Of a DNA stretch of 51,194 bases, positions 1 to 51,194 are shown in pieces. Position 1 is the first letter of the stretch. The number at the start of each line of letters is the position of its first letter. The position numbers were made by a program, and so were the translations under genes. The notes beneath the pieces are model-generated. The model worked only from the letters and a program-made list of their open reading frames with translations. It was not told where the DNA came from and did not search any database. The DNA comes from Patescibacteria group bacterium (lineage in GTDB: Bacteria > Patescibacteriota > Dojkabacteria > JAKAPS01): positions 1 through 51,194 of the forward strand of contig JANWIC010000021.1 in the NCBI GenBank assembly GCA_025450075.1, in the 5' to 3' direction.

Positions 1-1
1 A

Positions 2-931
2 GGATTAGAAAGAAACCAACAAATTCGTTGTGCCGAATATGTGAGAGAATCAGATCCATCAGATAGAATCGTAATCTTAGAATTAATGCAGGAAGAAGAT
101 GAGGGAATGATGCAATCAATCGTTGGATTTCATACTGTTCGAAACGCTACGCGAGTAATTTCTTCACAAACAGATTTGACTATAGATGAAGAGTATACTT
201 GCGAAAGAGAAGTAATTATGAGAACTCCATTATCAGATGAAGAGACTATTAGTGATACAGCCGGTTATGAAGAAGTCGAAAAATCTTTAGAACCAATTCT
301 TAGATGGCATAGGTCAGTAATTGAAGCGCTTGCTGATTGGCCTCATGGAGGAAAAACAGAGCGCAAGCAGGTTATAACGGTTATTGTTAATGAAATTAGG
401 CAATATGTATTGAGTAATGGATGCATTTCTCCCTCTATCATTGCAGATATAATACATTCAATTACAAGAAATCAGTTCCGACATAATAGGATTGGATTCA
501 GTACTTCTATTGACGTGGATGCATATCATCAGACCCAAAGAATCAAATTAGTTGCAGGTTCTCGAGGGATCAGACTTAATCATGAGAAAAAAGGAATATT
601 CATGATGGCGGTAAGTGTTCCAAATGAAAGACGGGATACCTATGAAAGAATGTTTTTCCAAGTTGGAGGATATAGGGTTATGGGAATAATAGGAATTGAT
701 GAAGGGACAAATAATATTCTGACTCGTTCTTGTACATTTCAAAGTTCAGATATCTCTACATTTCGAGAGACGAATTCAGGATTGGAAGAGTTTATGAGAG
801 ATGCCGGATTATTAGATGGAATGAGTAATAATGACATTAACATGTTATTCTTTGATATGTGGCATGCTTGTTTTAAAAGCTCTGAAATAATTCGTATCTT
901 TGGAAATTTGACTAGGGCTTTGATATCTTAA
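2..931 (+). CDS. Orphan protein, 5'-truncated by window edge
   Basis: The frame is open from the first bases of the window (codons for G-L-E-R-N-Q-Q precede the GTG at 41), so the gene probably starts upstream and only its C-terminal ~310 residues are seen. I do not recognise the family. The protein is acidic at its N side (many E/D), has no membrane segment or signal peptide, and shows no catalytic motif I can name. It is followed 34 nt later by another orphan on the same strand. Both have a hydrophobic strand-rich stretch near the C-terminus (GIFMMAVSV here, GVRMLLIAVYS there) followed by a Cys-containing segment, which hints at distant relatedness without proving it. Confidence 0.6.
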   Translation, partial: GLERNQQIRCAEYVRESDPSDRIVILELMQEEDEGMMQSIVGFHTVRNATRVISSQTDLTIDEEYTCEREVIMRTPLSDEETISDTAGYEEVEKSLEPILRWHRSVIEALADWPHGGKTERKQVITVIVNEIRQYVLSNGCISPSIIADIIHSITRNQFRHNRIGFSTSIDVDAYHQTQRIKLVAGSRGIRLNHEKKGIFMMAVSVPNERRDTYERMFFQVGGYRVMGIIGIDEGTNNILTRSCTFQSSDISTFRETNSGLEEFMRDAGLLDGMSNNDINMLFFDMWHACFKSSEIIRIFGNLTRALIS

Positions 932-965
932 TTGATTCATAGTACAATACGACTCAATTCACCTC

Positions 966-2138
966 ATGAATAGTGATATGAATGATAAACTAACATGTCC
1001 CGAAAATCCTACGGCCATTGCTACAGCTGAACAAGTAGATGTTGATGCAAATGAAATAATGCGGAGGTGGATAGAATACAAATTCAACCCAATTGACCCA
1101 AGAATTTCTGATGAAATTATCGTTATATGGAATACTTTGACAGCCGACGCTTTTTCATTTTCATCCTACTTGGGTACATTCCCTCTGAGTAATGAAATTC
1201 CTCCTGAATTAAAACCCTTTGCCTTGTGCTATGCAATCCTTTTTGATTTAATGAGGAAGTGGGCAAATCAAGTATGCATCGACTATCAAATTGCAGGAGA
1301 AGCAGCAAATACAGGAGTAAAAAGAGTAGAATCAAAATTTCTTCAGAAAGGACTTCTCATTGAATATGCGGTATGGAGAAATACAGATGAAACTAAACAA
1401 CCAATAATATCTCTTACTCGTTATGGGTATCCAGGAAGTGATAATCACTCTATCAGTATAATGAATAATGGTGATAGAGGCGGGGAAATAATAGATATGG
1501 GTGCTATTGAACTGCAAGAAAGGGGATATGTAAGATCTCCTTCAATTGAAATACATGGAATGAAATTAAATCAAGAAGAAAAAGCTGAACAAGAAGAACT
1601 ATTTGATGATTGGGTAGAGAAATTAAGTCAAGAGTTAAAAATACCAGAAGATGATAATATAAAGCTCTTTTTGAACAGTTTAGCAATTAAAATTAATAAT
1701 GGAATTGTTACCTTACATGACTTGGTAAATTATGCTTGTGATTATTCAGAAGTTGCAAGCTTAATCAATGTCAATAGAAGAGATGTAATACAAATAGTAA
1801 TGGATGCTTCATTAAATAAGGTAGAAAGAAATTTATTCGTAAAAAGCTGTCAAATTAATGGTGTTAGAATGCTGCTCATTGCAGTATATTCCACCAATAA
1901 TGATGCAGGTACAAAAAATGTATTCGGACTTTTGTGTAGAGTTAACGATGATAATACAATTGCATTTGACACTTCATGCATGTTTAATGGATCGAATCCA
2001 AAAGAGATTATTAAGAGCAATTCCACTATAGCAAGTTGGATTCGAAATATTGCAGGACAATTAAACCAAAATTTTAGAATGCTTGAAGTCTTATACCGTA
2101 CCTGTTCAACAAGAGATGGTCGATTTGACGGATTTTAA
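966..2138 (+). CDS. Orphan protein, 390 aa
   Basis: A complete reading frame starting at the first ATG after the previous gene (a second in-frame ATG lies four codons on). No Shine-Dalgarno is visible. The product is soluble and acidic, with a Glu/Lys-rich helical stretch around residues 200-225 and a strand-rich C-terminal third (GVRMLLIAVYS, NVFGLLCRV). I cannot assign a family. It could form a two-gene unit with the truncated orphan upstream. Its last ~55 nt overlap, in another frame, the open stretch that leads into the broken gene that follows. Confidence 0.6.
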   Translation: MNSDMNDKLTCPENPTAIATAEQVDVDANEIMRRWIEYKFNPIDPRISDEIIVIWNTLTADAFSFSSYLGTFPLSNEIPPELKPFALCYAILFDLMRKWANQVCIDYQIAGEAANTGVKRVESKFLQKGLLIEYAVWRNTDETKQPIISLTRYGYPGSDNHSISIMNNGDRGGEIIDMGAIELQERGYVRSPSIEIHGMKLNQEEKAEQEELFDDWVEKLSQELKIPEDDNIKLFLNSLAIKINNGIVTLHDLVNYACDYSEVASLINVNRRDVIQIVMDASLNKVERNLFVKSCQINGVRMLLIAVYSTNNDAGTKNVFGLLCRVNDDNTIAFDTSCMFNGSNPKEIIKSNSTIASWIRNIAGQLNQNFRMLEVLYRTCSTRDGRFDGF

Positions 2139-2139
2139 A

Positions 2140-2503
2140 CCTTCCCATTTCCGTATTTCGTGCTATGATTTTTTGATGACCGCTTCATATGGATCTGCTC
2201 TTCATAAAAATTTCGATATCGGGGGGAAATACAGTGAAGAAATTTATCACCAGGATGCCTCTTTTATTGCTCTAGCGGTGAGTAAGATTTTACAATTGCG
2301 TATCAGATTCCAATGGAGAAAGTGTGGAAAGGGGTGATCCATCTGATTTATTGCTTGATAAGAAAATCAAATTCCTGTATGCTGAACTCAACGATAAATT
2401 TCCGTATAGGGAGAAGATTGAAGAATACTATTTCGGCAGTATAATTCCTGAACAAATGGAAATAATAAGAGAAACCTTCGAAAAATTCAAATTATTTTTG
2501 TAA
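2140..2503 (+). pseudogene. Frameshifted small gene upstream of the VIT transporter
   Basis: Two protein-like stretches in different frames abut here. The first reads F-R-I-S-C-Y-D-F-L through A-S-F-I-A-L-A up to about 2285. After a one-base shift the second reads V-R-F-Y-N-C-V-S-D to K-F-K-L-F-L and ends with TAA at 2501-2503. Joined, they would give a soluble protein of roughly 110-120 residues. The TAA overlaps the next ATG (TAATG), so the second half is placed as if translationally coupled to the transporter gene. A GTG at 2324 could start a 59-residue protein from the second part alone. Family not recognised. The shift may be a real mutation or an assembly error. Confidence 0.4.
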
Positions 2504-3207
2504 TGGTAAAGATTGGCAGAAAAAAATTAAAACATCAGCATAAGAAAAAATCTGCTTTTCGCGATATTATTCTTGGTGGCCAGGATGGATTGGTAAATGT
2601 GCTTGGATTATCTCTTGGACTTTTTGCTGCCCACTCCCCTAACCGACTTATCATTGTTGCAGGGCTTGCAGCAGGTTTTGCTGAGGCGATATCAATGGGT
2701 GCGGTTGTTTATACCTCCTCTCTTGCTGAACGCGATTTCTATCTTAAATCCCGTGAACTTATTAAAAAGGAATTGGAAGAAATGCCAGTTGTGGAAAGGC
2801 AGGATATTTATGATATATACAAAGCCAAAGGATTTGACGATGGTATGCTTGAGTCGATGATAGATCATATTGTATCAGATAAGGAATTATGGGTGAACAC
2901 TATACTATCTGAAGATTTAAAACTCCAGCCAGTTGAAACAAAGGGCTTGTTGTTAAGCTCTTGGGTTGTTGCAATATCTGCCCTATTAGGGTCTTTCATT
3001 CCTCTTGCTCCATTTCTACTTCCAGATCGCATAACCGGAATGCTCATTGCCGTGATTATTTCAGGAATTGTTTTGTTTGCTGTTGGCGCATATAAGGCGG
3101 TGATACTTGTCGGCTCCTGGTGGAAGTCAGGTCTACAAATCCTTCTGATCGGGCTATTATGCGCATTTGCAGGCTTTCTTATTGGTATGGTATTGAAAGT
3201 AAATTGA
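2503..3207 (+). CDS. VIT/CCC1-family metal ion transporter
   Basis: 234-aa membrane protein of the VIT1/CCC1 (DUF125) family, which moves Fe2+ or Mn2+ across membranes. The family N-terminus is clear: R-D-I-I-L-G-G-Q-D-G-L-V-N at residues ~20-32, then G-L-A-A-G-F-A-E-A-I-S-M-G-A at ~54-67, the usual first two helices with their conserved polar residues. A cytoplasmic helical segment rich in Glu follows (residues ~80-135), as in family members where it binds metal. Three hydrophobic segments close the protein (~148-170, 178-200, 210-230). The start ATG overlaps the stop of the preceding broken frame (TAATG). Metal specificity cannot be told from sequence. Confidence 0.88.
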   Translation: MVKIGRKKLKHQHKKKSAFRDIILGGQDGLVNVLGLSLGLFAAHSPNRLIIVAGLAAGFAEAISMGAVVYTSSLAERDFYLKSRELIKKELEEMPVVERQDIYDIYKAKGFDDGMLESMIDHIVSDKELWVNTILSEDLKLQPVETKGLLLSSWVVAISALLGSFIPLAPFLLPDRITGMLIAVIISGIVLFAVGAYKAVILVGSWWKSGLQILLIGLLCAFAGFLIGMVLKVN

Positions 3208-3296
3208 TTCGTATTGCTACTGCAACAAAATATTTCCCATATTGCCATTAGTTTTAAGAGCGAGTAGGATAAAGAAAGCATGAGTAACTGCCCATC

Positions 3297-4562
3297 ATGA
3301 ATACTACACAACACACATTAGTTGTAGGACTGCAATTTGGTGACGAAGGTAAAGGCAAGATTATTGACAGCTTAGTTGATGATTTTGATGCTGTCGTTAG
3401 ATTTAACGGAGGAGCAAATGCAGGTCATACAATCTATTACAAAGGACAAAAGATAGCGTTGCACCAGATACCATCAGGTGTATTAAACAAACATGTGCTT
3501 AATATCATATCCCATGGATTATTATTAAACCTTTCTCTTCTTGTTGAAGAAATGAATGGATTAGATGCTTTCAGTATTAAACTTACTTCAAAAAATTTTT
3601 GTATCAGTCCTTTGTGTACCTTAGTCATGCCATGGCATATTGCTATGGATCGTGCAACATCAGGGACACAAATCGGAACTACTGTAAAAGGCATTGGACC
3701 AGCAAGCGCAGATAGGATAAATAGGCGAGGAATAAGGCTTATTGACTTATTTGCAGAAGATTTTGAGAAACGGTTCATGGATGAGGGGGTAATCCAAAAC
3801 AATATCTTAAAAGTATTTGGAGGGGATACCCTTGATTTAAAGAAAGAGTATACTCTTCTTGTGAAGAGTTTTGAACAAATTCGAGGATATGTTCTTGATG
3901 TGTATGATTTGTTGAATTCACTTACAAAGAATAACAAACGAATACTTTTTGAAGCAGCGCAAGGAATGATGTTGGATGTGTTTAATGGAACCTATCCGTA
4001 TGTGACCTCATCCGTATGTGACCCATCAAGTGTTACCCAGGGAACCGGATATGTATTCCCGTTAAAAAAGATAGGAGTTTTGAAACCGTATCTAACTGTA
4101 GTTGGAGCCCGAGAAGTACCTACTGAGATATTTTCGACTACAGCAGATATTATTCGAGAAAAAGGGAATGAATATGGCGCGACTACTGGACGGCCAAGAA
4201 GAATCGGTTGGATAGATATTCCAATGCTTAGGTATGTATTACAACATGGTATAGATGAATTTGCATTAATGAAACTTGATGTGCTTACTAATATTGATGA
4301 GATACAAGTATGTACTGCATATTGGGATGTACACATTGATGAAGAAATCAGATATACACCGGGGTATAATGACGGATTGAAACATATCACAAAAGTATAT
4401 GAATCATTCCCTGCGTGGAAAGAAGATATTTCTGGCATGAGTAAATTTGAAGATCTTCCAAAAAATGCAAAGGCATTTATCAAAGGAATTGAAAGATATC
4501 TCGATAAAAAAATCTCCTACATCTCTACTGGAGTAAATAAGGAAGACTTGATAGTCCGGTAA
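3297..4562 (+). CDS. purA: Adenylosuccinate synthase
   Basis: PurA makes adenylosuccinate from IMP, aspartate and GTP, the first committed step to AMP. The N-terminal signature (G-L-Q-F-G-D-E-G-K-G-K, residues ~12-22) holds the catalytic Asp and phosphate loop. N-G-G-A-N-A-G-H-T follows at ~39-47, with the catalytic His. The IMP/GTP sites T-T-V-K-G-I-G-P (~127-134) and T-T-G-R-P-R-R-I-G-W (~298-307) are present. At 421 aa it is close to the usual ~430. A plausible promoter (TTGCCA, 17-nt gap, TAGGAT) lies 60 nt upstream. No other purine genes are here, so it may serve IMP salvage. The last 46 nt overlap the convergent glycosyltransferase gene. Confidence 0.95.
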   Translation: MNTTQHTLVVGLQFGDEGKGKIIDSLVDDFDAVVRFNGGANAGHTIYYKGQKIALHQIPSGVLNKHVLNIISHGLLLNLSLLVEEMNGLDAFSIKLTSKNFCISPLCTLVMPWHIAMDRATSGTQIGTTVKGIGPASADRINRRGIRLIDLFAEDFEKRFMDEGVIQNNILKVFGGDTLDLKKEYTLLVKSFEQIRGYVLDVYDLLNSLTKNNKRILFEAAQGMMLDVFNGTYPYVTSSVCDPSSVTQGTGYVFPLKKIGVLKPYLTVVGAREVPTEIFSTTADIIREKGNEYGATTGRPRRIGWIDIPMLRYVLQHGIDEFALMKLDVLTNIDEIQVCTAYWDVHIDEEIRYTPGYNDGLKHITKVYESFPAWKEDISGMSKFEDLPKNAKAFIKGIERYLDKKISYISTGVNKEDLIVR

Positions 4563-5641
4563 AGTGATGCAATTGTGTATGTCTCTTTCTCTTGGGTAAA
4601 TGATTGCATAACTCTTTCTTGTCCTTTATATCCTATTTTTTCCCGTAATTCTTTTGAAAGAATCAAATCATTGAGAGCACTGGCAAGAATTGTTGCTTCC
4701 CGTGGTGGGACAAGTATCCCTTCTTCTTCATGCGCAATAATTTCTGCAGGGCCACCAATGCTTGTTGCAATAACCGGAATCCCAAATGACATAGCCTCAA
4801 TAACAACAAGACCAAACGGCTCAGGTTTGATAACTGGATGTACAACAATATCGGCAATTTGATACAATTCTTGCATGTCTTCTCTCCATCCCAAGAATTT
4901 AATCTTATGAACAAGCTTTAATTCAGAAACATATTTGATAAGATCAAATTCTACATTGTCCCTCTGGCCTTTACCGCTTCCGACAATCAGACATAGAAAT
5001 TCCTGATCTTTTAGAATATATAGCGCATCAATCAAGTAGCGAACTCCTTTCCAGGCAACCAGCCTTTCTGAACACAATACAACGATTTTTCCGGTGGCAT
5101 TTAAATGGTTACGAAGTTCTTCTTTCTTTACCTTCCCTATTTCGTGTTTGTATATACTAGTTCCGTTATATACGACAATAGAATTCCTTCGTTTTCCGTA
5201 AAACTTTTCGATATATTCTGAAATATATATGATACGAAATGGAATTCGACGAGTAAGGGTGAAGATAAGTTTATTCATGGTATCATCCCGGATCCACCAG
5301 ATAAGCTTAGCTTTGCTTAATAGTGATACCCAAACTCCGATATAGTGGGCTTTAACAGAATTACTATGGATTATATCGATATGTTTGGATTTTACGACTT
5401 TCAATACATCTCTTACCATCTTTATATATCGGTAAATAACTATTGGATTCAAAGTGTGCAATATGGGAAAATGCATCGTTTTTACATCTATTCCTCGGAT
5501 TAATTTAGCTCTCTCAGCAAGCTTCTCGGAGCAAAGGAGTGTTATACGAAATTCCTTTTTGTCCATAGCTTCTATATGTGAAAGCAGGGAAAGTTCAGCC
5601 CCTCCAATCACGGGTGAGTTTGTGAGATAGAGTATATTCAT
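4517..5641 (-). CDS. GT4-family glycosyltransferase
   Basis: 374-aa GT-B-fold glycosyltransferase of the GT4 type. The N-domain begins M-N-I-L-Y-L-T-N with a G-G-A-E-L-S-L-L acceptor-side loop (residues ~13-20). The C-domain holds the nucleotide-sugar signature E-P-F-G-L-V-V-I-E (the EX7E motif, ~268-276) followed by A-M-S-F-G-I-P-V-I-A. It likely adds a sugar to a lipid-linked or surface glycan at the cytoplasmic face of the membrane; donor and acceptor are unknown. There is no membrane segment. It faces purA, and the two coding regions overlap by 46 nt at their 3' ends with no room for a terminator between them. Confidence 0.9.
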   Translation of the reverse strand: MNILYLTNSPVIGGAELSLLSHIEAMDKKEFRITLLCSEKLAERAKLIRGIDVKTMHFPILHTLNPIVIYRYIKMVRDVLKVVKSKHIDIIHSNSVKAHYIGVWVSLLSKAKLIWWIRDDTMNKLIFTLTRRIPFRIIYISEYIEKFYGKRRNSIVVYNGTSIYKHEIGKVKKEELRNHLNATGKIVVLCSERLVAWKGVRYLIDALYILKDQEFLCLIVGSGKGQRDNVEFDLIKYVSELKLVHKIKFLGWREDMQELYQIADIVVHPVIKPEPFGLVVIEAMSFGIPVIATSIGGPAEIIAHEEEGILVPPREATILASALNDLILSKELREKIGYKGQERVMQSFTQEKETYTIASLYRTIKSSLFTPVEM

Positions 5642-5726
5642 GCTTGAGTATTAACTTGCCATATTATACTCAAAGCTGGGTATTTTTAATATAGAGAAGG
5701 TGTGATATAATTCCTTAGCAAGTTAT

Positions 5727-5801
5727 GGGCCGTTAGCTCAATGGTAGAGCAGTAGCCTCTTAAGCTATTGGTTACAGGTTCGAGTCCTGTACGGCTCACC
5801 A
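5727..5801 (+). tRNA. tRNA-Lys(CTT)
   Basis: A full cloverleaf folds: acceptor GGGCCGT/ACGGCTC (one G-T pair), D-stem GCTC/GAGC, anticodon stem GTAGC/GCTAT, anticodon loop CTCTTAA giving anticodon CTT (codon AAG), and T-stem ACAGG/CCTGT with loop TTCGAGT. The 3' CCA is encoded in the DNA, unlike tRNA-Arg(TCT) at 47396. There is no variable-arm extension. Confidence 0.95.
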
Positions 5802-5914
5802 AATAGAATATCTACTTGGTACTCCTCCCCCTTTTTGTATATCCTATTTCTTGACTTGATGAAACAAATCTTATGTACTATGTGAAAAAAGCTTTGTAGA
5901 AATGTTAAGAAATA

Positions 5915-7273
5915 TTAAGCCGCAGCACTTAAGATTTCATTTAAATAAATTTCCAATTCATCTGGAGTTCCAATTGCTGTATAGAGACCATGATTATAAA
6001 TTGAACTGGAATGTTGTTTAGATATAACATTTGCAGGTATCCTTCTGCCTTGTTTTCCGGCAAGTTCTCTTCTTAATACAGTATAGAGTGAAGGATCATC
6101 TAAATATAAGCTTCTATTTGTATGTTCTTCCATTCTTGATCCAATTTGCAAGTCGGCACCAATAAAATAGATATGTTTTTCATCAAGAAATAGTGAACAA
6201 TCATTATCTAAAATTATTACTTGCATCCAATCTTCCATATTTCTTTCTCTTCTTCTTCCTGCCTTTCCCGGTCTTCCTTCTTGTGGAATCAGTCGTAAAG
6301 ATCCTTTTGCCATTGATTTAATTTCATCTTCTAAAATCTTAGGAATTCCGGATTCTTTTGGATAAGCAACTATTTTTTCCGGATGTAATTTCCCCCTATA
6401 CCCGTAACTTGAAGGGTGGGTTGGATAAGTTATTTCACGGATATGTACCCTTCTGGATAGTCTATTCTTAGATCCATCTGTTATTTCTCGAGTGTTTGCA
6501 TAAAGGGCATAGGCACGTACAGTTGAATGAATGCTTCGTCTTTTAATAGACTTATTATTATAATCTACAAGTTGAATTACTTCTGTTTCTCCCCGCTGTA
6601 ATATTATTTCTTGAGGCAGCTCATCAATGATTTTCCTAAATTCGGTAAAGTCTGCATTTAAACATGCCCTCTTTATATCATTAATACATTCTTCAGGATT
6701 TATTCTTCCATCTAATACAAACCTCATTGGGCGATGGTGTATTCTTCCTTTTGAATCCATATATTCCATGAATATAATTGCACATTGTCTGTCATCATCA
6801 AGACGAACTACCTGTACCCTTTTTTCTGAAAAATAGTCATAGGCCCTGTCCATCATTTCATCAAATTTTTCTCCATTTACTATATTAAGAATTTGGTTTG
6901 ATTTTGAAACTGCCTGGAAATAAAGAAATGTCAAAAGTGCTTGGTCTGCTGCATCATTTGCTTCAATATCTTCTAGAGGATGTGTTAGTGATGCCCCAAA
7001 TGATGTAAGAGCTTTTTTAGCTTGTCGTCTATTTAATATTGGTGATGCTAACCATTCAAAAAAGGCAGGAACATTAATCTTGTAGGGGTCACCAGATGAT
7101 GTATTTCTACTTGCTACAACAATTTGTCCTAAACCATTTATTGGAGCATTTGATAAGTTGGGAAGTATTTCTTTATAAAATAATTCAGCTGAAGTACTAG
7201 AAGTAACTTCTTTTGGTGTGTATGCTGCCTCGAGTGTAGCGCTTTCGGGTTGTTGTAAAGTTGCTGTGCCCAT
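5915..7273 (-). CDS. Orphan protein, 452 aa
   Basis: Soluble protein that I cannot assign. It has a low-complexity Thr/Ser/Ala N-terminus (~30 residues), a helical middle, and a basic patch around residues 340-350 (R-P-G-K-A-G-R-R-R-E-R) that could contact nucleic acid or another acidic partner. I take the ATG at 7273. An in-frame TTG lies two codons upstream, but a TATAAT box ends only 7 nt before the ATG, so transcription would begin at or next to it and the message would be leaderless. It is a single-gene unit between tRNA-Lys and a divergent small membrane protein. Confidence 0.6.
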   Translation of the reverse strand: MGTATLQQPESATLEAAYTPKEVTSSTSAELFYKEILPNLSNAPINGLGQIVVASRNTSSGDPYKINVPAFFEWLASPILNRRQAKKALTSFGASLTHPLEDIEANDAADQALLTFLYFQAVSKSNQILNIVNGEKFDEMMDRAYDYFSEKRVQVVRLDDDRQCAIIFMEYMDSKGRIHHRPMRFVLDGRINPEECINDIKRACLNADFTEFRKIIDELPQEIILQRGETEVIQLVDYNNKSIKRRSIHSTVRAYALYANTREITDGSKNRLSRRVHIREITYPTHPSSYGYRGKLHPEKIVAYPKESGIPKILEDEIKSMAKGSLRLIPQEGRPGKAGRRRERNMEDWMQVIILDNDCSLFLDEKHIYFIGADLQIGSRMEEHTNRSLYLDDPSLYTVLRRELAGKQGRRIPANVISKQHSSSIYNHGLYTAIGTPDELEIYLNEILSAAA

Positions 7274-7371
7274 AGCCAAGATTATACCATATTAAGTATA
7301 CGTTGTTAAGCTATAGGCTGTATTCAACGGTGATTTCTCATGCTATACTTAAAGCAATAAACTCAGTTAAA

Positions 7372-7644
7372 ATGACAAAGATTGAATGGAATAAAGTAAC
7401 TTGGTATTCGAAGCTTGCAGCACTCATTTGCGGATTATTGTTTTTTGTTTCTGGTATATATATTGGTATGCAATACCAGCAATATCGGGATTTACAAACT
7501 GCAACAAGTACATTTGTTCTTACAACACCAACACCCCTTCATTGTGGTGGCTTCATTGCTCATCCAGAAACTTGCCCTACAGGCTATACCTGTAAACTTG
7601 GAAATATCCCTGATGCAGGAGGAACCTGTGTCAAATCTTCTTGA
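7372..7644 (+). CDS. Small membrane-anchored Cys-rich protein
   Basis: 90 residues from the ATG at 7372. An upstream in-frame start at 7303 would add a non-typical N-terminus, and a TATACT box lies between the two starts. After a short basic N-terminus comes one hydrophobic helix (residues ~15-36, L-A-A-L-I-C-G-L-L-F-F-V), then a Thr-rich stretch and an outside Cys cluster with the pattern C-G-G-F-I, T-C-P-T-G-Y-T-C, G-T-C. The four Cys in this spacing suggest two disulfides in a mini-domain. I have seen this tail in CPR proteins, which is part of the taxonomic hint. Function unknown. Confidence 0.65.
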   Translation: MTKIEWNKVTWYSKLAALICGLLFFVSGIYIGMQYQQYRDLQTATSTFVLTTPTPLHCGGFIAHPETCPTGYTCKLGNIPDAGGTCVKSS

Positions 7645-7669
7645 TATATAGGAACTTTTGTGATATAAA
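7641..7669 (+). promoter_or_regulatory. Promoter of the aspS T-box leader
   Basis: TTGATA at 7641-7646 and TATAAA at 7664-7669 with a 17-nt gap. Transcription would begin near 7676, just ahead of the T-box stem I. The -35 box overlaps the stop codon of the preceding membrane protein gene. Confidence 0.6.
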
Positions 7670-7674
7670 TAAGA

Positions 7675-7851
7675 AAAGCGTTTGAGAAAGCTAACACTTT
7701 CGAGCTTCGGGAAGAAAAGGAATTCCTTAGTAGAACCCGACGTTAGCGTTGCGTTAATACGGTAAACGAGCTTAAGCTTCTTGCTTAAGGAATCAAGGTG
7801 GCACAGCGAAACCTATCGCCCTTGAAGAGTGTATCTCTTCAAGGGTTTTTT
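7675..7851 (+). promoter_or_regulatory. T-box riboswitch (Asp) controlling aspS
   Basis: Helix GCTAAC (7690-7695) / GTTAGC (7742-7747) brackets a loop whose 3' side carries GAC (7739-7741), an Asp codon in the specifier position. The antiterminator core AAGGTGGCACAGCG starts at 7795. Its bulge TGGC (7799-7802) would pair with a GCCA tRNA end, as expected for tRNA-Asp with discriminator G. A strong terminator follows: an 11-bp stem from CCCTTGAAGAG (7819) to 7845, then six T. CCTT of the terminator can instead pair with AAGG of the T-box. So uncharged tRNA-Asp should allow read-through into aspS. Confidence 0.88.
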
Positions 7852-7875
7852 AATATATATTATCCGCCATATTAA

Positions 7876-9651
7876 ATGAAAAGAATCTATACTATTGAAA
7901 CTGTTAAAAAGGTTGGAGAAGAAGTAATGCTAGAAGGATGGGTGCAAAGAATTCGAGATCATGGGAAGCTTTTGTTTGTTGATCTTCGTGACTGGAAAGG
8001 AATTGTTCAGGTTGTAATGGATAGTGAAAATCCGGAGTTTCGTGAGATATCAAAATCTCTGGGGAATGAATATGTCATCAAAGTTGAAGGAAAAGTTGTG
8101 AAAAGACAAACAGGACTGGAGAATCCTAAAATCCTATCCGGAGAAATTGAGATTGAAGCAAAAAATATTCAGATACTTTCAGAATCCAAGACCCTTCCTT
8201 TCTCTGTTGATACAAATGGGCATGAGATTGAAGAGCAAATAAGGCTCAAGTATAGATTTCTTGATATTAGAAGACCAAGAATGCAAGAAATGTTGGCATT
8301 CAGAAATGAACTCATATATTTTGTTCGAACCTGGTACAAAAAGCATGGATTTGTTGAAATTGAAACACCTCTTCTTACCGTTACATCTCCCGAGGGAGCA
8401 AGAGATTTCATCGTTCCCTCTCGAGTGCATAGAGGCAAATTTTATGTCTTACCACAAGCTCCACAACAATTTAAACAGCTTTTAATGGTTGGGGGAATTG
8501 AAAAATATTTCCAGATAGCTCCTTGTTTTCGTGATGAGGATCCAAGAGCTGATAGGCATGCGGGGGCATTTTACCAGATAGATACAGAAATGTCCTTTAT
8601 TACTCAGGAAGATTTGTTCAATGAAATGGAACCGCTTTTTAAAGAAATGATTGAACAATTGACTGATAAAAAAATTATGCAATATCCATTTCCAAGAATT
8701 CCCTATAAAGTTGCACTTGAAGAATATGGTTCTGATAAACCTGATTTACGATTTGGATTAAAACTGCAAAACCTGGATTTTCTGAAAGACATGACTAGCT
8801 TTACAGTATTTGAAAAAGCGGATCGAATTAAAGGAATCGTTTTGCAAAATGCAACATTAAGCAGGAAACAAATTGATGAATTAGGCGCCATGGCAATCCA
8901 AGCAGGAGGAAAAGGTCTTGCATGGATGAGACGAAAGGAAGATGGCCAATTAGATGGCCCTATCGCTAAATTCATTCCAGATGTAGTAATTTTAAAGCTC
9001 GAAGAAGAGCATGACATGAAACCGGGAAGTCTCTTGCTTATCTCGGCAGATACACATGAAGTCGTTAACAAGGTGTTAAATATTATTCGCTTGTATTTAG
9101 GTGATATGTTAAGTATTCGGGATAAAAATATTGTTGCATTTGCATGGATTACAGATTTTCCAATGTATGAATGGAATGAGAAAGATAATAAGTTAGATTT
9201 TATGCATAATCCATTTTCTATGCCACAAGGAGGATATGAGGCGTTAATGAGCAAAGATTCGTTAGATATTCTTGCCTATCAATATGATATTGTCGCAAAC
9301 GGATTAGAGCTTTCAAGTGGGGCAATTAGGAACCATGAGCCTGAAACTATGATAAAAGCATTTGAAATTGCAGGATATACACGAGAAGAGGTTATTTCAA
9401 AATTTCATCATATGATTGATGCCTTCTCATATGGTGCTCCTCCTCATGGAGGATTTGCTCCAGGAGTTGATAGATTAGTAATGCTTTTACGGGATGAACC
9501 AAATATCCGTGAAATTTATGCCTTCCCGTTATCAAGCGATGCAAAAGATATTATGATGAATGCCCCATCTGAAATCTCGCAAAAGCAGCTTGAAGATGTA
9601 GGATTAACATTTGATGAGAAAACTAAGAAGCTTTTAGCAAAAGGTAAGTAA
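7876..9651 (+). CDS. aspS: Aspartyl-tRNA synthetase
   Basis: 591-aa class II synthetase of the bacterial AspRS type. It has an N-terminal OB anticodon-binding domain (residues ~1-105), motif 1 around Y-R-F-L-D-I-R-R-P-R (~126-135), and motif 2 at F-R-D-E-D-P-R-A-D-R (~216-225). The bacterial GAD insertion follows (~290-410), and motif 3 lies near the end (G-F-A-P-G-V-D-R-L-V-M-L-L, ~527-539). It charges tRNA-Asp, possibly also tRNA-Asn if it is non-discriminating; this cannot be decided here. It is preceded by an Asp T-box leader, so its expression should follow tRNA-Asp charging. It abuts the convergent phosphorylase gene with no gap. Confidence 0.96.
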   Translation: MKRIYTIETVKKVGEEVMLEGWVQRIRDHGKLLFVDLRDWKGIVQVVMDSENPEFREISKSLGNEYVIKVEGKVVKRQTGLENPKILSGEIEIEAKNIQILSESKTLPFSVDTNGHEIEEQIRLKYRFLDIRRPRMQEMLAFRNELIYFVRTWYKKHGFVEIETPLLTVTSPEGARDFIVPSRVHRGKFYVLPQAPQQFKQLLMVGGIEKYFQIAPCFRDEDPRADRHAGAFYQIDTEMSFITQEDLFNEMEPLFKEMIEQLTDKKIMQYPFPRIPYKVALEEYGSDKPDLRFGLKLQNLDFLKDMTSFTVFEKADRIKGIVLQNATLSRKQIDELGAMAIQAGGKGLAWMRRKEDGQLDGPIAKFIPDVVILKLEEEHDMKPGSLLLISADTHEVVNKVLNIIRLYLGDMLSIRDKNIVAFAWITDFPMYEWNEKDNKLDFMHNPFSMPQGGYEALMSKDSLDILAYQYDIVANGLELSSGAIRNHEPETMIKAFEIAGYTREEVISKFHHMIDAFSYGAPPHGGFAPGVDRLVMLLRDEPNIREIYAFPLSSDAKDIMMNAPSEISQKQLEDVGLTFDEKTKKLLAKGK

Positions 9652-11424
9652 CTACTTTCCTGCTTGAGCATTCATTGATGGGACATACATCTTGTTGAAA
9701 TAGTCGATGAGCATACGTTTTGCACTGTATTGCTTTAATACCGTATTCATTGTATTAATCATCATTTCAATCCAGGTGTCTGGAAGACCATTTTGCCTAT
9801 TGTAGTATGTGGATGTAATGTCACTTTCGAGTTGCCAGTAAAGAGATTGGCTTGCATCATTATCATCAATAACCCATCCTTTTCCGTTCCAGTCTACCTC
9901 ATCAGTCCATCCGTCTTTGACTGTGAACTGAAGTACTCCATTTGCTCCTGCTTTCATCCCGCTTGTCCCGCTTGCCTCATACCCTCTCATCGGGTTATTT
10001 AACCATAAGTCTGATCCTGACACGAGCGACTTTGCAAGTGTCATTGAATAGTTTGGTAGGAAAACAATGCGATTTGTTTCGTTTATCTTTTTAATATTTT
10101 CTAGAATATTATGTAATATCCTTTTCCCTTCTTCATCATGTGGATGAGGTTTTCCAGCAATGATTATCTGAACAGGTTTTTGAATGTTATTCATAATATA
10201 CTTAAGTTTTTCTATGTCTAAAAACATCAGATCAGGGCGCTTGTATCCAGCTATTCTTCGTGCCCAAGTCATTGTGATAATGTCTTTGTCTAAAATATTT
10301 CCTGAAATATTGAAAACCTCTTTCAAAAGATTTTCTTTCATCTCTTGATGAATTTTCCATAAATCTCCCCGTGAGATGAAGTTGACTGCTTCTTCAAAAG
10401 GAATATTGTTTTCCAATGAGCTATCCAGAAGCTTATGATACAGCACCGGATTAATCCACGTTGAAAGGTTAACACCGTTTGTTACCGGAATCATCTCATA
10501 ATTCGGCCATAATGCTTTTGCTTTCTGGCTATGTAAGATACTTACTGCATTTACTTTAAATGAGAGATTAAGGGCAAAAATGGTCATGCTGAAAAGTGTT
10601 CCATCCGGTGTCAATCCCTTTTGTATGAATTCATCAAGAGGAACACCTACCTCCATAGCATATTCTTTTAGGTTAGTTTCAACTAAATCTTTTGGAAATA
10701 CATCATTTCCTGCTGGAACTAATGTATGGTTGGTAAAGATGAGCTTCTTTTGTACATAGGCATATGCTGTAGCAAAATCTGCTTTGGTTAGTTTCATATG
10801 ATGGTGAATAATGCCAAGCGCTGCAAAAGCGCTATGACCTTCATTCATATGATAAATTGCAGGATAAATGCCTTGAGCAAATAACATCTTCTCTCCCCCA
10901 ATACCAAGAAGAATTTCCTGGAGAATCCTGGTATGGTTATCACCTCCATAAAGTGTGTCAGTGATGGCCTTATCCTCTTCGGAATTTCCCTCAACATGTG
11001 TATCAAGGAAATACATGTCGACTGAGCCTATCTTTAATTGCCATGTTTGAAAGTGTATGATACGTCCATCGACAGGTATTGACTGGATGAAGACATTTCC
11101 TTCACTATTTAGGACAAGGCTCATGCCTGCTGTCCGGGGATTAATCTGCTGTTCCTGTTCTACCTGTTCGCTATTACCATCAATCGTTTGTTTAAAAAAT
11201 CCTTTCTTGTACAAGAGACCAACTCCAACAAACGGTATGCCAAGCTCATCCGCTTCTTTAATAAGATCACCTGCTAAGACTCCTAACCCTCCTGAATAGA
11301 TGGGCATAATATCAGATAAAGCAAATTCCGCACAAAAATATGCTACGGGATTTTGTCTCAGTAAAGAAAAATCTTGATTATCTAACAAAAGCCTGTCGAA
11401 CCATTTATTATTAAAATTATCCAT
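9652..11424 (-). CDS. Alpha-glucan (glycogen) phosphorylase, short form
   Basis: 590-aa GT35 enzyme that releases glucose-1-phosphate from alpha-1,4-glucans using phosphate and PLP. Signatures: V-A-Y-F-C-A-E-F-A-L near residue 27, I-Y-S-G-G-L-G-V-L-A-G-D at ~42-53, H-M-N-E-G-H-S-A-F at ~190-198, and the PLP-lysine region E-A-S-G-T-S-G-M-K-A-G-A-N-G at ~488-501. It belongs to the compact class common in archaea and CPR, much shorter than the ~800-aa muscle/E. coli type. The neighbouring pentose-phosphate genes fit a lifestyle of storing or taking up glucans and breaking them down. Its stop codon directly follows that of aspS on the other strand. Confidence 0.92.
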   Translation of the reverse strand: MDNFNNKWFDRLLLDNQDFSLLRQNPVAYFCAEFALSDIMPIYSGGLGVLAGDLIKEADELGIPFVGVGLLYKKGFFKQTIDGNSEQVEQEQQINPRTAGMSLVLNSEGNVFIQSIPVDGRIIHFQTWQLKIGSVDMYFLDTHVEGNSEEDKAITDTLYGGDNHTRILQEILLGIGGEKMLFAQGIYPAIYHMNEGHSAFAALGIIHHHMKLTKADFATAYAYVQKKLIFTNHTLVPAGNDVFPKDLVETNLKEYAMEVGVPLDEFIQKGLTPDGTLFSMTIFALNLSFKVNAVSILHSQKAKALWPNYEMIPVTNGVNLSTWINPVLYHKLLDSSLENNIPFEEAVNFISRGDLWKIHQEMKENLLKEVFNISGNILDKDIITMTWARRIAGYKRPDLMFLDIEKLKYIMNNIQKPVQIIIAGKPHPHDEEGKRILHNILENIKKINETNRIVFLPNYSMTLAKSLVSGSDLWLNNPMRGYEASGTSGMKAGANGVLQFTVKDGWTDEVDWNGKGWVIDDNDASQSLYWQLESDITSTYYNRQNGLPDTWIEMMINTMNTVLKQYSAKRMLIDYFNKMYVPSMNAQAGK

Positions 11425-11448
11425 AGTAAGCAGTAATTAGGATATATA

Positions 11449-12357
11449 TTAAAGATTCTCAGGCGTATTTGCAACCTGAGGCCGAGACAGAAGTACTTTT
11501 TGCATTAGCAGTGGGAATAGAAGAAGTATCATAACCGGGGCTGTGTTAGGGTCAGTGCTTGTTCCCATTAAAAATGTAAATATTCCTCCAAAACCTTGAC
11601 CTAACCACCATACAATAAGCAAGAACCCGACGATAATACTTGCAGATATATAGTTTGGTTTGTAGATAATGAGGGTACCAAGGCCAAGAAGCAGGAGGAT
11701 GAGTACCATGTTAGCAATCTTAGGATTAAGTGCAACTGTATTTGCAACTCCAATTACTGGTGCAGTTAACCAATCTGCCTGACCTGAAGCAGCACCGGTA
11801 AACAGTGACTGAAGCCCATCGGAAGTCCAGAAGACATTTTGTAACTGTAATCCTGCATCAAGGATAAAGAGAAGTCCAAGAAGAAAAGGAAGCTTGTAAA
11901 TACTAAATCGATTTTTAAACAAGATAAATAATGTAATAAGGATATATACGAGAACAGATCCAGGCGCCCCCGAATAGAAGCTGGCATTTCCGGTTAATAT
12001 TCCACCAAGACCTTCTCCAAATACCCATATAATCACTCCCCAGACAATACTGATATTGCATCCAAGCTTATTCCAAATACTTGAAAGCGGGAAAAACAAA
12101 AGTATCCCGATGATTAACTGAATAAGGGCTGCACAAAGATTTGTAACCACAATGTTATACTGAAAAAAATGAGCACCAAATTGGAGAAGATGTGTAAGGG
12201 GATCCGGCTGGTTAAGGGAGGCAGGAGTCAGTACATTATTCACAAAATCAGCACTAAACATTCGAGGTTGCAACTGTAATATCCCATCAATAATCCAGAA
12301 TATTCCAAGAAGCCGGGATATTGTTGTTGTGATTTTGTGTGAATTATCTACTTCCAT
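11449..12357 (-). CDS. Polytopic membrane protein with internal duplication
   Basis: 302 aa with about eight hydrophobic segments. The two halves are repeats of one unit. L-G-I-F-W-I-I-D-G-I-L-Q-L-Q (residues ~17-30) matches L-G-L-L-F-I-L-D-A-G-L-Q-L-Q in the second half, and W-V-F-G-E-G-L-G-G-I-L-T matches W-W-L-G-Q-G-F-G-G-I-F-T. A conserved Asp in the first helix of each half and a Gly-rich E/Q-containing turn would face one another, as in transporters built by duplication. Function unknown. A TATAAC box 7 nt before the ATG suggests a leaderless message. It sits 25 nt upstream of the phosphorylase gene and may be co-transcribed with it. Confidence 0.65.
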   Translation of the reverse strand: MEVDNSHKITTTISRLLGIFWIIDGILQLQPRMFSADFVNNVLTPASLNQPDPLTHLLQFGAHFFQYNIVVTNLCAALIQLIIGILLFFPLSSIWNKLGCNISIVWGVIIWVFGEGLGGILTGNASFYSGAPGSVLVYILITLFILFKNRFSIYKLPFLLGLLFILDAGLQLQNVFWTSDGLQSLFTGAASGQADWLTAPVIGVANTVALNPKIANMVLILLLLGLGTLIIYKPNYISASIIVGFLLIVWWLGQGFGGIFTFLMGTSTDPNTAPVMILLLFPLLMQKVLLSRPQVANTPENL

Positions 12358-12395
12358 GGCAGTGGTTATAAAACAATAATAGTATATGGATGAAT

Positions 12396-12547
12396 TTAAT
12401 TCAATCCATCTCTTCCTGATAGGAGATGAAGTTCTTCCATATTTGCAATTATTCTAAAATTTATCTCTTGTAGAGTTTGAGTAATTACAGGAATCGTGGT
12501 CTTATTTAGTTCGCGAAGTACAGATGGGAAAATTCTTCATTCACCAT
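12396..12547 (-). pseudogene. Remnant of a small paralogue (one frameshift)
   Basis: On the minus strand M-V-N-E-E-F starts at 12547. After a one-base slip at the run read as TTTTCCC (about 12527-12535), the frame continues P-S-V-L-R-E-L-N-K-T-T-I to S-G-R-D-G-L-N and stops at 12396-12398. The joined ~50 residues contain L-Q-E-I-N-F-R, which resembles L-H-E-I-N-T-R in the small frame at 13613-13756, so both may be C-terminal leftovers of the small protein family at 12740-13589. The stretch from 12548 to 12735 shows no intact frame. Confidence 0.35.
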
Positions 12548-12739
12548 TTGATATTCGAGATGCGCGGAGTGTTAGGAGGCTATATCGAAGATGAAATTCC
12601 TGCAGAAATTCTGAATATATTATTTTAAAGATATTCTGTTTTATCACTTCTTTTTCTTCATAGACCATCCTTCATATTTTACCTGTCTTGTTTATTAATG
12701 TGGAGGTATGATACACCTACGTGGTGGCGGTGTAAACGC

Positions 12740-13108
12740 TTAATTAAGCATCGTAAGTGTTAACATTTCCTGCTCTTGTTTTAATGTATTGTTTACTTCA
12801 CTAACTGTCTCATTGAGTATGACGTCTGCTTCAGCTGGTAATTGATTTACAGTATCTATGACAATTTCCCGGATATGCCTATTGACTCTTCGTGAACTAA
12901 CAAAAATCGGTAATAATTGATTATCTATTTGTTGGAGATAAATTTCACCATTTTTGTTGATAAACAGAATTGGAAATGTATCAAATAAGGTTGTTTCTCC
13001 ACTTCGGGTCGTAATTGTGATTGGATTAAGTGATGATAATATCAATTCAATATTTCTTTTAACGATATTAGATTGATGAGGTTCATCTAGATATGTATCT
13101 CGAAACAT
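12740..13108 (-). CDS. Small orphan protein, 122 aa
   Basis: Soluble protein with alternating strands and helices, not recognised. The core F-P-I-L-F-I-N-K-N-G-E-I (residues ~45-56) has a counterpart, Y-Q-F-I-V-F-I-N-Q-E-G-E-I, in the next gene, so the two are probably distant paralogues. No signal peptide, membrane segment or metal-binding motif. It is on the same strand as its neighbour, 61 nt away. Confidence 0.5.
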   Translation of the reverse strand: MFRDTYLDEPHQSNIVKRNIELILSSLNPITITTRSGETTLFDTFPILFINKNGEIYLQQIDNQLLPIFVSSRRVNRHIREIVIDTVNQLPAEADVILNETVSEVNNTLKQEQEMLTLTMLN

Positions 13109-13169
13109 AATGGAAAAATGATGTTTCGTGATAGTACAAGATAATTTGAAAAATGTAAAGAAGAAAAAA

Positions 13170-13589
13170 TCAATTAAGATTAACTCCGCTTCTTACTATT
13201 CCTTCTTCACTGTCTGAAACTTGTAAACGTACTGCCTTTTCAAGAAGAGTTACATATAATATTGACCGTGCCATAGGGGTAAGCAGCATAACATTAAATC
13301 CATCTACGAATATACGAGAAATGGTAATACCATCCAATTGTTCTCGAACATATTGAAGGGGAAGCAAAATATACTTTTCTAAGGGATCTTCATTGATCTC
13401 TCCCTCTTGGTTTATGAATACAATAAATTGATACGTTGTTTCACTTCTTGGATCAACAATTAAAAATCCCAATCTATTTAAAACACCATCCAATACCATT
13501 ATATTTTCTAAAACTGTAGGATTGGAAGTTAATTTCTCAAGTTCATTGAATGTTGGGCCTAACCCTTCACCTTGATTAAATTCTCTCAT
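13170..13589 (-). CDS. Small orphan protein, 139 aa, probable paralogue of its neighbour
   Basis: Soluble and acidic, not recognised. It shares the F-I-V-F-I-N-x-x-G-E-I strand-turn with the 122-aa protein at 12740-13108, followed in both by a helix and the pair I-x-x-I-(F/V)-(V/I)-D. Together with the remnants at 12396-12547 and 13613-13756 it forms a tight cluster of four related-looking small frames, two whole and two broken. That pattern is typical of a recently amplified and decaying accessory family. Confidence 0.5.
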   Translation of the reverse strand: MREFNQGEGLGPTFNELEKLTSNPTVLENIMVLDGVLNRLGFLIVDPRSETTYQFIVFINQEGEINEDPLEKYILLPLQYVREQLDGITISRIFVDGFNVMLLTPMARSILYVTLLEKAVRLQVSDSEEGIVRSGVNLN

Positions 13590-13612
13590 AATTACTTAAA
13601 TAATGATAGATA

Positions 13613-13756
13613 TTAGCTTATTTTACTATAGAAGTAAACATACTTCATACAAGCGTACATCAATTGCAATAATTGAAAGGTCAAATTGCTTGCGGAAATA
13701 AACACTGTACTTTCTCCAAGTGTTGTTGTAAATCTAGTATTTATTTCATGTAGCAT
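13613..13756 (-). pseudogene. 47-codon frame, likely paralogue remnant
   Basis: A short frame from an ATG at 13756 to TAA at 13613-13615. It opens M-L-H-E-I-N-T-R-F-T and is similar at this point to L-Q-E-I-N-F-R-I in the remnant at 12396-12547. No ribosome site and no recognisable domain. It may be a decayed C-terminus rather than a working gene. The rest of the 13590-13850 interval holds only the promoter of the next gene. Confidence 0.25.
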
Positions 13757-13838
13757 TTTTAAAACTTATACAGCCATATACCTATTTAAGATGCATATCA
13801 AAGCTGAAATCAATTCATAAGTAAACTTCGATCTTTGA

Positions 13839-13844
13839 TATAAT
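13839..13844 (+). promoter_or_regulatory. -10 box of the glycosylase gene, leaderless start
   Basis: TATAAT at 13839-13844 ends only 6 nt before the ATG at 13851, so the transcript should begin at or next to the start codon. There is no room for a Shine-Dalgarno. Confidence 0.55.
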
Positions 13845-13850
13845 TGGTAT

Positions 13851-14645
13851 ATGGAAGATATCTCAAAATTTCAACACAAGATTCTTGACTGGTATGATAA
13901 AAACCAGCGTGACTTGCCTTGGAGAAAAACAAGAGATCCTTATGCCATTCTTGTTTCAGAAGTAATGTCACAACAAACACAAATTAATAGAGTTATGGAA
14001 AAATATGAACAATGGATGGATCTCTTCCCTACCCTACGCGATCTTGCGGATGCAAAAACATCTGATATCCTTACCATGTGGTCTGGGCTTGGATATAACA
14101 GGCGCGCTTTGTATTTACAAAAAGCCGCTAAAATAATTAAAGAAACGTATCATGGTGAATTTCCAAAATACGGTATTGAATTATTGCAACTTCCCGGAAT
14201 CGGTGAATACACTGCATCAGCGATTCGATGCTTTGCATTTAATGAGCAGATTGCTGTTATTGATACAAATGTTCGAAAAGTAATCTCAATACATTTTTTC
14301 AATGGAATCTCCCCTTCTAAAGCTGCTTTAAAAGATTTTGCGACAAAGCTTCTTCCTCCCCAAAAGGCGTATGAATGGAATCAGGCTTTAATGGATTATG
14401 CCGCAATGGAATTACACGAATATAAAATCTCAATTCCGAAACAATCTAAATTTATCGGATCAAACAGATATTACAGGGGATCAATGGTAAAAATGTTAGT
14501 TGCTAATAAAAAGCTTTCAATTCATTTCCTTCAGAAACATTTTGAGAAGGAAATATCACTTGATCGAATTAACGAAGTGATAAATTCGCTCGTAAAAGAC
14601 CAGCTCGTGGAATATGAAGAAGGAGTATTAAAACTTAAGGATTAA
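13851..14645 (+). CDS. MutY-type A/G-specific adenine glycosylase lacking Fe-S cysteines
   Basis: 264-aa HhH-GPD base-excision enzyme. MutY relatives remove adenine mispaired with 8-oxoguanine. The start resembles MutY (L-D-W-Y-D-K-N-Q-R-D-L-P-W-R), with catalytic Glu37 in S-E-V-M-S-Q-Q-T-Q, the helix-hairpin-helix L-P-G-I-G-E-Y-T-A-S-A-I (~114-125) and catalytic Asp138 in V-I-D-T-N-V-R-K. After A-L-M-D-Y-A-A, where family members carry the four Cys of a [4Fe-4S] cluster, there are none; the whole protein has one Cys. The C-terminal NUDIX-like 8-oxoG-recognition domain is also absent. It may have a relaxed or different target base. Confidence 0.85.
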   Translation: MEDISKFQHKILDWYDKNQRDLPWRKTRDPYAILVSEVMSQQTQINRVMEKYEQWMDLFPTLRDLADAKTSDILTMWSGLGYNRRALYLQKAAKIIKETYHGEFPKYGIELLQLPGIGEYTASAIRCFAFNEQIAVIDTNVRKVISIHFFNGISPSKAALKDFATKLLPPQKAYEWNQALMDYAAMELHEYKISIPKQSKFIGSNRYYRGSMVKMLVANKKLSIHFLQKHFEKEISLDRINEVINSLVKDQLVEYEEGVLKLKD

Positions 14646-14658
14646 ATTTGGGAAATAA

Positions 14659-14734
14659 TGGCGCACCTAGAGAGATTCGAACTCCCGGCCTCCACGTTCG
14701 AAGCGTGTTGCTCTATCCGCTGAGCTATAGGTGC
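14659..14734 (-). tRNA. tRNA-Arg(TCG)
   Basis: Cloverleaf on the minus strand: acceptor GCACCTA/TAGGTGC, D-stem GCTC/GAGC, anticodon loop CTTCGAA giving TCG (codon CGA), T-stem GGGAG/CTCTC, discriminator G and an encoded CCA at 14659-14661. The first anticodon-stem pair is an A-G mismatch; all others pair. It lies between the glycosylase and rubredoxin genes. Confidence 0.9.
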
Positions 14735-14737
14735 AAA

Positions 14738-14962
14738 TTAATCTTCTTCTTGCTTTAAAATTTCGCTTTCAGTATATAGTTCAAATTGTTCTTTTGACCC
14801 ATCACAAATTGGGCAAACCCAATTCTCTGGAATATCATTAAATTCAGTCCATGGATCAATATTGGATTCAGGATCTCCGAATTTTGGATCATATATGAAT
14901 GAACAGCTTCTGCACCGCATGATTTCTCTATTCAATTGTTTTGTTTGAAAATCGTCTGCCAT
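14738..14962 (-). CDS. Rubredoxin
   Basis: 74-aa protein with one rubredoxin domain. C17-R-S-C20 and C50-P-I-C53 would hold a single iron, and the family's aromatic core (Y, P, W) surrounds them, including D-P-W-T-E-F and P-E-N-W-V-C-P-I-C. The 16-residue N-terminal and ~20-residue acidic C-terminal extensions are unusual but short. It acts as a small one-electron carrier in the cytoplasm, often in oxygen or peroxide detoxification in anaerobes; no partner oxidoreductase is nearby. It lies just 3 nt upstream of tRNA-Arg(TCG) on the same strand. Confidence 0.9.
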   Translation of the reverse strand: MADDFQTKQLNREIMRCRSCSFIYDPKFGDPESNIDPWTEFNDIPENWVCPICDGSKEQFELYTESEILKQEED

Positions 14963-15079
14963 AATCGAGCTAAATTATATCATGTATTCAAAAATATCAA
15001 AATACCGGTATTTCCCGATATTCTTTGCTTCATTGACAACCTCTTTTGTATATACATATACTATGTAGAACAATGCCCT

Positions 15080-15499
15080 ATGCTATACATCGGATCAGAC
15101 CATGCCGGATTTAAGGCAAAACAAAATATAAAGGACTATTTAAAAACACTTAATCGTGAGGTTGAAGATGTCGGTCCTGAAGAATTTACCCCTGGAGATG
15201 ATTATCCTGATTATGCCCATAAACTATGTGAAAAAATGCGGGATAGCGATAAAGGGATACTCATTTGTGATACTGGTATTGGTATGTCCATTGTTGCGAA
15301 TCGATACAAGCATATAAGGGCAGCGTTGTGCGCAAGCATTTTCGATGCTTTAAGGTCCCGAGAACATAATGATGCTAACGTACTAGTACTAGGAGCTGAG
15401 ACAACAGATTTTGAAACAATGACACTCTTTGTTAAAGTGTTTTTAGATACTGAATTTTCAAATGAAGAGCGCCATATCAGGCGAATAGATAAGATATAG
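15080..15499 (+). CDS. rpiB: Ribose-5-phosphate isomerase B
   Basis: RpiB interconverts ribulose-5-phosphate and ribose-5-phosphate. The 139-aa protein starts M-L-Y-I-G-S-D-H-A-G-F-K, the RpiB/LacAB signature with the phosphate/His residues. It carries the Y-P-D-Y-A sequence and the catalytic-Cys region G-I-L-I-C-D-T-G-I-G-M-S. I chose the ATG at 15080 over a far-upstream start because conservation begins exactly there. It is the first gene of a tight block rpiB-rpe-transketolase(2)-HAD, with only 3 nt before rpe. Confidence 0.95.
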   Translation: MLYIGSDHAGFKAKQNIKDYLKTLNREVEDVGPEEFTPGDDYPDYAHKLCEKMRDSDKGILICDTGIGMSIVANRYKHIRAALCASIFDALRSREHNDANVLVLGAETTDFETMTLFVKVFLDTEFSNEERHIRRIDKI

Positions 15500-15502
15500 T
15501 GT

Positions 15503-16135
15503 ATGGCAAACATTTCCCCATCAATTCTAACAGATGATACTAATGACCTAGTGAATAAAATCACTTTCGTAATGCCATATGCCTCACTTCTTCATATTGA
15601 TGTAATGGATGGACATTATGTTGATTCCCTCTCGCTTTCTATTGATGCGATTGCTGATGCTATTGAAAAGCTGGAAGTTCCGCATATGGAATTACATTTA
15701 ATGGTAAAGGAACCTCTTCAATACATAGATTCAATTCTTCGTGTCAAAAATATTACTTCTGTCATCATCCATTCAGATGCTGTTGAAAACATTGCACAAT
15801 CTGTTACTACATTTCAACAACAGAACTTACAAACTGGTATTTCTTTTCTGCTTGGAAGTGATTGTGTAACGGATGGCTTTAATCCAGACTTTTACCTTGT
15901 TCTTGCTGAAGAAAAGCCAGGGTATGGCGGAACAGGTTTTTCACAAAAAGGCTTGGATCAGATCAGACTTTTAAAATCTCTAAAACATGATACACTAGTA
16001 GAGGTGGATGGAGGGATGAATAATGTAACTGGAAAATTATGTCTTGATGCGGGAGCAGATCGATTAGCAGTAAATTCATATATATTTAAAAGTGATGACC
16101 CAATATCGGCACTTCAAACAATGCAAAATTTATGA
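15503..16135 (+). CDS. rpe: Ribulose-phosphate 3-epimerase
   Basis: TIM-barrel enzyme of 210 aa that converts ribulose-5-P to xylulose-5-P. The order of motifs is standard: S-P-S-I-L (residues ~5-9), the metal/catalytic strand L-H-I-D-V-M-D-G-H-Y, E-L-H-L-M-V, the phosphate-loop region P-G-Y-G-G-T-G-F, and V-E-V-D-G-G-M-N-N with the second catalytic Asp. Its stop overlaps the start of the transketolase subunit (ATGA), indicating translational coupling. Confidence 0.93.
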   Translation: MANISPSILTDDTNDLVNKITFVMPYASLLHIDVMDGHYVDSLSLSIDAIADAIEKLEVPHMELHLMVKEPLQYIDSILRVKNITSVIIHSDAVENIAQSVTTFQQQNLQTGISFLLGSDCVTDGFNPDFYLVLAEEKPGYGGTGFSQKGLDQIRLLKSLKHDTLVEVDGGMNNVTGKLCLDAGADRLAVNSYIFKSDDPISALQTMQNL

Positions 16136-16968
16136 ATAACCCATTTAACTTCTCAGATCAACAACTTATCCAAAAGGCAAGGGAATTACGAATTGAATTG
16201 ATTGAAACTCTTTCCCATGCACCATCCGGTCATACCGGAGGACCTTTAGGAATGACAGATATTTTTGCAGCATTGTATTTCAATATATTACGATATGATC
16301 CGCAAGATCCGGAAAATGATGAGCGCGATAGATTAATATTATCAAACGGTCATGTTTGCCCCATTTTGTATGTGACAATGGCACATGCAGGATATTTTCC
16401 TAATGAAGAATTACTGACACTCCGGAAACTCAATTCTAGACTGCAAGGACATCCTTGGAATAGAGCATTGCCTGGAATTGAAAATACGTCAGGTCCTCTT
16501 GGACAAGGAATCTCACAAGCAGTAGGTATGGCACTTCGCGCCAAACTTGATAAAAAAGAGTATCGGGTTTTTTGTCTGATGAGTGATGCGGAAAATCAGG
16601 AAGGACAAACTTGGGAGGCAATGTTATTTGCCGCTAAATACCATCTTGATAATTTGATATTCATTATTGATAAAAATAACATACAAATTGATGGATATAT
16701 TCAAGACGTCATGCCGATTGAACCGTTGGATGATAAATTACGGGCATTTAATCTAGATGTTTTCCAGATGAATGGAAACAATATCCAGGATATTATGTAC
16801 ATCCTTCCCCATGCTCTTTCCCAAATTGGGAATAGAATGCCCAAAATTATTTCAGCAAATACTATCCTTGGCTACGGGGTTCCATTTATGGAGAACAACT
16901 TTGCTTGGCATGGTGTCGTTCCGAATCATGAACAAGCCGCAGAAGCTTTATCATATCTAAGACAATAA
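16132..16968 (+). CDS. Transketolase, N-terminal (TPP-binding) subunit
   Basis: 278-aa half-transketolase. It contains S-G-H-T-G-G-P-L-G-M (residues ~27-36), L-S-N-G-H-V-C-P (~70-77), G-P-L-G-Q-G-I-S (~120-127) and the TPP/Mg signature beginning M-S-D-A-E-N-Q-E-G-Q-T-W-E, ending in N-N-I-Q-I-D-G. With the next gene it forms the two-chain transketolase seen in archaea and many anaerobes, moving two-carbon units between pentose phosphates and glycolysis. The gene overlaps rpe by 4 nt and the next subunit by 1 nt (TAATG). Confidence 0.93.
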   Translation: MNNPFNFSDQQLIQKARELRIELIETLSHAPSGHTGGPLGMTDIFAALYFNILRYDPQDPENDERDRLILSNGHVCPILYVTMAHAGYFPNEELLTLRKLNSRLQGHPWNRALPGIENTSGPLGQGISQAVGMALRAKLDKKEYRVFCLMSDAENQEGQTWEAMLFAAKYHLDNLIFIIDKNNIQIDGYIQDVMPIEPLDDKLRAFNLDVFQMNGNNIQDIMYILPHALSQIGNRMPKIISANTILGYGVPFMENNFAWHGVVPNHEQAAEALSYLRQ

Positions 16969-17945
16969 TGGAATATAACCAAGAACTACAATTAACGTTT
17001 GATGCAAAAACAGAATCAACCAGAGACGGGATCGGGAAAGGCATGGTGAAATTGGGAGAAATAAATGACCAGGTAGTTGTATTGTGTGCCGATTTACCCG
17101 ATTCAACAAGAGTAAAGGAATTTAAAGAAAAATATCCTGAGCGGTATTTTGACCTTGGTGTAGCTGAGCAGAATATGGCAGGAGTATCAGCTGGATTAGC
17201 ATTATCTGGGAAAATCCCATATATGGCATCTTTTGGAGTATTTTCTCCAGGAAGGAACTGGGATCAGATTCGTGTCAGTATCACCTATTCAAGAGCTAAT
17301 GTAAAAATTTTAGCATCTCATACGGGGTTAGGCAGTGCAGAAGATGGTGCTTCTCACCAAGCTTTAGAAGATATTGCCTTGACTCGAGTTTTACCAGGCA
17401 TGACAGTGATAGCTCCATCTGATAGCGTTGAAGCAATGAAAGCAGCAATTGCAGCTGCTTCAATCCCAGGACCTGTATATATTCGATATGCTAAACCTGC
17501 AATGCCAATCTACACAACAGAAGCAACCCCATTTACTATCGGAAAAGCTAATGTATATACGTTCGGACATGATATTACGATTTTAAGTACTGGTATAACG
17601 ATAGCTTCAGCAATGGATGCGGCATTAGAACTTGAACAACAAGGAATTAGTGCTGAAGTAATCAATGTTCATACCATAAAACCATTGGATGAAGAAACCA
17701 TTCTCACCTCGTTACGAAAAACAAACTGTTTTGTTACAATTGAAGATCACCAGGTTATGGCTGGATTTGGTTCTGCTATACTGGAACTAGTTTCGAAACA
17801 TATGTGTATACCTTCCGAATTAATTGGAATGCAAGATTCGTTTGGAGAATCAGGACCATTTGATGCGCTTTTTGAAAAGTACGGGATACATAAAAATAAT
17901 GTAGTAAGCGCTGTGCATAGAGTACTCGATAGAAAGAAATTATGA
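16968..17945 (+). CDS. Transketolase, C-terminal subunit
   Basis: 325 aa covering the pyrimidine-binding and C-terminal domains of transketolase. The catalytic Glu sits in F-D-L-G-V-A-E-Q-N-M-A-G (residues ~57-68), followed by the phenylalanine-rich cofactor pocket (P-Y-M-A-S-F-G-V-F) and H-T-G-L-G-S-A-E-D-G-A-S-H-Q for substrate phosphate binding. The C-terminal domain is complete. It is coupled to the N subunit (TAATG) and to the following HAD gene (ATGA). The split form could in principle also be a 1-deoxyxylulose-5-phosphate synthase-like enzyme, but its pairing with rpe and rpiB favours transketolase. Confidence 0.92.
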   Translation: MEYNQELQLTFDAKTESTRDGIGKGMVKLGEINDQVVVLCADLPDSTRVKEFKEKYPERYFDLGVAEQNMAGVSAGLALSGKIPYMASFGVFSPGRNWDQIRVSITYSRANVKILASHTGLGSAEDGASHQALEDIALTRVLPGMTVIAPSDSVEAMKAAIAAASIPGPVYIRYAKPAMPIYTTEATPFTIGKANVYTFGHDITILSTGITIASAMDAALELEQQGISAEVINVHTIKPLDEETILTSLRKTNCFVTIEDHQVMAGFGSAILELVSKHMCIPSELIGMQDSFGESGPFDALFEKYGIHKNNVVSAVHRVLDRKKL

Positions 17946-18586
17946 TCCGCACTATTGTTTTTGATTTAAATGGAGTAATCTTTTCCACTGGTCATCAAAT
18001 ACGGCAACGACTCATATCTGAAGGATTTGACAGTCAAAAAATTTATGATGCCATTCATCCTCATGGCATTTGGGCAAAGAAATATATTTCCGGGGATATT
18101 TCATATGAAAGATATGAACAGGAGGTACAGATACTTTTTCCAAAAGAATTTCGTTATGTGCTTTCTTTGTATATGCATCGGCATCCACTCACTTTCTCAA
18201 GAGATTTTCTTCTCCACCAATTCATAGAACCATATCAGTTAGAAGTAAACTTATCTGTGTATTCACAAGATCAAATAGAAATGCTTTCTCTCTTACCAGA
18301 CCTTGCAAAAAAATATACTTTGATTCTATTTTCAGGAAATATGAGGGAAGGTGTCATGATGCTGGATCAGGAATTTCATTATCTGCAATACTTTACATCT
18401 CAAATATTTTCCTATGATTATGGAGCAGATAAACCGAGCAGGAAAATGTTTGAAGCATTAATTTCCTCGCTTCCCAATTCAACTAATGAGAGTTTATATA
18501 TTGATGATCGGGATAAAAATATTGAGATAGGAAAATCATATGGATTCCATACAGTGCTTGTTCCTCCTTCTCCCTTAGATCGTTAG
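17942..18586 (+). CDS. HAD-superfamily hydrolase
   Basis: 214-aa haloacid-dehalogenase-type phosphatase. Motif I reads V-F-D-L-N-G-V-I, with Asn at the usual second Asp, a variant common in subfamily IA. Motif II is in L-I-L-F-S-G-N-M (Ser). Motif III Lys is in A-D-K-P-S-R-K-M-F, and motif IV is Y-I-D-D-R-D-K-N. A helical cap lies between motifs I and II. Being the last coupled gene of the pentose-phosphate block, it probably acts on a sugar phosphate, but substrate specificity cannot be read. Its 3' end overlaps zwf by 12 nt on the other strand. Confidence 0.82.
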   Translation: MIRTIVFDLNGVIFSTGHQIRQRLISEGFDSQKIYDAIHPHGIWAKKYISGDISYERYEQEVQILFPKEFRYVLSLYMHRHPLTFSRDFLLHQFIEPYQLEVNLSVYSQDQIEMLSLLPDLAKKYTLILFSGNMREGVMMLDQEFHYLQYFTSQIFSYDYGADKPSRKMFEALISSLPNSTNESLYIDDRDKNIEIGKSYGFHTVLVPPSPLDR

Positions 18587-19975
18587 GTTAATATCACATT
18601 TATACGGATATAGGCTAAGCCAGGTTCTATCTTCATTAACAACCAGTGCATTTGATCCTTCCGGCCCCCATTGATCAGGTGGATATGGAATAACTAGTTC
18701 AGGATGATTCTCTTTGAAAGCTAGATATGGCGCAACAAATTCCCATGAAGCAACGATTTCATCTATAGATGTGAAAAGTGACCTGTCATTTTTAATAGCA
18801 TCTTGCAACAGCCTAATATAAGAATTGTCTGAAATGGTAAATGAATCCCTGTAACAAAAATCCATACTGACATCCTGCACTTCCATTTCTTTTCCAGGAT
18901 TTTTCACAAAAAGTTTTAATGATATCCCTTCATTCGGTTGAATACGGAATGCAAGAATATTTCCTTCCTGATGTGGAAAAAGATGATGGTTCATTTTCTT
19001 AAATGTTATGAATACTTCTGTTGCATGAACAGCAAGTTTTTTCCCAGTGCGGAGATAAATTGGAACTCCACTCCATCTATCGGTATCGATATATGTTTTA
19101 AGTGCGGCAAAGGTTTCAGTATGAGAATGGGGATCAACTTTCTCTTCAGTTTTGTAACCCTCATATTGTCCAAATACAACGGTATCTCTAATCGTATCTT
19201 CATCCCGAACAATTCGAAGTGCATTAAAAAGCTTCTTTCTTGCAATATGTAAATCTCTTGGTTCAAAAGAACTTGGAGGTTCCATGCAAGTGGCGGCCAG
19301 AATTTGTAAGATATGGCTTTGGATCATGTCTTTCATTGCACCTGCTTTATCATAATATCCTCCCCTTCCTTCTGTCCCAATAGTTTCACTTGAAGTAATC
19401 TGAATCGAATCAACAGCCTCACTGTTCCATATGTGTTCAAATAAGCCATTGGCAAAGCGGAATGCAAGGATATTTTGTACCGTTTCTTTTCCTAAATAAT
19501 GATCTATGATATATATTTGCTCTTCACTAAATACTTCAGTTATGGTTTGATACAAATCTATTGCACTTTGCTTATCCTCTCCAAATGGTTTTTCAATAAT
19601 GATACGTGATTGAGGAGGATTTAAATTGCTCTGTTGCAAATTCTTAACAATTGTCTCATAAGAACCCGGATCAACTGCCAAATAAAATAAAAGATTATCA
19701 GTTTGTAATTGTCCCCGAAGTGATTGAAATGCGGATAAGTCTTCAAATGATCCTTTATGATAATGAATGCTGGATAGAAATTCCTGCCATTTTTCATTAT
19801 TTCCGCCTGTATTAGAAAAACTGTTTTTAAATTCATCATCACTTAGCTCTCGCCGTGCAAATCCAATAATCTCGACAGGTTCATCATTTGTGAAAATTTC
19901 AAATAAGGCGGGAATAAGCTTCTTTTTTGTAAGATCACCTGTTGCTCCGAAAATGATGATATTAATATTGTCCAT
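18575..19975 (-). CDS. zwf: Glucose-6-phosphate 1-dehydrogenase
   Basis: 466 aa from the ATG at 19975, one base after the gnd stop; a longer frame would run back into gnd. Motifs: G-A-T-G-D-L-T-K-K-K-L (NADP site, residues ~7-17), R-I-I-I-E-K-P-F-G-E-D, and the substrate/active-site I-D-H-Y-L-G-K-E-T-V with the catalytic His. It oxidises glucose-6-P to 6-phosphogluconolactone, feeding gnd. No phosphogluconolactonase gene is visible in the window, so that step is spontaneous or encoded elsewhere. It is co-transcribed after gnd. Confidence 0.95.
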   Translation of the reverse strand: MDNINIIIFGATGDLTKKKLIPALFEIFTNDEPVEIIGFARRELSDDEFKNSFSNTGGNNEKWQEFLSSIHYHKGSFEDLSAFQSLRGQLQTDNLLFYLAVDPGSYETIVKNLQQSNLNPPQSRIIIEKPFGEDKQSAIDLYQTITEVFSEEQIYIIDHYLGKETVQNILAFRFANGLFEHIWNSEAVDSIQITSSETIGTEGRGGYYDKAGAMKDMIQSHILQILAATCMEPPSSFEPRDLHIARKKLFNALRIVRDEDTIRDTVVFGQYEGYKTEEKVDPHSHTETFAALKTYIDTDRWSGVPIYLRTGKKLAVHATEVFITFKKMNHHLFPHQEGNILAFRIQPNEGISLKLFVKNPGKEMEVQDVSMDFCYRDSFTISDNSYIRLLQDAIKNDRSLFTSIDEIVASWEFVAPYLAFKENHPELVIPYPPDQWGPEGSNALVVNEDRTWLSLYPYKCDINLTI

Positions 19976-19976
19976 A

Positions 19977-20942
19977 TTATTTTTTCTCCACTTCATGTCC
20001 CCCGAATTCGTTCCGTTGTGCTGCAACTACTTTCATTGCAAAAGATTCGTCTCTTCGGGTTGTATATCGCATAAATAGTGCATGAGCTACTGTCAGGAAT
20101 GGGATCTTTGCAGATATCGCTTCTAGAATTGTCCAGGCTCCTTCACCATTGTCATCCACCCTATCCCCAATCTGGTTTAGATGAGGGTCAACAGTTAATG
20201 CATGTTCTGTAATTCTAGTGAGGTAGGATTCAACGATGCTACCATGGTTCCAAACTCGAAGTACTTCAGCAAGTTGTAATGGATTACCTAGAGAATCTTG
20301 AGCACCTGTTTCAAGAAGATCAAGTCCTTCTGCAATAGATTGCATCATTCCATATTCGATAGCATTATGAACCATTTTGACATAATGGCCAGATCCATTT
20401 GCTCCCATATAACCATATCCATTTTCTTGAGCAAGTGATCTATAAAGCCATTCAATTTCGTCATAAACATCTTTTTCTCCTCCTACCATAAGACAAGCAC
20501 CATGTCTCGCACCTTGAATTCCTCCTGATGTTCCGCAATCCATAAAGTGGACTCCCTTTTCTTTTAATAGTCCAGCACGTCGTTTTGTATCTTTGTAATA
20601 TGAGTTTCCTCCATCTATAACTATGTCACCTTCATGTAAAAAATCCGATAATGATTCTTCCTCCATTTTCTTCCATCCATCAGCAAGAGCAAAAAGCAAC
20701 TGGTCTACAGGATCTCCAGATTTAATCATTAACCAGATAATTGCTCGTTCATTTCCTTCACCTCGAAGTTTTTCAAACATCTCTTTTAATGAATATGCTG
20801 GTGTTGCACCTTCCCGTGCAATTTCATCAACTTTTTCTTTTGTCCGATTATATGCAACAACTTCAATTCCTTTTTCTAACATATGCTCAACCATTGCATT
20901 TCCCATTCTTCCAAGCCCGATGAAACCGATTTTTTGACTCAT
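19977..20942 (-). CDS. 6-phosphogluconate dehydrogenase (decarboxylating), short type
   Basis: 321 aa, the short class of 6PGDH (often NAD-preferring) rather than the ~470-aa Gnd. It has an N-terminal Rossmann motif G-F-I-G-L-G-R-M-G (residues ~5-13), I-V-I-D-G-G-N-S-Y-Y, the substrate signature D-C-G-T-S-G-G-I-Q-G-A, and the catalytic Lys in G-S-G-H-Y-V-K-M-V-H-N-A-I-E-Y. The all-helical C-domain is present. It yields ribulose-5-P, the substrate of the RpiB and Rpe enzymes 4-6 kb away on the other strand. Residue 32, following the second strand, is Asn-Arg-Thr, which would suit NADP as well; the coenzyme is open. Confidence 0.93.
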   Translation of the reverse strand: MSQKIGFIGLGRMGNAMVEHMLEKGIEVVAYNRTKEKVDEIAREGATPAYSLKEMFEKLRGEGNERAIIWLMIKSGDPVDQLLFALADGWKKMEEESLSDFLHEGDIVIDGGNSYYKDTKRRAGLLKEKGVHFMDCGTSGGIQGARHGACLMVGGEKDVYDEIEWLYRSLAQENGYGYMGANGSGHYVKMVHNAIEYGMMQSIAEGLDLLETGAQDSLGNPLQLAEVLRVWNHGSIVESYLTRITEHALTVDPHLNQIGDRVDDNGEGAWTILEAISAKIPFLTVAHALFMRYTTRRDESFAMKVVAAQRNEFGGHEVEKK

Positions 20943-21155
20943 ATGAACAAGATAATATACTTATGTATCATATACCTTAAAGAATGGGAAATGCAATAAT
21001 CATTTCTAGAATTCCGATAAATTTCCAACATTATCAAAAACTTAATTAAAATATTGGTATTGAGTATATGCATATGAAGGATCAGAAATCATCCTGAATT
21101 TGAAAAAAATATAATGATTGATTAACAACTCATCTTTTGTTATATTTTTATCATA

Positions 21156-21674
21156 ATGATAAATTCTTTTACTGCAAAACATCCTCTTCTTGTAAAAAGG
21201 GGAATCGCATATCTTATTGACATGCTTGTCTTTATTTTGACCATAAGTCCTTTTCTCATAATTTATTTCGTTATGTTCTACTTTTCATTTTTAACTTCTT
21301 TTCCTGTATCAACAGAGCTGATAAGAAATATATGGGTGTTATATGCACTTTTATGTATTATTGCACTTATTATTTTTAATGTTTTCTTTACTTTCCTGCC
21401 CTATTGGAAAGGTGCGACATTAGGTCAAAAATTAGTAAAAGTACATATTCAGTTGCAAAAGAAAGATCATAAATTATCAATCCGAAGCATCTTTATTCTG
21501 AATGCTCCTTTTTTTCTATTTATCCTTCTTCTTGCTTTGTTTCCAGCCTTTCTTCCTCTATGGCTGCTTTTAATTGTGGTATATATTTGCATTGATATAA
21601 TATATGCACTAAAACATGAAGATGAAACGATGTTGCATGATCTATTGGCAGAAACCCAAGCTTTCACGTATTGA
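21156..21674 (+). CDS. RDD-family membrane protein
   Basis: 172-aa protein of the RDD type. K-R-G-I-A-Y-L-I-D-M-L (residues ~14-24) supplies the Arg and Asp that define the family, and three or four hydrophobic segments follow (~18-40, 58-85, 112-148). The loop W-K-G-A-T-L-G-Q-K-L-V-K-V before the third helix is typical. The role of RDD proteins is poorly known; some act in ion or osmotic homeostasis. The ATG follows an AT-rich likely -10 (TATATT) by about 13 nt, with no ribosome site. Confidence 0.8.
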   Translation: MINSFTAKHPLLVKRGIAYLIDMLVFILTISPFLIIYFVMFYFSFLTSFPVSTELIRNIWVLYALLCIIALIIFNVFFTFLPYWKGATLGQKLVKVHIQLQKKDHKLSIRSIFILNAPFFLFILLLALFPAFLPLWLLLIVVYICIDIIYALKHEDETMLHDLLAETQAFTY

Positions 21675-21733
21675 AATATGATCTAGATTACAGTATACCT
21701 CAGCAGGAAATGCTATGATTATTTAATGGAAAA

Positions 21734-22657
21734 ATGTTTGATTCAGAATTTGCTACTGAGGTAGCAACAACAGATAAGAATGCAACCCCCCCTATGGCAT
21801 TAATTAATAGATTTTCCCAAGAACTTGAGGATTTGGGTTTACCTGAAATGGCTCCTACAATTGATATTTTCCGAGCTCGTGTTGCATCTAGGAATTCAGA
21901 GCATATGGATGATCTTCCGGTATGGGATATGGAATTACAAATATATAAAAAGATTATTGAAGAAAGATGTAGCAGATGCCAGCAGTATCTTTTTTATCGG
22001 AATAAAATGAAAGTGTTGATGGTATTTAACAACTTAATTTTGAATCATATTTTAAATCAACCTGCAATTGAAAATTTGTATACCACGCAATTTGATGGTT
22101 CTCCTGACCCCGGAGTTACAAGGATTGAATTAATGGAGAGAGCAATCATGTATGATTTATATTTTGAAGTGTTGGAGAGATTATGTTTTGATGAGAATGT
22201 TGAGCTTTTGTATTTTACTCAATATTTATCTCTATTTAGTGCAGTAAAACGTGATGCTATGAATGTTTTCCGATATATTTACAGAATGAAAGTTCCTGGT
22301 AGAAGAAGAGGAACGGAAGAGCTTATCGTTTGGTATCTGTTTCATGGAAAAAATCTTACCGATCCTAATTTTATTGAACTGTTAAGATATTATAATGGAG
22401 AATTTGATGAATATACGCTTGCATTACGGTCTAATACATCAATTGAAGCTGTCAGGAATTGGATTATACTTAATCTTAGAAATGTTAGAAGAGATTTGCC
22501 ATATAATGTCAGAAAATGGCTTAAAAGACAATATACGGAAAGAGGAATCATCGCTTTACGACAAATTGATCAGAATAATGAAGCAAAGAAAAATTATAGA
22601 AGAATACATCAACATCGAAGGTCTGCAAAACCTGTTTTGCAGTTAGTACCAAATTAG
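21734..22657 (+). CDS. Orphan protein, 307 aa
   Basis: Helix-rich soluble protein that I do not recognise. It carries a C-R-S-R-C-Q-like pair (E-R-C-S-R-C-Q at residues ~76-82), too few Cys for a full zinc ribbon, and a strongly basic C-terminal ~60 residues rich in Arg/Lys/His (R-R-D-L-P-Y-N-V-R-K-W-L-K-R) that may bind nucleic acid or an acidic surface. The 3' end overlaps the typA stop by 4 nt on the other strand. A TATGAT box lies 14 nt before the ATG, giving a near-leaderless message. Confidence 0.55.
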   Translation: MFDSEFATEVATTDKNATPPMALINRFSQELEDLGLPEMAPTIDIFRARVASRNSEHMDDLPVWDMELQIYKKIIEERCSRCQQYLFYRNKMKVLMVFNNLILNHILNQPAIENLYTTQFDGSPDPGVTRIELMERAIMYDLYFEVLERLCFDENVELLYFTQYLSLFSAVKRDAMNVFRYIYRMKVPGRRRGTEELIVWYLFHGKNLTDPNFIELLRYYNGEFDEYTLALRSNTSIEAVRNWIILNLRNVRRDLPYNVRKWLKRQYTERGIIALRQIDQNNEAKKNYRRIHQHRRSAKPVLQLVPN

Positions 22658-24501
22658 GTATATCGAGTTTCTCTTTTTATCCCTCGTAAATTTGATTGGA
22701 GTATTTTTTTACGAAGTCTAAGTGATTTTGGAGTTACTTCTAGAAGTTCATCATCTTCTAAAAAACCAAATGCATTATCTAGCGTAACGGGAATTGGTGG
22801 AATAAGAGGGACATCTATTTCTACATGTGATATGCGAACTCCAGTTTTATGACGTGCAAGACAAACATTCATATTCATATCATTATCATATTTATTAATT
22901 CCAATAATCATTCCTTCATATACATCTTCTTGTGGTTTAATAAAAAGATCACCTCTCTCTTGCACTTTTTCAATTGCATATGCTGTTGCTGTTCCTGATT
23001 CTGAAGCAACTAGAGCACCTTTTCTTGAACTGGCAAGTTCTTTTTCTTTGGGTACATACTCTTTAAAGAAAGTATTAATTACAGCCGTACCTTTGGTTTG
23101 TGTCAAAAGACTTGTGCGAAGTCCGAATATATTTTTGGTAAGAATCGTATATTGCATTCTGACATTGTTATTCATATCAGTATGCATATTTATAAGATTA
23201 CCTGATCTTTTCTGCAATTCAGTTGATACTGTTCCAATATAGTCTGCAGGAGCATCAACTAACAATTCTTCCAATGGTTCTAATAAAGTACCATTCTCTC
23301 CTTCTTTTATAATAGCGGTTGGTTTTGAAATTTGAAATTCATATCCTTCTCTACGTAAAGTTTCAATTAAGATTGATAGATGCAGTTCACCTCGTCCGGA
23401 TACGTAATAACTACCATCTTCTGCAATATCTAGTTTCATGGAGAGGTTAGTTTCCATTTCCTTTTCAAGTCGTTCTTTTAATTGACGGGAAGTTACATAC
23501 TTTCCTTCTTTTCCTACGAAAGGCGATGTATTTGCTTCTATTTTTACTCTTACAGATGGTTCTTCAATCTTAATATCAGGTAACTGTTCAGGTTTACTGG
23601 CATCTGCTATCGTATCCCCTATTTTCGCCGATTTAATCCCCGTAATTGCAATAATATCTCCAGCGTATGCTTTTTCTACTTCTAAACGTTTCAGACCTTC
23701 GTTTACAAATATTTTACTTAGTTTAACAGCATCTCTTTTCCCATCTTTATGGATGATGGTAAGTTTTGAATCTATAGTAATAGTTCCTCTAATAATTCTA
23801 CCGATACAATACAATCCCTGGTAATTATCATGGTCAACGAGTGTTACCTGCATCTGGAATCCTCCATTAAAATTTGGCTCATCATGTGGGATATCCTCTA
23901 TTACTGCATCAAGAATTGGTGAAAGGTCTGCTTCCATGGAATCAATATCACCGATTGGCACTTCTTTAAATGCCTTACCAGTTCGTCCAATTGCGTATAA
24001 TATTGGAAAATCCAATTGTTCATCTGTAACTGCAAGTTCCAAAAATAAATCTGAGGCCTTCTCCAGTGTTGCCTCTACATCAGCATATTTCTTATCAATT
24101 TTATTGATAACAAGGATTATCTTCTTCTTTAATTCCAAAGCTTTTCTCAATACAAACGTTGTTTGAGGCATTGGACCTTCTTGTGCATCGACAATAAGCA
24201 AACAGCCGTCTGCCATATTTAATGTTTTCTCTACTTCCCCTCCAAAATCTGCATGTCCTGGTGTATCAATAATGTTAATCTTATACCCTTTGTAGTGAAC
24301 TGATGTTGTTTTTGCAAGGATTGTAATTCCGCGTTCCCTTTCCAATTCATTTGAGTCAAGAATTCTATCTTGAGACATTTCCTGCTCATTATCCCGAAAA
24401 GTTTTTGTTTGCTTTAATAACCCGTCAACTAGGGTCGTTTTCCCATGGTCAACATGGGCGATTATCGCAATGTTTCTAATTTTACTATGATCTTGTTCCA
24501 T
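22654..24501 (-). CDS. typA: Translational GTPase TypA/BipA
   Basis: 615-aa ribosome-binding GTPase of the EF-G-like group, linked to ribosome assembly and stress. G-domain motifs are complete: [10 protein letters not shown] (G1, residues ~14-23), R-G-I-T-I (switch I/G2), D-T-P-G-H-A-D-F (G3) and N-K-I-D-K (G4). Domain II (beta barrel, ~200-300), domains III and V and the TypA-specific C-terminal domain follow, ending in the expected [11 protein letters not shown] segment. Length and order are normal. Confidence 0.96.
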
Positions 24502-24558
24502 TATTATATTCTTGCAAATGCGGGACTAATGATATCATATTTAAGCCATTTTGGGAAC

Positions 24559-24586
24559 AAAAAAGGAGGCAAATGCCCCCTTTTTT
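24559..24586 (-). terminator. Rho-independent terminator of the secreted-protein gene
   Basis: AAAAAAGGAGGC and GCCCCCTTTTTT face each other around AAAT, with one internal mismatch. Read on the minus strand it follows the stop at 24601 by about 15 nt and ends in a T run. Its symmetry could also stop plus-strand transcripts. Confidence 0.75.
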
Positions 24587-24600
24587 GAATCTTTTCTTAG

Positions 24601-25380
24601 TTATAAGTTAAACAAAGCCTTAAAATCCTTTATAAATTGGGTAAAATCACTATGCACAGCCTGGATATCAGTATGAACTATTGCATAATCTGCTTTTACA
24701 GTTGTAAATGCGCTAGCACCTTTTTGGTAATCAGCAGGAGTAATTGCATTTAATGCAGCTTCTGCAGTTTGGACATCGCTATTAAATTTTGCCACATCAT
24801 TACTGTACTTTGTGTTATCAGCCTGGATTGTAGTAACGTTTTTGCTTTGTCCCTGTGCGAAGGTAATATCTTGAGTTAGGTTTTGTTCTGCTGCTGTAAA
24901 ATTTGTGTTAAGGACATTGAAATATGCAATATGGAGTAGTAAATGATACTTTGGCAATTCAATTGCATATATTCGATATGTAGTAAATATTTGCTGTACA
25001 AGTGGCATCAATCCTGATTTGATATTCGATGGGTCATTAAATGCATCAATTTGCGTCTTTAATGAAGTTAATCCTGAAATATCAGTATTTAATGCAGTTA
25101 TTGCTTGTTTAGCTTGGGTTGATGAGGCGACTTTGGATGCATTAATGAAGGCTATAAAATTAGTTATTGCTGAAATTCTTTCAGTAATATACCCATCAGC
25201 CTTAGTTTTAATATTTTGCATCCTCGTTGTCTGGTTTTGTACCTGTTGTAGGACTTTATTCGTTGGTGTCGGTGTTGTTGTTGCTGATGTTGCAATTGTT
25301 GTTATTGATTGAGCATTGACTCCTGATTGCATCAATACCATCATGAGTACAGCGCTAATAAGTAGAGTTGTCTTTTTCAT
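24601..25380 (-). CDS. Secreted helical protein
   Basis: 259 aa with a clear signal peptide (M-K-K-T-T-L-L-I-S-A then a hydrophobic core, cleavage probably after V-N-A-Q, residue ~24). A short Thr/Pro linker follows (T-T-P-T-P-T), then a long predominantly helical region with heptad-like Ala/Leu spacing, likely an outside-facing coiled bundle. It contains no Cys. The family is unknown to me, but this build is common in Microgenomates envelope proteins. It is translationally coupled (ATGA) to the membrane-anchored protein upstream, so the two probably work together at the cell surface. Confidence 0.65.
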   Translation of the reverse strand: MKKTTLLISAVLMMVLMQSGVNAQSITTIATSATTTPTPTNKVLQQVQNQTTRMQNIKTKADGYITERISAITNFIAFINASKVASSTQAKQAITALNTDISGLTSLKTQIDAFNDPSNIKSGLMPLVQQIFTTYRIYAIELPKYHLLLHIAYFNVLNTNFTAAEQNLTQDITFAQGQSKNVTTIQADNTKYSNDVAKFNSDVQTAEAALNAITPADYQKGASAFTTVKADYAIVHTDIQAVHSDFTQFIKDFKALFNL

Positions 25381-25811
25381 AGTTGTGATGATGAAGTAGA
25401 GTCAGAACCGTCTTGAGAAGCATTAGCAATATCAGAATTCATAGATGTAAAATCTGTACTTTCTGATGAAACATTAGCTGATAACTGTTGTTCAAGAGTA
25501 TTAAGATTTCCAGCTGCTACACTCGCACTTGTTGGTGCTTTCTGGGATGGTACTGCAGTTGGAGTTAAAGTTGCTGTGATAGTTGAAGTCGTTGTTGTTA
25601 ATGCTGTAGTGTTATTCTTGACAGTTGGTGTGGCTGAACTATTGTTTGTTATTGCCCAAATAATTCCGCTGGCTAACATAACTATTGCAAGAATTCCTAA
25701 CAGTACATAAAGCCTCTTGTTATTTTGGCTAGGTGTAGAAGGTACTTCTGCCACTGAAGCTTGTGGTATTGCTTCATTTACCATTGTACCTGAATTGACT
25801 GGTTCGTCCAT
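25377..25811 (-). CDS. Single-pass membrane protein with Thr/Ser-rich tail
   Basis: I take the ATG at 25811, giving 144 aa. A longer frame reaches back into glyS and has no support. A Pro/Ser-rich cytoplasmic stretch (~40 residues) leads to one hydrophobic helix (L-Y-V-L-L-G-I-L-A-I-V-M-L-A), then a low-complexity Thr/Ser/Ala/Pro region outside. It ends in S-S-Q-L, with the TGA overlapping the next ATG. It may be a surface protein or the anchor partner of the secreted helical protein. No enzymatic motif. Confidence 0.55.
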   Translation of the reverse strand: MDEPVNSGTMVNEAIPQASVAEVPSTPSQNNKRLYVLLGILAIVMLASGIIWAITNNSSATPTVKNNTTALTTTTSTITATLTPTAVPSQKAPTSASVAAGNLNTLEQQLSANVSSESTDFTSMNSDIANASQDGSDSTSSSQL

Positions 25812-25873
25812 TTTGGGAGAAATAAAATATTCTTTACTACTATATCTCTTCTTTACATGAGATTCAAGTAAGG

Positions 25874-25893
25874 GGAGGCGGTGAACCGCCTCC
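25874..25893 (-). terminator. Hairpin after glyS
   Basis: GGAGGCGG and CCGCCTCC form an 8-bp stem with a 4-nt loop, starting 7 nt after the glyS stop. The following bases are only weakly T-rich (CCTTACTT), so it may slow rather than fully stop transcription, or protect the 3' end. Confidence 0.45.
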
Positions 25894-25899
25894 ACCCTT

Positions 25900-27264
25900 T
25901 TATTCCGAATGTTTTGCAATATATTTGTGAAGGTTCTTGATTGCAATCCTTTTTTGTTCCATCGTGTCACGATCACGGATGGTAACAGTTTTATCAATAA
26001 GCGATTGATGGTCAATGGTAACACAAAGCGGTGTTCCAATCTCATCCTGTCTTCTATACCGTTTTCCAATGCTATCTTTTATATCTATATCAATCACAAA
26101 TCGGGATTGAAGAATACGATGAATACTCTTTGCAAGTGTTACAATCTCCGGGTTATTTGAGACCAAGGGAAGTATTGCCGCTTTGTAAGGAGCAAGAGAT
26201 GGCTTTAACTTCAACACTACCCTATTTTCTTCTTCTGTATATGCATCTAGAAGCAAGAATAAAAATGTTCTGTCTACTCCTCCCGATGTTTCAACAATCC
26301 ATGGAATGTATGATTCTTTTGTTTTCTCATCAAAGAATGAAAAATCTTTTCCGCTAAACTGAGAGTGGCGGGAAAGATCCCAATCCTGTCTCCAGTGTAT
26401 TCCTTCCCATTCTTTCCATCCGAATGGAGTTTTATACTCAATATCAAAAGCAATCTTGGCATAATGGGCGAGTTCATCTGGTTCATGTTGCCTGTAGCGT
26501 AGCCTGTCCTTGTGGTTAACAAGCGACTTATACCACTTCATCCGCTCCTCTTTCCAATAAGTAAACCATTTTTCCATTTCATCAGGATGTGTGAACCATT
26601 GTAAGTCCCATTGCTCAAATTCTCTTTGCCGAAAGAGAAAATTTCCGGGAGTAATTTCATTCCTGAATGCTTTTCCAATTTGAACAATTCCAAATGGAAT
26701 CTTTTTTCTCATAGAACGCTGGACATTTTCATAATCAAGATAAATTGTTTGACACGCTTCTCCTTTAAGAAATGTCTTTCGTTTCTCTCCCTCTATGACT
26801 CCTAGGGTCGTTTCGACCATTAGGTTAAAAGTACGGACAGGAGTGAGCTCTCCTTTGCATTCAGGACATACTATAGTATGGTTTTTGAAAACATGCGAGA
26901 TTCTTGCAATTCTGCTTTCAGAATCATCTTTTTCATCTTTAGAAAGAAATGCTTCTACAAGATGATCTGCTCTGAATCGCTTTTTACATGATTTGCAATC
27001 GACTAAAGGATCTGTAAAGTTTTGAATATGTCCGGATGCTTCCCACACTTTTGGGTGTGTAATAATAGATCCGTCAATCGGAACGATGTCATCATGCTCT
27101 TGTGTCATCCAGTGCATCCACGCATCTTTAATATTTTGCTTCATTCTTACTCCAAGAGGTCCGTAATCATAAAATCCCTGCATTGATCCATAGATTTCAG
27201 AATTCGGATAAACAAATCCTCTTTTTTTGCAAAGCTGTATTATTTTTTGTAATGTAGTATCCAT
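25900..27264 (-). CDS. glyS: Glycyl-tRNA synthetase (single-chain, dimeric type)
   Basis: 454-aa class II GlyRS of the alpha2 type found in archaea, eukaryotes and some bacteria, not the E. coli alpha2-beta2 enzyme. G-F-V-Y-P-N-S-E-I-Y-G at residues ~16-26 and Y-G-P-L-G-V-R-M-K mark the family start. A zinc-ribbon insertion is present (C-K-S-C around residue 89 and C-P-E-C near 134). Motif 2 is in F-R-N-E-I-T-P (~201-207) and motif 3 in E-T-S-G-G-V-D-R-T-F-L (~318-328). The C-terminal anticodon-binding domain is complete. Two glycine T-boxes precede it. The ATG at 27264 has no ribosome site; the strong one upstream serves a mini-frame instead. Confidence 0.94.
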   Translation of the reverse strand: MDTTLQKIIQLCKKRGFVYPNSEIYGSMQGFYDYGPLGVRMKQNIKDAWMHWMTQEHDDIVPIDGSIITHPKVWEASGHIQNFTDPLVDCKSCKKRFRADHLVEAFLSKDEKDDSESRIARISHVFKNHTIVCPECKGELTPVRTFNLMVETTLGVIEGEKRKTFLKGEACQTIYLDYENVQRSMRKKIPFGIVQIGKAFRNEITPGNFLFRQREFEQWDLQWFTHPDEMEKWFTYWKEERMKWYKSLVNHKDRLRYRQHEPDELAHYAKIAFDIEYKTPFGWKEWEGIHWRQDWDLSRHSQFSGKDFSFFDEKTKESYIPWIVETSGGVDRTFLFLLLDAYTEEENRVVLKLKPSLAPYKAAILPLVSNNPEIVTLAKSIHRILQSRFVIDIDIKDSIGKRYRRQDEIGTPLCVTIDHQSLIDKTVTIRDRDTMEQKRIAIKNLHKYIAKHSE

Positions 27265-27298
27265 AAATATAAAGTAATGTATAAAAGAATCGACAACA

Positions 27299-27325
27299 CT
27301 ATCTACCGTAGATTTGTCTTTGCAT
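27299..27325 (-). CDS. Possible leader mini-ORF before glyS
   Basis: AAAGGAGG (27331-27338), one of the best ribosome sites in the window, sits 5 nt before an ATG at 27325. That ATG opens only eight codons (M-Q-R-Q-I-Y-G-R) and then TAG. A second ATG at 27329 opens another eight-codon frame. Neither is in the glyS frame, which begins 35 nt beyond the stop. It may be a leader peptide that loads ribosomes for glyS by re-initiation, or the site may be a coincidence. Confidence 0.3.
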   Translation of the reverse strand: MQRQIYGR

Positions 27326-27351
27326 ACATGCCTCCTTTCATTTAAGACAAC

Positions 27352-27503
27352 AAAAAAGTCGTCCAGGATTAAATATCCAAGGACGACTTATGCCGTGGTT
27401 CCACCTTGCTTCAGTCTTCCAGTTTATTCCAGTTCAGAAAGACTGCACTTAATATATTGTGTATGCTCCCCATTTGCCAAATGGATCGTTGCTTTTTGGG
27501 GAT
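27352..27503 (-). promoter_or_regulatory. Glycine T-box riboswitch, gene-proximal copy
   Basis: Reading the minus strand: a short stem-loop CCATTTGGCAAATGG followed by GGGGA (containing Gly codons GGG/GGA), a linker, then the T-box core AAGGTGGAACCACGG (27393-27407). Its bulge TGGA would pair with a TCCA tRNA end, matching the usual U73 of bacterial tRNA-Gly. A long terminator stem (AAGTCGTCC ... GGACGACTT, 27352-27389) and a T run follow. Stem I is much shorter than in Bacillus glyQS. Confidence 0.85.
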
Positions 27504-27645
27504 AAAAAAAGTCCCCATCTAGGGACGAGTATGAATAATGACTCGCGGTTCCACCCTAGTTAGTTACCTGTCAAAACTGCTTAAGATAGCTCACTTGTTT
27601 GGTTGCAATTCCCCTCTTGCCAAAGGAGGATCATAACTGCGGGAA
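27504..27645 (-). promoter_or_regulatory. Glycine T-box riboswitch, promoter-proximal copy
   Basis: It has the same order as the second copy: a stem-loop around TTTGGCAA followed by GGGGA, a linker, and the near-canonical T-box AGGGTGGAACCGCGAG (27542-27557) with bulge TGGA at 27550-27553. The terminator is GTCCC/GGGAC followed by seven T (27504-27526). The two leaders stand head to tail before glyS, so a transcript must pass two tRNA-Gly checkpoints to reach the gene. Confidence 0.87.
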
Positions 27646-27646
27646 G

Positions 27647-27676
27647 ATTATACTATATGTATAGGAAGAGAGGCAA
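27647..27676 (-). promoter_or_regulatory. Promoter of the tandem T-box/glyS unit
   Basis: TTGCCT (27671-27676) and TATAAT (27647-27652) on the minus strand with an 18-nt gap. It places the RNA start just ahead of the first T-box. Confidence 0.65.
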
Positions 27677-27744
27677 GAAATATAGTATAATTGACTGGTT
27701 CATGTTGACTGGTTAGTATATCGTTATAAGTATAATAAAGCGAA

Positions 27745-28563
27745 ATGGAAAATCAATCACAACAAGATTTGCATGAAGATGTACCTGGAAGGGAATTAAG
27801 AGATGAGCTGAATGCTTCTACGAAGGAACTATATGCTGTAATGGCAGCTATTAATGCCAGAAGGTATCCAAATGGTCCTCATGAGCTTCCGCCTGATGAT
27901 TATAATAAGGCTATTGGTGTTATTACCCTATTACAAAGGAGATATGGTCTCCCTTTTATATTAATGGAAAATTCCGTTACTCGTATTAATACAATTACTG
28001 AACCTTCAGAACGACTTTTGTTACCCCGTATTCAAACATTAAGATCAAAAGCACAGATATTAGCTAAAATGAGAAGAAATATGCAGGAAGATCAAGAATA
28101 TAGACAAATATTGTCTGATTTAGCGAAAGAAGGTATATATTTTGCCATTCTGTTGTCAGATAGAAAATCAGCTGGAATATACTTCTCGCAAGATCCAAAT
28201 AATTTAATGACTCATGATGAAATCAGAGAAGCCTTAATTGTACAAAATAAATACAATACATCATTTCCATGTGTATCAGGAATGTTAGTGAAAAGAAATG
28301 ATGGAGGTTTTACATTAATTACCGATGAAGTTACTATGATATGGCCGGAACATGTTATTCCAAGTTCCAGGAAAACTGGTAAGGTTCCGACGATAAGTGT
28401 GGGAGTATTTGATGTTACAAAAAATCAATTAAAAGATACTTTAACTTATGCTTTGGTTGGAACGAAAGATGGTCATATTATCTATGCTGAGGAACATAAA
28501 CGTTTTAGGAGAGAGCGAGAGGATGCATATAAACGATGGATAGTACAAAGTTTATATAAATAA
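27745..28563 (+). CDS. Orphan protein, 272 aa
   Basis: Soluble, strongly charged protein, not recognised. The N-terminal half is helical. The C-terminal half has strands I-Y-F-A-I-L-L-S-D-R-K-S-A-G-I-Y and V-P-T-I-S-V-G-V-F-D-V and ends in a basic R/K-rich helix. A TATAAT box (27731-27736) stands 8 nt before the ATG, so translation is probably leaderless. It is a single-gene unit between the glyS leader and the convergent cupin operon. Confidence 0.55.
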   Translation: MENQSQQDLHEDVPGRELRDELNASTKELYAVMAAINARRYPNGPHELPPDDYNKAIGVITLLQRRYGLPFILMENSVTRINTITEPSERLLLPRIQTLRSKAQILAKMRRNMQEDQEYRQILSDLAKEGIYFAILLSDRKSAGIYFSQDPNNLMTHDEIREALIVQNKYNTSFPCVSGMLVKRNDGGFTLITDEVTMIWPEHVIPSSRKTGKVPTISVGVFDVTKNQLKDTLTYALVGTKDGHIIYAEEHKRFRREREDAYKRWIVQSLYK

Positions 28564-28664
28564 GTTTGATTCAACATATCACTCTAATAGGAATCGGAAC
28601 TATGCTTTTATGGGTAGATGCTTTGATGTCTAATATCACGCTATCTTTCTACAAAATAAATAAT

Positions 28665-29000
28665 CTACACTTTGATTTCTGTTGTTCCCCCTTCTGCCGG
28701 AGTGATAGCAACAACAATTTCTCCACTCCCTTGAATTACATACGGGTTACCTTCTTCAAGGTACAAGATATCATCTTTTTTTAAAATCACGCTTTCATTA
28801 TTATAAGTAACAGAAAATTCTCCTAAGATTACATATATAGCTTCTGTTTGACTTCGATTTATCGCGACACCTTCCTTTGGATACCGTTCCCCATTCATTT
28901 CAACATGTGCAAAAAAAACTCGCTTATCAAGTGATGGTAAATAAGTTGTTACCGTTGCACCGCCACTAATAGGTCGAGGAGATTGTTTAAATGTTTTCAT
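28665..29000 (-). CDS. Cupin-domain protein
   Basis: 111-aa single cupin barrel. The central part (T-E-A-I-Y-V-I-L-G-E-F-S-V-T then I-L-K-K-D-D-I-L-Y-L-E-E-G-N-P-Y-V-I-Q-G) follows the cupin_2 pattern, but the usual metal-binding His pair of motif 1 is missing (Q-T-E-A instead), so it may bind a ligand rather than act as a metal enzyme. It starts immediately after the M24 gene (no gap) and closes the four-gene operon. Role in that pathway unknown; binding, isomerisation or epimerisation of the product would all suit the fold. Confidence 0.7.
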   Translation of the reverse strand: MKTFKQSPRPISGGATVTTYLPSLDKRVFFAHVEMNGERYPKEGVAINRSQTEAIYVILGEFSVTYNNESVILKKDDILYLEEGNPYVIQGSGEIVVAITPAEGGTTEIKV

Positions 29001-30185
29001 TTAATAAGTAATAAAATACATAGATTCTTGTTTACTTGTAGTTACTTGAACACTATTATTTTTTACTAATAAATTGATCTCACTTCTAATACCAAATTCC
29101 CCAGGTATATATACTCCCGGTTCTATTGTCCCCAGGTGATTATTCATAATTTGTCGGTCATCTATGTTTTCATAATTATCAAAATGTACCAAGTTTCCAT
29201 GTACAAAGGTGCCTAAGCTGTGACCCAATCTATGGGTAAAATACTCTCCATAGCCATCTGCATTTATTGAATCTCTTGCAGCTTTATCCACTTCCCAACC
29301 ATAAACTGGCTCTCCTTTTTTAATTCTTTTTTCTAATAGTTTTACAGCTGTATCTCTTCCTCGAAGAGCAGAATTAAATGCATTTTCAATTTTTGTAGGA
29401 AGTTTATATCCACGATAGAACATCCATGTTATATCAGCATAAATACTTCCTGTTTCCTTCAGTTTTGCCCACATATCAATCAATAGCAAATCTCCTTTTT
29501 TAAATGGAAGAGAGTTATCTTTGGTAGGTAAATAATGTGGTCGAGCAGCATTTGCATTTATATTAATTTCAGGCTCGTAAATAGTTTCCATATTTTTCTC
29601 TGCAGTAATCCTTAAGATTGCTTGTTGAATGGAATATTCAGAAACCTCTTTACCTTTTCGAAGATTACTTTCAACTTCAGAAATAGCATCTTTTCTAATT
29701 TCATCTAACAAAACAGCAGCCTTCAGATGTGAATCTACTTGCTGGTCGTTTAAGCCACCTACTTCTTGAAGAAGATTTCCAGATGAAATGACATCGATTC
29801 CTAGTGACTTTACTACATCTATTATTCCAGCATCCACTTTAGAAATATGAGGTATTTTGCTTTGTGGAGAATACTCCATTGCAATAACCTTAAACTTACT
29901 CAGCACTTCCTTTGTCAAAGTTAAAAATTCATCATAGCTATGATATGTTAACTCGTTAATCCTAAGATCTGAAAATCCCCCATCTACACCACTATGAATT
30001 AATTTGGGAGAATCATTATTAGGAATAACTAGAAATGTTCTTCTAGATGCAATAATTTTTTCTTCAATAAAATTATCAAAAAATTCATTTCTATCAATAA
30101 ATTGATAAATTACCCATGCATCAATTCTGTTTTGTTTTAAATATACCTGGGCTTTTTGTATTTTTTCTTGTAGAGATTTTTTCAT
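29001..30185 (-). CDS. M24-family peptidase (Xaa-Pro aminopeptidase/creatinase fold)
   Basis: 394-aa 'pita-bread' metalloprotein with the creatinase-type N-domain (~1-150) and a catalytic domain with all five metal ligands: Asp237 (L-L-I-D-M-W-A), Asp251 (Y-A-D-I-T-W), His322 (R-L-G-H-S-L-G-T), Glu355 (T-I-E-P-G-V-Y) and Glu369 (I-R-S-E-I-N). It is therefore probably an active hydrolase that cuts an N-terminal residue, often before Pro, or a related C-N bond. It is the third gene of an operon with two paralogous unknown proteins and a cupin, so it may trim or break down the small peptide-like product they handle. Confidence 0.85.
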   Translation of the reverse strand: MKKSLQEKIQKAQVYLKQNRIDAWVIYQFIDRNEFFDNFIEEKIIASRRTFLVIPNNDSPKLIHSGVDGGFSDLRINELTYHSYDEFLTLTKEVLSKFKVIAMEYSPQSKIPHISKVDAGIIDVVKSLGIDVISSGNLLQEVGGLNDQQVDSHLKAAVLLDEIRKDAISEVESNLRKGKEVSEYSIQQAILRITAEKNMETIYEPEININANAARPHYLPTKDNSLPFKKGDLLLIDMWAKLKETGSIYADITWMFYRGYKLPTKIENAFNSALRGRDTAVKLLEKRIKKGEPVYGWEVDKAARDSINADGYGEYFTHRLGHSLGTFVHGNLVHFDNYENIDDRQIMNNHLGTIEPGVYIPGEFGIRSEINLLVKNNSVQVTTSKQESMYFITY

Positions 30186-30232
30186 ATATAAAATGACTAA
30201 ATTAAGAATTTACTATTAATTTCCTTTAAAAC

Positions 30233-31705
30233 TTATTCTCGACCTCCTTCGTAACCACCTTGAACCCTTATGTTAGCTGATCCAGTATATGCGCATGCAA
30301 GACCTTCAACTGCAGTCCCATCCCCTGTAAGAGTAATAGCATTCTCATTCCAATGTTGCATAATCCAGTTATGCATTGCAATATATGTTCCTGCATCATT
30401 AGCTAATTCCTGGGAAATAGTATCATTATTTACTGGAAGCCCTTTTCTAGGTAACCAAAAATCTCTTATCATTGGTAGGCGTTGACTTTCATGTCTTCGT
30501 CGTGCATTGACTAATCCTATTTCTCCACTTCGGCTTACGTACTCTTTTTTACCAATTTCTACTAACTTTTTCCATGTCTCATACCCATTTACTAAAAGAT
30601 TGGTTACTCCTATATACCTGGCAATTGGGGTCAAAGAAGAATTTGAAGTACCTATCAACCTAAGATCATAACTACCGGGCGTTCTTCCGGGACTTATTTC
30701 TATTGTTGTATCTTCATTATATTCTTCTTTAATTATTTGTTGTAAAGCTTGGAGTATAAGTAATCCGCTTTTATTTGTTCTTTCATTAAATGCTTCAATA
30801 CTTGGCATTCCTCTTAAAGCTCCATCATATGCTTCAAAATCTCCTAATGCGAAAGTTATATCTACTGGTATTCCTCTTGCATGGAGTAATGGTAATATAG
30901 CACGAAGTCCATCTAGAGTATTTTGTGCCGTCCAAGGAATATTGGTTCCTAATTCAGTTCCATCCACAAATTTTATGGAATTTGAAGATGGATCCCAAAT
31001 ATATTCATCATGAGGACACGTTGGTATTACTATTTGTAATCTTTCATGCTGTGCAATAACTCTTTCAATCATTTGATTGATTCGATAGATAGTATGTCCA
31101 CCGGGATTGACCATAAAATTCATTCCTGGCTGTATAACATATTCAATTCCAGTGAAGTCGGTAAATCTTCTTCCAAAGGGACTACGATAGTATTGGTCAA
31201 ACCATTGCGAAGAGAAATGAAGCTCTCTTGAGATACCAGTTTCAGCAAGAATGCTATTTGTAAAATCTCGTAACATTTTTTCAGTCATTCTATCAACCTC
31301 TACCTCGTTTGCTAGGTAAAGAACATCATATCCCCTGTTCTCCCCTATCCAATGAGGCTTTTGTGCTTGAGTAGATAAAGGATTTCTGGTATATCTCTTA
31401 TCGCGATGTGTCAAAAATGGCATAGTCGCAATCACAACTCTTTTGATATCCCCAATTGGATAATCAGAAATATCTTCTCCATTTTCAATAACTATAACAT
31501 TTACTTTTCCATTATAATTTTTCCTTTCGAAAAAAGTTTTCCCATCAGGTCCAATTTCTGTTTGCCTTTGTTGTAGAGCGTTTAATAAATGCTCAGTTAT
31601 CGGATCATTTTGATACAATACTAATTCAATTGACTGTAAAGGAGGTCTAGTTTCAGTTTCATTAGTAATAATACCTGTTTCTGATTTTATTGAATTTTTG
31701 TTCAT
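30233..31705 (-). CDS. Unknown ~490-aa protein, paralogue of the preceding gene product
   Basis: I do not recognise this family. The C-terminal ~290 residues align by eye with the neighbour at 31735-33255. Shared points: W-F/Y-x-x-Y/F-x-x-x-P-F-x-R, then I-V-I-P-T-C-P-x-D, N-T-L-D-x-L-R-x-x-L-P-x-L, F-A-x-G-D-x-E-x-Y, a G-Y/F-x-T-W segment, and a C-terminal R-V-x-G-G-Y-x-G-G. The invariant Cys, Asp/Glu and His/Asp positions look like a catalytic site. No signal peptide or membrane segment. A remote likeness of the P-T-C-P strand and the following helix to isocyanide synthases (DIT1/PvcA) crossed my mind but is too weak to use as a call. Confidence 0.6.
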   Translation of the reverse strand: MNKNSIKSETGIITNETETRPPLQSIELVLYQNDPITEHLLNALQQRQTEIGPDGKTFFERKNYNGKVNVIVIENGEDISDYPIGDIKRVVIATMPFLTHRDKRYTRNPLSTQAQKPHWIGENRGYDVLYLANEVEVDRMTEKMLRDFTNSILAETGISRELHFSSQWFDQYYRSPFGRRFTDFTGIEYVIQPGMNFMVNPGGHTIYRINQMIERVIAQHERLQIVIPTCPHDEYIWDPSSNSIKFVDGTELGTNIPWTAQNTLDGLRAILPLLHARGIPVDITFALGDFEAYDGALRGMPSIEAFNERTNKSGLLILQALQQIIKEEYNEDTTIEISPGRTPGSYDLRLIGTSNSSLTPIARYIGVTNLLVNGYETWKKLVEIGKKEYVSRSGEIGLVNARRRHESQRLPMIRDFWLPRKGLPVNNDTISQELANDAGTYIAMHNWIMQHWNENAITLTGDGTAVEGLACAYTGSANIRVQGGYEGGRE

Positions 31706-31734
31706 AAATTATAATTATGTAAACAAAGGAGAAG

Positions 31735-33255
31735 TTAATTTCCACCTATATACCCACCTTCAACTCTTAAAGTTGCTGATTGCAAAACTTCGCTTCCAAT
31801 CTTTTCAATGCTACTTGCATCGCCGGTTATCACTAATCCATTCCTACTAATCGCCATAGCGAATGTATGTAAAGCGACATAGTTAGCCATGTCTTTCATA
31901 AATTCTTCTCTAATAAGCTCCTCTGTTGTTGGTAAATTTTTTTGCATGAGCCAGAACATGATCATTTGCTTTCTATTTTCAAAAGCTTCATCTACTAAAG
32001 ATCGGAATTTAGGATCATGCTCATATCTATTTCTAAAAACTTGAGCGGCATCTGGTAACATCTTTTCATTCCAGGTGTTAAAACCTCCTTGTATAAATCT
32101 GGTAATGCCTTGTACTATAATTTCCGGTTCCCCGTTTGAACTGGAAATTTTTATTACATTTGTCTTGCAGGCATTGCTTTCATCTTGAGATTGTTCTTCG
32201 ACTACATTATATTCGCCTGGCCAAATTGATTTTAAAATTGCTTGAGCATGATTCGCAATTGTCCTTTGAGTGATATTTAAATCTCCAATAAATTGGTCAA
32301 TAGTTTTTCCCCTAGTATAACCTGCGTAACCTTCGTAATCTCCTGTCGCAAAGGTTATTCTTGGAGTTATTCCTTGTGCTTTTAACATTGGAAGAACTAC
32401 ACGCAGTGCATCTAAAGTGTTCATGTGTGTCCAAGTAAGTTTTCCTTCCGGATCTTCTGTAGTAGTTGGTAGGTATTTTGTTTGTCTCAAAGATTCAATC
32501 CAATAAGCACTATCAAATGGGCATGTTGGAATTACAATTTCAAGCCTACCTGTTTTTCTAGCTTCATTTAAAACTGCATCTATTCTTTTTCTTTCTTCAT
32601 CAGAGGGTGATATAACTAAACTTAAACCCTCTATTTGAGCTGGAGATCCGCCACTTGTTGGAAATGTTCGCGTAAAAGGATTCTTTTTAAAGTTCTTATA
32701 CCACGAAGTCGGTAAAACAGATGCAAAACGTCTATCAGCATCTGAGACAATCACTCCTACTAAATCTTTCCTTACTCCATCTCCCTTAGCCTTGCCATTT
32801 TTTGCAACAACATTTCCATTTATAAAATATTGACCATCTATATCTACACCATTATCGATCCAGAGTGGAATTTTTCTACATTTAGTCCTATCTGGAGTGT
32901 AGTTTGTTGTTTGGTTATTTAAAACTGCAGTTGCCAATATTATTTTTGTTGCAGGATCCCCCGTCAAGTTTATTTCTGAAAGTTTCATACCTTTATTAAG
33001 TACAATTACTTCAACTTTTATTGGAGGCTCTTTTTTATTAGCAACAGTTAATATTCCTTCAAGATACCCATCTTCCCCAGGCATTAGATTACTACTCCCA
33101 TACAGAGCTTTGTTAATAATGTCAAGGTTATCATCATCTTCAGATATAATAATTTGAAGAGTATGTGAGCATGGAGATAACTCAAGAATTGAAGAATATT
33201 CTATTTCATAAGTTGCCCGTCTTTCAACAGTTTGATCTTCATTGGTTATTGACAT
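31735..33255 (-). CDS. Unknown ~506-aa protein, first gene of an attenuated operon
   Basis: I take the ATG at 33255 (M-S-I-T-N-E-D-Q). The longer frame up to 33312 would read through a terminator-like hairpin. The protein pairs with the next gene as a diverged paralogue: they share I-V-I-P-T-C-P-F-D, N-T-L-D-A-L-R-V-V-L-P-M-L, F-A-T-G-D-Y-E-G-Y and the final R-V-E-G-G-Y-I-G-G, while the N-terminal ~200 residues differ more. Paralogue pairs encoded side by side often form a heteromer. Function unknown; its partners (M24 peptidase, cupin) suggest small-molecule or peptide chemistry. Family not recognised. Confidence 0.6.
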   Translation of the reverse strand: MSITNEDQTVERRATYEIEYSSILELSPCSHTLQIIISEDDDNLDIINKALYGSSNLMPGEDGYLEGILTVANKKEPPIKVEVIVLNKGMKLSEINLTGDPATKIILATAVLNNQTTNYTPDRTKCRKIPLWIDNGVDIDGQYFINGNVVAKNGKAKGDGVRKDLVGVIVSDADRRFASVLPTSWYKNFKKNPFTRTFPTSGGSPAQIEGLSLVISPSDEERKRIDAVLNEARKTGRLEIVIPTCPFDSAYWIESLRQTKYLPTTTEDPEGKLTWTHMNTLDALRVVLPMLKAQGITPRITFATGDYEGYAGYTRGKTIDQFIGDLNITQRTIANHAQAILKSIWPGEYNVVEEQSQDESNACKTNVIKISSSNGEPEIIVQGITRFIQGGFNTWNEKMLPDAAQVFRNRYEHDPKFRSLVDEAFENRKQMIMFWLMQKNLPTTEELIREEFMKDMANYVALHTFAMAISRNGLVITGDASSIEKIGSEVLQSATLRVEGGYIGGN

Positions 33256-33272
33256 AAGAACGAATTTAAAAT

Positions 33273-33320
33273 AAAAAAATCTCCTTTCGGAGATCTGGAT
33301 GTAAGTAAACAAATATCTCC
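33273..33320 (-). promoter_or_regulatory. Attenuator-like leader of the four-gene operon
   Basis: The leader has three complementary blocks on the minus strand: GGAGAT (33315-33320), ATCTCC (33289-33294) and GGAGAT (33279-33284). The last two form a short hairpin with a GAAA-type loop and seven T (33273-33279), a terminator. The first could pair with the middle block and prevent it. The preceding GTTGTAGCTTCTGCGGAG only loosely recalls a T-box and lacks the TGGN bulge, so the sensed signal is unknown. Confidence 0.6.
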
Positions 33321-33403
33321 GCAGAAGCTACAACCTAATAAAAGGGAGTAGAATAGCTGCGTTAATAATTGTATTTACAGTTTTTGTACACATAGTGAAC
33401 GGT

Positions 33404-33433
33404 ATTATATACCCATCATATATTTTTTGTCAA
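33404..33433 (-). promoter_or_regulatory. Strong promoter of the four-gene operon
   Basis: Perfect TTGACA (33428-33433) and TATAAT (33404-33409) on the minus strand, 18-nt gap. About 140 nt of leader RNA separates it from the first start codon. It is divergent from the DHH-gene promoter. Confidence 0.75.
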
Positions 33434-33444
33434 ATTTTAATAGA

Positions 33445-33473
33445 TTGGACTTTTTTAATTCTTATCGTATAAT
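33445..33473 (+). promoter_or_regulatory. Promoter of the DHH gene, leaderless
   Basis: TTGGAC (33445-33450), 17-nt gap, TATAAT (33468-33473). The ATG follows 9 nt later, so RNA starts at or within a few bases of the start codon. Confidence 0.7.
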
Positions 33474-33482
33474 CTCAACAAT

Positions 33483-34403
33483 ATGGAATCTATACTTTTA
33501 ACACCAAAAATTCATCCTGATCTTGACGGAGTAGCATGTGCTTATGCTTATCAAAAGCTGCTTGTTCAAAAAGGAAATCATGCTTTTGCAATATTGTACG
33601 GCAGGCCACATATAGAAGCACAATATGTCCTAAATCGATTTCATATTAATGATATTCTCTCCAAATCAGAAGAAAGATTTGATAAATATATCCTTTGTGA
33701 TGCTTCTGATTTGAAAGGTATGCCTGATAATATTCAACCTGAAGCGGTTATTGAAGTCGTTGACCATAGAGAGGTTCATGATGCTTCTACACTCTTTCCA
33801 AATGCCCGGATTACAATAGAAATGGTAGGAGCTGCTGCAACCTTAATTGCAGAAAAGTATAGAAGTGCTGGAATGGTGTTAGATGAAAAATCTGCTATGC
33901 TTTTATATGGTGCAATCTATTCCAATACTCTTAATTTAAAAGCAAATGTAACTACAAATAGAGATAAAGAAATACTTACATGGATTGAATCTAATTTCCC
34001 AATTCCTTCTGATTTCATATCTGATATGTTTGAAACAAAATCAAAAGGTATTAACGATCATATTGAAGGGCCACTGATTGATGATGCGAAGGAATTTGAA
34101 ATGAATGGAGTTAAATTCGGTATCGCACAGCTGGAAGTATATGGATCTGTCGAAGTATTGAAACAAAAGAAAAAAATCCTAGATATTCTTACCCGGATGA
34201 AAGAAGATCTCGATCTTTCATGGAATTTTCTTACCATTGCTGATTTTAAGACGGGAGAGAATATATTTATATCTCCCTACAAAAAAGCTTGTGAAATACT
34301 TTCAAAAGCTTTCGGCATATCTTTTGAAGGCAATATTGGAAGATATAATATGCTGATTTTACGCAAAGAGATTATACCGAAGTTAAAAGTACTGATAAAT
34401 TAA
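33483..34403 (+). CDS. DHH-family phosphoesterase (family II pyrophosphatase-like)
   Basis: 306-aa protein with the DHH pattern: H-P-D-L-D-G near residues 12-17 (His/Asp metal ligands), C-D-A-S-D at ~74-78, and V-V-D-H-R-E at ~97-102, where the third motif is DHR rather than DHH. G-A-A-A-T-L-I-A and the C-terminal substrate domain (DHHA2-like) fit a manganese-dependent inorganic pyrophosphatase or a close relative. The length matches family II pyrophosphatases (~310 aa). Because motif 3 is changed, a different phosphate ester is possible. Monocistronic, with its own leaderless promoter. Confidence 0.75.
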   Translation: MESILLTPKIHPDLDGVACAYAYQKLLVQKGNHAFAILYGRPHIEAQYVLNRFHINDILSKSEERFDKYILCDASDLKGMPDNIQPEAVIEVVDHREVHDASTLFPNARITIEMVGAAATLIAEKYRSAGMVLDEKSAMLLYGAIYSNTLNLKANVTTNRDKEILTWIESNFPIPSDFISDMFETKSKGINDHIEGPLIDDAKEFEMNGVKFGIAQLEVYGSVEVLKQKKKILDILTRMKEDLDLSWNFLTIADFKTGENIFISPYKKACEILSKAFGISFEGNIGRYNMLILRKEIIPKLKVLIN

Positions 34404-34468
34404 GAACTGCAAGTCTCTTATTCTTATGATGAGCGATTATTTATAATGAAATACTAAATTATTACTAT

Positions 34469-34798
34469 ATGGAACACGACTTTTATTGTGAAAATGTATT
34501 AAATGGAAAAGTGTTTGTAAATATCGAATATGAAACGGAAAATATATTGGCATTTAGGCACACTCATCCCACCTGGAGCTTTCATATAGTAGTTATTCCA
34601 AAAAAGCATATTCGAGATTTGTTAGAAATAGAAGATGGAGAAATTATCAAAGAAATATTTGAAGTTATAGCATTATTAATTAAAAAGCATAATTTGCAGA
34701 AGACAAATTTTAAAATTGTAAGTAATGGAGGAAGCTTTCAAGATTCAAAACATATTCATTTCCATTTATTAAGCGGTGAAGTAATAAAAAAGCTTTGA
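34469..34798 (+). CDS. HIT-family (histidine triad) nucleotide hydrolase/transferase
   Basis: 109 aa. The triad H-I-H-F-H-L-L near residues 97-103 is intact, preceded by the usual N-G-G-S-F-Q-D-S-K-H linker. The N-terminal strand pair and P-K-K-H-I-R-D-L are typical of HIT proteins acting on nucleoside phosphoramidates or dinucleoside polyphosphates. The gene follows the DHH gene by 65 nt with its own TATAAT box 21 nt before the ATG. Confidence 0.85.
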   Translation: MEHDFYCENVLNGKVFVNIEYETENILAFRHTHPTWSFHIVVIPKKHIRDLLEIEDGEIIKEIFEVIALLIKKHNLQKTNFKIVSNGGSFQDSKHIHFHLLSGEVIKKL

Positions 34799-34813
34799 AA
34801 AGGCTATCCTTTT
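34798..34813 (+). terminator. Short terminator after the HIT gene
   Basis: AAAAGG / CCTTTT around a CTAT loop, directly after the stop and continuing into TTTCC. The stem is weak, with only two G-C pairs. Confidence 0.4.
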
Positions 34814-34973
34814 TCCTTGAAAGGTTGATAAATTCGATACTATTTTTCTTCCATAAAATTGTTGGAGTAGGATATCGAAACTGAGATGCTGGCATTTCTC
34901 CTGATGATTTATTTTTTTTTAAGGATCGCTATAGGTTTAAGAAATTATGATTTTACTGTATAATCCATGAGCT

Positions 34974-36044
34974 ATGAGTATCCCATTTGATCCTAAAACT
35001 GAACAGCAACGATATGGATTTGATTTTACTGATAGGGTTTCTCTTCAGTCCGAATTTTTACCTCTAGATGGCATTCATCCTCATCCTGATGAAGAACTAT
35101 TGCATCCGCTTAATAATTTGACCTCAAAAATACATGAAGATTTTAGATCGATGCTTAGATTTGAGACTAGGGTTGCAGAAATACTTTTACTACCATTATT
35201 AACGCCTGAATTTATAGAGAGAATGCTTGGAAGTGAATCTCCGGTTGCATTAGAAAAATTGGATCCATATCAAGTTCTTGTGTTAATAAACAACATATTA
35301 GCCCATTATACATATTATGACTGGAGAACCCTTCAAGAAATATCCCCATTTGATGATAATTCTCGATATACTGAAAGCTTTCATAGTGGATTAACCAAAT
35401 TATTTAAAAATCGTAAGGTATTAGATATGAAAGGGCTTGATTTCATTAAGGCTACTGGAGTAAATAGACATGTGGTAGAAAGAATAGGAATTGCTATTAG
35501 AGATGATACCTTACCACAACGTCATCATATAGATGAACACGATTACAATAACGGCGTAAATCTCATTTGTGTTTCAAATACTCTTGCATTTTGTGCAATA
35601 TATGAATCTATCCGTGCTTATTGTCAAGAATATGATGAAAGATTTAAATCCGTACGTGTTGTTATCATGGGTGATGATAACCATCTATGGCCTGAAGTGC
35701 TATTACTCGATTGTGAGGGAAACGTGCATGGTATTCCTATTGAGGTGACAGGAACTGATATAAACCTCTTAGAGATAATAGATAGTCCAAACCATCTCAT
35801 TCATAGGTTTAAGAATTATGAAAAGAGGCTTCAACACAAACTTCTTTATAATTCTATTGCCCACCAAGCGGGGACTTTAACATATCCATATATCGGATTA
35901 ACGGAAATAGTGCAATGTGCATGGGAAGTCATTGACAATCTTGAAGAATATGATGTAACTTCTGAGTTGCCTTACTCAGCTATTGCAAATCTTGCAGAAC
36001 TCATTTATTGGAGGTTAAATATAGCTACAACTGCAAATAACTAA
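34974..36044 (+). CDS. Transglutaminase-like protein (N-part of an interrupted frame)
   Basis: 356 aa up to a TAA at 36042-36044. The middle shows the layout of the transglutaminase/papain-like fold: G-V-N-L-I-C-V-S-N-T-L-A-F at the head of a helix (nucleophile Cys, ~residue 200), then D-D-N-H-L-W-P-E-V-L-L-L-D with the His (~235), then I-P-I-E-V-T-G-T-D with the Asp (~258). I infer a Cys-His-Asp hydrolase or transferase of unknown substrate. A TATAAT box 9 nt before the ATG makes it leaderless. The frame continues without any other break for another 266 codons after the TAA, so this may be the N-part of a 622-codon gene. Confidence 0.5.
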   Translation: MSIPFDPKTEQQRYGFDFTDRVSLQSEFLPLDGIHPHPDEELLHPLNNLTSKIHEDFRSMLRFETRVAEILLLPLLTPEFIERMLGSESPVALEKLDPYQVLVLINNILAHYTYYDWRTLQEISPFDDNSRYTESFHSGLTKLFKNRKVLDMKGLDFIKATGVNRHVVERIGIAIRDDTLPQRHHIDEHDYNNGVNLICVSNTLAFCAIYESIRAYCQEYDERFKSVRVVIMGDDNHLWPEVLLLDCEGNVHGIPIEVTGTDINLLEIIDSPNHLIHRFKNYEKRLQHKLLYNSIAHQAGTLTYPYIGLTEIVQCAWEVIDNLEEYDVTSELPYSAIANLAELIYWRLNIATTANN

Positions 36045-36842
36045 AATAGTACTGCACTAAGAACGTTAATCAAACAGATTGTTAAAGAGCGGTATGAAAC
36101 CTTTGACACAAACTTAACCGATAAATTAGAGAATGGCAAACTTCCTGATGATTTCATCGCATTTGAAATTATGTTGAGCCTGCTAAGCATGGTAAATAGG
36201 AAAGATTATCATACATTTCCTTCAACTCGATTTATAAATGCTTTACTGGCAAATGGGGAATTTGTGTCAAGAATTTCACATGAAGATAAACAAACCATCT
36301 GTCAATTATTAAGCATTTTATTGGCTAAACAAGGTTCAGAATTGACGAGATGTAGAAAATGGTTTGGTAGTACAAAGTTCCCTAGAGATGAATCTTTTAC
36401 TAATTTAGATGGTGAAAATAGACAACCACATAAAAATGCAAGTTACAGGGGAACCTTAAAAACTGTTTTAAGAGATACTAATAGCATATTTGCTATAGTA
36501 GCATTATATATCGCATGTTTTGGATATGTTGAAAATATGAATCCGGTCATTCCACCGGAAGTACAAAGAGCATATTTACTGGATAGCTCACTTGAGTTAA
36601 TCGAAACATTATTAAATTTCCCGCTTTTTTCAGCAAGCACTACTAAATCTTTAAGAGGGAAAATTGAAGATCCAATAGTTATTGAAAGAATTGAATTTGA
36701 AGAAATACTGAATGTGTTAAATAGATTTGAATGTTTTCAAGGGATAAATGAAGAACAAATGCAAAAAATAAAAAAGTTACAAAGAGAATTGGGTATAATT
36801 GTAGGAAATCTAAATATAAAACATTCAGTAAGAAATAGATAA
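36045..36842 (+). pseudogene. In-frame continuation after a TAA stop
   Basis: Immediately after the TAA the same frame reads N-S-T-A-L-R-T-L-I-K-Q and runs to 36842. The 42 codons before the first ATG (36171) are clearly protein-like but contain no ATG, GTG or TTG, so this is not easily an independent gene with its own normal start. If it were, it would be a 223-aa helical protein from 36171. More likely the upstream gene has acquired a nonsense codon, or the stop is read through. The sequence has no recognised domain. Confidence 0.45.
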
Positions 36843-36849
36843 TTATTCC

Positions 36850-37260
36850 CTAAGGTCCACCAACTAGTCCATACGATATGAAGCAATTTCTGTATTTTAC
36901 GAATATTTCCGTACTAGAGTAAGTGAAATAAATAGATCTAGCATCAAAGATAGATAATGGTAAGCCAAAAAAATTCCAGACATAGCCACTAGGTTGAACC
37001 GATTCAATTTTTGGTAAATTATTTGATACTTCAAACTTTTCATTTACCTCTCTTAGACTTAAGCAAGAGTAACCTTTATCGTATAGCCTTCTTGCAAATG
37101 AAATGCGATTAGGAAGATAGGAACTATATACTGCAATTCCTAAATGATCACTAAGCCATTGAGGTGAGAAAATAGATAATGAAGATACAACAATTAATAA
37201 TATTAACAAGAGAATTATGCAAGTTTTTATAATTTTTCTAGTAGCTGGACTTTTTATCAT
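36850..37260 (-). CDS. Small single-pass membrane protein
   Basis: 136 aa. A basic N-terminus (M-I-K-S-P-A-T-R-K-I-I-K) and one hydrophobic helix (~12-34) give an N-in anchored protein. The ~100-residue outside part contains two Cys (Y-S-C-L-S near 65 and R-N-C-F-I near 125) that could pair. No family recognised. It ends 7 nt from the convergent interrupted gene, with no terminator in between. Confidence 0.5.
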   Translation of the reverse strand: MIKSPATRKIIKTCIILLLILLIVVSSLSIFSPQWLSDHLGIAVYSSYLPNRISFARRLYDKGYSCLSLREVNEKFEVSNNLPKIESVQPSGYVWNFFGLPLSIFDARSIYFTYSSTEIFVKYRNCFISYGLVGGP

Positions 37261-37322
37261 TTGAAGTATATTTGTATCTTAATCAATTCCTTTTTGTATC
37301 TGAAAACTACCAAATTATATTA

Positions 37323-37814
37323 CTAACTTTTATTAATTCTCTCACTTTCTGTATGCAGTAGTGAAATAAAAGAATCAGGTGTTATTAATTCTATGCCTCC
37401 TGCAAATCCTGCCCAAATTGATCCCTCCCAATAATCTAAACCATCATTCCAATCTAATGCTGGATCAAGAGGCTCTAATGCAAATATTCTCATTCCCTTC
37501 ATTGCTTTTGCAAATCCAATTTCATATGCTACAGTTTGTCCTACATACCCGTTTTCATCAACGATAAAAACATTTCTTAATTGTTGTAAAATTTCTTTAT
37601 CACTTTCAAGTATTGCAAAGCCATGAATATTATCAACAACAAATGATAGTTTTGGTGCTAGAACATGAATACCTGCTTCTTGAAATTGTTTTATTATTTA
37701 AGCAAATTTTAGATATTGTTTGAATGGCCCTAAAACAACAGCTGCATTTTGAAATTCGCAAGGAGATAATATCGTCACATATTTAGAAACAATTGCAAAA
37801 TAATCGATTCCCAT
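37323..37814 (-). pseudogene. Nucleoside 2-deoxyribosyltransferase-like gene with one in-frame TAA
   Basis: A 164-codon frame starts M-G-I-D-Y-F-A-I-V and reads straight through except for TAA at 37698-37700 (codon 39). After it come I-I-K-Q-F-Q-E-A-G-I-H-V, then D-E-N-G-Y-V-G-Q-T-V-A-Y-E-I-G-F-A-K-A, which is the Gly-x-x-x-A-x-E-hydrophobic-G-x-A signature of the nucleoside deoxyribosyltransferase-like fold with its catalytic Glu. Apart from the stop nothing is broken. It may be a freshly inactivated gene. It precedes tRNA-island cargo and sits between a membrane protein and an aldo/keto reductase on the same strand. Confidence 0.65.
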
Positions 37815-37827
37815 TAGTTAGTTATTA

Positions 37828-38790
37828 TTACCATTTTCCGTAGGAATTTCTTAAAAAGTCATTTAATTGCATTTGATACTTTGATTGAATTTCTGAGCAT
37901 AATTTTTCATAAGCAATATTCATTTCAACTGTTATATCATATCTTCCTTCTAAATCATTTGTTTTTAATGAAGATTCGATCTGTTCTACTTTTGTTGCCC
38001 CTACCGGAGTTACAAATATTGAAGGTTGGCTTATTGCCCAATGTAATACTAAAGATTCAATAGTCGAGTTATTTCTATCGGCAATAGGTTTTAAATATTT
38101 GATTACCCAACTTCTAATGACACCAATTTGTTCTTGATTAAAAACTGGTAACACTTTTTTCCTCAAATCACCTTTTCCTAAAACCCAATCAACTAATATT
38201 TTGTTTGTAAGTATTCCCCATTCAATTGTGTTATATGGAATAAGCTTTATTTTATTTGATATACAATATTCTCTTACATCTCTATCTTGCTCCTGATCTA
38301 AAATGCTGAATCTATTTTGCACATATTTGACTGTATTATGTACGTTATATACTTTCAATTGTTCAAGTGTTACATTACATACGCCAATTTCTCTAATCTT
38401 CCCTTGCTTTTGTAATTCAACCATTGCTGCAATTGTCTCTGTAAAAGGAGCATCTTTAGCTTCAGGGGTTGATGTGAGGTATAAATCGAGGTAATCTACC
38501 CCAAGTCTTGAGAGGGATTCATCACATTGTATAAAAATGGAGTCTCTTTTTCCAGAAAGAATTGAATTTTTGTCTTTTACACAAAGTGATGTTAAAAAAT
38601 ATCTTTCTCTCGGGATATTTTTAAGGATTTTACCAAGTAGCGCTTCTACATCATTATAATACGGAGCGGTTTGGATATATTCTCCACCTTGATCTAAAAA
38701 TCTATGAACTATTGCTTTCGCTTCAGCATCATTTGTTTGTCCAAATACATTGCTGAAAGGAAATGTTCCTAAACCAATTCTATTTTTCAT
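37828..38790 (-). CDS. Aldo/keto reductase-like protein with degenerate active site
   Basis: 320-aa TIM barrel of the AKR family: I-G-L-G-T-F-P-F-S at the start, G-G-E-Y-I-Q-T-A-P-Y-Y-N-D-V-E-A-L-L-G, L-G-V-D-Y-L-D-L-Y-L, and G-V-C-N-V-T-L-E-Q-L in strand 5. Of the catalytic tetrad only Tyr remains. The usual Asp is Gln (Y-I-Q-T-A), the Lys of the T-K pair is Ser (L-T-S-L-C), and the His of Y-L-I-H-W-P is Ser (Y-L-T-S-T-P). If my alignment is right, it is not a normal oxidoreductase and may bind a substrate or act as a subunit. Confidence 0.75.
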   Translation of the reverse strand: MKNRIGLGTFPFSNVFGQTNDAEAKAIVHRFLDQGGEYIQTAPYYNDVEALLGKILKNIPRERYFLTSLCVKDKNSILSGKRDSIFIQCDESLSRLGVDYLDLYLTSTPEAKDAPFTETIAAMVELQKQGKIREIGVCNVTLEQLKVYNVHNTVKYVQNRFSILDQEQDRDVREYCISNKIKLIPYNTIEWGILTNKILVDWVLGKGDLRKKVLPVFNQEQIGVIRSWVIKYLKPIADRNNSTIESLVLHWAISQPSIFVTPVGATKVEQIESSLKTNDLEGRYDITVEMNIAYEKLCSEIQSKYQMQLNDFLRNSYGKW

Positions 38791-38939
38791 CCAACATCTT
38801 TCATATATTGGACTGATTATACCAACAGTTGGGATTTAGTACGATACCATTAAAAATTGAAAAGATTTATATGCAATTTAATTTGTAAGTTGCTATGCAA
38901 AAACAATTTCGTTACCATTAATTAAATTACTAAATAAGT

Positions 38940-39389
38940 ATGACAATTCATTTCGTATGTACATCAAATGTTTTTCGAAGCAGGCTTGCTCAAGCATATC
39001 TTGCATCAAAGAATATTCCAGATTTAAATGTCTACTCAAGCGGATTAGATGCAAAAGAAGATCTTTGTGGTGTTATCTGTTGGGTAGCACAATGGTTGAT
39101 AGAACTTTATCATCTCATTCCTTATGCAAGTAAAGCCTGGAACCAGACTACGAAGGAAATGTTAAAAAAAGCTGATTTGATAGTTTTTATGAATAATGGA
39201 AATTTTATATCAGCGGAGAAAAGATATCCTTTAAATAATAAAGCATACCTAATCTGGGATATTCCAGATCTTGATGACCTACAAAATGATAATGAGAATG
39301 AGATAATACAAAAAGTGAGAGAAAGTAAAAGAATATATTCTCAAATTACACAAAATGTTGATGATCTCATTAAATCAAAATTACTATGA
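38940..39389 (+). CDS. Low-molecular-weight phosphotyrosine-phosphatase family protein
   Basis: 149 aa. The CX5R(S/T) loop V-C-T-S-N-V-F-R-S is at residues ~6-14 with the nucleophile Cys7 and Arg13. The general acid Asp is in D-I-P-D-L near residue 110. It could dephosphorylate protein tyrosine or arginine, or resemble arsenate reductases, which share the fold; the extra Cys of arsenate reductase is not obvious (one Cys pair at C-G-V-I-C, ~43-47). It is the only plus-strand gene among minus-strand neighbours. Confidence 0.8.
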   Translation: MTIHFVCTSNVFRSRLAQAYLASKNIPDLNVYSSGLDAKEDLCGVICWVAQWLIELYHLIPYASKAWNQTTKEMLKKADLIVFMNNGNFISAEKRYPLNNKAYLIWDIPDLDDLQNDNENEIIQKVRESKRIYSQITQNVDDLIKSKLL

Positions 39390-39400
39390 ATATTAAAGAA

Positions 39401-40570
39401 TTAGAAATCTTGAATATTAACTGATTCACTTGGTTTATTCCCTAATCTAGCAATTATCTTTTCAAGTTTTAGTCGTACTATAATTCTTAATAATATGATC
39501 CTAAGAAATATAATTACTTGTGATTGAGGAATGATAAGCGGACCTAAAATTCGTGGTATTCGCTGTGCTGATTTCACATATGGAAGCATCTTTTGCTCAT
39601 AAAAAGTAAAAGCTTTTGATAAATCATCTCCACTCCTTTCGATTTCTTTTGCTAATACATATGCCCCGACAACAGCTAAACCAGTTCCCATACCAGATAA
39701 TGGTGATGGACTGTAGGCGGCATCCCCTACTAGTACAATTCTACCCTTTGACCACTTCTGCATACAAATTTGGTCGATTGTATCAAAATAGAAATCTGTA
39801 GCAGATTTCATCTTTGAAATCATATTAGGCACTTCCCAATCCTCTTTTGCAAATATTTCCTCAATAACGCTTTTTTGATTTATATTATCACGCCCTGAAA
39901 TAAATGTTTTTGGAATTGAGAAATACAATAGTGCCTTTGCCTCTGAATTATCTCTAGAGCTATACATTGCAGCCAGTTTTCCGGAAGTAGCAAAAAATTG
40001 GCCGGTGTATGATATGTTTAAATAATTTTCAATAGTAAATATTGATATTCCATAACCGAGGTGTTTAATGAACTGGGTTTCATCACCAAATACTAATGAA
40101 CGAACATGTGAATGTGTCCCATCGGCACCTATTACAAGGTCAAAAGTTTGCATTTTATGTTTTTCAAAACTAACAACTACGCTTTTCTCTTTTTCCTGAA
40201 TTGCCGTTATAGCGTCTCCAAAAAGATATGTTGTAGTGTCTTTAGTTAGCTCATAAAGAATTTCACCAAGATCTCCTCGAAGAATTTCTAATTCGCCACT
40301 TAAGAAAATGGAAGGAATATTTACTAGTCTTTTTCCATTTTTATCAACAAATGATACATCTCCTGTGTGAGTTTGCTTCTTTTTGATTTCATCTAGAATA
40401 CCCATCTTATCCAATATCTTTATTGCATTTCCACGAAAATCAACTGCATATCCTGCATTTCTAATTCCATTTGCTTTTTCAACGATTGTTACTTGAATAC
40501 CATATTTGTTTAACCAATATGCTAAAGATGGGCCAGCTATTCCAGCGCCGGAAATGAGTACAGATTTCAT
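39401..40570 (-). CDS. FAD-dependent monooxygenase (PHBH/TetX-like)
   Basis: 389-aa flavoprotein hydroxylase with the three class A signatures: G-A-G-I-A-G-P-S-L-A (FAD Rossmann, residues ~7-16), V-I-G-A-D-G-T-H-S-H-V-R (DG motif, ~155-166) and V-G-D-A-A-Y-S-P-S-P-L-S-G-M-G-T-G-L-A (GD motif, ~276-294). It hydroxylates an aromatic or polyketide-like small molecule with O2 and NAD(P)H; the substrate is unknown, and the TetX-type tetracycline oxidases are among its relatives. A helical C-terminal tail follows. A perfect 18-bp palindrome covering the RNA start suggests control by a repressor. Confidence 0.85.
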   Translation of the reverse strand: MKSVLISGAGIAGPSLAYWLNKYGIQVTIVEKANGIRNAGYAVDFRGNAIKILDKMGILDEIKKKQTHTGDVSFVDKNGKRLVNIPSIFLSGELEILRGDLGEILYELTKDTTTYLFGDAITAIQEKEKSVVVSFEKHKMQTFDLVIGADGTHSHVRSLVFGDETQFIKHLGYGISIFTIENYLNISYTGQFFATSGKLAAMYSSRDNSEAKALLYFSIPKTFISGRDNINQKSVIEEIFAKEDWEVPNMISKMKSATDFYFDTIDQICMQKWSKGRIVLVGDAAYSPSPLSGMGTGLAVVGAYVLAKEIERSGDDLSKAFTFYEQKMLPYVKSAQRIPRILGPLIIPQSQVIIFLRIILLRIIVRLKLEKIIARLGNKPSESVNIQDF

Positions 40571-40574
40571 ATAG

Positions 40575-40592
40575 ATTAGTTTATAAACTAAT
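40575..40592 (-). promoter_or_regulatory. Palindromic operator of the monooxygenase gene
   Basis: ATTAGTTTATAAACTAAT is a perfect 18-bp palindrome lying 5 nt upstream of the ATG, over the start of transcription. That is a typical TetR/MarR-type repressor position. No regulator gene lies next to it. Confidence 0.6.
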
Positions 40593-40619
40593 TGTACAAT
40601 TTACTTTTAAATTGTACAA
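40591..40619 (-). promoter_or_regulatory. Promoter of the monooxygenase gene
   Basis: TTGTAC (40614-40619) and TACAAT (40591-40596) with a 17-nt gap on the minus strand. Both boxes sit in copies of TTGTACAA (40592-40599 and 40612-40619), repeated at a two-turn distance of 20 nt, which may be a second regulator site. Confidence 0.6.
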
Positions 40620-40656
40620 AGAATCTTTAAGACAGGAAAGGAGAATCATTTTACAA

Positions 40657-40685
40657 ATGCTTTTATGTGGGGGATATTCGAACTA
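40657..40685. repeat. Island repeat copy A
   Basis: A 29-bp element aligning without gaps to copies B-E. Its first 14 bases, ATGCTTTTATGTGG, match the 3' end of tRNA-Arg(TCT) (47395-47408 on this strand) at 12 of 14 positions; the TTCGAAC core follows. It is the outermost copy on the left. Confidence 0.65.
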
Positions 40686-40747
40686 CTAGATTAGTAATAT
40701 GAATTGAGAAATCAGGAAAATATTGGTTTTAATGGAAAAGCTGAAAT

Positions 40748-40776
40748 TTGCTCTCTCGTGGAGGATGTTCGATCCG
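40748..40776. repeat. Island repeat copy B
   Basis: Left half TTGCTCTCTCGTGG, identical to copy E, then AGGATG and a TTCGATC core. AGGATG and CGTCCT around the core can pair. It lies just downstream of the IMPase gene stop, 62 bp from copy A with no gene between. Confidence 0.75.
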
Positions 40777-40778
40777 TC

Positions 40779-41642
40779 CTATTGGCCTTGGGCTGAGTGC
40801 CTTTGTCTCGCTTGTTTGATTAAATCAACTAGGAATGCAATATCTGTTCCATTTGTAAATATTATTTCATGATGAAGAATACTGTCTACAGAAGGACCTA
40901 ACTCTTCTCCTTCTAGAGAATAACATTTCCCTCCAGCTTCAGAGAGTATGACAAAACCTGCTGCAATATCCCAATTATCGGTTTTTAGCATGAATGCTAT
41001 GTCTGTACCTCTTCCTGCTGCTATATTAGTTATTTCCACTACTTGGCTCCCAAGAATTCGCACGTATTTACTAAAATCATAAAGAAGTATATCTCTCAAA
41101 AGTTGAAAAGCATGATGGTCTTCAGGATCGACTGATAATCTGGGGGTGTTGGCGGTTATTCTAGCTTTTCCAAGTCTTTTTTCTCTGTCAACATGTATTT
41201 GAGTACCATTTAGGTATGCACCTTTTCTTCTTTCCGCTGAAAAGTAATCGTTACTATCTGGTAAAAATATTACTCCTGTTTGAAGCATTCCTCTTCTTAC
41301 CAATCCCACCGATATTCCCCAATCCTTTTCTCCCTTAGCAAAACACTTTGTTCCATCAATGGGATCTATTATTGCAACTAAATCGTGCTGGTAGTAATCT
41401 ATCGGTTCAGTATCTTCTGTTTCCTCATCTGAAAAAATAATTCCAGGGAACATAAGGCTTAATTGTGCCTTTAAATATGCCGTAACGGCATAATCAGCGT
41501 CTGTAACTATATTATCAGCTCCAGTTTTTTCATGTTGCGTGAGTCCTCTTGACCGTATTTCTTGTGCGATTGATCCAGCATTCCTGATAACCGCTTCTAA
41601 TTCTTCACATAATAGTGATTCCCCTAGTTCTGCTGGATTCAT
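40779..41642 (-). CDS. Inositol monophosphatase-family sugar/nucleotide phosphatase
   Basis: 287-aa Mg-dependent phosphatase of the IMPase/CysQ/FBPase group. The metal ligands are present: Glu in S-D-E-E-T-E (residues ~71-76), D-P-I-D-G-T-K-C-F (~92-100) and W-D-I-A-A-G (~221-226). The substrate could be inositol-P, a sugar-P, 3'-phosphoadenosine phosphate or histidinol-P. It is co-transcribed after the kinase-like gene 12 nt upstream, so a kinase/phosphatase pair acts on related substrates. It is the last gene of the first island module, ending at repeat B. Confidence 0.87.
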   Translation of the reverse strand: MNPAELGESLLCEELEAVIRNAGSIAQEIRSRGLTQHEKTGADNIVTDADYAVTAYLKAQLSLMFPGIIFSDEETEDTEPIDYYQHDLVAIIDPIDGTKCFAKGEKDWGISVGLVRRGMLQTGVIFLPDSNDYFSAERRKGAYLNGTQIHVDREKRLGKARITANTPRLSVDPEDHHAFQLLRDILLYDFSKYVRILGSQVVEITNIAAGRGTDIAFMLKTDNWDIAAGFVILSEAGGKCYSLEGEELGPSVDSILHHEIIFTNGTDIAFLVDLIKQARQRHSAQGQ

Positions 41643-41654
41643 AAAGATAGAAGA

Positions 41655-42692
41655 TTATATAAGTGATAATAGAAATTCTCTATACGTTTCAAAACTTCTT
41701 TCCCAATATAATGCAATCTCAAGATCTGTAGGAAAGATCTCAAGAATACGATAATCTCCTTTTAATGTCTGAGAAAGGGTAAAATCTAGCCAGTAGATAT
41801 AAAAACAATACTTCGCAACCTCTACCAATATCTCGATTTCCTTTTCTCCTAACCATTTAGATTTGTTGTATCCAGATAAGAATGTACAGACTCTATCTGT
41901 GTTGAATTCATCCAAATTTGCGTTGCAGCGCCCCATACTGCATAAGAGTCCAAGTGCTCTTTGAAGTTCAAATAGTTGTGGTGCACATTTCATTCCATCC
42001 CAGTCAGTTATATAAAGCTTATTATCATCAATTGAAGGAAGTAAGTTAGACAAACTATAGTCCCCATGTATGAGAACATAATCATTTTTTGGAATTTTGT
42101 ATAATAATGATTTAATGAAGAGATCAGATCTATTTGTATCTGTTTTCTGAATGAATTCGCTAATGAGTCCTGCTTTCCCTTTTGTTTTTTGATCTAATTC
42201 AACATCTGATTTATATAAATCATTAAAATCTGTGATGAGTTGTGATACCCTTGTATTAATTGCAGAAAAATCGATTTGTTTTAAAGATTTGTTAGCAAAT
42301 TTTGCAGAATGGATTTTTTTAAGCTCAGTTCCCGCCTTATCTAACTCTTCTTTCGTAATGTTATATTCTATATAATTTAGATCTTTATGATTAATATACT
42401 CACTAAGTTCATAAATTTCTCCATTAATATCTGTTAGATACCTATTATCAGTATTTTTGTATATTCTTGGGATATTGATTTCTTGTGAGGTGAGTTCTTC
42501 AAGGATACCAATCCTTATAAGTACTTCTTCTTTTGTACTAACAAGATGTCTCTTTAATACATAAGAGACCTGATTTAGTTCTATTAGGAAGACCTCATTC
42601 GCAAAAGAAGAGAGGGGTTTGAAATTAGTTACAACTTCTTTAATATTGTAAGCTTTTAATATCGATGCAAGCTTTGTTGAATTCATAAGCAA
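41655..42692 (-). CDS. Aminoglycoside/choline-kinase-like phosphotransferase
   Basis: 345-aa kinase of the APH/choline kinase group. An ATP-binding N-lobe has Lys in Y-V-L-K-R-H (residue ~49). The Brenner motif H-G-D-Y-S-L-S-N carries the catalytic Asp (~213-220), and the Mg-binding I-T-D-W-D-G (~233-238) follows. Such enzymes phosphorylate choline, homoserine, sugars, macrolides or aminoglycosides; the pocket cannot be assigned by eye. It pairs with the phosphatase gene downstream. It lies in the module between repeats B and C. Confidence 0.8.
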   Translation of the reverse strand: MLMNSTKLASILKAYNIKEVVTNFKPLSSFANEVFLIELNQVSYVLKRHLVSTKEEVLIRIGILEELTSQEINIPRIYKNTDNRYLTDINGEIYELSEYINHKDLNYIEYNITKEELDKAGTELKKIHSAKFANKSLKQIDFSAINTRVSQLITDFNDLYKSDVELDQKTKGKAGLISEFIQKTDTNRSDLFIKSLLYKIPKNDYVLIHGDYSLSNLLPSIDDNKLYITDWDGMKCAPQLFELQRALGLLCSMGRCNANLDEFNTDRVCTFLSGYNKSKWLGEKEIEILVEVAKYCFYIYWLDFTLSQTLKGDYRILEIFPTDLEIALYWERSFETYREFLLSLI

Positions 42693-42773
42693 TCATTATT
42701 TCTAGAGTATATAGTAAATTTTACAATAAGGAAAGTCATTAATATACTAATAATCCTTTAATAGAAGGGAAGT

Positions 42774-42802
42774 TTGCTTTCTCATGGAGGATGCTCGAAC
42801 GG
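42774..42802. repeat. Island repeat copy C
   Basis: Left half TTGCTTTCTCATGG, core CTCGAAC. Gap-free alignment with copies B and E (four or five changes). It separates the kinase/phosphatase module from the NUDIX pseudogene and lies 19 bp past the latter's stop. Confidence 0.75.
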
Positions 42803-42820
42803 TTTTAATCCAAAGTAATC

Positions 42821-43258
42821 TTAATTTTTGATTATCTCTGAAAAAGTTATTCCTTTTTGGTACTCATTGATCGCCTGTTTTATGTAGGGAATTATTTCCT
42901 CAGGAAGCTTTTTCATATCAAACCATTCCATCTTATCTGCTTTATCTTTTTCTTATATTGTAGGGCTGCCACTCCATTTACTTGGCACTAAAAAGAAATA
43001 GATATATTCTATATTTGTACGAGCATATATAGTATGTACAACCCGTAGATCTATTGGTTCTATTATAATACCTGCCTCTTCCTTTGCTTCACGTACAGTA
43101 GCTTGGGGAATGCTTTCATTCTTTTCGAGATGGCCCGAGATTAAATCATATTTACCATCTTCCCAACCAGTATGAAAACGCCTTAATAAAAGTACCTTTT
43201 GTTCTTAAATCAGAAGTAAGAATACTACGGCTCTAATTGTAAATCTTTCAGCGGACAT
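42821..43258 (-). pseudogene. NUDIX hydrolase with two in-frame TAA codons
   Basis: A 146-codon frame on the minus strand opens M-S-A-E-R-F-T-I-R-A-V-V-F-L-L-L-I. It carries TAA at codon 18 (43205-43207) and codon 102 (42953-42955). Between them lies an intact NUDIX box: G-H-L-E-K-N-E-S then R-E-A-K-E-E-A-G, with W-E-D-G-K-Y-D-L before it. The end (D-K-A-D-K-M-E-W-F, K-K-L-P-E-E-I) is the usual NUDIX tail. No frameshift is present. Homologs usually have a charged residue where the first stop lies. It hydrolyses or once hydrolysed a nucleoside diphosphate derivative. Confidence 0.75.
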
Positions 43259-43356
43259 ATTTTTTACTTTAGATTTATTATAAAACACAAGACTAGATAA
43301 TTCGAGACCATGTGAAGGTAGCGGAATAAATGCTTCTTAGATGGGAGAAATGGTAC

Positions 43357-43385
43357 ATACTTTTTAGTGGAGGACATTCGAACAA
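43357..43385. repeat. Island repeat copy D
   Basis: Left half ATACTTTTTAGTGG, then AGGACA and a TTCGAAC core. It lies 13 bp past the stop of the SDR gene. It is more diverged than B, C and E but still gap-free. Confidence 0.65.
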
Positions 43386-43398
43386 TTCTTTCAAACAA

Positions 43399-44145
43399 TC
43401 ATTGTTGAGCTTCTTCCTCTAAAAAAAGTGTAGGGTCTTGATTAGTATAGCCGCCTTCTAGAGAAATTACTTGTCCATTGATATAGGAAGAATCTTCAGA
43501 AAGAAGAAACTTGATTGTATTTGCAACATCTACAGGGAGAGCATTTCTCTTTAATGGGTTTATATTAGCGACTTTCTCCAAGAATTCTTCTCCATTCCCT
43601 TCAATCATTGGTGTGATTACCCAACCAGGAGCAATAGAATTTACTCTAATTTTCTTATCCTGTAAATATAAAGATAGCGATTTAGTTAGTGAATTAACTC
43701 CTGATTTACTTGCAGCATAACTTGTTGTAATAGCGCCTCCAAAAAAAGAATCGGTTGAACTTATCATAATAAATCTGCCGTTAATTGAAAGTTTCGTCTT
43801 CAACAGTTTTGAAAGCAAGTAATTTCCTGTTAGATTTACAGCCAATGTTTCATTCCATATCTTGATATCGCGATCAATTTCATCGTTTTCAAAAGAAACC
43901 ACCCCTGAACAGTTTACAATTGAGTGCAATCCGTTGTTAATAAATTTGTCCTGTAAATTTTCAATGGAGTGAATATCTTGTAGATCTAATTGAGAAGAAG
44001 TAAATAAAGGATTGTTTTTGAGATTTTCCACCCGTTCGGGGTGCTTGAAATAGGTGCCGTGGATTTCATATCCAATTTCTAAAAGGGTCTCTGCTACTTT
44101 ATTCCCTATTCCTCCAGAAGCTCCAATTAATAATACTTTTCTCAT
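43399..44145 (-). CDS. Short-chain dehydrogenase/reductase (SDR)
   Basis: 248 aa from the ATG at 44145, where the family starts (M-R-K-V-L-L-I-G-A-S-G-G-I-G). The longer frame adds an unrelated tail. Classical SDR features: the G-A-S-G-G-I-G cofactor loop, N-C-S-G-V-V at ~82-87, catalytic Ser (I-S-S-T-D), Y-A-A-S-K-S-G (Tyr/Lys) and the P-G-W-V motif. Residue Y37 after the second strand (G-T-Y-F-K-H) leaves NAD versus NADP undecided. The substrate is a ketone/alcohol of unknown nature. It stands alone in its module between repeats D and E. Confidence 0.88.
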   Translation of the reverse strand: MRKVLLIGASGGIGNKVAETLLEIGYEIHGTYFKHPERVENLKNNPLFTSSQLDLQDIHSIENLQDKFINNGLHSIVNCSGVVSFENDEIDRDIKIWNETLAVNLTGNYLLSKLLKTKLSINGRFIMISSTDSFFGGAITTSYAASKSGVNSLTKSLSLYLQDKKIRVNSIAPGWVITPMIEGNGEEFLEKVANINPLKRNALPVDVANTIKFLLSEDSSYINGQVISLEGGYTNQDPTLFLEEEAQQ

Positions 44146-44240
44146 AACAAACTTAGTTATACGTGAAGTATAACAAATATTAACTATGAAGAAAAGCATT
44201 GAGACCGAAAAAGTGTTGAGATAATGGGGTAATTTTAACT

Positions 44241-44269
44241 TTGCTCTCTCGTGGAGGACGTTCGAACCG
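44241..44269. repeat. Island repeat copy E
   Basis: Left half TTGCTCTCTCGTGG (identical to B over 14 bp), then AGGACG and a TTCGAAC core. Read on the minus strand it ends in GAGAGAGCA, like the GAGAGCA tRNA-Arg 3' end. It lies 57 bp past the stop of the ligase gene. Confidence 0.75.
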
Positions 44270-44325
44270 TTTTACTCGGATCGGCTTTGCAATCTAGTCA
44301 GATCTATTAAATTAACTTATAGCTT

Positions 44326-45357
44326 CTATTCGTTGGGATTTGGATTATCGTTGCTTTTGCGATATCTATTTAGGGCTATAAGGACGACTTGTTCCACAAG
44401 ATCCTCAAAAGTCATTCCCTCAAAACTAGCCATCATGGTAAGTGTATTATTTAGCCCATGAGTATTCGGTCCTATTCCTGGGTTGTAGTTAACCTCAAGT
44501 AAATAAATATTCCCTTGATCATCTACCCTAAAATCCATCCTCGCATAATCTCTACAGTCTGTAGCTGTAAATGCAATCCTACTATATTCAACCAGTTTAT
44601 CAATCATTTCTTGAGGTAAATCTGCTCTGACCATTTGTTCTTTTTTACCGCCCCATTTATATTCATAAGAACGGATTTGCTGTAACTCAGAAGGAGCATC
44701 TTCAAATAAAAACTCTAAAGGTGGAAATACATGTAATTCGGAGCCGTTGCCAAACATTCCGACTGATATTTCTCTACCTCTTATAAACTGCTCAACTAAG
44801 GTCGGTTGCCCATATCTTTGAATTGATTCCTGAACTTTTCTATACAGTTCTTCTCTATTTGTAACCACGCTATCCTCATAGATTCCTATACTGGCTTCTT
44901 GTCTTACTGGTTTTACAATTAAGGGAAATCTCAATCCTCTTCTTAAAGGCTCAGTCCCTTCTCTGAATAACTGATGGGGAGCTGATGGTATTCCATATGT
45001 TTTTAGTACCAGTTTGGTTTTTTCCTTATCTTGAGAAAAATTCATATTCAAAGCGGATGCTCCCGTAAAAGGAATTTTTAATCCTTCAAGAATCGCTGGA
45101 ACGACAGTTTCGTTTGTATTTCCCCCACCGAATGCCTCTGCAAGATTTAAAACTATTCCAATGGTGGATTTTTGCAATCTCAATTTCTCCCAAACATCTA
45201 AGTCGGCAAGCATGGTATCAGTATCATAACCTCTTGCTCTTAGCAGCTCAGTTACCAATGGAACTATAATATCAATTTCTTGCTCACTTATTAGGTCGCT
45301 TTCGACTCCTGTTTCTAATGTTGTAGCTTTATTGTAAAGAATTAAAACATCTGGCAT
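44326..45357 (-). CDS. D-Ala-D-Ala ligase-like ATP-grasp enzyme
   Basis: 343-aa ATP-grasp ligase. N-domain with V-L-N-L-A-E-A-F-G-G-G (~75-85) and F-T-G-A-S-A-L-N-M (~106-114); central lid P-L-I-V-K-P-V-R-Q-E-A-S-I-G-I (~142-156); metal ligands in M-D-F-R-V-D-D-Q-G-N-I-Y-L-L-E-V-N-Y-N-P-G (~268-288). Cell-wall Ddl has the lid G-S-S-x-G-I/V and N-x-x-P-G-x-T, and this protein varies at those sites (N-P-G-I-G-P), so a dedicated peptide ligase is as likely as a cell-wall Ddl. It is the third gene of the island trio; the C39 gene starts 5 nt upstream. Confidence 0.8.
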   Translation of the reverse strand: MPDVLILYNKATTLETGVESDLISEQEIDIIVPLVTELLRARGYDTDTMLADLDVWEKLRLQKSTIGIVLNLAEAFGGGNTNETVVPAILEGLKIPFTGASALNMNFSQDKEKTKLVLKTYGIPSAPHQLFREGTEPLRRGLRFPLIVKPVRQEASIGIYEDSVVTNREELYRKVQESIQRYGQPTLVEQFIRGREISVGMFGNGSELHVFPPLEFLFEDAPSELQQIRSYEYKWGGKKEQMVRADLPQEMIDKLVEYSRIAFTATDCRDYARMDFRVDDQGNIYLLEVNYNPGIGPNTHGLNNTLTMMASFEGMTFEDLVEQVVLIALNRYRKSNDNPNPNE

Positions 45358-45362
45358 ATGAT

Positions 45363-45866
45363 TTATTTATAAATTGCAATTATTTGTCTAATAATTAACT
45401 CATCAGGTTTTATATATTTTCCTGTAAAGTCAAACCATACTGTCATGAAATCTTCTTTTTCCAATTTTCTTCTACCACCTATTTCAGGATCTTGTAGGCA
45501 GATATAATCTTCATCAATTCCTTCAACAACAGAATAGTGTCCATCGGCGACATCTTCATCTGTGTAATCAATTCTTCCCCTGGTAAACCAATTCACAATA
45601 ACTGGAATATCTTTTTGTAGCCATTCTTCAATATCTTCAATATTGCTGTTGTTTTTTATTGCGACCTTAAATCCTAAGCTTTCAGCGGCATTCCTGATTC
45701 CTTGATCATCAGTTCCCAAGTCTTCATTTGTCCCACAAAGCTTAGCTAATTCATTTTCAGATTTATCAATTCCATAATATGATAGAACAATTTTGAGTGA
45801 TGCAGGCCCACACATACTTGCATTTAAAGTTTCTTGATATGGTTTTATGTTTAAAAATTTCTTCAT
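45363..45866 (-). CDS. C39-like cysteine peptidase
   Basis: 167 aa with the full papain-like triad of C39-type domains: Gln11, Cys19 in S-M-C-G-P-A-S-L, His110 in D-G-H-Y-S-V-V and Asp126 in L-Q-D-P-E. C39 peptidases often cut after a Gly-Gly leader of bacteriocins, or act as stand-alone peptide hydrolases or transferases. No ABC transporter is fused or nearby. It lies between the two ATP-grasp genes (gaps of 5 and 3 nt), so it probably processes the same peptide product. No signal peptide, so it is cytoplasmic. Confidence 0.8.
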   Translation of the reverse strand: MKKFLNIKPYQETLNASMCGPASLKIVLSYYGIDKSENELAKLCGTNEDLGTDDQGIRNAAESLGFKVAIKNNSNIEDIEEWLQKDIPVIVNWFTRGRIDYTDEDVADGHYSVVEGIDEDYICLQDPEIGGRRKLEKEDFMTVWFDFTGKYIKPDELIIRQIIAIYK

Positions 45867-45869
45867 AAA

Positions 45870-47216
45870 TTATCTGTTTTGTAATCCAAAAGTATTTAAA
45901 AGTTTTTTATATATTTCTAATGCTTTTTCTCGATCTTCACCTATTATAATAAATCCTATCTTGGGTTGTCTTCTATTTACAATAGAGACTACAACTCCTT
46001 CTCTCTGACCTTGTATAGGGTATAGTATATCATGTAACCTCGCTAAAATATCAGGTGTACTTAAATTGATATTTCCATATTCAAAATCATCACTCGATAA
46101 GGCATAACAATTATTTTCCCAATTGTCACCTATAAGAAACTTTGTTGCATCAAATACATGTGTTCCTCCTGTCCTTCTCATGTTGGTTTCGATTGGGTAA
46201 GGGATTCCATTACCTGAAGTAACAAAATCAATATCAAAAAAGCCCCTATAACCAAGTAATCTGAACCTGTTACCAATCCTTGTGGAAATTTCTCTTATTT
46301 GCGTTGCAAGATCTTCCTTCATAATTCCTCTTCCTATTGCTACACCAAGGAAAGTCCCGTTAGAGCCTATTTCTTGATTGCAAAGATATGTGATTACAGT
46401 ATTTCTATCAGAAACTAATAATTCTGATGATGGAGAGTAAGCTTCTGAATCTCTTTGTGATTCAATTAACTCTTCAACCAAAATTAAATCATCATTCCAT
46501 ATTGGCGTACTTTCAAATTCATGATTAATATACTTAATAAGTTGCCTTGTATTTTTAAATTGTTCTCTTCGCAACATGAGTAAACCCCAACCAGATTCTC
46601 CGAAATTTGCTTTGAGTACACAGGATCTTCTTCGACTAAAAAACCAGGTTGCAACTCTCAGAGCTTCATCTTTTGTCCTACATGGTATACTTTCAGGAAT
46701 AGCAATCTGAGGATTATCTATTTTTCCAATTTCAACACGTGAGCCAACCTTTGAATCCAAATAAGTAACTAACCAATCGCCATATTTAGCCGGTCTTTCA
46801 GGCACTATAAAATCTAATCCTTCTTTTTTAAGTGTTTCTACAAGAGCTAAAAACTTTTCAGTTACGCAATATGGAGATAATGTAATCCCTGGGTTTGCTC
46901 TAATGATATCCACAAGTTGCTGAAATAATTGTCTGTCTTCTAATATTGCATCTGACAAGCTCACATTTACAGCATGTGGAGAAAGATTAGATATATTTTC
47001 ATACCCCAATGTCCTTCTATTATGTTCAAATAACCCTTGGTCAATAGGATAAGGGGTTATTACAATCTTATCGTCTCCTTCCCATAACAAAGTTCTGTCG
47101 CATAGATTATGTTCGATCTGTACTCTTGCTTCACGATCAGTTGCAGATGCTATTTTTTCTATAGAAGGCTCAAATGCTTCAGCAATATTTGCAGTAATGA
47201 TAGTTTTTATAGGCAT
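45870..47216 (-). CDS. PGM1-like ATP-grasp peptide ligase
   Basis: 448 aa. An N-terminal 'pre-ATP-grasp' region (~1-170) precedes an ATP-grasp core with K-A-N-F-G-E-S-G-W-G (~202-211), the Mg ligands in Y-R-G-F-F-D-I-D-F-V (~323-332) and the family ending I-E-T-N-M-R-R-T-G-G-T-H-V-F (~342-355). In PGM1 (pheganomycin ligase) and kin this last motif reads E-I-N-x-R-x-G-G-T-T-H-P, and such enzymes add amino acids or short peptides to a nucleophile. It is the first gene of the trio. A promoter-like TTTCAA / TATAAT (17-nt gap) and a small hairpin TTCTC-GAGAA precede the ATG. Confidence 0.7.
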   Translation of the reverse strand: MPIKTIITANIAEAFEPSIEKIASATDREARVQIEHNLCDRTLLWEGDDKIVITPYPIDQGLFEHNRRTLGYENISNLSPHAVNVSLSDAILEDRQLFQQLVDIIRANPGITLSPYCVTEKFLALVETLKKEGLDFIVPERPAKYGDWLVTYLDSKVGSRVEIGKIDNPQIAIPESIPCRTKDEALRVATWFFSRRRSCVLKANFGESGWGLLMLRREQFKNTRQLIKYINHEFESTPIWNDDLILVEELIESQRDSEAYSPSSELLVSDRNTVITYLCNQEIGSNGTFLGVAIGRGIMKEDLATQIREISTRIGNRFRLLGYRGFFDIDFVTSGNGIPYPIETNMRRTGGTHVFDATKFLIGDNWENNCYALSSDDFEYGNINLSTPDILARLHDILYPIQGQREGVVVSIVNRRQPKIGFIIIGEDREKALEIYKKLLNTFGLQNR

Positions 47217-47326
47217 GCCTTTATATTCTTCTCATTTGGAGAATTATATACTAACATCAACCATATTGAAAGTTAAATGATATTACTGATGAATTTGAGT
47301 AAATATTTAATGGATGTTTTTGAGAT

Positions 47327-47389
47327 TTACTGTCTCGTGGAATAAACTTTATTTATTGCTTTATTAACAATAAATTATTGGTTCGAACC
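47327..47389. repeat. Island repeat copy F, split
   Basis: The left half TTACTGTCTCGTGG (47327-47340) and a core GGTTCGAACC (47380-47389) are separated by a 39-bp AT-only-looking insert with internal short inverted repeats. The right half ends 6 bp from the 3' end of tRNA-Arg(TCT). Confidence 0.5.
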
Positions 47390-47395
47390 AAAACA

Positions 47396-47468
47396 TGCTC
47401 TCATGTGGATTCGAACCACAAACCTACTCCTTAGAAGGGAGTTGCTCTATCCATTGAGCTATGAGAGC
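47396..47468 (-). tRNA. tRNA-Arg(TCT), no encoded CCA
   Basis: Minus-strand cloverleaf: acceptor GCTCTCA/TGAGAGC, D-stem GCTC/GAGC, anticodon stem ACTCC/GGAGT with loop CTTCTAA giving anticodon TCT (codon AGA), T-stem TGTGG/CCACA. The discriminator A is followed by TGT, so CCA must be added by an enzyme, unlike the tRNAs at 5727 and 14659. The repeat island begins at its 3' end. Confidence 0.92.
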
Positions 47469-47532
47469 ACTAACGCTGGCAATTATATATCATAACAGCG
47501 TTATTTATCAAATAATTAGGGTACATTGGGAT

Positions 47533-48225
47533 TTATACAAATTCTATTCTATTATTTCTCAAAGCTCCTAAGAATCGTACTTGTGCATTAGTTACACCGG
47601 TATCCGTAGGAGGTGGAGTACATATTCCTGAAGCACGCATATGATCCCCATATTGTGGGTTACCAAGATTACATTCCAGAACTCGGTATAAGTCTGGATT
47701 TTGTTCTTGGCTATACAATAATTCACCATTTATATATACCAATAGTGTTGGATCATGCAATGTATTATCGCATCGATGTGGTTCTCCATGGGCGAGAAAA
47801 TAACCTTGTTCCCCATCAAAATTAACAGATCCAAAATTTACTTGGCAGGTTCTATAAAGATGTCGTGGTAATCCATCAATTGGATTTTTGACTATAGGGG
47901 TATACTCTGCTGTTCTATCAGATACCATAGTATAAGCAAGAGCACTTGTGAATTCTTCACGAGCAGAGTATAACGATCTTACGCCAGGTAATTTATCTAA
48001 ACCTAAAATATATTCTGCATTTTGGTAAGCACTTCTCCATATAGCGTCGGGTAAAGGGAAAAGAGGTCTACCAGTAGTTGCTTCTATCAAGCTATAGCGA
48101 GAGTGGTGAAAACAATTAAATACTCGTGCAAGCAAAGTTTTAGCTAAAGGAAATCGCCCATGTCTTTCAGTTATTAAAGAAGGTGAATATTCAGCTCTTG
48201 GTAGATCAGCAAAAGTTAAAGCCAT
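47533..48225 (-). CDS. Orphan protein, 230 aa
   Basis: Soluble, with several Cys and His in the C-terminal half (H-R-C-D-N, L-E-C-N-L-G-N, G-I-C-T-P-P). Not a recognised zinc motif; family unknown. There is no signal peptide. It precedes tRNA-Arg(TCT) on the same strand and lies outside the repeat array. Confidence 0.5.
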   Translation of the reverse strand: MALTFADLPRAEYSPSLITERHGRFPLAKTLLARVFNCFHHSRYSLIEATTGRPLFPLPDAIWRSAYQNAEYILGLDKLPGVRSLYSAREEFTSALAYTMVSDRTAEYTPIVKNPIDGLPRHLYRTCQVNFGSVNFDGEQGYFLAHGEPHRCDNTLHDPTLLVYINGELLYSQEQNPDLYRVLECNLGNPQYGDHMRASGICTPPPTDTGVTNAQVRFLGALRNNRIEFV

Positions 48226-48259
48226 AGTAAGCTTTTTAATCAGATAAATTTGAGGGTTT

Positions 48260-48306
48260 TTGTAATGTTTGTTATATACGGGGGAGAGATATGCATAACA
48301 TTACAA
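48260..48306. promoter_or_regulatory. Inverted repeat upstream of the 230-aa orphan
   Basis: TTGTAATGTT (48260-48269) and AACATTACAA (48297-48306) are perfect 10-bp inverted arms 27 bp apart, with a purine-rich GGGGGAGAGA between. It could be a two-site operator or an RNA hairpin. The rest of 48307-48530 holds further small palindromes (ATGGAT-ATCCAT at 48384-48402) and no gene I can support. Confidence 0.4.
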
Positions 48307-48541
48307 TTCTCTCGTTAGAAAGTATACCATAAGGCAAAAAAAAAATCATGTAATATAGATTACAATTTCTTTAGGAAATTATATGGATATAATTAATCCA
48401 TACGCGAATTATGAACCCAAAGAGTCAGGCTTTTAGGGTAATTATGTGATTTTTTCTTCCGGGCAGATGTATCATAAAGTAAATTCATAGGATATTATCA
48501 GTGATATTATTATTGCACATCAAAATGTTGGGAGGTGTAAT

Positions 48542-48613
48542 ATGTATCACAATGAAAATATTATTGCAGAGCAGAAAATGGCAGGAGGTAAGCCTCCTGC
48601 CAGATTTCCTTAA
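48542..48613 (+). CDS. Possible 23-aa peptide
   Basis: ATG at 48542 is preceded at 6 nt by GGAGG (48531-48535), a good ribosome site for this genome. It encodes M-Y-H-N-E-N-I-I-A-E-Q-K then a Gly/Pro/Arg tail. However, its 3' half is the terminator hairpin of the convergent LUD gene, so the frame may be accidental. Confidence 0.25.
   Translation: MYHNENIIAEQKMAGGKPPARFP
48580..48601 (-). terminator. Terminator of the LUD gene
   Basis: GGCAGGAGG and CCTCCTGCC form a 9-bp stem with a 4-nt loop, starting 9 nt after the LUD stop. ATTTTCT follows on the minus strand, a short T-rich tail. Confidence 0.7.
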
Positions 48614-49221
48614 AAACCAATATTTTCATTAATAAAGATGACGTGGATTCTATCAGGTGAAAAATCTTTCTTAATAATAGCCATTTTTGCAACTTCGCTA
48701 TCCATTCCATATGCTTTCATTGCACGTTCACTTTCTAATGGGACGGAATATTCCTCTATTCTCTTCATTCCTTCATCCATATTCTTTACAATCTTTTGGA
48801 CTCCGACAACGAAAAACACATGAGCCGAGCCATACATATATGCTGGCAGCTGGCTTCCTGATTTTGAAGCAATCATGATTATCCCATCTTCTGTTATTGC
48901 ATGTACGCTTCCTACAACCCATTCGGGTGCTGCTCCAAGTTTAAGCATTTGAAGATGATCTTTCTGTCTATCCATGCTATTTAATTTTGGTCGAATAGCA
49001 TCATATTTTCCTGACTCGTTAATTTCTTTTGTAAGACCAATTTGGTCAATAGTTGCAGAAGTCATAGTCATTACTTCTGCTCCTTCAGGAATCAAAGTTA
49101 ATACCGCCTGCTTTGCCTCCTCTTCTGTTTGTACTAAGGAAGCTGTAATATTATGTTCCTTTAATGTTGCGATTGTTTTTTCAATTGCCTGATTATCAGG
49201 AAGTGTGTTCCATGTTGCCAT
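48610..49221 (-). CDS. LUD-domain protein (LutC/YkgG-like)
   Basis: 203-aa LUD (formerly DUF162) fold with the family pattern: A-E-V-M-T-M-T-S-A-T (~44-53), the D-x-R-x-K/x-N strand (D-A-I-R-P-K-L-N), V-G-S-V-H-A-I-T-E-D-G, and S-G-S-Q-L-P-A-Y with V-V-G-V-Q-K-I-V-K at the end. In other bacteria LutC works with LutAB in lactate oxidation, but no partners lie here, and stand-alone LUD proteins of unknown role are common in CPR and anaerobes. The gene has its own terminator. Confidence 0.85.
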   Translation of the reverse strand: MATWNTLPDNQAIEKTIATLKEHNITASLVQTEEEAKQAVLTLIPEGAEVMTMTSATIDQIGLTKEINESGKYDAIRPKLNSMDRQKDHLQMLKLGAAPEWVVGSVHAITEDGIIMIASKSGSQLPAYMYGSAHVFFVVGVQKIVKNMDEGMKRIEEYSVPLESERAMKAYGMDSEVAKMAIIKKDFSPDRIHVIFINENIGF

Positions 49222-49377
49222 AGGTTATAAAGATAATTTAATGAATAGTATCATACATCACGTGCTTCACATTGTAAAGTACTTACATGAAGGGAAGTAT
49301 GGTCACTGAAATAATAATGAAATTATATTGTGTGTACTAAGATCTCGTAGTAACTAATCTCTCAGGATTTGTAGAAA

Positions 49378-49407
49378 TTGACAGTTTAGATACTATAACT
49401 ATATAGT
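49378..49407 (+). promoter_or_regulatory. Promoter of the glycoside hydrolase gene
   Basis: TTGACA (49378-49383), 18-nt gap, TATAGT (49402-49407). About 20 nt of leader lead to the ATG at 49433; no clear ribosome site. Confidence 0.6.
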
Positions 49408-49432
49408 TGAAGCAAGTATTTGCCTACATAAA

Positions 49433-51194
49433 ATGTCTGAAATCGCTTTCTCCCAAGCTTCACCGAGCTTTTTGTCAGTAATACACCGGCATATAGTGAG
49501 TAGTGCAAGTGTATTGTTACTGCTTACCACATTGGGGATGGCGGTATATTCGTTCAATAATACAAGCGTAGTATATCACGCCGTACAAAGCAGTGCTGCT
49601 GGAAAACCGCTTGTTGCAATTAACAGCATGCCAAGTATGCGTCCCTGGAGATATCCGAAGGGAAATCCTGACGGATGGTGGGAAGATACTTCTTGCGGAA
49701 ATCAGTGGCAAACCTGGCTATCTAATGATATGACATATGCACAACAATTAAATGTAGGGATTTTGCGAACAGAATTTCCATGGGCACTTATGGAACCAAG
49801 TCAGGGGCAGTATGACTGGACTCGTTCCGATGCTATCGTCAATGCAGCAATTGCTCATGACATTCAATTGCAACCGATCATTGTGTATACGCCATCATGG
49901 ATTAATTCAGATCCTACCCAATCCCCCACTGCTGTCGAGTTTAGCGGCTTTGTGAATACATTGGTAAGCAGGTATAAATCATCAATACATTATTGGGAGA
50001 TGTGGAATGAACCGGATGGATATCATTACTGGAATGCAGGTGAAACTGCATATGTTCAAAATATCCTTATCCCCGGTTATAGCGCAGCAAAAAGCGCCGA
50101 TCCAAATGCGCAGGTTATTTTAGGTGCTCCAGCATCATTAAATACTGGATGGATAAACAATATTTATGCAATGGGAGGCGGAAATAGCTTTGATATTATG
50201 GCATGGCATGAATATACCGGAAGCAGCATTACAGGAGATGCAAAATCATTACAAACTCTTTTAGCCTCACATAATCAACCGAATAAACCTATATGGTTGG
50301 GAGAATTTGGTACGCAAGAATCAAGTATGAACGATACGCAACAAATCGGATTATTGGATAGTGTCTATTCAGCTGCAAATAGCGCTATTGCTGTTGCTGC
50401 ATGGTATACCATACGGGATGACAACTCAATGAGCGGTTGTACGACTATTGCTGTATCTGAAAATTGGGGACTTGTATTGCATGATGATGTAACAAAAAAG
50501 AATGGATTTGCCGAAATGCAAAAACTTGCAGGGGCTCCTTCATCTACTCCAACAAATACTCCAACCCTTACAAGTACTCCAACACCAACTCCGACAAGCT
50601 TGCCTACCAATTCTCCAACGGGTACACTTACTCTATTACCTTCGCATACACCGACCGTTACTCCTACAAATACACTCACACCTACACCGACGTGTACTGC
50701 TACAAAACCTTGTACAGTACCTACGACAACATGCGGTGTTGGTTCCGGGATAGCGCAAAATCCTTGTACTACGCTACAACCCTCATATATTGGCGAAGCA
50801 TGCCATCCTACTACAAGCAATTGTATGGGAAACAGCTGCTCTCCGAGTGTGACACGGTGTATTGGCAACCAGAGAAATTGCGTAACAACCGTTGCAACGA
50901 CAACCTGTTGGAGCGCAAGCTGTACACCAGCCGTTGTGACATGTCATACAGGAACAGGAATAACATGTACCAATATCCCTGAAAATGGAGTTGCAATGAT
51001 TGTAGATAACGGGAATATACCACTCTCAAATGTCGATGTAACATTTACGAATTCAGACGGATCTACAACAGTAGTGAGAACGAATAATGAAGGGATAGTA
51101 GCGATACCATCAGAAGGGACATTGAGTAAGGTAGTGGTAAGTAACAAAGAAGTAAAGGTAGGATCAGCAGTGAGTACGAATGAAGGGTATAAGG
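49433..51194 (+). CDS. Secreted clan GH-A glycoside hydrolase, 3'-truncated by window edge
   Basis: Open from ATG 49433 to the end (587 codons, no stop). A basic N-terminus and hydrophobic helix (~22-42) anchor or export it. The catalytic barrel (~60-380) has the acid/base W-E-M-W-N-E193-P and nucleophile I-W-L-G-E291-F-G of retaining clan GH-A enzymes (GH5/GH39-like); family and sugar are unsure. A Thr/Pro/Ser linker (~385-430, T-P-T repeats) and a stretch with about 14 Cys (~415-520) follow, then a beta domain (G-V-A-M-I-V-D-N-G, N-N-E-G-I-V-A-I-P) like Cna-B/carboxypeptidase-regulatory modules. It likely attacks an outside polysaccharide. Base composition is richer in GC than nearby genes. 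Confidence 0.8.
   Translation, partial: MSEIAFSQASPSFLSVIHRHIVSSASVLLLLTTLGMAVYSFNNTSVVYHAVQSSAAGKPLVAINSMPSMRPWRYPKGNPDGWWEDTSCGNQWQTWLSNDMTYAQQLNVGILRTEFPWALMEPSQGQYDWTRSDAIVNAAIAHDIQLQPIIVYTPSWINSDPTQSPTAVEFSGFVNTLVSRYKSSIHYWEMWNEPDGYHYWNAGETAYVQNILIPGYSAAKSADPNAQVILGAPASLNTGWINNIYAMGGGNSFDIMAWHEYTGSSITGDAKSLQTLLASHNQPNKPIWLGEFGTQESSMNDTQQIGLLDSVYSAANSAIAVAAWYTIRDDNSMSGCTTIAVSENWGLVLHDDVTKKNGFAEMQKLAGAPSSTPTNTPTLTSTPTPTPTSLPTNSPTGTLTLLPSHTPTVTPTNTLTPTPTCTATKPCTVPTTTCGVGSGIAQNPCTTLQPSYIGEACHPTTSNCMGNSCSPSVTRCIGNQRNCVTTVATTTCWSASCTPAVVTCHTGTGITCTNIPENGVAMIVDNGNIPLSNVDVTFTNSDGSTTVVRTNNEGIVAIPSEGTLSKVVVSNKEVKVGSAVSTNEGYK

Follow-up and report, generated by a model that had tools for sequence, protein, structure and literature searches.

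Genes and features of the operon

The window, the 51,194-nucleotide stretch of DNA analyzed here, corresponds to contig C21 of a Patescibacteria genome of 1.11 Mb. Its minus strand carries four ORFs separated by small gaps, which encode, in order, paralogue A, paralogue B, an M24 metallopeptidase and a small cupin, behind a promoter and a structured leader (Table 1). Paralogue A was called as an ORF of 525 aa; its real start is probably the ATG at 33255, which yields the 506-aa protein considered here. An earlier sequence-only reading of this locus had described A and B as adjacent paralogues of about 500 aa with common motifs, and our comparison agrees on each point: the alignment of the two proteins spans 494 aa at 28% identity (E 7e-48), and both contain the three motifs IVIPTCPxD, FAxGDxExY and GGYxGG.

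The M24 protein that this reading placed in the same operon does retain intact ligands, with the pattern D, D, H, E, E legible in the sequence, and its nearest PDB chain, the Xaa-Pro dipeptidase 5xev, aligns with it over the full length. We therefore classify it as a predicted prolidase-type dipeptidase; unlike the M24 prolidases that it resembles, it adjoins a paralogue pair, an arrangement not seen elsewhere. The Cupin_2 match of the last gene product is weak, falling just under the cut-off, and a PDB search with this protein recovered no relative. Inspection of its sequence bore out the reported loss of the motif-1 histidine and revealed that the motif-2 histidine is missing as well.

Table 1. 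Features of the paralogue operon, with positions in the window
Feature	Position	Strand	Details and basis
Sigma-70 type promoter, TTGACA-18-TATAAT	33404..33433	-	12/12 consensus positions
Putative leader peptide ORF, MCTKTVNTIINAAILLPFIRL*	33328..33393	-	21 codons; sequence and small-ORF scan
Attenuator, segments 1-4 and terminator	33277..33361	-	fold z, terminator scan, masked folds
Attenuator segment 1	33361-33357	-	CGCAG
Attenuator segment 2	33321-33315	-	CGGAGAU
Attenuator segment 3	33294-33288	-	AUCUCCG
Attenuator segment 4	33284-33279	-	GGAGAU
Terminator hairpin, then U-run	33296-33277	-	terminator scan
Paralogue A	31735..33255	-	506 aa; family domain about 31735-32634
Paralogue B	30233..31705	-	490 aa; family domain about 30233-31129
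Predicted M24 metallopeptidase, prolidase type	29001..30185	-	394 aa; PF00557 E 3e-33, PDB 5xev E 1.7e-53
Small cupin without the usual metal-ligand histidines	28665..29000	-	111 aa; Cupin_2 6e-6, below cut-off

Promoter and attenuator leader

Upstream of A, the TTGACA-18-TATAAT promoter noted previously agrees with the consensus throughout. A 21-codon ORF, absent from the earlier reading, begins about 11 nt past the -10 hexamer, with the predicted transcript start almost at its ATG; it has no homologues, and the attenuator geometry suggests that it is coding. The leader folds 4.85 standard deviations below shuffled sequences (z -4.85), and both the terminator and the competing antiterminator that had been proposed for it were recovered. 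Its segments permit 1:2, 2:3 and 3:4 pairings that are mutually exclusive, and the leader ORF overlaps segment 1, a layout like that of the trp and his attenuators. In masked folds, the terminator formed when the leader was ribosome-free and when a ribosome sat at the stop codon; a stall at codons 9-12 or 16-17 gave the antiterminator, and a stall at codons 14-15 left the terminator in place. The presence of a 21-codon ORF in this leader therefore argues for a ribosome-dependent attenuator of the trp/his type, and with such a leader the operon is very probably expressed conditionally, as had been claimed. An Rfam scan of the window leader returned chance matches only, and it therefore contains no known riboswitch.

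Probable relation of A and B to a wider Patescibacteria family

Patescibacteria contain many protein families without a name or function. Neither A nor B matched Pfam, NCBIfam, PHROGs, PADLOC or the PDB sequences, which upholds the earlier statement that they belong to no nameable family as far as library matches go; what it missed is a distant family with a recognizable fold and an amino-acid-starvation theme. Searches of 97 relatives and of 380 genomes of the phylum yielded no close homologue of the pair; among the 97 relatives, single-sequence searches retrieved the window pair only, and pattern scans for the pair across 85k genomes and viral contigs returned nothing. Viral contigs searched with an alignment of the short members likewise gave nothing, and tblastn searches with a short member against phages and plasmids, with B against phages and with A against plasmids found no match. 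The four-gene unit was found in no other genome, and neither the M24 gene nor the cupin gene lies beside any of the distant family loci described below. Together with the prolidase-type assignment of the M24 protein, these results run against the earlier suggestion of a four-gene small-molecule pathway.

The connection to a wider family came through L006, a 257-aa protein of genome G211 to which the pair profile gave a weak match (E 0.035). Used as a query, this protein retrieved A (E 2.4e-6), a tandem pair of the window's own genome (C8; E 1.7e-12) and members in other CPR genomes; family loci were gathered by iteration from L006, followed by a genome-wide scan. Two other weak matches of the pair HMM (L004 and L005) were discarded as spurious, being VIT1/CCC1-like membrane proteins. 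A family HMM built without the window proteins scored A at E 0.0025 and B at E 0.21 (per 10,000 proteins) and ranked both directly below the true members, in register. In the phylogenetic tree, A and B formed a single clade (100/100), on a long branch (4.6), outside the clades of short, long and ~250-aa members; the window duplication is therefore its own. We consider both proteins likely, though not certain, members of this family, and our best explanation treats them as a lineage-specific branch, duplicated and divergent, within a previously undescribed family of Patescibacteria.

Alternatively, the pair could be unrelated to the histidine-linked family, the resemblance going no further than short motifs and the common Rossmann fold. 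The length of the branch, the weak window-free HMM scores and an hhalign probability of only 3% between the window pair (two sequences) and the short members would suit such a view. However, it sits poorly with the single-sequence match from L006, with the placement of A and B first below the true members and in register, and with the identical Foldseek classes and identical layout of two genes plus attenuator, and we regard it as rather improbable.

The family is rare, occurring in 10 of the 380 phylum genomes, and its loci lie in Doudnabacteria, Woesebacteria, WWE3, Amesbacteria, Uhrbacteria, Komeilibacteria and other lineages. Its core is a ~285-aa protein with the motifs FTCSTIN, IGNTDPYYIY, YAxQG, ILLQNEKPS and YPFGVDN, partnered either by a 390-645 aa member upstream or by a ~250-aa member downstream. 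In every locus uncut by a contig end, this core protein adjoins a second member; a few loci hold one member only, of the other type. Two-member units comprise A and B in the window, the C8 pair, which gives the window's own genome a second pair under a His-leader attenuator, and loci L045-L051, L053 and L054; single members occur at L034, L035, L036, L072 and L073, and L052 is cut at a contig end. The L048 contig, which bears a Bacteroidetes label, probably belongs to the CPR and was mis-binned.

Predicted fold and conserved residues

In Foldseek searches against the PDB, the model of a short member (pLDDT 88.9, pTM 0.88) matched PIsnA (9dh4; 5.4e-5), the CDPS 5ocd (3.7e-4) and the TyrRS 2cyc (3.7e-3), all at probability 1.00 and with TM-scores of only about 0.5. 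The model of B, with a core pLDDT of about 80 and a poor N-terminal half, also placed PIsnA on top (2.8e-3, probability 1.00), together with TyrRS (0.96) and CDPS (0.98), and a viral model library returned TyrRS and a phage cyclodileucine synthase. Judged from these models, the family fold appears to match the Rossmann fold of class-Ic aminoacyl-tRNA synthetases, CDPSs and isonitrile synthases. Three positions are invariant in all 26 domains, A and B included, and in register: a Cys that ends the first Rossmann strand, a Tyr on a late helix and an acidic residue (Glu or Asp) after the next strand.

The catalytic residues of CDPSs are the acylated Ser37, Tyr178, Glu182 and Tyr202 (PMC7566563). 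By order and topology, the invariant Cys, Tyr and acidic residue of the family may correspond to Ser37, Tyr178 and the Tyr202 region; the equivalence is topological alone because profile-profile comparison with the canonical CPR CDPSs detected no sequence homology (probability 0.5 to 12%). On the same topological footing, the place of Glu182 (Tyr +4) is taken in the 26 domains by Gly, Ala or His, and that of Tyr202 holds no Tyr. The family thus resembles CDPSs (PF16715) in Rossmann fold order, in a nucleophile-type residue after strand 1 and in a late-helix Tyr followed by the catalytic strand, but differs from them in its Cys for Ser, its paired paralogues, its starvation control and its lack of the Y+4 Glu and of any Pfam or profile match. 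At E 10, the genome from which the window comes contained no match to PF16715 or PF05141, and a Pfam search with 20 family members gave no match. Genuine CDPSs occur in 5 of 371 CPR genomes; identity of the family with them was dropped, as they do not align with it.

With class-Ic TyrRS and TrpRS, the family shares the fold and, locally, Y-x-x-Q-G followed by a strand and Q/N-E-x-P, whereas it lacks an anticodon domain and no ATP signature of the HIGH or KMSKS type was seen. The fold is also its likeness to the isonitrile synthases (DIT1_PvcA, PF05141, and PIsnA), and as PIsnA is the best structural match of both models, one might envisage an isonitrile synthase-like condensation between an amino group and a pentulose phosphate. 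We find this improbable in view of the missing PF05141 match and the low TM-score; moreover, the Fe/2-oxoglutarate oxygenase partner typical of such clusters does not lie beside the pair, and the starvation control described below would be left unexplained.

Histidine-linked control in the main branch

Histidine-linked control is found at 14 of 17 independent loci, consisting of T-box-like leaders at four, His-His leaders at nine and a TrpR-type gene at one remaining locus; L036, L073 and the window are without it. Of the 17 family loci, 9 have a leader ORF with His-His upstream, whereas among about 398 other genes the count was 4 (Fisher about 2e-11); that control count is approximate, and one of its matches is HisRS itself. 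The leader peptides of C8 (MTTSSLNKISFQISHHTHGEYVLRH), L048 (MKIITSANKIHHPSMLLGDKGLS) and L051 (MNFRLAYNTPHHPTALARTAGVEVI) are each followed by a hairpin terminator or a terminator-like hairpin. At L046, L052, L053 and L072, the His-His codons form the tail of an upstream TrpR-family gene, with a terminator after them at L046, L052 and L053. T-box-like leaders with UGGGACCGCG or UGGGACCACG were identified at L047, L049, L050 and L035: the L047 leader matched the Rfam T-box RF00230 (E 6.7e-4, below the curated score) and has a UGGG acceptor match, and the other three carry the same T-box motif. A C73 discriminator is typical of tRNA-His, and the UGGG match suits it, suggesting a His-type T-box.

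Genes for tRNA-His lie within the L047, L050 and L034 operons, and HisRS is the third gene, after the pair, in L047, L049 and L050. A TrpR-family gene adjoins seven loci (L033, L034, L046, L052, L053, L054 and L072) and stands directly upstream of HisRS in two family-negative CPR genomes; in Firmicutes, such genes encode HisR, the histidine repressor (PMC9413887). All three kinds of control known from the Firmicutes histidine regulons, namely HisR (YerC, TrpR family), His T-boxes and His attenuators, occur upstream of the family, but in Firmicutes they act on biosynthesis and transport genes, and here on the unnamed pair, in genomes that lack HisD. This enzyme, histidinol dehydrogenase, was absent from 40 of 40 CPR genomes tested (13 of 14 controls were positive), and canonical histidine biosynthesis was dropped as a context. 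Our literature search found no paper on histidine control in CPR or on an isonitrile synthase structure. Given the histidine-linked control and the absence of HisD, the canonical family therefore appears to be induced by histidine starvation in bacteria that are histidine auxotrophs.

The window leader peptide contains Ile-Ile, Ala-Ala and Leu-Leu doublets, with four Ile and three Leu among its 21 residues in an AT-rich genome, and no His codons; histidine can therefore not be assumed for the window copy. The amino acid sensed is probably another one, and the doublets make Ile, Ala and Leu the candidates. Most simply, the window holds a second, divergent pair under the control of another amino acid.

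Proposed function

The tRNA-His gene and HisRS inside family operons, the dependence of T-boxes and attenuators on charged tRNA and the class-Ic synthetase fold could all point to a helper of tRNA-His or HisRS in histidyl-tRNA supply, with the window pair serving another tRNA likewise. Yet in most loci neither gene lies beside the pair, nearly all CPR genomes charge tRNA-His without the family, and the ATP-binding HIGH-like motif was not seen, leaving this proposal unlikely.

The same operon neighbors are compatible with a CDPS-like reaction, in which a subunit or the pair would move an aminoacyl group from charged tRNA to the Cys and join two of them into a dipeptide product. The structural match to CDPS at probability 1.00 and the placement of the invariant Cys and Tyr at the positions of the acylated Ser and Y178 speak for such chemistry, as do the His-containing cyclodipeptides made by a Parcubacteria CDPS (PMC5816076). 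However, starvation control runs counter to the needs of an enzyme that consumes charged tRNA, and with the missing profile similarity and Pfam match and the replaced Glu four residues past the Tyr, we also judge this reaction to have a low probability. Starvation control in auxotrophs instead argues for the recovery or supply of histidine rather than for spending charged tRNA on a product. The fold alone cannot tell hydrolysis, transfer and synthesis apart; given a CDPS-like pocket and the fixed Cys, the most economical mechanism is an acyl-enzyme from which an amino-acid group is released or transferred.

Our best explanation, held tentatively and with somewhat less than even confidence, is accordingly that A and B are a divergent Rossmann-fold pair under a starvation attenuator, acting through a Cys acyl-enzyme that recovers or transfers an amino acid. 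By default, transcription of the operon would terminate early; when the cognate charged tRNA is scarce, a ribosome would stall in the leader ORF, the antiterminator would form, and the products of all four genes would be made. The main branch would apply the same attenuation logic to histidine. The two family proteins would probably form a complex of two related subunits, in which a TyrRS/CDPS-type pocket binds an amino-acid-like group and the invariant Cys carries an acyl intermediate, such that an amino acid is recovered or transferred in cells unable to make it; in the window operon, the prolidase might complete its release from a dipeptide. A bolder version of this idea, which we think very improbable, has the pair supply the presumed auxotrophs with histidine, or with the imidazole ring of histidine, by a minimal and hitherto undescribed route that uses isonitrile-synthase-like chemistry on a pentulose phosphate; the window pair would then be a derivative that serves a second amino acid.

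An unnamed Patescibacteria family thereby gains a fold class, candidate active-site residues and a metabolic address: its several regulators, unrelated to one another, each indicate a shortage of histidine, and the genomes lack HisD. Its function is therefore directly testable. The family may also reveal the means by which reduced bacteria that depend on a host obtain amino acids in short supply, and the window pair would represent a second copy of the same idea, retuned to another amino acid. Aspartoacylase-type hydrolases are encoded near L048 and L053, and together with the window prolidase they are in keeping with the idea that amino acids are being released from small conjugates.

TrpR-family genes and possible histidine control

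At loci of the pair family in other CPR (Patescibacteria) genomes, we recovered TrpR/HisR-like repressor genes closing on His-His codons, the 3' tail of which may also serve as a histidine attenuator leader peptide; at L046, L052 and L053, an intrinsic terminator separates this gene from the next. In CPR genomes lacking the family, the placement of a TrpR-family gene directly 5' of the histidyl-tRNA synthetase (HisRS) gene, hisS, suggests that hisS in CPR is under HisR-type control. The window genome's own TrpR-family gene (L113, 8653-8970) adjoins an HD-domain-like protein and neither of that genome's two family pairs.

TrpR-family genes in CPR genomes
Feature	Locus	Coordinates	Genome
TrpR/HisR-like gene, terminal His-His codons	L046	3737-4057	with family
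TrpR/HisR-like gene, terminal His-His codons	L052	7633-7932	with family
TrpR/HisR-like gene, terminal His-His codons	L053	7606-7905	with family
TrpR/HisR-like gene, terminal His-His codons	L072	8971-9300	with family
TrpR-family gene, HisRS directly downstream	L115	7973-9552	without family
TrpR-family gene, HisRS directly downstream	L116	7517-9381	without family

Cyclodipeptide synthases and other genes

Genuine cyclodipeptide synthases, scoring above the Pfam cut-off, occur in 5 of 371 CPR genomes (L074-L078), one of which, G343, also carries the new family. Family locus L073 (6383-9133) encodes a 407-aa protein that resembles the family but is divergent and, after it, a 502-aa protein that has a phosphoribosyltransferase-like motif, LALDDNLVSGGT, and no Pfam match. 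In the window, what by eye are a C39-like peptidase gene and two ATP-grasp-like genes flanking it (44326-47216) possibly form a small peptide-tailoring cluster, and two small neighbouring ORFs of similar length (12740-13589) look like a further unnamed pair.
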